Shown here one piece after another: positions 1-34,197 of a stretch of 34,197 nucleotides of DNA; positions within the stretch are counted from its first letter, which is position 1, and the number at the start of each line of letters is the position of its first letter. The translations under genes were made by a program, and so were the position numbers. This stretch comes from Actinomycetes bacterium. GTDB taxonomy: Bacteria > Actinomycetota > Actinomycetes > Streptosporangiales > Streptosporangiaceae. The notes under the pieces are model-generated. The model searched no databases. It saw only the letters and a program-made list of their open reading frames with translations, and was not told where the DNA came from. The stretch is taken from NCBI GenBank assembly GCA_025964615.1, contig JAOPYM010000380.1:1-34197 (forward strand), read 5' to 3'.

Positions 1-1143
<1,143 letters not shown>

Positions 1144-1145
1144 GA

Positions 1146-2891
1146 TCACTCTCCGTTTTCCCAGACGGGCGCCAGGTCGCGCGCGAACTTGATGTCGTCG
1201 TTGCTGGTTCCTGCCGCGACCATTGGCCACACCATCGCATCCTTGTGCACGACGAAGTCGATCACGACCGGCGCGTCGTTGATCTCCATCGCCTTGGCGA
1301 TGGTGGCATCGACGTCCTCCGCCTTCTCGCAGCGCAGGCCCACACAACCGTAGGCGTCCGCGAGCTTCACGAAGTCGGGAATCCGGCGGCTGGTCTGCAG
1401 GTCGGTGTTGGAGTAGCGCTGGTTGTAGAAGAGCGTCTGCCACTGCCTGACCATGCCGAGGTTACCGTTGTTGATGATGGCGACCTTGATCGGGATGTTC
1501 TCGATGGCGCAGGTGGCCAGTTCCTGGTTGGTCATCTGAAAGCAGCCGTCGCCGTCGATGGCCCAGACCACCGACTCGGGGCTGCCGACCTTGACGCCCA
1601 TCGCGGCGGGGATGGCGAAGCCCATCGTGCCGGCGCCGCCGGAGTTCACGAAGGCCCCCGGACGGTCGTAGCCGATGTGCTGGGCGGCCCACATCTGGTG
1701 CTGCCCGACGCCCGCCACGTAGTACGCCTCGGGTCCGGCGATCTTGCCGATCCGCTCGATGACGTACTGGGGGGACAGTTCGCCGTTCTCCGGAAGGTCG
1801 TACCCCAGCGGGTAGGTCTCCTTCCAGTAGTTCAGCTGCTGCCACCACTCGGCGTAGTCACCCCGGCGGCCGGCGGCCTGCTCGGCCTGGATCGCGACAA
1901 TCATGTCAGCGAGTACCTCACGGGCATCGCCGACGATCGGCACGTCCGCGTGCCGGTTCTTGGAGATCTCCGCCGGGTCGATGTCGGCGTGCACGACCGC
2001 CGCGTCCGGGGCGAAGCTGTCCAGCTTGCCGGTCACCCGGTCATCGAACCTGGCCCCCAGCACGACGAGCAGGTCCGACTTCTGCAGGGCCCCGACAGCT
2101 CCGACGGTGCCATGCATGCCGGGCATGCCCATGTGCTGCGGGTGGCTGTCGGGGAAAGCGCCCTTGGCCATCAGGGTGGTGACGACCGGTGCCCCGGTCA
2201 GCTCGGCGAGGACCTTCAGCTCCGCGGAGGCCTGCGCCTTGAGCACCCCGCCGCCGACGTACAGCACCGGGCGCTTGGCCTCGGTGATCAGCCTGGCCGC
2301 CTCGCGAACCTGCTTGGAGTGCGGGCGGGTGACCGGGCGGTACCCGGGCAGCGCCATCGGCACCGGCCAGGCGAAGTCGAACGTCGCCTGCAGGGTGTCC
2401 TTGGCGATGTCGACCAGGACCGGCCCCCGCCGGCCCGTCCCGGCGATGTGGAAGGCCTCGACGATGGTACGGCCGATGTCGGCGGGGTCGGTGACCAGGA
2501 AGTTGTGCTTGGTGATCGGCATGGTGATGCCGACGATGTCCGCCTCCTGGAAGGCGTCCGTGCCGATCGAGGCGCTCGCCACCTGACCGGTGATGGCCAC
2601 GATCGGGACGGAGTCCATGTAGGCGTCCGCGATGGGGGTGACCAGGTTGGTCGCGCCCGGGCCGCTGGTCGCGATGCAGACCCCGACCCTGCCGGTCGCC
2701 TGGGCGTAGCCCTGCGCGGCGTGCCCGGCCCCCTGCTCGTGCCGTACAAGGATGTGGCGGATCTGCTCGGAATCGAAGAGCGGGTCGTACGCCGGGAGGA
2801 TCGCCCCCCCGGGTATCCCGAAGATGGTGTCGACGCCGACGAGTTCCAAGGCGCGCACCAGCGCCTGGGCTCCGGTCATCTGCTCGGTCAT
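1146..2891 (-). CDS. ilvB: Acetolactate synthase large (catalytic) subunit
   Basis: This 581-aa thiamine diphosphate enzyme condenses two pyruvates, or pyruvate with 2-oxobutyrate, in the first common step of branched-chain amino acid synthesis. Visible signs are [14 protein letters not shown] near residues 25-38, the catalytic glutamate in [10 protein letters not shown] (E52), and the ThDP/Mg motif starting GDG at 447-449 and ending NN at 474-475. Length is typical. The ATG start has AAGGAA 8 nt upstream; a second ATG at codon 5 is possible but less well placed. It is first in the ilvBNC operon and sits downstream of a leader-peptide attenuator, so transcription into it should depend on the charging of Ile, Leu and Val tRNAs. 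Confidence 0.97.
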
Positions 2892-2927
2892 CTGTTTCGT
2901 TCCTTGCTCCGAGGGAGGGCGGCCAAC

Positions 2928-2962
2928 AAAAAACCCCTCACCGCCTGGTGGCGATCGAGGGG
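2928..2962 (-). terminator. Intrinsic terminator of the ilvB attenuator
   Basis: Read on the minus strand, CCCCTC pairs with GAGGGG, enclosing an inner 4-bp stem (CGCC/GGCG) with a 4-nt loop, followed directly by six T residues (2933-2928). It lies between the leader peptide and the ilvB ribosome site. Confidence 0.88.
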
Positions 2963-2983
2963 CGCGCGCGAACCTGCACTCAG

Positions 2984-3034
2984 TCAGGCTGCGCGCCTGC
3001 CGAGTACTACGAGGATTGCGGGGTTCTGCTGCAC
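2984..3034 (-). CDS. ilvB leader peptide, 16 aa, with ILVVL control codons
   Basis: This small reading frame starts at GTG, preceded at about 4-5 nt by AAGGTGGA, and ends in TGA. Its product is M(V)[15 protein letters not shown], with consecutive Ile, Leu, Val, Val and Leu codons (ATC CTC GTA GTA CTC). GTA is a rare Val codon in such GC-rich DNA, and two in a row strengthens the case for a control codon run. The frame stays open further upstream to an ATG at 3096, giving a longer 36-37 aa version, but the GTG has the better ribosome site. It is too short for automatic ORF calling. Confidence 0.85.
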
Positions 3035-3125
3035 GAGTCCACCTTGGCCGACTTCCAGCGCCCGGTCAAATCCATGTTGCGAATGTCTCACCATGTGGAT
3101 GGCTTCCACACGCCCAGGCTCCAGG

Positions 3126-5843
3126 TTATCCCGCGGACACCGCGGACCCCCGCACGGGGACCGAAGCCGGGGCCAGCGCGGCGATCCGTTCCGCCGGCAT
3201 GGGGCGGGCCACCAGGAAGCCCTGGCCCCGCGGGCAGCCCATCTCGCGCAGCAGGTCCAGCTGCTCGGGCCGCTCGATACCCTCGGCGACCACCGCCAGG
3301 CCCAGATCGTGGCCGAGCCGCACGATCGTCCGGGTGAGCAGCGTGAGCGTCTCGTCCGAGCCCAGACCCGCCACGAACGAAGGGTCGATCTTGATCACGT
3401 CGACGGGCAGTTGGCCGAGATAGGCCATCGAGGCGTACCCGGTGCCGAAGTCGTCGATGGCGAGCCGTACGCCCAGATCACGCAGGGCCGACAGGCGCTC
3501 CACGTTCTGGTCGTCCTCGACGAGGACCTCCTCCTTCACCTCCAGGGTGAGGGCGTGCGGCGGCAGCCCGGTCTCCTCGAGGATCGAGGCCACCGAATCC
3601 ACGAACCGGGGGGCGGCGATCTGCCGGGCGGTGAAGTTCACCGAAAGGCCGATCTCCCAGGACTGCGCCCGCCAGCCGGACACCTCCCGGCAGGCCTCAC
3701 GCAGCACCCAGTTGCCCAGCGGGATCATCAGGCCGGACTCCTCGGCTGGTCCGATGAACTCCTCCGGCGGTACGAACTCGCCGTCCCGGCGCCAGCGCAC
3801 CAGCGCCTCGACCCCGGTGATCCGCTTCGTGGACAGCTCCACGACCGGCTGGAACTCCACCGAGAACTGCTCCTCGGCGAGCGCCCGCTGCAGGTCCCCG
3901 CCCAGCTCCAGGCGGCGTACGACGTCGGCATGCATGTGCGCGGCGAACAACTCGACGCGCCCGCCGGCCAGTTCCTTGGCCCGGGCCATGGCCAGATCTC
4001 CGTTACGGATCAGGTCGCCGGACGCGAGCCCGTCCTCGGCGAAGGCGATGCCCACACTGGCGGTCAGCGCGATGCCCCGGTTCCCCACGCGGTAGGGCTC
4101 CTCGGACAGGTCCCGCAGGAGCCGCTCGGCCAGGTCCACCACGGCCTGGCCCTCAGCCGGGTTCTCCACCAGTACGGCGAACTCGTCACCGCCCCAGCGG
4201 GCCACGGTGTCCTCGGCCTGGACCGCGCCGCGCAGCCGCCGGGCGGCCTGGGCCAGCACCTGGTCACCGGCGGCGTGCCCGGCCGAGTCGTTGACGGCGG
4301 TGAACCCGTCCAGGTCGACGAAGACGACGGCGACCCTGGCGGGCTCCTGCCTGGCGAGGACCTCTCTGGTGCGCTCCTCGAAGTACGCCCGGTTCGGCAG
4401 GCCGGTCAGGCCGTCGTGAAAGGTCAGGTGGGTGACCTGACGCTGCAGGGCGGCCTGCTCGCTGAGGTCGCGGGTGGTGACGAGCAGCCTGCCGCCGGAC
4501 TCGTCGCTGGAGCGCGCGTACCGGGAGATGGTCGACTCGGTGGGCAGCCAGGTGCCGTCCGCGGCCCGTACCCGGTAGGCCAGCTTCAGCGCCTTCGCCA
4601 TCGGCTGTTCGGGCTCGGTGTCCGCATCGGTCCCGTCTGGCAGGCCCTCCGGGAACCCCTCCACGAACTCGGCGAAGAGCTCTTCGACGCGGGGCAGGTC
4701 CTCGGGATGGATGATCTCCTGCAGGGGCCGCCCGAGCAGTTCGCCCGGCTCGTACCTGAAGGTCTGCTGAGCGCCGACGCTCACGTACTGGACGTTGCCT
4801 TCGAGGTCGCAGATCAGCACGACCCCGTTGACGCTCTCGGCGAGCGCCCGGAAGTGCTCCTCGCTGGCGCCGACGGCCCGCCGCAGTCCCTCGTTCTCGT
4901 GCAGCAGCCCGGCAAGGCGGGCCAGCAGCACCAGCGTCGCGGAGCCCGCGACGATGGATACCACCGGTTCCAGGCCGTGCGCGCCGGTGAGCGAGTGCCC
5001 GGCCACGAAGAGGGCGGCGGCGCCCGCCGCCGCGGCCGGGGTGATGCCGGGGCCGATCATGGTGCCGTGCGGCTCGCCGGTGTCGTCTGCGGGCGGCCCG
5101 CTCTCCACCCACGGTGCCGCCCCGAGCAGCAGCAGACCTGCGAAGCGCGCCACGTCACCGGCATTGCCCGGTACCGCGCCGCCGCGCAGCCGGACGGCCG
5201 TGGCGATCACGTCGGCTGTGGCGATCGCCACCAGCGCGCCGTACGCCATCAGCGCGGACCTGCGGTGCCCGGGACGGCTGCCGAGCACGAACGGGAGTAC
5301 GGCGCAGACCAGCACGGCGTCGACGAGCGGGTAGATCAGCTCGACCAGGAACTCGCCCGGGGACTCCCCGGACAGCTGGTAGAGCTGCCCGAACAGCGCC
5401 ACCCAGCCGAGTACGAACAGCGCGGCGGCGCACACGTAGGTGTCGGCCGCATACCGCACCCAGGTACGCGTGTTCCGGTCGAGCCGTACCGGCACGATGA
5501 ACCCGATCGCGAGCGCGATCACCGCCACCAGGTTGAACAGGTCACCGAGGGAGAGGGAGACGACGGCCCTGCTCAGCACGATCCGGGAGACCGCGTTGAT
5601 GGTGGCCCCGACGCTCCAGCAGGTCGCGGCGACCGCGAACCAGCGCCATGCCTCGCGGCTGACCTTGTCACGAGCGCGCTGCGAGGCGTAGAAGAGGGAG
5701 CCCGCGACTCCGGCGACGGCGACCACAGGTGCCCAGGCGGCCGCCGTACTTCCGCCGCCGAAGATCGCACCGGCCGCGTAGAGCAGGCCGAGCACGACGG
5801 CGGCACCGAACGGCAGTAGCCGGCGGAGCCTGACGTCCTTCAC
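3126..5843 (-). CDS. Membrane PAS-GGDEF-EAL cyclic-di-GMP protein
   Basis: This 905-aa protein probably makes and/or degrades c-di-GMP. About ten hydrophobic segments fill residues 8-315, then a PAS domain (about 326-395, with a C-terminal PAC-like extension to 460), a GGDEF domain (about 470-630) and an EAL domain (about 645-890). The GGDEF signature is intact (RWGGDEF, 549-555). EAL signatures E679-A-L, DDFGTGY (797-803), KID (818-820) and AEG.E are present, so both activities are possible; the usual LEITE block reads LEVKE. The start is taken as a GTG preceded by AAGGGGGG; an upstream in-frame start would add 28 Arg/Pro-rich residues with no ribosome site. The layout resembles dual-domain proteins such as Streptomyces RmdA/RmdB (family knowledge). 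It stands alone between the ilv leader and a hydroxyacid dehydrogenase. Confidence 0.92.
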   Translation of the reverse strand: MKDVRLRRLLPFGAAVVLGLLYAAGAIFGGGSTAAAWAPVVAVAGVAGSLFYASQRARDKVSREAWRWFAVAATCWSVGATINAVSRIVLSRAVVSLSLGDLFNLVAVIALAIGFIVPVRLDRNTRTWVRYAADTYVCAAALFVLGWVALFGQLYQLSGESPGEFLVELIYPLVDAVLVCAVLPFVLGSRPGHRRSALMAYGALVAIATADVIATAVRLRGGAVPGNAGDVARFAGLLLLGAAPWVESGPPADDTGEPHGTMIGPGITPAAAAGAAALFVAGHSLTGAHGLEPVVSIVAGSATLVLLARLAGLLHENEGLRRAVGASEEHFRALAESVNGVVLICDLEGNVQYVSVGAQQTFRYEPGELLGRPLQEIIHPEDLPRVEELFAEFVEGFPEGLPDGTDADTEPEQPMAKALKLAYRVRAADGTWLPTESTISRYARSSDESGGRLLVTTRDLSEQAALQRQVTHLTFHDGLTGLPNRAYFEERTREVLARQEPARVAVVFVDLDGFTAVNDSAGHAAGDQVLAQAARRLRGAVQAEDTVARWGGDEFAVLVENPAEGQAVVDLAERLLRDLSEEPYRVGNRGIALTASVGIAFAEDGLASGDLIRNGDLAMARAKELAGGRVELFAAHMHADVVRRLELGGDLQRALAEEQFSVEFQPVVELSTKRITGVEALVRWRRDGEFVPPEEFIGPAEESGLMIPLGNWVLREACREVSGWRAQSWEIGLSVNFTARQIAAPRFVDSVASILEETGLPPHALTLEVKEEVLVEDDQNVERLSALRDLGVRLAIDDFGTGYASMAYLGQLPVDVIKIDPSFVAGLGSDETLTLLTRTIVRLGHDLGLAVVAEGIERPEQLDLLREMGCPRGQGFLVARPMPAERIAALAPASVPVRGSAVSAG

Positions 5844-6109
5844 TTGCCCCCCTTCGGGGTGGCACGCAGGGCGACATGCCCGCACCCCGTTACGGGGTCG
5901 GGCAGGCGCCGGTCGGCGCAAACGCATCGGCAGAGCCGGTCGGATGTCAGCAAGGTCGTTTCAGCAGGCGGGGCGATGATCCGCAGATGCGGATCACGGG
6001 CGGGTTCGTGTTGCTCAATGTACGTTCTGTAGGTCACGGAGCGATTGAGGGTGTGCGTCCCCTCGGCGACAACCGAACACTACGTGTAGTCGCGCCGGGC
6101 TGATCGCTT
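5844..6109 (-). promoter_or_regulatory. 266-bp upstream region of the GGDEF-EAL gene with two palindromes
   Basis: No gene is supported here. Two perfect inverted repeats stand out. At 5977-5996 TGATCCGCA and TGCGGATCA are separated by GA, an operator-like 9+2+9 palindrome. At 5884-5898 ACCCCGT and ACGGGGT flank one base. Immediately before the GTG start, CCCC-GAA-GGGG can fold over the ribosome site. I cannot assign a clear -35/-10 pair. Confidence 0.45.
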
Positions 6110-7018
6110 TTAGTAGGAACCTGAGATGACGTTGACCAGTGGCTCACCGGAGATGTACCTGGCGACCTGCGCCCTGACCAGCCGGGCGACGCGCCGGGTG
6201 GAAGCGGGTGTGGAACCGGCGACATGCGGGGTGATGAACACCCCGGGCGCCCGCCAGAGCGGATGGTCCGGCGGCAGCGGTTCCGGGTCCGTGACGTCCA
6301 GCACCGCCCGCAACCTGCCCTTGCCGGTCTCGGCCAGGAGCGCGCCGGTGTCGACGACGGTGCCCCGGGCCGCATTGACCAGGAGCGCCCCGTCCTTCAT
6401 CCGGGCCAGGAAGTCCCGGTCCACCAGGCCCTTGGTCTCCTGGGTCGATGGGACGAGGAGTACGACGATGTCGGCGTCCGGGAGCAGGTCGGGGAGTTCG
6501 GCGATGCCGTGCACGCCCGGCCTGGCCGTTCTGGCGGCCCTGGTGATCTCCACCTCGAACGGCTCAAGGCGGCGTTCCAGAGCGTGCCCGATGGAGCCCG
6601 CCCCCACGATCAGGATGCGGGAGTCGGCCAGCGTCCCGGTCTGGTGGTAGGCCCAGCGGCCGTCCCGCTGGGCGGCGGCGAACTCGGGGAAGTCGCGCTG
6701 GGACGCGATGATCGCGCCGACGCACCACTCGGCGGTGCCCGCGTCGTGCGCGCCCTTCGCGTTGCACAGCACCGCCCCCGGCGGCACGAAGGGGCGTACA
6801 TGGTCGACCCCGGCGCTCTGCAGTTGTACGACTCGCAGGGCCGGCATCCGGGACATGATCTTCAGGCTCTCCCGGGCCGGCAGCAGCCCAGGGACGTAGA
6901 AGTCGACCGTCTCCGGCGGGCCCGGCGGCTCCCCCGTCCCGTCGTACAGCGCGACCGTCACGCCGAGCCCATCGAGCTCCACCACGATCTCCGGCCGCGC
7001 CACCCACACCGTCGTCAT
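6110..7018 (-). CDS. D-isomer-specific 2-hydroxyacid dehydrogenase
   Basis: This 302-aa NAD(P)-dependent oxidoreductase belongs to the family of formate, glycerate, lactate and phosphoglycerate dehydrogenases. The nucleotide motif GAGSIG is at 139-144. The catalytic Arg is in NAARGTVVD (R218), the Glu in DVTDPEPLP (E246) and the His in ITPHVAG (H265), so the catalytic set is complete. It lacks the long C-terminal ACT region of biosynthetic SerA and is much shorter, so it is not the serA expected downstream of ilvC. The substrate cannot be read from sequence. The ATG start is 34 nt downstream of the DUF4253-type gene on the same strand, so the two may be co-transcribed. Confidence 0.9.
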   Translation of the reverse strand: MTTVWVARPEIVVELDGLGVTVALYDGTGEPPGPPETVDFYVPGLLPARESLKIMSRMPALRVVQLQSAGVDHVRPFVPPGAVLCNAKGAHDAGTAEWCVGAIIASQRDFPEFAAAQRDGRWAYHQTGTLADSRILIVGAGSIGHALERRLEPFEVEITRAARTARPGVHGIAELPDLLPDADIVVLLVPSTQETKGLVDRDFLARMKDGALLVNAARGTVVDTGALLAETGKGRLRAVLDVTDPEPLPPDHPLWRAPGVFITPHVAGSTPASTRRVARLVRAQVARYISGEPLVNVISGSY

Positions 7019-7052
7019 GCCACCAGCCCAATCCCGGCCACAGCCCCGCAGG

Positions 7053-7844
7053 TCAATCCCACCAGAAGGACCAGTGGTCGGCGTCGACGAGGTCGGCTGC
7101 GTACTCCTCGAAGCCCGCGCCGCCCTGCCAGATGTTGTCCGGGCAGAAGGCGTAGTGCTCGGCTGTGATGTGCCTGGCCTGCTCGATCGTGACGGGCGGT
7201 GCGGCCACCGACAGGTCCAGGGTATCGAACCCCACCCGTACCACCCGTACCCCGAACCGGTCCTCCCAGGAGCGCACGACCGCCGAGATCTCCTGGGTGA
7301 AGTTCGTGTGGTTCAGGGGCCCGCCCCAGCCCGCGAGGCTTAGCGCGTCCGCGCCGCGCGCGGCCGGCACCAGGCCGAGCAGCACGCCGTCCTTGGCCCA
7401 GAGCTCGGCATGCTCCCTGGCGGCGTCCCCGGGTTCGGCCACCCGCACGCCCGCCCCCGCAAGACCCGGCCAGTCCTCGTAGGGCGGGACATCCTCGTCG
7501 TCCTCGTCGGTGACGTCCGACCAGAACCTGCGCAGCACCCCTTCGGCCGTCAGTGCGTCGATCGCCCCCTCGGCGACCGGACTGAGCTCGCCCACGCGCC
7601 AGGGCCGGTCCGCGTCACTCCGCAGCCCTTCGAGGAGCAGCGGATAGAGCCCCGTCTCCGGATGCGCCACGTAGAGCCGTTCCCACCGCTCCCCGGCATC
7701 CGGCACGATCTCGTCCGACACCCACAGGACCGGCGTGCCCGCCCACATGTCGTCGGCGAAGTCCAGATCCGGAACGATCAGCCGCCCCGCCGGCAGACCA
7801 GCAGGAAGCCCCCCAAACGATGATCCATCCACCATAACCCGCAA
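7053..7844 (-). CDS. DUF4253-like protein of unknown function
   Basis: This acidic, Trp-rich soluble protein of 263 aa has no signal peptide or membrane segment. The C-terminal half has the pattern I associate with DUF4253: a EISAVVRSWEDRFG block, then GFDTLDLSVA, AEHYAFCPDNIWQGG and a terminal WSFWWD. The function of this family is not established. The first start is TTG with GGAAGGGG 8 nt upstream; an ATG three codons later (7835) with GGTAGG 9 nt upstream is equally plausible. It lies just downstream of gatB and a long palindromic repeat, so it probably has a transcript separate from gatCAB. Confidence 0.78.
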   Translation of the reverse strand: MRVMVDGSSFGGLPAGLPAGRLIVPDLDFADDMWAGTPVLWVSDEIVPDAGERWERLYVAHPETGLYPLLLEGLRSDADRPWRVGELSPVAEGAIDALTAEGVLRRFWSDVTDEDDEDVPPYEDWPGLAGAGVRVAEPGDAAREHAELWAKDGVLLGLVPAARGADALSLAGWGGPLNHTNFTQEISAVVRSWEDRFGVRVVRVGFDTLDLSVAAPPVTIEQARHITAEHYAFCPDNIWQGGAGFEEYAADLVDADHWSFWWD

Positions 7845-7858
7845 CCTACCGGCCCCTT

Positions 7859-7936
7859 CCGTTGAGCCGTGGCGTTTCCCGCACCGTTTCGTGTTCCGAT
7901 GCGGGAAACGCCAGCTGCTATTGGGCGACTCAACGG
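7859..7936. repeat. Family A long palindrome, copy 1 (12-nt insertion in right arm)
   Basis: The left arm 7859-7886 (CCGTTGAGCCGTGGCG then TTTCCCGCACCG) is mirrored by 7897-7936. The right arm carries an extra 12 nt which, read on the minus strand, are CCCAATAGCAGC. The loop is about 10 nt. It begins 22 nt past the gatB stop and could act as its transcription end. It is homologous to copies at 18548-18613 and 22932-23007. Confidence 0.9.
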
Positions 7937-7958
7937 AGGTTCCTGTTCGGGGTGCGGG

Positions 7959-9455
7959 TCAGGAGAGCTTTTCGAGGATGAGTTCTCGGGCGCGGGCGGC
8001 GTCGGCCTGGCCCCGGCTGGCCTTCATGACGGCGCCGACGAGGGCTCCCGCGGCGGCGACCTTGCCAGAACGGATCTTGTCGGCGGTGTCGGCATTGTCG
8101 GCGATCACCTGGTCGATGATCGCGGACAGGGCGCCGTCGTCGCTGACGACCTTGAGGCCGCGGGCGGCCACGACCTCGTCCGGGGTGCCCTCACCGGCGA
8201 GCACGCCCTCGAAGACCTGGCGGGCCAGCTTGTCGTTGAGGTCCCCGGAGACGACCAGGGCCTGGATGCGGGCGACCTGCTCCACGGTGATCGGCAGCTC
8301 GGCCAGCTCGACGCCTTGCACGGTGGCGTGCCTGGACAGCTCGTTCATCCACCACTTGCGCGCGGAACCCGCGTCGGCACCGGCCGCGATGGTCTCCTCG
8401 ATCAGGTCGAGGGCGCCGGCGTTGACGACGTCCCTCAGCTCCAGATCGCTGAGCCCCCACTCCCCCTGTACCCGGCTGCGGCGGGCGGCCGGCAGTTCCG
8501 GCAGGCTCGCGCGGATCTCCTCCACCCACTCCCGCGACGGCGCCATCGGGACCAGGTCGGGCTCGGGGAAGTACCGGTAGTCCTGGGCCTCCTCCTTGCT
8601 CCGGCCGCTGGTGGTCGTGCCGGTGGCCTCGCTGAAGTGCCGGGTCTCCTGATGGATCCGGCCGCCCTCATCGAGAATGGCCGCCTGCCGTTCGATCTCC
8701 GACCGTACGGCCCGCTCGACGGAGCGCAGGGAGTTGACGTTCTTGGTCTCGGTCCGGGTGCCCCATTCCTTCGCCCCGCGGGGCATCAGGGACACGTTGA
8801 CGTCGCAGCGCATGGAGCCCTCCTCCATGCGCACATCCGAGACCCCGAGCGCTCGCACCAGCTCGCGCAGCTCTGTGGCGTAGGCCTTAGCGACCTCGGG
8901 CGCGAGCACATCGGTGCCTTCGACCGGCTTGGTGACGATCTCCACCAGCGGGATGCCCGCCCGGTTGTAGTCGACCAGCGAGTAGTCGGCTCCCTGGATA
9001 CGGCCGGTCGCGCCGCCGACGTGCAGCGACTTGCCGGTGTCCTCCTCCATGTGGACGCGCTCGATCTCGATCCGGTACGTGCGTCCCTCGACCTCGACGT
9101 CCAGGTGACCGTTGATGCAGATCGGCTCGTCGTACTGGGAGATCTGGTAGTTCTTCGGCATGTCCGGGTAGAAGTAGTTCTTCCTGGCGAAGCGGCACCA
9201 CTCCACGATCGTGCAGTTCAGCGCCAGGCCGATCTTGATGATGCCCTCGATCGCCGCGCGGTTGGCCACCGGCAGGGAGCCGGGGAAGGCCAGGCAGACC
9301 GGGCACACCTGAGTGTTCGGCTGCGCCCCGAAGGTCGTCGCGCACCCGCAGAACATCTTCGAGGCGGTGCCCAGTTCGATGTGGGTCTCCAGACCCAGTA
9401 CGGGCTCGAACTTCGCCAGCGCCTCGTCGTAGGCCATGACCGTGTCGGTGCTCAC
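7959..9455 (-). CDS. gatB: Asp-tRNA(Asn)/Glu-tRNA(Gln) amidotransferase subunit B
   Basis: GatB (498 aa) binds the misacylated tRNA and phosphorylates Glu- or Asp-tRNA so that ammonia from GatA can be added. The N-terminal signature GLETHIEL is present, with a Cys-rich set (CGCATTFG then CPVCLAFPG) that in the family binds zinc. [18 protein letters not shown] and the C-terminal YqeY-like helical region ending LILEKLS follow. The start is the GTG whose GTGA overlaps the gatA stop by 4 nt; a much longer in-frame reading merely overprints gatA. It is the last gene of gatC-gatA-gatB. Its presence implies that Gln-tRNA and probably Asn-tRNA are made indirectly. Confidence 0.97.
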
Positions 9456-10939
9456 AGCTGCGGAGCCTTTCCGAGAAGGGGACCGCCCCAGCGGTCCTCG
9501 AGGGCCTTTTCGACTGCGGCGCCGACCCGGTAGACGCGGTCGTCGGCCAGGACCGGGGCCATGATCTGCAGGCCGACCGGGAGGCCGTCCTCGTCGGCGA
9601 GGCCGCAGGGTACCGAGATGGCGGCGTTGCCGGCCATGTTGGACGGGATCGTGCACAGGTCGGCCAGGTACATGGCCATCGGGTTGTCGGCACGCTCGCC
9701 GATCGGGAAGGCGGTGGTAGGCGTGGTCGGCGAGACCAGCACGTCCACCTGTTCGAACGCGGCGTCGAAGTCCCGGGAGATCAGCGTGCGGACCTGCTGG
9801 GCCTTGCCGTAGTAGGCGTCGTAGTAACCCGACGACAGGGCGTAGGTGCCCAGGATGATCCGGCGCTTCACCTCTGCGCCGAACCCTTCGGCCCGGGTGA
9901 GCGCCATGACCTCTTCGGCGGAGCGGGAGCCGTCGTCGCCCACCCGGAGGCCGTACCGCATGGCGTCGAAGCGGGCCAGGTTGGACGATGCCTCGGACGG
10001 CGCGATCAGGTAGTAGGCCGGGAGCGCGTAGTCGAAGGCGGGGCAGGAGACCTCGACGACCTTGGCGCCGAGCGACTCCAGGAGCTCGGTGGCCTCGTGG
10101 AAACGGGCCAGGACGCCCGGCTGGTAGCCGTCCCCGGAGAACTCTCTGACGACCCCTACGCGAAGGCCCGCGACGTCCGCCTGGCGTGCGGCCGCCACCA
10201 CCGAGGGCACGGGGGCGTCGATGGACGTGGAGTCCATGACATCGTGCCCGGAGAAGGCCTCGTGCAGCAGCGCCGCGTCGAGCACGTTGCGGGCGAACGG
10301 CCCCGGCGTGTCGAGGGAGGACGCGAACGCGATCAGCCCGTACCGGGAGGAGCCGCCGTAGGTGGGCTTCATGCCGACCAGGCCGGTGACCGCGGCGGGC
10401 TGCCGGATCGAACCGCCTGTGTCGGTGCCGGTGGCAAGGGGCGCCTCGTAGGACGCCACCGCCGCCGAGGAACCGCCCGAGGAGCCGCCGGGGATCCTGG
10501 TCAGGTCCCACGGGTTGTGCGTGGGGCCGTACGCGCTGTTCTCGGTGGAGGAGCCCATCGCGAACTCGTCCATGTTGGTCTTGCCGAGGATCACCAGGCC
10601 CGCGGCACGGAGCCGGGCGGTGACGGTCGCGTCGAACGGCGGCCGCCAGCCTTGCAGAATCCTGGAGGCCGCGGTGGTCGGCATGTCGTGCGTGGAGAAG
10701 ACGTCCTTGTGGGCGATCGGTACCCCGGCCAGCGGGCCGAGCGTCTCGCCTGCGGCACGCCGGGCGTCCACCGCGGCGGCCTGCTCCAGGGCGGAGCCGC
10801 TGCCGACATGCAGGAAGGCGTGGACGCGGTCGTCGACGACGGCGATCCGGTCCAGGTGGGCCTGGGTCACCTCGACGGCGGACACCTCACCGGCGGCGAT
10901 CAGTTGGCCGAGCTCGACGGCACTCTTCTTGATCAGCAT
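9452..10939 (-). CDS. gatA: Asp-tRNA(Asn)/Glu-tRNA(Gln) amidotransferase subunit A
   Basis: GatA (495 aa) is the amidase-signature subunit that releases ammonia from glutamine for transfer to the mischarged tRNA on GatB. The Ser-cisSer-Lys triad is complete: K78 in GVPIAHKD, S153 in the [10 protein letters not shown] block and S177 in [12 protein letters not shown]. Length is normal. The ATG shares its A with the gatC stop (ATGA), so translation is coupled. It is the middle gene of the gatCAB operon. Confidence 0.97.
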
Positions 10940-11235
10940 CAGGCCTCCTCGTCCAGGATCCGCGGCACCCGGAAACGGTCCTCCTCGGCGGCGGGCGCAC
11001 CCGCCAGGGCCTGTTGCGGGGTGAGCGACGGCCGGATCTCGTCGGGCCGGAAGACGTTGGTCAACGGCAGCGCGTGCGACGTGGGCGGGATGTCGTCCGC
11101 GGCCACCTCCTGGACGCGTGCGACCGCGGAGATGATCACATCGAGCTGGGTGGCGAAGTGTTCGAGCTCATCCTCGCCGAGCGCCAGCCTGGACAGCCGG
11201 GCGAGGTGAGCGACCTCGTCACGGGTGATGGACAT
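10939..11235 (-). CDS. gatC: Asp-tRNA(Asn)/Glu-tRNA(Gln) amidotransferase subunit C
   Basis: GatC (98 aa) is the small belt subunit that stabilises the GatA-GatB complex. The N-terminus [21 protein letters not shown] and the middle block [20 protein letters not shown] are typical. Length matches the family. It starts the operon at an ATG with a weak ribosome site; TAGTAT upstream (around 11274) is a possible -10. A family B repeat lies just upstream, so the promoter must be in or around that repeat. Confidence 0.95.
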
Positions 11236-11282
11236 AGTCGGAAGCCGTTCCGGAGATCGAGTGGGTTGAACGCCATACTAAT

Positions 11283-11326
11283 GGCGCTCGCTTCGCTCGC
11301 GCGGTGCCCGGGCCTTGACGCGCACC
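11283..11326 (+). repeat. Family B dispersed repeat, short copy
   Basis: The core GCGCTCGCTTCGCTCGCGCGG followed by TGCCCGGGCCTTGACGCGC matches the 5' module of the copies at 19671 and 32376. It lies between the stop of the second GGDEF-EAL gene and gatC. This copy lacks the 3' module. Confidence 0.75.
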
Positions 11327-11355
11327 CGGCGGACCGACTCGATTACCCGTCGTGG

Positions 11356-13431
11356 CTACGCCATGAACTTGGAATCGACTGTGTCGTGGCTGCGGCGGCC
11401 GCGCAGCCAGGCCGTCGCGGTGACCGGGTCCATGGGCCGGCCGAAGTGCCAGCCCTGAGCGGCGTCGCACCCCATATCGCGCAGCAGCTGAGCGGTCCTG
11501 GCGTCCTCGACGCCCTCGGCCACCGAGCGCAGCCCGAGGGTCCGTACGAGATCCACGATGGACCGTACGATCACCACGTCGTCGGAGGAGGTGAGGAGCC
11601 GCCGCACGAACGAGGAGTCGATCTTGATCTCCTCGACCGGCAGCCGGGTCAGCCGGACCAGCGACGAGTAGCCGGTGCCGAAGTCGTCCAGGCTCAGCGG
11701 GATGCCGAGCCGGCCAAGGGCCAGCACCGTCTCACCGGCGTAGGCGGCCTCGTTCATCAGGATCCGCTCGGTGATCTCCAGTTGCAGCGCCGCGGCGGGC
11801 AGTCCTCGTTCGACGAGGCCGTTCGCGATCGTGTCGGCGAGCCCGACGTCGAGCAGGTCCCGGCCCGACGCGTTGATCGCGACCTGCACGGGGAACTCCT
11901 CAGCCCACCAGGCTGCGGCCTGGCCGAGTGCGGACTCGACCACATAGTGGGTGATCGACCGCATCAGGTAGGTCTGCTCGGCGATCGGCAGGAACTCCTC
12001 GGGACCGACCAGGCCCCGCTTCGGGTGCCGCCAGCGCAGCAGTGCCTCCATCCCGGCGAGGCGCCCGTCGACCAGGTTGATCTTGGGCTGGTAGTGCAGT
12101 TCCAGCTCCTCCCGGTCGATGGCCCGGCGCAGGTCGCCGAGCATGCCGAGCCGGGCGGGCGAGTTGCGGTCCTTGGCCGGGGAGTAGATCTCCACCCCGT
12201 TCCGGCTCTCCTTCGCGACGTACATGGCCACGTCGGCCCGCTGCAGGAGCAGCTCGAAGTCGGGAGCGTGGTCGGGGTGCAGGGCGATCCCGACGCTGCC
12301 CTCCAGGTCGAAGGTCATCCCGTCCAGGCGCACCGGTTCGCTGAGCGCGGCTCGCAGCCGTACGGCCACCTCCCTGGCGGCCTGGGCGTCGCGGATGGTG
12401 GGCAGCAGGACGGCGAACTCGTCGCCGCCGAGCCGCGCGACCAGGTCCCCGGGCCGCACGCTGTGCGTGAGGCGGTGCGCGACGAGCTGGAGCAGCCGGT
12501 CCCCTGTGGCGTGCCCCAGGGTGTCGTTGACCTCCTTGAAGCGGTCCAGGTCGAGGAGGAAGAGCCCGACCTTGAGGTCGGACGGGTTGGCCCCGGTGTG
12601 GCTGCGGCGCGACTCGTGCAGCGCCTCCTCGGTCCGCATGATCAGCAGCTTGCGGTTGGGCAGCCCGGTGAGCCCGTCGTGCAGGGCCTGGTGTTCACGT
12701 CGTACCGAACCCGAGGCATTGAGGTAGACGGCGATGAAGGGCAGCACGATCAGCGGGATGAAGGCCGCGGACCGGGCCATCGCGACGACCACGAACGGCG
12801 CCAGGCCGAGCAGCGCGAGGTGGACGAGGACCTGGTAGCCCAGGTCGAGGCGTACGGCCTTCGTGATGGAGAGCCGCTCGTGGAGGGCGATGGCACCGTT
12901 GACCAGGCCGTTGTTGACCAGGAAGTAGGCGGCGCCGGCCAGCGCCACGAGCGGCAGTTGAGCGCCGGCCGGAACCCACAGGCGGGAGGGGGACGGAGTG
13001 ATCCCGAACAGTCCCAGGGCCAGGGCGGCGGCACCCATGCTGAGCGCGAACTGGGCGATGTTGAAGGCGATGCGGTGCGGTGCCCGCCGCCGCAGCAGGC
13101 CGCAGACCAGGACCGCGGCGGCCTGCAGGCCGGCCGCGACCGGGAGCCCGGCGTAGAGCAGTGCGGCGAAGGAGAAGCTCGTGGAGGTGGTCGCGCCGTT
13201 GTTCTCCGCCGCGCCGGGGGTGATGATCGGGCGGAGTTCGCCGAAGACGATGAAGGAGCCGAGCAACCAGAAGACGGGATCGTCGGCGATCCCCTTGAGG
13301 TCGGGCACGGCGAGCCTGCCGAGCGCGAACGCCAGGACGGCGGTGCCCGCCACCGTGACGCAGAGCAGGTAGATCCACAGCGGGGATCCGGGACGCGGCA
13401 CGGTATCCCGGGTGTTGTTCGGGTCCTTCAT
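11356..13431 (-). CDS. Membrane GGDEF-EAL cyclic-di-GMP protein
   Basis: This 691-aa protein has several hydrophobic segments in residues 18-240, a GGDEF domain (about 247-415, signature LGGDEF with GGDEF at 335-339) and an EAL domain (about 432-675). EAL motifs are canonical: MEALLRW (EAL 462-464), LEITE, DDFGTGYSSL, KIDSSFV and AEGVE. Both cyclase and phosphodiesterase activity are therefore possible. There is no PAS domain, unlike the paralogue at 3126-5843. This TM-GGDEF-EAL layout is like Streptomyces RmdB (family knowledge). The ATG is chosen because GAGGA lies 5 nt upstream; a GTG one codon earlier is the alternative. It is flanked by ligA upstream and gatC downstream, neither functionally related. 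Confidence 0.92.
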   Translation of the reverse strand: MKDPNNTRDTVPRPGSPLWIYLLCVTVAGTAVLAFALGRLAVPDLKGIADDPVFWLLGSFIVFGELRPIITPGAAENNGATTSTSFSFAALLYAGLPVAAGLQAAAVLVCGLLRRRAPHRIAFNIAQFALSMGAAALALGLFGITPSPSRLWVPAGAQLPLVALAGAAYFLVNNGLVNGAIALHERLSITKAVRLDLGYQVLVHLALLGLAPFVVVAMARSAAFIPLIVLPFIAVYLNASGSVRREHQALHDGLTGLPNRKLLIMRTEEALHESRRSHTGANPSDLKVGLFLLDLDRFKEVNDTLGHATGDRLLQLVAHRLTHSVRPGDLVARLGGDEFAVLLPTIRDAQAAREVAVRLRAALSEPVRLDGMTFDLEGSVGIALHPDHAPDFELLLQRADVAMYVAKESRNGVEIYSPAKDRNSPARLGMLGDLRRAIDREELELHYQPKINLVDGRLAGMEALLRWRHPKRGLVGPEEFLPIAEQTYLMRSITHYVVESALGQAAAWWAEEFPVQVAINASGRDLLDVGLADTIANGLVERGLPAAALQLEITERILMNEAAYAGETVLALGRLGIPLSLDDFGTGYSSLVRLTRLPVEEIKIDSSFVRRLLTSSDDVVIVRSIVDLVRTLGLRSVAEGVEDARTAQLLRDMGCDAAQGWHFGRPMDPVTATAWLRGRRSHDTVDSKFMA

Positions 13432-13654
13432 CACCGTCCTCGAGGCGTAGGCCTCCGGACCGACTCGGCCGGGGGGGTTCCGGTTTGAGGTGCTGAAGGG
13501 AGAGTACGGCCTTTGGTCAACTTCGCGAAACCGGTTGCGTACGTTCCGTTACTTCCCGTTCAAAACCGATATGAACTCGCTACGTAGCGACACAATCCCG
13601 ATGGGCGACTTCACACTGGTCGCCCGGGAGCGGCTACCCAGTACTACATCAGGG
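13432..13654 (-). promoter_or_regulatory. Region between ligA and the GGDEF-EAL gene: 14-bp palindrome and a hairpin
   Basis: TCGCTACGTAGCGA at 13577-13590 is a perfect 14-bp palindrome. On the minus strand TTGTGT (13595-13590) and CATATC (13573-13568), 16 nt apart, bracket it and are a weak -35/-10 candidate for the GGDEF-EAL gene. GGGCGAC (13603-13609) and GTCGCCC (13619-13625) form a 7-bp hairpin with a 9-nt loop 30 nt beyond the ligA stop, without a U-run. No gene is seen. Confidence 0.4.
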
Positions 13655-16895
<3,241 letters not shown>

Positions 16896-16902
16896 AGGGC
16901 GA

Positions 16903-16912
16903 ACGTTACCGT
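16903..16912. promoter_or_regulatory. Candidate overlapping divergent -10 elements
   Basis: On the plus strand TACCGT (16907-16912) lies 8 nt before the lipoprotein ATG. On the minus strand TAACGT (16908-16903) lies 7 nt before the MetE-like GTG. Both fit the TAnnnT actinobacterial -10 and leaderless starts. No good -35 is seen on either side. Confidence 0.35.
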
Positions 16913-16920
16913 TGCCGCCC

Positions 16921-17448
16921 ATGACCTCCCGATTCTTCGCCTGCGGCCTGGCCCTGGCTGCGGTGGTGAGTCTGCCCGGCTGCCAGCAGGAACCGTCAGT
17001 GACCGCGCACCAGACGCCGATTCCCGCCCCGGACCTCTGCCGGTCGCTGGACCGCGCGCTGGTCAGGACCGCGATGCAGGGCAAGGTGACCGGCTGCGAC
17101 GTTGAGCGCGGGCCTGACTCCCACGTCGTCGAATTCGTGGGTACGGCCACGGTCGGCAAGGTCACGGTGCCCGCCGTGCTGACCGTGTCGTACCAACGCA
17201 GGCTCGACCTGAAGACCGGGGTCGACCTGTGGCAGGCCGAGGGGGCGGCCAAGGGCAGCAGGGTCGCGCTGATCGGGGTGGGCGACGCTGCGGCCTTCGA
17301 TCCGCAGCACGCCCCCCAGCTCGTGACCCTCAGGCGCGGAGTGGTCGTGGCGGTCGGCCTGCAGCTGGACGGCGCGGCCGTACCTCAGGAAAAGCTGCCC
17401 GACCATCTGCTCGGCATCGCCCGCCCGGCCGTGCAGGTTATCGGGTGA
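16921..17448 (+). CDS. Putative secreted lipoprotein, function unknown
   Basis: This 175-aa protein has a typical lipoprotein signal: MTSR, a hydrophobic core (FFACGLALAAVVSL) and the lipobox LPGC with the modified Cys near residue 21. A short Pro-rich linker follows, then a compact domain with two further Cys (about 40 and 60) that may form a disulfide. The overall look (LCRSLD, a Cys pair, a terminal hydrophobic beta pair) recalls small actinomycete lipoproteins of the DUF3558 type, but I do not recognise it firmly. It is probably anchored outside the membrane. A TTG three codons upstream is less likely than the ATG. It is divergent from the MetE-like gene and ends only 7 nt from the mnmA stop on the other strand. 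Confidence 0.75.
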   Translation: MTSRFFACGLALAAVVSLPGCQQEPSVTAHQTPIPAPDLCRSLDRALVRTAMQGKVTGCDVERGPDSHVVEFVGTATVGKVTVPAVLTVSYQRRLDLKTGVDLWQAEGAAKGSRVALIGVGDAAAFDPQHAPQLVTLRRGVVVAVGLQLDGAAVPQEKLPDHLLGIARPAVQVIG

Positions 17449-17455
17449 ACCGCGT

Positions 17456-18523
17456 TCAGGCCGTGACGCGATCGGCCACCGCGATGGTCGCCGAGCCGAT
17501 CACCCGGTCTCCGTCGTAGAGCACCGCGGCCTGGCCCCTGGCGACCCCGCGCGCCGGGGTGTGCAGCGCAATCCGTACGGCATCGCCCTCCAGCGAGGCC
17601 GTGCAGTCGTAGACCTCGCCGTGTGCGCGGAGCTGCACCTGGCAGTCGGCGACCGGCTGGGCCAGCCACACCGGGCGCTCGGCGATGATCTCCGTCACGT
17701 CGAGGGCCTCGCGCGGGCCGACCGTCACGGTGTTGGTCACCGGCGAGATGTCCAGAACGTAGCGGGGCTTGCCGTCCGCCGCCGGGTGCCCGAGCCGCAG
17801 GCCCTTGCGCTGGCCGACCGTGTAGCCGTACGCCCCCTCGTGCTCGCCGAGGAGGTTCCCGTCGGCGTCCACGATCCTGCCGGGCGCGCTGCCGAGGCGG
17901 CTCGCGAGGAAGCCCTGGGTGTCGCCGTCGGCGATGAAGCAGACGTCGTGACTGTCGGGCTTGTCCGCCACCTGCAGGCCGCGCCGCTCAGCCTCCAGGC
18001 GGATGTCGGCCTTGCTGGTGTCGCCGAGCGGGAACATGGCGTGCGCCAGCTGCTCCTTGGTGCACACGGCCAGGACGTACGACTGGTCCTTGCCGGCATC
18101 GATGCCGCGCCACAGTTCCCCGTCGGTGAGCCGGGCGTAGTGACCGGTGCAGACCACGTCGAAGCCGAGCGCCCGGCCCTTCTCCAGGAGGGCCGCGAAC
18201 TTGATCTTCTCGTTGCAGCGCAGGCACGGGTTGGGCGTACGGCCCGCCGCGTACTCGGCCACGAAGTCCTGGACCACGTCCCGGTCGAACCGCTCGGCCA
18301 GATCCCACACGTAGAAGGGGATCCCGATCACGTCGGCGGCCCGGCGCGCGTCCCTGGAGTCCTCCAGGGTGCAGCAGCCGCGGGCACCGGTCCGATAGGA
18401 CTTGGGGTTGCTGGACAGGGCCATGTGGACGCCGGTGACCTCGTGGCCGGCCTCGGCGGCCCGAGCCGCCGCCACCGCCGAATCGACGCCGCCCGACATG
18501 GCGGCCAGTACGCGAAGAGCCAT
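17456..18523 (-). CDS. mnmA: tRNA-specific 2-thiouridylase
   Basis: MnmA (355 aa) adds sulfur to U34 of tRNAs for Lys, Glu and Gln, using ATP and persulfide sulfur that starts at a cysteine desulfurase. The PP-loop SGGVDS is at residues 10-15. The catalytic Cys pair is C100 (TPNPCLRCN) and C195 (DVCFI). GQRKGL and the C-terminal beta domain are present, and length is normal. The ATG has GAGGGG close upstream. The cysteine desulfurase gene lies upstream on the same strand, separated by an opposite-strand gene, so the two are not a simple operon here. A family A palindrome lies between mnmA and the divergent gene. Confidence 0.96.
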
Positions 18524-18547
18524 AACCCCTCAAGATTACGCGCCCTC

Positions 18548-18613
18548 CCGTCGACTCGTGGCGTGTCCCGCACCGCACAGCCCTCCGGTGCGGGAAACGC
18601 CACGAGTCAACGG
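18548..18613. repeat. Family A long palindrome, copy 2 (both arms short)
   Basis: Arms 18548-18575 and 18586-18613 (28 nt each) match as inverted repeats with two mismatches around a 10-nt loop. The core is GTGGCG...TCCCGCACCG / CGGTGCGGGAAACGCCAC. This copy sits in a divergent intergenic region, 24 nt before mnmA and 23 nt before a candidate plus-strand -10, so here it cannot be a simple gene-end terminator. Confidence 0.9.
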
Positions 18614-18636
18614 ACCGGTGTAACGCCGGGGCACCG

Positions 18637-18642
18637 TACGAT
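18637..18642 (+). promoter_or_regulatory. Candidate -10 (TACGAT) for a leaderless transcript
   Basis: TACGAT lies 9 nt before the ATG at 18652, which has no ribosome site. The spacing fits transcription starting at or next to the start codon. A matching -35 is not clear. Confidence 0.4.
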
Positions 18643-18651
18643 GTGAGCGCT

Positions 18652-19668
18652 ATGGGAATCTTCCGCCGCCCCCGCGAAACGCCGTCGCCGTCCCTGCCCG
18701 CGATCTCCGAGTTCTGGGAGTGGTTCGGCCAGGCCCGCGCCCGGATCGAGGCCCAGCTCGCCGACGGTCTGTCCACCGATCTCGCCGAGGAGTTCGCCCA
18801 CCGGATCTACAAGATCCATCCCGGGCTGCAGTGGGACCTCGGCCAGCGACCCGTCCTCACCGTGACCGGCGGCGGGGTCGCCGAGCTGCGCGGGCTCTCA
18901 GAACGGTGGCTGCGGGCAGCCCCGCCGGCGCCCGGATGGACGTTCCACGCCGCCCGTCAGAGCGACCTTGCCAAGCTGAACGAGAAGCTGGTGCTCGGCG
19001 AGCACGAGTTCGACCTGAACTACGTGCGCCTCGGCATGCGGGCCGACCCCGGGCGGGCCCGGATCCACCTGACCGCCTACCACCCCGACTTCCTGTTCGT
19101 AGACGAGGAGACCCAGCTGCAGGTGGCGCTGCACGTCCTCGACTGGGCGCTCGGCGAGGACGATGTGGCCCGCTGGGTGGGCGACGTGAAGCTCGCCATC
19201 GAGCCGCCCATCGACGCGCTGCCGCCCGCGACGCTGGCCGCCGTCGTGGACCAGGTCGCCGAGCCGTTCCGGCGGCCCCAGTGGCTCACCGGGGAGGGAC
19301 GTACGCCCCGCGGGCACCCTGCCGGCGTCACCGCACGGTTCCCGCTGCACCGCCAGGACCACCCGCTCTGCGACCTGCACGTCGAGCTCTCCGTGCCGTA
19401 CGCCCACAGCAACCCCGACCGGCTGCCGGTGGAACCGTCGGCCTCGGCGCTGCGCAAGCTGGAGAAGCGGCTCGACGGGCTGCGCGGTGCCGTGCTCGCG
19501 GCGCGGGTGACCGGGGACGGGCTGCGGGTCTTCCATCTCTACGCCGACGCGGACTCGGGAGTGCTCGCCGAACTCGACCAGCTCGCCGCGGGCTGGGGCG
19601 AGGGCAAGGCCAAGGTCGCCACCGCACCCGACCCCGCCTGGCGCGCACTCACGCCCTTCCAGCTCTAA
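18652..19668 (+). CDS. Conserved-looking protein of unknown function, 338 aa
   Basis: I do not recognise this protein. It is soluble, without signal peptide or membrane segments, and begins MGIFRRPRETPSPSLPAISE followed by a Trp-rich helix (FWEWFGQ). The central part is acidic and aromatic (HPDFLFVDEETQLQVALHVLDWALGEDDV). The C-terminal third is Leu/Ala-rich and could form a helical and beta fold ending LTPFQL. Codon use is like that of its neighbours and the frame is uninterrupted, so it is a real gene. The ATG is chosen over a GTG three codons upstream because the GTG lies directly against the candidate -10. It is divergent from mnmA and convergent with the cysteine desulfurase gene. Confidence 0.8.
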   Translation: MGIFRRPRETPSPSLPAISEFWEWFGQARARIEAQLADGLSTDLAEEFAHRIYKIHPGLQWDLGQRPVLTVTGGGVAELRGLSERWLRAAPPAPGWTFHAARQSDLAKLNEKLVLGEHEFDLNYVRLGMRADPGRARIHLTAYHPDFLFVDEETQLQVALHVLDWALGEDDVARWVGDVKLAIEPPIDALPPATLAAVVDQVAEPFRRPQWLTGEGRTPRGHPAGVTARFPLHRQDHPLCDLHVELSVPYAHSNPDRLPVEPSASALRKLEKRLDGLRGAVLAARVTGDGLRVFHLYADADSGVLAELDQLAAGWGEGKAKVATAPDPAWRALTPFQL

Positions 19669-19670
19669 GT

Positions 19671-19752
19671 GCTTGGGCCGCGTGGTCTGGACTGAGTGAC
19701 GAGGGAAGGCCGCGCGTCAAGGCCCGAGCACCGCGCGAGCGGAGCGAGCGCC
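19671..19752 (-). repeat. Family B dispersed repeat between convergent genes
   Basis: Read on the minus strand it begins GGCGCTCGCTCCGCTCGCGC, continues GGTGCTCGGGCCTTGACGCG and CGGCCTTCCCTCGTCACTCA, and ends GTCCAGACCACGCGGCCCAA. It fills the gap between the 338-aa gene stop and the cysteine desulfurase stop. Confidence 0.85.
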
Positions 19753-19766
19753 AGCAAACCAGGTGT

Positions 19767-20918
19767 TCAACTGAACCCGGCGCGGCGGGCGCGTTCCACC
19801 ACCGGGCCGATGGCTTCGGCGAGAGCGTCGACGTCCGCACTGGTGGAGGTGTGGCCGAGGGTGAACCGCAGCGAGCCACGGGCCCGCTGCGCGTCGGCAC
19901 CCATCGCGAGCAGCACGTGGCTGGGCTGGGAGACCCCGGCTGAGCAGGCCGAGCCGGTGGAACAGGCGATACCGCGCGCGTCGAGCAGCATGAGCAACGC
20001 GTCTCCCTCGCAGCCGGGGAAGGAGAAATGCGCGTTGCCCGGCAGCCGGTCCACCGGGTCGCCGTTGAGGATCGCATCCGGTACGGCGGCCAGTACCCTG
20101 CCGATCAGTTCGTCGCGGAGCCGGGTCAGCCGGGCCGTGCTCTCCGCACGCCGGGCCACGTCCAGCTGGACCGCGACCGCCATGCCCGCGATGGCGGGGG
20201 TGTCGAGAGTACCGGAACGCACATCGCGCTCCTGCCCGCCGCCGTGCAGCACCGGGACCGGATCCACTCCCCTGGCGAGCAGCAGGACCCCCACCCCGAG
20301 CGGGCCGCCGATCTTGTGCCCGCTGATCGTCAGCGCGTCGAAGGCCGTACCACCCACGTCGAGCTGACCTGCGGCCTGGACGGCGTCGCTGTGGAAGGGC
20401 ACGCCGTGCGCCCTGGCGAGGGCGGCGAGCGCGGCGACCGGCTGTACCGTTCCGACCTCGTTGTTGGCCCACATCACGGTGGTCAGCGCGACGTCGTCAC
20501 CGATCATCTGCTCCAGGGTCTCCGGGTGCACCCGGCCCAGCTCGTCGACTTCGATCAGCTCGACCCTGGCGCCCTCGTGGTCGGCCAGCCAGTGCACCGC
20601 ATCCAGGACGGCATGGTGCTCGATCGCACTGGCCAGGATCCGGTTGCGCCGAGGGTCCGCGTCCCGCCTGGCCCAGAAGAGGCCCTTCACCGCGAGGTTG
20701 TCGGCCTCCGTGCCACCGCCAGTGAAGATCACCTCGCTCGGCCTGGCGTGGAAGGCCTCGGCGATGATCTCGCGGGACTCCTCCACGACCCTTCTGGCCC
20801 GCCGGCCCGGAGCGTGCAGGGACGACGGGTTGCCCACCCGGCTGAGCTCGGCCGCCATCGCTTCGACGGCCTCGGGCAACATCGGGGTGGTCGCCGCGTG
20901 GTCGAGATAGGTCACCAC
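19767..20918 (-). CDS. Cysteine desulfurase (NifS/IscS family)
   Basis: This 383-aa PLP enzyme takes sulfur from cysteine as an enzyme-bound persulfide for Fe-S clusters and tRNA thiolation. Visible features are the start [10 protein letters not shown], the His in AIEHHAVLD (about 101), the PLP lysine K202 in [10 protein letters not shown], and the persulfide Cys C325 in [10 protein letters not shown]. It is a typical class I (NifS/IscS) enzyme; its likely partner here is MnmA. The start is one of two adjacent GTG codons (20918 or 20915) with no strong ribosome site. A longer in-frame reading runs into the opposite-strand TetR gene and is discarded. An ORF overlap with the divergent TetR promoter is thereby avoided. 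Confidence 0.93.
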
Positions 20919-20962
20919 GGCCGCCAGCTTAACCGGGAAAGAAGCATGCTCGATGATCAGGC

Positions 20963-20991
20963 TTGCGACTGTACCGTCTGGACGGTATAGT
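20963..20991 (+). promoter_or_regulatory. Promoter and palindromic operator of the TetR-MFS pair
   Basis: The -35 TTGCGA (20963-20968) and -10 TATAGT (20986-20991) are 17 nt apart, a near-ideal sigma-70-like promoter. Between them TACCGTC and GACGGTA form a perfect 7+2+7 palindrome (20972-20987) that overlaps the -10. The ATG begins 10 nt after the -10, so the transcript is probably leaderless. The site is well placed for autorepression by the TetR protein. Confidence 0.8.
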
Positions 20992-21000
20992 GATCGTATT

Positions 21001-21516
21001 ATGAAGCATGAAGCTCTCCTTGACGCCGCGGAGTGCGTGCTCTTCGAGCGCGGCACCCAGGCCCTCACTCTCGCCGCAGTGGCGGAGCGCGCCGGCGTGA
21101 GCAAGGGCGGGCTGCTCTACCACTTCCCGAACAAGGAAGCCCTGATAAGAGCCCTCGTGGCCCGGCTCATCGAAGAGTTCGACGCTCTCGTGGCCCGGCA
21201 CGAGGGCGACTCGTACAGCCGTGCCTACGTCAAGGCCACCTTCGACTTCCTCGCCGGTGAAGATTCCGAGCGCACCCAGCGGCGCTGGACGGCCATCACG
21301 GCCGCCGCGGCCTCCCCGGAACTGATCGCACCGCTCCGCGAGGCGATCAGCCGTTGGCACCGGCCCGATCCGGGCGATGACCCCGACCCGCTCATCGGGC
21401 TCATCGCCCGGCTGGCCTGCGAGGGCCTGTGTGAAGTGACGGCGCACAACGCCAGGCTGTACGACGCGGCGCAGTACGCCGCAATGCGACAACGTCTGCT
21501 CGACCTGCTCGGCTAG
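21001..21516 (+). CDS. TetR-family transcriptional regulator
   Basis: This 171-aa regulator has an N-terminal helix-turn-helix: [13 protein letters not shown], then [28 protein letters not shown] at about residues 20-48, which is very typical of TetR. The C-terminal ligand domain is helical and of the TetR_C type with no recognisable ligand. The ATG is chosen over an earlier in-frame start because it sits 10 nt downstream of the -10; the earlier start would lie upstream of the promoter. It is followed by a transporter gene on the same strand after a 204-bp gap containing a repeat. It probably represses itself and perhaps the transporter. Confidence 0.92.
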
Positions 21517-21522
21517 TCTCCG

Positions 21523-21645
21523 GCGCTGTGTTCATGCCCGCGCCTGCAGCACGGCGCCGGGCGGGCCTTGAGCGCCGTCTTCCCTCGTCACTCAGTCGCT
21601 ACGCTCCCCCCTCGCTCCTCAGTCCAGACGACGCGGCCCGCCCGG
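21523..21645 (+). repeat. Family B dispersed repeat, long mosaic copy
   Basis: It starts GGCGCTGTGTTCATGCCCGC and continues with GCACGGCGCCGGGCGGGC, CTTCCCTCGTCACTCAGTCG, CCTCGCTCCTCAGTCCAGAC and GACGCGGCCCGCCCGGG. The first module matches the copy at 29193-29278 read on the other strand. It lies 6 nt after the tetR stop. Downstream to 21720 I see only the ribosome site of the MFS gene. Confidence 0.8.
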
Positions 21646-21720
21646 GCCCCCTCGCTCAGCCCGCCCTCCCCTCTTGCCCTCCCGCATACGGCTCGTACGC
21701 CCGTTGAAAGGAAGCTCGTC

Positions 21721-22929
21721 ATGCTGCGCCGCGCCCTCCAGTCCCGCCTCTCCCGGGCCAGGCTGGGGACCTTCGTCACCTTCGCCCTCGGGGGTCTGCT
21801 GTGCGGTGTCTGGGTGGCCCGGATGCCCGCGCTGTCGGCCAAGTACGGCATCAGCGACAGCGCGGTCGGTGTGGTCCTGCTCACCTGGGGCGTCGCCGCG
21901 ATCATCGCCATGCAGGGCCTGCGCGGCCTGATGGCGCGTACCGACAGCCGCAAGGTGCTGCGGGCGGCCGCCCCGCTGGCCGCGTTCACCGCAGGCCTGG
22001 TGGCGATCGCCCCGACCTATCCGCTGCTCCTGGTGGCGATCGCGCTGTTCGGCATGGCCTTCGGCGTGATGGACATCGCAATGAACGCCCAGGGCGCGGC
22101 GGTCGAGCGGGCCTATGGCAGGCCGGTACTGAACGGTATGTTCGCCGGCTGGTGCCTGGGCGCGATGAGCGGTGGGTTGTTCGGCTCGCTGACCGCGGCC
22201 CTGGGTCTGACCTTCACCCCGGCCGTGCTGATCGCCGCGCTCGTGGTGCTGCCCGCCACGCTGGCGGTCGGCCGTACCTACCTCGCGGACCTGCCCGCTC
22301 CCGTGTCGGCGACTGCGGACGGCCGGGCCCGGCTGCCGCTGGTGGTCTACCTGATCGGCGCGCTCGCCTTCATCGCGTTCATGGCCGAGGGCGCCATCGC
22401 CGACTGGAGCGGCCTGCTGCTGCACCAGGAACTGCATGCCACCGAGGCCGTGGCGGCGCTCGGCTACCCGTTGTTCGAGTTCGCGATGCTCTGCGGGCGG
22501 CTGATCGGTGACCGGCTGCGCAGCCGGTTCGGTACGCGGCTGCTGCTGACCCTCGCGGGCGTGGGCACCGCGGCCGCCATGAGCATCGTCGTGCTGGCAC
22601 CGGCGACCCCGGTCGCGCTGTTCGGCTTCTTCCTGACCGGCGCCATGGTGAGCACCGTCTCACCGATCATGATGTCGCTGGCCGGTTCGGCCGCTCCGGG
22701 TCAGGGTGCCGCGTCGGTGGCCCAGGTCGGTGCCATGGGCTATGGGGGCCTGCTGCTCGGGCCAGTGGTGATCGGCTTCCTGTCCGACGGGTCGTCGCTG
22801 CGGATGGCCCTCAGCCTGGTGATCGTCCTGTCCCTGCTGGTCGCGGCCGGGTTCCGTTTTCTCCCGATCAGCACCCAGGCCGACGTCGCCGCCGCCCCCA
22901 TCGAAGACCGCGAACTCATCGCCGCCTGA
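21721..22929 (+). CDS. MFS transporter, YbjJ-like
   Basis: This 402-aa inner membrane protein has about 12 hydrophobic segments. Early ones are ARLGTFVTFALGGLLCGVWV and the SAVGVVLLTWGVAAII region. The block MDIAMNAQGAAVERAYGRPVLNGMFAGW is the pattern I associate with YbjJ-like MFS proteins (a branch related to sugar and drug transporters). The substrate is unknown. The ATG has AAAGGAAG 6 nt upstream, so unlike tetR it has a normal leader; a much longer in-frame reading starts inside the repeat and is discarded. Control by the adjacent TetR is likely by position. Confidence 0.9.
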   Translation: MLRRALQSRLSRARLGTFVTFALGGLLCGVWVARMPALSAKYGISDSAVGVVLLTWGVAAIIAMQGLRGLMARTDSRKVLRAAAPLAAFTAGLVAIAPTYPLLLVAIALFGMAFGVMDIAMNAQGAAVERAYGRPVLNGMFAGWCLGAMSGGLFGSLTAALGLTFTPAVLIAALVVLPATLAVGRTYLADLPAPVSATADGRARLPLVVYLIGALAFIAFMAEGAIADWSGLLLHQELHATEAVAALGYPLFEFAMLCGRLIGDRLRSRFGTRLLLTLAGVGTAAAMSIVVLAPATPVALFGFFLTGAMVSTVSPIMMSLAGSAAPGQGAASVAQVGAMGYGGLLLGPVVIGFLSDGSSLRMALSLVIVLSLLVAAGFRFLPISTQADVAAAPIEDRELIAA

Positions 22930-22931
22930 CG

Positions 22932-23007
22932 CGTTGAGCCGTCCAATAGAAGCTGGCGTTTCCCGCACCGATCGAAGAATCGGTGCGGGAAACGCCACGA
23001 CTCAACG
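22932..23007. repeat. Family A long palindrome, copy 3 (12-nt insertion in left arm)
   Basis: The left arm 22932-22972 contains the 12 nt TCCAATAGAAGC, absent from the right arm (about 22979-23007). The core stem CTGGCG...TTTCCCGCACCGAT pairs with ATCGGTGCGGGAAACGCCA. It fills the gap between the convergent stops of the MFS gene (2 nt away) and etfA (2 nt away), and is well placed to end transcription from both sides. Confidence 0.9.
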
Positions 23008-23009
23008 AT

Positions 23010-23978
23010 TTACTTGCGCTTGTTGATCTCTTCGGTGAGGGCGGGGGCGACCTGGAAGAGGTCCCCGACGACGCCGTAGTCGACCAGGTCGAAGATGGGC
23101 GCCTCGGCGTCCTTGTTGATCGCAATGATCGTCTTCGAGGTCTGCATGCCGGCCCGGTGCTGGATCGCACCAGAGATGCCGACCGCGATGTAGAGCTGCG
23201 GCGACACCGTCTTGCCGGTCTGGCCGACCTGGAACGAGTGCGGGTACCACCCGGCGTCGGTCGCGGCGCGGGAGGCGCCGACGGCCGCACCGAGCGAGTC
23301 GGCGAGAGCTTCGATGACCTTGAAGTTCTCCGCACCGCCGACCCCGCGACCACCGGAGACGACGATGGCCGCCTCGGTGAGCTCGGGCCGCTCGCCCTTC
23401 TCCTGGACGACCTTCTCGACGATCTTCGCGGCCTTGGCGGCGTCGGACAGCACGACGCTCACCTCCTCCTCGACCGGCGAGGAGGGCGAGGCCTCCGGCG
23501 CGGTCGAGTTCGGGCGGACCGCGATGATCGGCGTGCCCTGGCGCACCTGCGAGTGCACGACCGTCGAGCCGCCGAAGATCGACTGCTCTGCCACGAAACC
23601 GTCGGTCAGGCCGATCGCATCCGTGAGCACACCCGAGTTGATCTTGACCGCCAGGCGCCCGGCGATCTCCTTGCCCTCGGCCGTCGCGGAGACGAGCACC
23701 GCGGCCGGGGACTTGTCGGCCACCAGCTGAGCCAGCAGCTCGGCCTTGGGCGCGACGACGTAGTCGGTGAGCTCCGAGGAGGCGGCAACGTAGACCTTGG
23801 CCGCACCGTACTCGGCCAGCTTCTCCTTGGCGCCTTCGTAGCCCGGACCGATCCACACCGCGGCCGCGTCGCCGTGGCGGCGGGCCAGGGTCAGCAGCTC
23901 GAGCGTGACCTTCTTGAGCTCTCCGTCGAGGTGGTCGACGAGGACGAGAATCTCACCCTGCGTTGGTGAAACAGACAC
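23010..23978 (-). CDS. etfA: Electron transfer flavoprotein, alpha subunit
   Basis: EtfA (322 aa) binds FAD in the ETF heterodimer that takes electrons from acyl-CoA dehydrogenases. The C-terminal FAD domain shows [39 protein letters not shown] and [12 protein letters not shown], the standard signature. The N-terminal domain is ordinary for the family. The start is a GTG with GGAGG 7 nt upstream; longer in-frame readings overprint etfB. It lies 13 nt downstream of etfB, so the two are co-transcribed. A family A palindrome follows the stop. Confidence 0.96.
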
Positions 23979-23991
23979 AGCCAGTCCTCCC

Positions 23992-24771
23992 TCAGACGAA
24001 TTTCTTCGAGGCGAGGAAGTCGGCGATCTTGCTGCCGCCGTCCCCCTCGTCGGTGACGATCTGGCCCTTGGCCCGCGGCGGCGCCTCGGCGAAGTCCACG
24101 ACCGTGGTCGCGGAGCCGGCCAGGCCCACCTGCGCGGCGTCGATCCCCAGGTCCGCGAGGGACGGGGCGTCGACCGGCTTCTTCTTGGCCGCCATGATTC
24201 CCTTGAAGGAGGGGTAACGCGGCTCGTTGATCTTCTCGACGACACTCACGACCGCCGGCAGGCTTGCCTCGACCCGGTCGAAACCGTAGTCGGTCTGCCG
24301 CTGGATCCGGATGGTGGAGCCGTCGATCTCGACCTTGTTGGCGAGCGTGACCTGGGACACGCCCAGGCGCTCGGCCAGCATCGCGGCGAGCACGCCGGTA
24401 CGGGCGTCGGTGGATTCCGAGCCCAGGATCACCAGGTCGAATCCGGTCCGCCCGAGCACCTGCTGGATCGCGAACGAGGTCTGCAGCGAGTCGGACCCGT
24501 GCAGGGCGTCGTCGGACAGGTGCACGGCCTTGTCGGCCCCCATCGACAGTGCCTTGCGGATGGTGTCGGCCGCCGTGCTCGGACCCATGGTGAGAATGGT
24601 CACCTCACCACCGTGGGCTTCCTTGATGCGCAGTGCCTCTTCGACCGCGTACTCGTCGAGCTCGTTCATGAGACCGTCTACGGCCTCACGGTCGAGGGTG
24701 CTGTCGCTGGACTTCAACTTACGCTCGGTCGCCGTGTCGGGGACCTGCTTAACGCAGACGACGATGTTCAT
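23992..24771 (-). CDS. etfB: Electron transfer flavoprotein, beta subunit
   Basis: EtfB (259 aa) carries AMP and forms the ETF dimer with EtfA. MNIVVCVKQVPDTATERKL is a typical start. The block LDREAVDGLMNELDEYAVEEAL and the later signature VEASLPAVVSVVEKINEPRYPS (about 174-195) are family hallmarks. Length is normal. It is first in etfB-etfA. A promoter-like pair with a palindrome lies about 120 nt upstream; the downstream enoyl-CoA hydratase and desaturase genes in this window fit a fatty acid context but are not in this operon. Confidence 0.96.
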   Translation of the reverse strand: MNIVVCVKQVPDTATERKLKSSDSTLDREAVDGLMNELDEYAVEEALRIKEAHGGEVTILTMGPSTAADTIRKALSMGADKAVHLSDDALHGSDSLQTSFAIQQVLGRTGFDLVILGSESTDARTGVLAAMLAERLGVSQVTLANKVEIDGSTIRIQRQTDYGFDRVEASLPAVVSVVEKINEPRYPSFKGIMAAKKKPVDAPSLADLGIDAAQVGLAGSATTVVDFAEAPPRAKGQIVTDEGDGGSKIADFLASKKFV

Positions 24772-24890
24772 GGCCTGTGGCCGACCTCCCTGCAGTCAGT
24801 TGGCCGAGTGGCCAATGCGATTCGCTGCTACAGACTGCCAAACACCCGAACGAGCTTCGGCCCCGGGTCCCTGTCTAGCATCCAGAACAG

Positions 24891-24918
24891 ATGTTACCGG
24901 TCGGTAGCCTCACTACAA
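24891..24918 (-). promoter_or_regulatory. Candidate etfBA promoter with palindromic operator
   Basis: On the minus strand TTGTAG (24918-24913) and TAACAT (24896-24891) are 16 nt apart. TACCG and CGGTA with GT between form a palindrome at 24895-24906 that touches the -10, a repression-type arrangement. It lies 3 nt past the stop of the first kinase gene. Between here and etfB (24772-24890) nothing else is evident. Confidence 0.5.
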
Positions 24919-24921
24919 AAT

Positions 24922-26448
24922 CTACTGGCCCCTGCTGTTGTCGATCAGCTTTCTGAGCTGGTCGTGCAGGCTGCCCAGCTGATCATAGGAGGTCGTGATC
25001 GGGGCCCATCGAGGCTGGTCGGCCCACATGAGGCCCAGCAGCACCAGCGCGATCCCCGCCGCGGACAGCCCGGTGATCATGACCGTGCGCCTGTCCCGCG
25101 CGGCCGCCGACAGCACCCGCACGAGCTGCCGTCGCGGCCCCATCATCAACGGCCCGGCCAGGATCACGTACGCCCAGGCCCCTACTGCGGCCGACGCGAC
25201 GGTCACGTCGTCCGGCGGATTGGTGAGCGCCTCGAGTCCGCTCATCACCAGGGACGCCACGACTCCCGCGTACAGCAGTGAGAACCCGGTGCGCACGAAC
25301 GAGCCCGCCATGCTGCCGGGGAACCGCAGCGGAGCGATCAGCAGGTCCTGCACACCGCGCACCGGAACGCGCCGGGACCGGACGGCCAGGTCCCCGGCAC
25401 GCAGGAACCACGCGGTCGCCACCACCAGCGTGCCGGCCACCGCAGGCAGCTCGACCACCAGGCACACCGCGGCGGCCACCATCAGATAGGCCATCAGCTT
25501 GTACCAGCCGAGATCGACCCGGCCCGCGCCCGGTGGAAGCGGGGTCACCATCGGCGGAGGCGTCACCGGAAGCGGCAGCGGCGTCGCCGAGCCCACCATC
25601 ATCATCGGTGCCGGGGTCAGCGCCCGGGTCTGCGGAACGGGGGTGGGCGCCGGGGACGCGAGCTGGCGCAGCCACCCGCTCAGCTGCTCCGCCGTCGGCC
25701 GCCTGACCGGCTCCCGCGACAGCGCGACCTGGACGCCGCCGCCCAGATCCAGGGGGACCCCGGCGAGATCGGGCTGTCCCCGGATGACCCGGGCCAGCAC
25801 CGCCTCCATCGAGCCGGTACCGAACGGGGACCGGCCGGTGGCCGCGAACGCCACCGTCGCCCCCCACGCGTAGATATCGATGGCCGGCCCGGGAGCCGCG
25901 CCGTCGATGACCTCGGGCGCGAGATAGCCGGGCGTACCGATGATCATTCCGGTCTGGGTGAGGCGGGTGGCGTCGGCGGCGTGCGCGATGCCGAAGTCGA
26001 TCACCACGGGTTCGCCGCTGACCAGCATGACGTTGTTGGGCTTCAGGTCACGGTGCACGACCCCGGCCGCGTGGATGGCCTTGAGCGCGTCCGCGAGCCC
26101 CGCCGCCACCTGGACGAGCAGCTTGCCCGACAGCGGCCCGGTGGCCCGGACCGTGTCGTCCAGCGGGTGCCCGGCGACGTACTGCGTGACGATGTACGGC
26201 TGCTCGCCGTGCAGGTCGGCGTCGATGATCCGCGCCACATACGGGCTGCGGATCCGCTGCATCGTCTCGACCTCGCGCAGCAGCCTGCGGCGGAAGGCAT
26301 GATCGTCGGCGAGCTCCGGCCGGATCACCTTGACGGCCACCTCGCGGCCTGCGTCATCCACCCCTCGGTAGACCACGCCCATCCCGCCCTGGCCGAGCTT
26401 GCCCAGGAGCCGGTACGGGCCGATGTGTTCCATCTCCTCGATGGGCAT
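24922..26448 (-). CDS. Ser/Thr protein kinase with Pro-rich linker and multi-pass C-terminal domain
   Basis: This 508-aa Hanks-type kinase has the glycine loop LGQGGMGVVY (about 18-27), the ATP lysine K40, HRDLKPNN (D134), DFG (151-153) and GTPGYLAPE (171-179), so it should be active. A Pro-rich linker (about 265-308) follows. Residues 313-475 hold about five hydrophobic segments with the markers LGWYK and GPRRQ, and the tail has no PASTA or other known sensor domain. The same layout is found in the next kinase gene (26468-28261). The ATG has GGAAGG 10 nt upstream. It is the third of three tandem kinase genes, 19 nt after the second. The kinase targets are unknown. Confidence 0.93.
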   Translation of the reverse strand: MPIEEMEHIGPYRLLGKLGQGGMGVVYRGVDDAGREVAVKVIRPELADDHAFRRRLLREVETMQRIRSPYVARIIDADLHGEQPYIVTQYVAGHPLDDTVRATGPLSGKLLVQVAAGLADALKAIHAAGVVHRDLKPNNVMLVSGEPVVIDFGIAHAADATRLTQTGMIIGTPGYLAPEVIDGAAPGPAIDIYAWGATVAFAATGRSPFGTGSMEAVLARVIRGQPDLAGVPLDLGGGVQVALSREPVRRPTAEQLSGWLRQLASPAPTPVPQTRALTPAPMMMVGSATPLPLPVTPPPMVTPLPPGAGRVDLGWYKLMAYLMVAAAVCLVVELPAVAGTLVVATAWFLRAGDLAVRSRRVPVRGVQDLLIAPLRFPGSMAGSFVRTGFSLLYAGVVASLVMSGLEALTNPPDDVTVASAAVGAWAYVILAGPLMMGPRRQLVRVLSAAARDRRTVMITGLSAAGIALVLLGLMWADQPRWAPITTSYDQLGSLHDQLRKLIDNSRGQ

Positions 26449-26467
26449 CGCCGGGGAGCCTTCCGGG

Positions 26468-28261
26468 TTAGTTGAGTCCGAACTGGCTGCGAATGCTGGT
26501 CTTCAACTGGTTCAGCGTGGTGCCTTCCTTGGAGAAGCGCAACGGCTGCAGGTCAGGGGTGGACTTGAGCCCGAGACCGAGGAGCAGGGCGGCGCTCACG
26601 GCCACCGCCACCGCCACGATCGCGGCAGGCTCGGGCCGGGGCAGGAACGCCCCCCAGATCCGCGCCATCTGGCGGCGCGGCCCGGTGCTGCCGGGGCCGA
26701 GGAACTGCAGCGCGACGACCGCCATCGCCCCGTAGGAGATCGCCTGGTCGGCCCGCATCGCCGGATGGGCCGCCATCAGCACGAGCACGATGATGGCGCC
26801 CGCGAGCAGCCCGAGCGGCGCCCAGAGGGCCGAGCTGAGCAGCGCCCTGGGCAGCGCGAAGGGGGTCCTGACGAAGGCGCTCACGAAGTCCGCGCCGCCC
26901 CGGTCCCCGCGCCGTACCCGCTTGGACTCGATGGTCTTCGCCGCGCGGTCCATCGCCCGCAGCACCACCACGCCGATCAGGACGACGGCGACGGTCAGCA
27001 CCGGGATGATCGAGGCGAAGCCGAGCACGGCGGCCAGCGCGGCCAGGCTGCACACCTTGTACCAGCCGTACGGCTTGCGCCGCTCCGGCTTCGGCGGTTC
27101 CGGCGGGCGCTCTTGCCGGCGGTGCGGGTCGTACGCCTGCGGTTGCTGCCCGGCCACGTCCCGCCCGCCCTGGTCGGGCCGGGTCTGGGGGGTGTACGGC
27201 TGCGGTTGTGCGTACGGGGGGTAGTCCGGCTGCCGGCGCGGGCGGGCCTGCGGGGTCCGGTACGGCTGCGGGGGCGTGGGTGTGGGGGGCGGCGCGGCGG
27301 GCGGCAGCATTCCCTTGAAGTCGCTGGGCTGCTGGTACGACTGCCGAGGGGCCGGCGGGGGCGCTTGCGGCGGTACGGGGGTGAAGGCCCGGACCGGCGA
27401 GTCCATCCGGGTGTGATCGGTGATCGTGGCGTCGAGATCGATCCGGCGGGCCAGCTGGAGCAGCATCACCGCCGTCGGCCGTTCGGCCGGGTGCCGCGCC
27501 ATCGCCGCCCGGACCAGCGGCAGCATCGCCTCCGGTACCCCGGCGAGATCCGGCTCACCCTGCATGATCTTGTAGAAGATCGACTCGAACGTCCCCGAAC
27601 CGAACGGCGGCCGGCCCGTCGCCGCGTACACCAGAGTGCTCGCCCACGAGTGCACATCGGCCGGCGCACCCGCCTCCTCACCCTCGATGATCTCCGGCGC
27701 CAGATACCCCGGCGTACCGATGACCAGACCGGTCGCCGTCAACCGGGTCGCGTCCATCGCCTGCGCGATACCGAAGTCGATCAGAACCGGCTCGCCGCTC
27801 TCCACCAGCATCACATTGCCCGGCTTGAGATCACGGTGGATCACGCCCGCACCATGGATCGCGGCCAGCGCCGACGCCAGCCCGGTCGACAGCCTGCTCA
27901 GCGCCCGGCCGCGCAACGCACCGTGTTCGAAGATCCACTCCTCGAGCGTGCGGCCCGGCACGAACTGCGTCACGATGTACGGCTTGACCGCCGTGACATC
28001 AGCGTCCAAGATCTCCGCGACATGCGGGCTGTGCACCCGCCGCATCGTGTCGACCTCACGGGCCAGCCTGCGCAGCGCGGTCGCGTCATTCGCGACCTGT
28101 GGCCGCAGCACCTTGATCGCCACCTTGCGGCCCTCGGGATCGGCGGCCAGATGCACGACGCCCATCCCGCCCTCCCCCAGCACCTGGAGCAAGCGGTAGC
28201 GGCCGATGCGGTCCCCGGACGTGTTGACCCCCTTCATCGCGGCCACCCTACCCGTGCTCAT
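26468..28261 (-). CDS. Ser/Thr protein kinase with long Pro/Gln-rich linker and multi-pass C-terminal domain
   Basis: This 597-aa kinase has GEGGMGVV (29-36), K50, HRDLKPGN (D144), DFG (162-164) and GTPGYLAPE. The linker (about 286-397) is very rich in Pro, Gln and Tyr and probably disordered. From residue 399 (GWYK) hydrophobic segments follow to about 565, with GPRRQ (about 527-531) in the same position as in the neighbouring kinase, and a short polar tail. No PASTA repeats are seen. The ATG at 28261 follows the stop of the previous kinase by 2 nt and has AGGAAG 10 nt upstream. An ATG at 28237 with TAGGGTGG upstream is an equal alternative. Confidence 0.92.
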   Translation of the reverse strand: MSTGRVAAMKGVNTSGDRIGRYRLLQVLGEGGMGVVHLAADPEGRKVAIKVLRPQVANDATALRRLAREVDTMRRVHSPHVAEILDADVTAVKPYIVTQFVPGRTLEEWIFEHGALRGRALSRLSTGLASALAAIHGAGVIHRDLKPGNVMLVESGEPVLIDFGIAQAMDATRLTATGLVIGTPGYLAPEIIEGEEAGAPADVHSWASTLVYAATGRPPFGSGTFESIFYKIMQGEPDLAGVPEAMLPLVRAAMARHPAERPTAVMLLQLARRIDLDATITDHTRMDSPVRAFTPVPPQAPPPAPRQSYQQPSDFKGMLPPAAPPPTPTPPQPYRTPQARPRRQPDYPPYAQPQPYTPQTRPDQGGRDVAGQQPQAYDPHRRQERPPEPPKPERRKPYGWYKVCSLAALAAVLGFASIIPVLTVAVVLIGVVVLRAMDRAAKTIESKRVRRGDRGGADFVSAFVRTPFALPRALLSSALWAPLGLLAGAIIVLVLMAAHPAMRADQAISYGAMAVVALQFLGPGSTGPRRQMARIWGAFLPRPEPAAIVAVAVAVSAALLLGLGLKSTPDLQPLRFSKEGTTLNQLKTSIRSQFGLN

Positions 28262-28263
28262 CG

Positions 28264-29154
28264 TCAGCTGGCTTCCTGGCGCTCGCTCCGCTCGCGCGGT
28301 GCTTGGGCCTTGACACGCGACCCAAGCACGTTCCCTGGCGCTCGCTGCTCCTGCGGGGCTTGGGCCGGGTCGCCGCACCACTGCTGGAGCGCCCCTGCGA
28401 ACCACTGTGCCGGAGGCCGCTCCGCCGGGTCACGGCGCAGCGCGAGCTCGAGCAGCGTGCGCAGCGGCTCGGTGACCCCGTCCAGATCGGCCATCCCGCG
28501 CAGGATCCGGAAGCAGACCCCGTGCACGGAACCGGTCCCGAACGGCGGGCGCCCGGTCGCCGCGTACGCCACGGTGGAGGCCCAGGAGAACACGTCGGCG
28601 GGCTGCCCGACCGGCTCGCCCTCGATCAGCTCGGGGGCGAGGTAGGCGGGGGTGCCCACCAGCATGCCCGGCAGGGTCACCTCGTTGACGCCGGCCTCGT
28701 GCGCGATGCCGAAGTCGATGATCAGCGGCGAACCGCCGAGGATCATCACGTTGCCCGGCGCCAGGTCACGGTGCACCACTCCGGCCGCGTGCACGTCCGC
28801 GACCCCCTGCGCGAACTGCCAGGCGAACTGGAGCAGCGCGGGACCGCGGAGCGGCCCGTACGACCGGATGAGGGTACGCAGCGGCGTGCCGGGGACATAC
28901 TGCATCACCGCGTACGGGCGGTCCCCGGACACGTCTCCGCCGATCAGCCGCGCAACGTACGGGCTGCTGACCCTGCCCTGTGCGGCGATCTCCCTGGCCA
29001 GCCTGCGCCGGAAGGCCGGTTCCGCCACGAACTCAGGTCGCAGCTCCTTGACCGCCACGGTGCGCCCCCGCGCATCCACGGCACAGTGCACCACCGCGCT
29101 CGTCCCCGTACCGATCCGCTCCAGCAACCGGTACTCCCCCAGTCGTTCGATCAC
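28264..29154 (-). CDS. Ser/Thr protein kinase, kinase domain only, atypical HRDLA motif
   Basis: The 296-aa protein is nearly all kinase domain: loop IGTGTSAVV (14-22; third Gly replaced by Ala), K36, HRDLAPGN (D130, with Ala at 132 where Lys is usual), DFG (147-149) and GTPAYLAPE. HRDLA is unusual for Ser/Thr kinases, so activity or specificity may differ. It lacks the linker and membrane domain of its two downstream paralogues. The last 30 or so residues (from about 266, including PRERSERQEAS) are encoded by family B repeat DNA, suggesting the original 3' end was replaced. The start is a GTG with no clear ribosome site. It is first of the three tandem kinase genes. Confidence 0.88.
   Translation of the reverse strand: MIERLGEYRLLERIGTGTSAVVHCAVDARGRTVAVKELRPEFVAEPAFRRRLAREIAAQGRVSSPYVARLIGGDVSGDRPYAVMQYVPGTPLRTLIRSYGPLRGPALLQFAWQFAQGVADVHAAGVVHRDLAPGNVMILGGSPLIIDFGIAHEAGVNEVTLPGMLVGTPAYLAPELIEGEPVGQPADVFSWASTVAYAATGRPPFGTGSVHGVCFRILRGMADLDGVTEPLRTLLELALRRDPAERPPAQWFAGALQQWCGDPAQAPQEQRAPGNVLGSRVKAQAPRERSERQEAS
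28277..28368 (+). repeat. Family B dispersed repeat, overlapping the 3' end of a kinase gene
   Basis: Two partial units are seen: 28277-28328 (GGCGCTCGCTCCGCTCGCGC, then GGTGCTTGGGCCTTGACACG) and 28336-28368 (TGGCGCTCGCTGCTCCTGCG, then GGGCTTGGGCCGG). Both lie within the last codons of the third kinase gene on the other strand. Confidence 0.8.
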
Positions 29155-29192
29155 ACCTGGTTAGATGCGTCCCGAATAGAGATGGTTCCCGC

Positions 29193-29278
29193 CTTGGGCG
29201 CGCGTCGTCTGGACTGAGGAGCGAGGGAGCCCGCCCGGAGCCGTGCCGAAGGCGCGGCCATGAACACAGCGAGCGCCA
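29193..29278 (-). repeat. Family B dispersed repeat upstream of the kinase cluster
   Basis: Read on the minus strand: GGCGCTCGCTGTGTTCATGG, CCGCGCCTTCGGCACGGC, CCGGGCGGGCTCCCTCGCTC and CTCAGTCCAGACGACGCGCG. The module order matches the copy at 21523-21645. It begins 10 nt past the desaturase stop; the remainder of the gap to 29154 shows no clear promoter. Confidence 0.8.
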
Positions 29279-29287
29279 ATGTCACTG

Positions 29288-30235
29288 TCAGGCTTTGGCC
29301 AGCTGACGGGCGCGGCGTTCGTCGCGGCGGGTCTCGAACTTGGTGGCGGTGGCGTTCAGGCCGACCATGAACTCACCGAGCTCCTCGCGGGCCTTCTCAC
29401 CGTCGCCGGTGAAGTCGGTGCGGTCGAAGACGTTCCACTGCCGCAGGATCGGCGCGACGACCTCGTCGTGGTGCAGGCGCAGGTCATAGATACCGGCGTT
29501 GGCGATGGCGACCGACTTGCGGGTGAAGTTCTCGATCGTGTTGCCCGGCATCTGGAAGTCCTTGACGACCTTGGTGACGGCCTGCATCGCCTGGTCCGGG
29601 GCCACATCGAACGCCGCGGCGATCACGTTCCGGTAGAACAGCATGTGCAGGTTCTCGTCGGCCGCGACGCGGGCCATCATCTGCTCACAGAGCGGGTCGC
29701 CGGAGACCTTGCCGGTGTTGCGGTGCGACACCCGGGTGGCCAGTTCCTGGAACGAGACGTACGCCACGTTGTGCAGCACGCTGTCGCCGTGGGCGGCCTG
29801 GTAGCCGCCCTGCATGTGCGCCATCCGGGCCCGCTCCAGCACGATCGGGTCGATGGCCCTGGTGACCGTCAGGTAGTCGCGGATCACGATCCCGTGCCGG
29901 TTCTCCTCGGCGGTCCACCGGTTGACCCAGAAGCCCCACGGGCCGTCGAAGCCCAGGTTGTCGGCGATCGCCCGGTGGTATCCGGGCAGATTGTCCTCGG
30001 TCAGGAGGTTGACCAGCAGGGCGTCGCGCGACTCCGGAGTGACCTTGGAGTCCCCGGGCTCCCACCCCTCGCCGCCGAGCGGCCCGTCGAAGGTGCGCCC
30101 GTCGCTGTAGGGGACGTACTGGTGCGGGAACCACTCCTTGGCCATCGTCAGGTGCCGGTTGACTTCCCGCTCAGCGACCGGCTCCAGCTCCAGGAGCAGC
30201 TCGATCTGAGTCTTGGGGCGGGAACTGAGAGCCAT
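29288..30235 (-). CDS. Acyl-ACP desaturase (di-iron)
   Basis: This 315-aa soluble fatty acid desaturase inserts a double bond into acyl-ACP (plant-type family, as in mycobacterial DesA). Two E-x-x-H iron motifs are clear: EENRH (E111, H114) and DENLH (E194, H197), with E80 in LLTEDNLPGYH and E164 as the other ligands, so the di-iron site is complete. It contains no membrane segment. The ATG has GAAGGG 9 nt upstream; a longer in-frame reading would extend through the operator and is rejected. It is a single gene, with a strong palindromic operator 96-117 nt upstream. It probably adjusts membrane unsaturation. Confidence 0.94.
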   Translation of the reverse strand: MALSSRPKTQIELLLELEPVAEREVNRHLTMAKEWFPHQYVPYSDGRTFDGPLGGEGWEPGDSKVTPESRDALLVNLLTEDNLPGYHRAIADNLGFDGPWGFWVNRWTAEENRHGIVIRDYLTVTRAIDPIVLERARMAHMQGGYQAAHGDSVLHNVAYVSFQELATRVSHRNTGKVSGDPLCEQMMARVAADENLHMLFYRNVIAAAFDVAPDQAMQAVTKVVKDFQMPGNTIENFTRKSVAIANAGIYDLRLHHDEVVAPILRQWNVFDRTDFTGDGEKAREELGEFMVGLNATATKFETRRDERRARQLAKA

Positions 30236-30330
30236 GCCTGACAACCCTTCGGGACGAGGAGAGGTACGCACACCGCACCTATGACACAGGATGCCCGTCG
30301 TGAGGCGGGTGTTGGTAGCTGGGAGAACCA

Positions 30331-30371
30331 CAACTTACGCCAGCGTAGGTTGAAGTTGAAGGTCTTGACAA
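30331..30371 (-). promoter_or_regulatory. Promoter and 22-bp operator of the desaturase gene
   Basis: On the minus strand -35 TTGTCA (30371-30366) and -10 TACGCT (30347-30342) are 18 nt apart. The palindrome 30331-30352 has arms CAACTTACGC and GCGTAGGTTG around CA, 10+2+10 with one mismatch, and covers the -10. This is a repressor-site layout. The regulator is not encoded next to the gene in this window. Confidence 0.75.
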
Positions 30372-30374
30372 CCG

Positions 30375-31148
30375 TCACGGCACCTGAGTCGCCTCGGCCC
30401 GCTTCCACATCCGGTTCACGACCGCCCGTAGCAGAGGGCGCGGCAGCAGCCGCAGGCCCTGCGCGGCGGCCTTGTACTGTGCCCCCGGGATGCAGGCCGC
30501 CCGGCCTGCGGCGACCGCGTCCAGACCCGCCCGCGCCACGTCCGCCCGCTTCAGCCAGAGCAGATTCGAGCCGGCGGTCTCGTCGGTACGGGTGAAACCG
30601 GGGCTGAGCGCGGTCACATGCACCCCGCTGCCCGCCACCTCGGCGTGCAGGCTCTCCGAGAAGGCCGCGACGTACGCCTTGGTGGCACCGTAGGTCGCAC
30701 TGCCCGGGGAGGGCGCCAGTCCCGCGATGGAGGCGACGTTGAGGATCCCGCCCCGCCCGGCCGCCAGCATCGAGGGCAGCGCGGCGTACGAGAGCCGCAC
30801 CAGGGCGACCACGTTGAGGTCGATCTCCTTGAGCTGGTCCGCCAGCGTGATCTCGTGGAACGGCCCGAATGCGCCATACCCGGCGTTGTTGACCAGCAGC
30901 TCGACCGGGTCCGCCCGAAGCCGCTCCTCGACCTCGCTGAGCTGATCCGGGGCGGTCAGGTCCGCCGCCAGCACCTCAACGTCGATCTTGTATCGGCCGG
31001 TCAGCTCCTGCGCGAGGGTCTGCAGGAGATCCGCGCGCCGGGCGACAAGGACCAGCCTGGCGCCGCGCCCGGCGAGGGTCCGCGCGAAGGCCTCACCAAT
31101 TCCGCTGGAGGCTCCGGTGACCAGTGCGGTCCTGAAGGCCTGGTCCAT
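30375..31148 (-). CDS. Short-chain dehydrogenase/reductase
   Basis: This 257-aa classical SDR has the cofactor motif TGASSGIG (11-18), NNAG (87-90), a Ser at about 140 and the YxxxK pair Y153 and K157 (SATYGATKAY). ARR after beta-2 (36-38) suggests NADP preference. The C-terminal region has a SP/GFTRT block and a basic tail. The substrate is unknown; related actinobacterial proteins are often annotated as short-chain reductases acting on lipids or quinones. It starts 7 nt after the stop of the small unknown gene and is the last gene of the YbjQ-like operon. Confidence 0.92.
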   Translation of the reverse strand: MDQAFRTALVTGASSGIGEAFARTLAGRGARLVLVARRADLLQTLAQELTGRYKIDVEVLAADLTAPDQLSEVEERLRADPVELLVNNAGYGAFGPFHEITLADQLKEIDLNVVALVRLSYAALPSMLAAGRGGILNVASIAGLAPSPGSATYGATKAYVAAFSESLHAEVAGSGVHVTALSPGFTRTDETAGSNLLWLKRADVARAGLDAVAAGRAACIPGAQYKAAAQGLRLLPRPLLRAVVNRMWKRAEATQVP

Positions 31149-31155
31149 GTACGGG

Positions 31156-31542
31156 TCAGCCGATCAGTCTGCGCAGTGCCTCGGCGGCGTTGGCGTTGGC
31201 CCCCGCCAGTGTGACCAGCTCCTGCGCGAGGGCATCCAGCCAGGCGTCCAGGCCGATCTGCTCCCGTTTGAGGATGACGCCGCGTACCTCGTGGCAGACC
31301 TCGGCGATCGGACGCCCCTTGTCGGTGGTCAGGGACAGCGAACGCTCACCGAGCCGTACGACGATCCGCCGGACGTGGCCATCGCGGCCCTTGAGCTTGT
31401 CGCCGAGCGATCTGGCACGGTCGACCGTGACGCAGCCCGCCGGCAGTACGTCGGCCAGCGTGGCTGTGAGCACCTGTGCGTAGTTCGCGACGTCTGCCGA
31501 GTCCTGCCGGAGCGCCGCGGCCACCATGTGGAAATCAGTCAC
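31156..31542 (-). CDS. Small protein of unknown function, 128 aa
   Basis: I do not recognise this protein. It is soluble, with an alpha/beta pattern: an N-terminal helix (MVAAALRQDSADVANYAQVL), a central stretch of basic beta strands (HVRRIVVRLGERSLSLTTD), then helices ending NAAEALRRLIG. There is one Cys near residue 37 and one near 83. The GTG start directly follows the TAA of the upstream YbjQ-like gene (TAAGTG), so translation is almost certainly coupled. It probably works with the YbjQ-like proteins and SDR. Confidence 0.82.
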   Translation of the reverse strand: MTDFHMVAAALRQDSADVANYAQVLTATLADVLPAGCVTVDRARSLGDKLKGRDGHVRRIVVRLGERSLSLTTDKGRPIAEVCHEVRGVILKREQIGLDAWLDALAQELVTLAGANANAAEALRRLIG

Positions 31543-32358
31543 TTATCTGTCCAGTCCGAGCACCATCTGGGGTTTGGCGATCACGTGGTCGGCGCGCATC
31601 GGCCGTACCGCGGTGCCGATGGCGAAGAACTCCATGGTGTGCCCACCCCAAATATGATGCAACTGGTCCAGCGCGACCCCCACGATGCCCTCGGCGTGCA
31701 GCTGCTGGCCCTCCGCCTGCATCCGTGCCATCGCCAGCTCCCGCGCGTCGTACAAGGCCTGGGTGTACTCGGGGATCTCCACGTTCTGCCCCATGCTGCT
31801 GAGCACCGAGCCGAGCCGCCGGTGCGCCACGTGGTAGACGCAGGTGCCCATCACCATGCCGAGCGGCGCGTACCCCGCCTGGATCAGGGTCCAGAAGTCC
31901 TGCCCGTTCAGATCCGAGGTGAACGGCTGGTTCTTGTTGTTGCGCCAGCTCTGCGACTCGTCGTCGGCCTTGACGGCGGTCCCGATGGCGATGAACTCGG
32001 CGATGTCGCTGCCGAACTCGCGGAACTCCACCTTCAGCCGGACACCGACGATCCCGTCGGCACCGAGCTGGTCCGCCTCGGCCTCCATGCGGGTCATCGC
32101 CAGTTCGCGGGCGTGGTAGAGCGCCGCCGACATGTTCTGGAGCTCCATGTTCTGGCTCCACCGGCCGATCTGGATGCCCACGTGGTAGATCGAACTGCCG
32201 AGCACCAGCCCGAGCGGCCGGAACCCCGCCTCGCGGACCAGCAGGAACTCGTTCACCGACAGGTCGCTGGTGAACAGTGAACCGGGCTGCCCCGGCTTCA
32301 TCTGGGCCAGCCGGTTCATCGCGTCGGCGGGTACTCCCTGGGCCACGGAATCGGTCAT
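31543..32358 (-). CDS. Protein with two YbjQ-like (UPF0145) domains
   Basis: This 271-aa soluble protein contains two homologous halves (about 27-132 and 145-258). Each starts with FTSDL..., then a GLVLGSSIYHVG/GMVMGTCVYHVA block, a helix with the pattern ARELAMxRMxAE, a G(A)DGIVGVRL-like strand and EFxAIGTAV. These are the marks of the YbjQ/heavy-metal-binding domain family, in which the helix-GA.GVVGV pattern is typical; metal binding is not proven. The ATG has GGAGAG upstream. It lies between a family B repeat and a coupled small gene. A homologue with the same architecture is encoded at 32494-33363. Confidence 0.8.
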   Translation of the reverse strand: MTDSVAQGVPADAMNRLAQMKPGQPGSLFTSDLSVNEFLLVREAGFRPLGLVLGSSIYHVGIQIGRWSQNMELQNMSAALYHARELAMTRMEAEADQLGADGIVGVRLKVEFREFGSDIAEFIAIGTAVKADDESQSWRNNKNQPFTSDLNGQDFWTLIQAGYAPLGMVMGTCVYHVAHRRLGSVLSSMGQNVEIPEYTQALYDARELAMARMQAEGQQLHAEGIVGVALDQLHHIWGGHTMEFFAIGTAVRPMRADHVIAKPQMVLGLDR

Positions 32359-32375
32359 CGTCTCTCCTGCTTTCT

Positions 32376-32491
32376 GCGCTCGCTCCGCTCGCGCGGTGCT
32401 GGACGCTTGACGCGCGGCCTTCCCTCGTCACTCACTCGCTTCGGTCCCTCGCTCCCTCGCTCCTCAGCCCAGGCCATACGCGCCCGAGCAC
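32376..32491 (+). repeat. Family B dispersed repeat, full-length copy
   Basis: Starts GCGCTCGCTCCGCTCGCGCG, continues ACGCTTGACGCGCGGCCTTC, CCTCGTCACTCACTCGCTTC and CCTCGCTCCTCAGCCCAGGC. It fills the gap between two YbjQ-like genes and begins 2 nt past the stop of the upstream one (read from the minus strand). Confidence 0.85.
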
Positions 32492-32493
32492 GC

Positions 32494-33363
32494 TCAAACA
32501 CGCATGATCTTCAGGGCGCGCTGCGGCTGGTGGGTCTTCTGGAACGCCACGACCGCCGTGCCGATGAAGGTCGTCTCGACGGTGTGGTCACGCTGACCCT
32601 CCGTGTACTGGCATTCGCGCTCGTGCACCGTGAAGTCCGCGGTGTCGAGTACGACGCCCTCCGCGCCGGTCCGCGCGGTGTCGATGAGCAGATGGTGCCT
32701 GGCCTCGTTCCTGGTCCTGGCCACCAGGTCGGTCCAGCCGGCGACCTCCTGGTTCGGGGCGTACCTGCCGCCCGACCACTGGGTCCGCCAGTCGTCGTGC
32801 CGGATCCCGATCGAGGAGCCCATCACCAGATCGACCGGCACCCAGCCGGTCTCGATGAGCTTGGCGAAATCCTGCCCGGACAGGTGTGACAGGAACGGCC
32901 GGCCGGGGCGGACATCGCCCTGCGCCCGGATCGCGGTGCCGAAGGCCTGGAACTCCAGGTGGTGGGCGGCACCCATGAACGGCACGACCTCCAGCCGTAC
33001 CCCCACCACCCCGTCACCGCCGAGCGCCGCGCACTCGGCCGCCATCCGGCCCATCGCGGCGTGCCTGGCCTGGTAGAGCGTCTTGATGTACATCCCGTAG
33101 CCGCTCCAGGCGCCCTGCATGCCCGAAGTGATGGTGATCGCGGTGGATGCGGTGAACAGCCCGCCACGGCGCCCGCAGTCCATCCGCCCCCCGTACCACC
33201 AGCCGAGGTTGTGCACGGCGCTGCCCATGACCTGGCCGATCGGCTCGAACCCGGTGGCCTTCAGGGCCGCGAACTCGTTGACCGACAGACTGGAGGTCCA
33301 GGTGTGACCCTCTGCGGCCTGACTCAGCCGGGCCCGTGCGCCCGGTGGCAACTGCTCCGTCAC
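32494..33363 (-). CDS. Second protein with two YbjQ-like domains
   Basis: This 289-aa soluble protein is a paralogue of the one at 31543-32358. The first half has TSSLSVNEFAALKATGFEPI, GQVMGSAVHNLGW, a helix with ARHAAMGRMAAE and LGGDGVVGVRL; it carries an extra loop rich in Gly/Ser. The second half begins LSHLSGQDFAKLIETGWVPV, and its helix/strand is more diverged (EARHHLLIDTARTGAEGVVLD). Function is not known. The GTG start has AAGGGGG 4 nt upstream. It is first of the putative four-gene operon. The 91-bp gap before it (33364-33454) shows no clear promoter. Confidence 0.8.
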   Translation of the reverse strand: MTEQLPPGARARLSQAAEGHTWTSSLSVNEFAALKATGFEPIGQVMGSAVHNLGWWYGGRMDCGRRGGLFTASTAITITSGMQGAWSGYGMYIKTLYQARHAAMGRMAAECAALGGDGVVGVRLEVVPFMGAAHHLEFQAFGTAIRAQGDVRPGRPFLSHLSGQDFAKLIETGWVPVDLVMGSSIGIRHDDWRTQWSGGRYAPNQEVAGWTDLVARTRNEARHHLLIDTARTGAEGVVLDTADFTVHERECQYTEGQRDHTVETTFIGTAVVAFQKTHQPQRALKIMRV

Positions 33364-33454
33364 GACGCCCCCTTACCGCAAGAATCACATCACATCCCGG
33401 CCCTCCGCGACACCGGGCCCTCAACGGCCCAAAAAGACGGCTCGGATGGGTCGG

Positions 33455-34197
33455 TCAGCGGCCGGTGAAGGTGGCTTTGCCGGGGCCGTCCTCAATGAAG
33501 CTCCGCATGCCGTTGCGCTGGTCCTCGGTGGCGAACAGGCCCGCGAACTGCAGGCGTTCGACCTCCAGGCCGCTGCCGAGATCGAGTTCGAGACCGGAGT
33601 CGATGGCCTGCTTGGCCGCGGCGAGGGCCAGGGCCGGGCCGCCGACGAAGGTGGACGCCCACTCCAGGGCACTGGCGTAGACGTCGGCGTCGGGTACGAC
33701 CCGGTCGACCAGGCCGAGGCTCAGCGCCTCGGCGGCCTTGACGTGCCGGCCGGAGAAGATCAGGTCCTTGGCCTTCGCCGGGCCGATCAGCCGCGCCAGG
33801 CGCTGGGTTCCGCCCGCCCCCGGGATGATGCCGAGCTGGATCTCCGGCTGGCCGACCTTGGCGCCCTCCCCCGCCACCCGGAAGTCCGCGGCGAGCGCGA
33901 CCTCGAGGCCGCCGCCCAGCGCGTAACCCGTGATTGCGGCGATCACTGGCTTGGGAATGGCCGCGATCGCGGTGGTGAAGTCCTGCAGGAGCCGCGAGTG
34001 CCTGGTCATCTCGGGGTACGACATGGCCGCCATCTCCTTGATGTCGGCGCCCGCCGCGAACACCCGTTCCCCGCCGTACAAGATCACCGCACGGACCGAG
34101 CCATCGGCGGAGACCTCCCGCGCGGCCTCGATCAGCTCGGTCTGCAACTGCGCGTCGATGGCGTTCATCTTCGGCCGGTCGAGCCGGATGGTCGCGA
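33455..34197 (-). CDS. Enoyl-CoA hydratase (5' end beyond right edge)
   Basis: This crotonase-family protein hydrates enoyl-CoA in beta-oxidation. The reading frame stays open to the window edge (ATIRLDRPKMNAI upstream of the first ATG), so the N-terminus lies outside; 247 residues or so are present. The oxyanion hole block AAGADIKEM is complete, and both catalytic glutamates are present, in GGGLE and QPE, 20 residues apart as in the family. PGAGGTQRL follows. The substrate range is unclear. It has no partner gene in view, and its stop lies 91 bp from the YbjQ-like operon. Confidence 0.93.
   Translation of the reverse strand, partial: ATIRLDRPKMNAIDAQLQTELIEAAREVSADGSVRAVILYGGERVFAAGADIKEMAAMSYPEMTRHSRLLQDFTTAIAAIPKPVIAAITGYALGGGLEVALAADFRVAGEGAKVGQPEIQLGIIPGAGGTQRLARLIGPAKAKDLIFSGRHVKAAEALSLGLVDRVVPDADVYASALEWASTFVGGPALALAAAKQAIDSGLELDLGSGLEVERLQFAGLFATEDQRNGMRSFIEDGPGKATFTGR

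What the first reader, a model, noticed from the sequence alone, without database searches (positions are those of the whole stretch)
24922..27065. Shared polytopic C-terminal domain in two tandem kinases
Both kinase genes encode, after the linker, a block starting GWYK/LGWYK, several hydrophobic segments, an F.RT motif (SFVRTGFS / AFVRTPFA), a GPRRQ motif and a polar tail. PASTA and other known kinase sensor domains are absent. The paired conservation suggests a real, possibly unnamed sensory membrane domain.
Basis: partly seen in the sequence, partly recalled or inferred. Interest (0 to 1): 0.55.

Follow-up and report, generated by a model that had tools for sequence, protein, structure and literature searches.

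The report
Unnamed membrane domain on actinobacterial kinases
Two neighbouring kinase genes share a real, so far unnamed five-helix membrane domain found across a bacterial order; in related species a sister of one of them has lost its kinase activity, or its whole kinase part, while the membrane domain is kept.

Summary
The observation mostly holds. The C-terminal ~200 residues of both kinases are homologous (28% identity, BLASTP 3e-7; 0 of 1000 class-preserving shuffles as good) and match no named Pfam, NCBIfam or PDB family. One listed motif fails: the two 'F.RT' strings do not align. AlphaFold2 gives a confident model (pLDDT 91), read as five membrane helices. A profile hits 101 of 101 order genomes examined and, strongly, 19 of 119 others of the class. 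Apart from cut or broken genes it sat on a Ser/Thr kinase in every locus read, in the order usually just upstream of etfBA, with one exception. New: a sister lineage of gene 1 is a pseudokinase in 43 of 55 named loci (Actinomadura/Spirillospora), and in four Actinoallomurus-type loci only a 219-residue membrane protein remains. One lineage thus lost catalysis by two routes while keeping the membrane part. Best reading: a sensor-and-assembly module of receptor kinases, with gene-1-type proteins as membrane co-subunits of the intact gene-2 kinase. Pairing, signal and target are inferred.

The parts
24925..25512 (-). membrane domain of kinase gene 1 (K1; residues ~313-508), K1a type
   Evidence: homologous to gene 2 domain; profile hit in own genome E 1.1e-45; falls in clade K1a, sister of the clade that holds the pseudokinases
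26471..27067 (-). membrane domain of kinase gene 2 (K2; residues ~399-597)
   Evidence: AlphaFold2 pLDDT 91.1, pTM 0.84; profile hit E 1.5e-65
27008..27070 (-). K2 domain helix 1 (read as TM1)
   Evidence: model residues 4-24
26909..27004 (-). K2 domain helix 2 (read as TM2 and cytoplasmic extension, LRAxDxA..RR), beginning at the invariant turn proline
   Evidence: model residues 26-57; P26 100%, R41 and D44 94% over 72 rows
26768..26866 (-). K2 domain helix 3 (read as TM3)
   Evidence: model residues 72-104
26699..26752 (-). K2 domain helix 4 (read as TM4)
   Evidence: model residues 110-127
26645..26698 (-). GPGxxxPRRQxxR loop/helix, predicted cytoplasmic
   Evidence: R135, R136, R140 invariant over 72 rows; stretch 128-149 has mean 4.25 K/R against 0.31 D/E
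26564..26635 (-). K2 domain helix 5 (read as TM5)
   Evidence: model residues 149-172
26471..26563 (-). predicted outside tail with conserved prolines and a short helix
   Evidence: P175 and P179 99% over 72 rows; helix at model residues 189-200
25675..26415 (-). K1 protein kinase domain (all catalytic motifs present)
   Evidence: Pfam Pkinase 6.8e-43, residues 12-220, and PK_Tyr_Ser-Thr to residue 256; motifs intact
27455..28198 (-). K2 protein kinase domain (all catalytic motifs present)
   Evidence: Pfam Pkinase 1.1e-42, residues 22-269; motifs intact
28264..29154 (-). K3, third tandem kinase, 296 aa, without the membrane domain; HRDLAP in place of HRDLKP
   Evidence: Pfam Pkinase 9.8e-37; motif letters
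23992..24771 (-). etfB, downstream neighbour conserved in most order loci
   Evidence: Pfam ETF 8.7e-45; a kinase or domain gene lies upstream on the same strand in 85 of 85 loci with etfB in view, within 500 nt in 82
23010..23945 (-). etfA (approximate start)
   Evidence: Pfam ETF_alpha 6.7e-37
29288..30331 (-). acyl-ACP type fatty acid desaturase, upstream neighbour
   Evidence: Pfam FA_desaturase_2 4e-73; the substrate type is recalled from the family, not tested

Best explanation
The block is one autonomous five-helix membrane domain that serves as the sensor and assembly module of a family of actinobacterial receptor Ser/Thr kinases. Kinase and basic loops face the cytoplasm; a short proline-containing tail faces outside (predicted). 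Gene 2 (K2) is the conserved catalytic receptor. Gene 1 and its sister lineage are membrane co-subunits that probably assemble with K2 through the shared domain. In the window gene 1 still looks catalytically competent. In Actinomadura the sister gene is a dead kinase, and in Actinoallomurus-type genomes only the membrane domain remains. The most likely signal is a membrane or lipid property, read by the helices and tail and passed to the kinase; the gene neighbourhood (fatty acid desaturase, ETF, enoyl-CoA hydratase) points to fatty-acid metabolism as the output. Shown by computation: shared domain, predicted fold plan, distribution, neighbourhood, loss of catalytic motifs with retention of the domain, dN/dS below 1. 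Inferred: hetero-assembly, the signal, the target.
For: Homology of the two domains, and of the K2 and K1b domain profiles (hhalign 98.3%, E 1.5e-14). Confident model with eight helices, and the same helix order for the stand-alone version (pLDDT 84.5, pTM 0.69). Positive-inside pattern: mean 6.5 and 4.25 K/R in the two predicted inner loops. 101 of 101 genomes of the order examined have it; 19 strong hits in 119 other-class genomes, 18 of these read and all on kinases. Of 55 named loci, K2 keeps all catalytic motifs in all 50 where they can be read, while K1b is a pseudokinase by its motif letters in 43, partly degraded in 3, intact in 1, kinase-less in 4 and not seen in 4. The pseudokinases form one clade (100/99) and the stand-alone proteins another (100/100) inside the K1 clade (98/91). 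dN/dS of K1b is 0.22-0.71 over 12 pairs. A desaturase lies beside the kinases in 41 of 56 window-type loci.
Against: No ligand, dimer or substrate data. Window gene 1 is of the K1a type, a sister of the K1b lineage that lost catalysis, so the co-subunit role is transferred by homology. The whole neighbourhood, including nifS, MFS and TetR genes, is syntenic in many loci, and etfB has its own conserved promoter-like element, which weakens the functional link to ETF. In the other-class loci and in one other family of the order the domain is not near etfBA (20 of 20 loci), and no desaturase or ECH is in view there. In the rest of the order no desaturase is in view (0 of 35 stretches). In the pseudokinases shown, most of the conserved basic loop between helices 2 and 3 is gone as well, so the domain is not kept whole there. 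The membrane part is not consistently more constrained than the dead kinase part. The tail of window K2 itself is net basic, although the 72-row mean is net acidic.
Confidence: 0.5

Rival explanations
1. The domain is only a membrane anchor that keeps the kinases at the membrane; the conserved loops serve insertion and packing.
For: Very little predicted outside mass; strongly basic inner loops as in ordinary topology signals; low identity at distance, 14-32% between window K2 and the 20 most distant members; the helix 2-3 loop is largely lost in the pseudokinases shown.
Against: Conserved residues that topology does not need (turn Pro, PRRQxxR, PxxxP tail; PSFxPxY tail in K1b); a kinase-less version kept as its own gene in four Actinoallomurus-type loci, where an anchor would have nothing to anchor; occurrence in several families of the class.
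Confidence: 0.25
2. The domain is a small transporter, flippase or enzyme regulated by the fused kinase, and the stand-alone form is that activity freed of its regulator.
For: Stand-alone form exists; five helices plus conserved charged loops; fatty-acid neighbourhood.
Against: Apart from R41 and D44 at the inner end of helix 2, no polar residue conserved at 90% or more lies well inside the predicted membrane helices; most conserved residues sit in loops, turns and tail. No structural match to a transporter stands out (best VIA-align Z 5.5, Foldseek best E 0.5; inconclusive).
Confidence: 0.12
3. The pseudokinases and stand-alone domains are decaying genes, and the retained membrane domain has no separate role.
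For: Stepwise degradation series; one K1a remnant of 80 aa in L123; one frame-broken K1b in L096; loss of most of the helix 2-3 loop in the pseudokinases shown.
Against: 43 of 55 loci keep the pseudokinase, its membrane domain seen over at least 110 profile positions in 39 of these (the other four are cut by a contig end or frame-broken); dN/dS below 1 in 12 of 12 pairs; stand-alone genes of identical 219-aa length in 4 loci, the other three 70-81% identical to L122.
Confidence: 0.08

Closest known systems
PASTA-type receptor kinases (PknB/Stk1)
   Same: N-terminal Hanks-type kinase, proline-rich linker, C-terminal membrane part; NCBIfam PknB_PASTA_kin matches the kinase and, in K2, the linker
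   Different: no PASTA repeats and no large outside domain; five predicted membrane helices instead of one (the single helix of PknB is recalled)
DesK, five-helix membrane sensor histidine kinase of B. subtilis (PMC8301901; start of the abstract in the listing and found passages seen)
   Same: five transmembrane segments joined to a kinase; DesK controls expression of a fatty acid desaturase, and here a desaturase gene lies next to the kinases
   Different: Ser/Thr kinase, domain at the C terminus, no response regulator, no sequence relation shown; the link to the desaturase is position only
Actinobacterial pseudokinase families ActPs1, ActPs2 and ActPs3 (review PMC12599244; abstract, sections 6, 7, 9 and found passages read)
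   Same: K1b has changed catalytic residues and lacks the region around helix G, as about 60% of ActPs1 do; ActPs2 and ActPs3 often have C-terminal transmembrane regions
   Different: the review links many ActPs1 proteins to a PQQ domain, ActPs2 to an HRD-to-HRN change and an activation-loop extension of ~250 residues, and ActPs3 includes MviN; K1b has mostly HG[E/A/D], a shortened activation segment and this membrane domain. Their profiles were not available, so membership stays open

Membership tests
Hanks-type bacterial Ser/Thr kinase (Pfam Pkinase) | Pkinase domain above the curated cut-off | tested here: met
   K1 147.4, K2 146.7, K3 127.2 bits against cut-off 31.7
Hanks-type bacterial Ser/Thr kinase (Pfam Pkinase) | catalytic motifs (beta3 Lys, aC Glu, HRD, Asn, DFG) | tested here: met
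   window K1 and K2 carry all; K3 carries these too but has Ala for the Lys of HRDLKP
PASTA receptor kinase (PknB/Stk1) | C-terminal PASTA repeats | tested here: not met
   no PASTA hit in Pfam; NCBIfam PknB_PASTA_kin aligns to its positions 9-224 (K1) and 7-336 (K2) of 563, at 194 and 209 bits against a cut-off of 450
any named Pfam or NCBIfam membrane domain | a consistent match in the C-terminal ~200 residues | tested here: not met
   window K2 domain: no Pfam family at E <= 1 and one NCBIfam match at E 0.047, 12.9 bits against a cut-off of 321. Other members: Pfam matches in 1-3 of 61, best E 0.0019; NCBIfam in 1 of 49 each, best E 0.00099; Pfam in 1 of 47 K1b each, best E 0.03. Cut-offs are not printed for those members
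DesK-like sensors | histidine kinase output and DesR response regulator | tested here: not met
   the output is a Hanks-type kinase; analogy only
[quoted passage not shown]
   beta3 Lys to Arg 43 of 43; HRD Asp replaced in 32 of 43; DFG Asp kept in 42 of 43
ActPs1 pseudokinases (for the K1b relatives, not the window protein) | place beside Act1 in the bacterial kinase tree | not testable with these tools
   profiles of that classification are not held
a fold known in the PDB | significant structural match to the domain | tested here: inconclusive
   Foldseek: no match at E <= 0.001 for either model; VIA-align best Z 5.5 over 82 residues for the K2 model

The most novel reading that the evidence does not exclude
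An order-wide bacterial receptor-kinase complex in which an unnamed five-helix membrane domain is the assembly and sensing unit. An always-intact kinase (K2) is paired with a co-receptor that evolution has stripped of catalysis in two ways: a pseudokinase so divergent that the four tested score under Pfam's kinase cut-off (Actinomadura), and a bare membrane domain (Actinoallomurus). It would be a prokaryotic parallel to dead co-receptor kinases of animals, reading a membrane-lipid signal next to fatty-acid genes.
Probability: 0.33. Interest if true: 0.7.

Novelty: new variant of a known kind. Interest (0 to 1): 0.52.

Why it matters
It gives a defined, foldable, unnamed domain to a group of receptor kinases for which the searched profile libraries name only the kinase part. 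It also exposes a lineage of actinobacterial pseudokinases whose kinase part, in the four tested, scores under Pfam's Pkinase cut-off. The intact, degraded, dead and kinase-less versions in related, often cultured species make it directly testable what the membrane part of a bacterial receptor kinase does without catalysis.

Tried and rejected
Named-domain explanation: rejected after Pfam, NCBIfam and PDB sequence searches. Chance hydrophobic similarity: rejected. Known fold: Foldseek (both models) and VIA-align (K2 model only) gave weak, mutually unrelated matches; this does not show that the fold is new. A regulon read from the element upstream of etfB: the exact pattern occurs once in the window's genome, upstream of etfB, so no regulon was seen. 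Literature: pseudokinase with Actinomadura (one unrelated paper), threonine protein kinase with Streptosporangiales (none), electron transfer flavoprotein with kinase and Actinomadura (none), etfB with kinase and actinomycetes (none), five-transmembrane/polytopic kinases (8 listed), ActPs1/2/3 (8 of 23 listed), pseudokinase with actinobacteria and transmembrane (8 listed) and a six-term domain-architecture search (none). I opened two of the listed papers, in part; in titles, abstract starts and what I read I saw no description of this domain or of K1b. The library holds only openly licensed papers. The single-sequence search found 59 of the 65 order genomes it looked at, fewer than the profile (101 of 101 in another draw).
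Full report
What is there. The minus strand holds a tandem of three kinases: K3 (28264-29154, 296 aa), K2 (26468-28261, 597 aa) and K1 (24922-26448, 508 aa), followed by etfB and etfA. Gaps are 2 nt between K3 and K2, 19 nt between K2 and K1 and 150 nt between K1 and etfB, read from the coordinates. Upstream are a fatty acid desaturase (FA_desaturase_2), a short-chain dehydrogenase, two YbjQ-like proteins and an enoyl-CoA hydratase. K1 and K2 carry complete kinase motifs; K3 has Ala at the Lys of HRDLKP.

Is the shared block real? BLASTP of the two C-terminal blocks gives 28% identity over 145 columns, E 3e-7. Shuffles that keep the pattern of residue classes reach a mean score of 73 and a maximum of 131 against 134 observed, 0 of 1000 as high. 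The GWYK start, LRAxDxA, GPRRQ and the tail prolines align. The two F.RT strings do not: they sit at different alignment columns.

Is it named? hmmscan of the full proteins lists only kinase-type families as matches to their kinase parts (of the best 25 of 26-27 for K1 and K2 were shown). Scanning 61 domain members singly against Pfam gives scattered weak matches, at most 3 members for one family, best E 0.0019. NCBIfam with 49 members gives 1 member each, best E 0.00099; Pfam with 47 K1b members gives 1 member each, best E 0.03. A profile of 61 members finds one PDB sequence at E 0.53, which I take as chance.

Fold. With 72 sequences (window plus named loci) AlphaFold2 gives pLDDT 91.1 and pTM 0.84 for the K2 domain: helices 4-24, 26-57, 64-70, 72-104, 110-127, 132-145, 149-172 and 189-200. 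I read five of these as membrane helices from length and hydropathy; no topology predictor was available. Predicted inner loops carry on average 6.5 and 4.25 K/R, and the tail 2.6 K/R against 4.6 D/E, although the tail of window K2 itself is net basic. Most positions conserved at 90% or more lie in turns, loops and tail; L40, R41, D44 and A93 lie in helices. Foldseek finds no PDB match at E <= 0.001; VIA-align's best Z is 5.5. This is inconclusive about fold novelty.

Distribution. A first single-sequence search found the domain in 59 of 100 genomes: 59 of the 65 of the order, none of the 35 outside it. A profile of 61 domains then found it in 101 of 101 genomes drawn from the order. In a class-wide draw 32 of 128 genomes matched at E <= 0.01: 9 of the window's family, and among the 119 others 19 strong matches (E <= 2e-13) and 4 with only weak matches (E 0.001-0.007) that I do not count; 76 of the genomes without a match are not itemised in the answer. 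A phylum-wide draw with a broader profile gave 4 of 119: the window's own genome, two of the same class already seen, and one marginal 55-column match at E 9e-4. I fetched 18 of the 19 strong other-class loci (the nineteenth match lies at a contig edge) and two from another family of the order. In 20 of 20 the domain sits at the C terminus of a kinase with intact motifs, and none has etfB in the stretch.

Neighbourhood. Of 116 loci read, five genomes being fetched twice (judged by equal contig lengths), 85 have etfB in view. In all 85 a kinase or domain gene lies upstream of etfB on the same strand, 59-1049 nt away and within 500 nt in 82; I did not check for small genes in between. Of the 31 without etfB, 20 are the other-class and other-family loci, 5 are short or reach a contig end (L039, L082, L084, L119, L123), and 6 are order members with a different neighbourhood (L040, L041, L043, L046, L047, L052). 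The desaturase is next to the kinases in 41 of 56 window-type loci (in 4 it lies elsewhere, in 11 none is in view, some stretches being cut upstream), in 0 of 35 other stretches of the order and 0 of 20 other loci. nifS, MFS and TetR genes beyond etfBA are conserved in many loci too, so synteny alone is weak evidence of function.

Fate of the K1 gene. In 55 named loci, K2 keeps every catalytic motif in all 50 where the kinase part can be read; in 5 it is cut off by the contig end. The gene in the K1 position differs. In 43 loci (Actinomadura, one Spirillospora) it is, by its motif letters, a pseudokinase: beta3 Lys to Arg 43 of 43; aC Glu unaligned (34) or Asp (9); HRD Arg to Gly 42 of 43; HRD Asp replaced in 32 of 43; the Mg-binding Asn replaced 43 of 43; DFG Asp kept in 42, its Gly changed to Ala in 19. 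In the five pseudokinases aligned the activation segment and the region of helix G are deleted. Four that I scanned score 18.7-22.1 bits with Pfam Pkinase, under the cut-off of 31.7; one of them (L079) just passes the cut-off of the phosphotransferase family APH, 24.0 against 23.2. Three loci are partly degraded (L098, L107, L113), one has all motifs (L114), four have a kinase-less 219-aa protein (L118, L122, L123, L125), and four have no K1b in view (L075, L076, L105, L126). The membrane domain of the pseudokinases shown has lost most of the loop between helices 2 and 3, while the stand-alone protein keeps one. That may mean the loop couples to the kinase, but it also shows that the domain is not kept whole.

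Tree. I built a tree of 127 of 183 domain rows; the subset keeps all degraded and stand-alone rows, 13 of 39 pseudokinases and a sample of the rest. Window K1 groups with L075, L076 and the intact kinases of L118 and L125 (K1a, 100/99). Pseudokinases (100/99), stand-alone proteins (100/100), degraded ones and L114 form the sister group K1b (100/98). K1a and K1b together have 98/91 support; the branching inside K1b is partly weak (88/48). So the window's gene 1 is a sister, not an ancestor, of the lineage that lost catalysis, and the loss came by two routes in K1b: point decay in one clade, removal of the kinase part in another. Over 12 pairs, Nei-Gojobori dN/dS of K1b is 0.22-0.71 (kinase-like part 0.15-0.66; membrane part 0.18-0.86), below 1 throughout. 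The estimate is crude for GC-rich genes, and one pair holds the frame-broken L096. The stand-alone protein has the same helix order in its own model (pLDDT 84.5, pTM 0.69), and the K1b profile matches the K2 profile at 98.3% probability.

Reading. A domain that survives the death or removal of its kinase in one lineage, while the neighbouring kinase with the same domain stays intact, most simply acts as a membrane partner of that kinase. I infer pairing through the shared domain. A membrane-lipid cue is suggested by the five-helix, almost loop-less architecture (as in DesK, PMC8301901, passages) and by the desaturase, ETF and enoyl-CoA hydratase genes nearby. Both steps are inference. The link to ETF is weakened by a conserved promoter-like element upstream of etfB, which suggests separate control.

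Known relatives. A 2025 review (PMC12599244) describes actinobacterial pseudokinase families; about 60% of ActPs1 lack helix G. I could not test membership. Whether K1b is a new family or a branch of ActPs1 is open, and I do not claim it as new on that ground.

Noticed in passing
window 24891-24907 (minus strand) and upstream of etfB in other loci: A palindrome-like element CTACYNNNNRGTAACAT lies between the last kinase and etfB: by eye in 13 of the 15 upstream stretches printed (L118 differs in one base, not seen in L049). The exact pattern occurs once in the window's genome. It looks like an operator over a promoter.
   Followed up: partly
L118:10200-10261, and upstream of the stand-alone gene in L122, L123, L125: A conserved stretch with GGTARTGT lies within about 20 bases before the ATG and no obvious ribosome site is seen, suggesting its own promoter and a leaderless message.
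   Followed up: no
L077, L078, L080, L085, L102, L106, L121: Seven Actinomadura loci carry an extra 800-854 aa protein with two kinase domains between K2 and the pseudokinase, with Asn at the Lys of HRDLKP in at least one of them.
   Followed up: partly
window 28264-29154 and its counterparts: K3 has Ala, Ser or Thr instead of the Lys of HRDLKP in 36 of 38 proteins counted.
   Followed up: partly
L114: A record titled Glaciihabitans sp. (Microbacteriaceae) carries a Thermomonosporaceae-type locus and groups with them in the tree; probably a mislabelled metagenome bin.
   Followed up: no
window 31543-33363: Two adjacent proteins with YbjQ_1 domains; among the stretches fetched the pair is in view only in L035/L076 and L039/L123.
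   Followed up: no
L049:7169-8470, L054:11201-12589, L069:11529-12974: In much of the order a third kinase without this domain, but with its own hydrophobic C-terminus in the three printed, sits before etfB.
   Followed up: no
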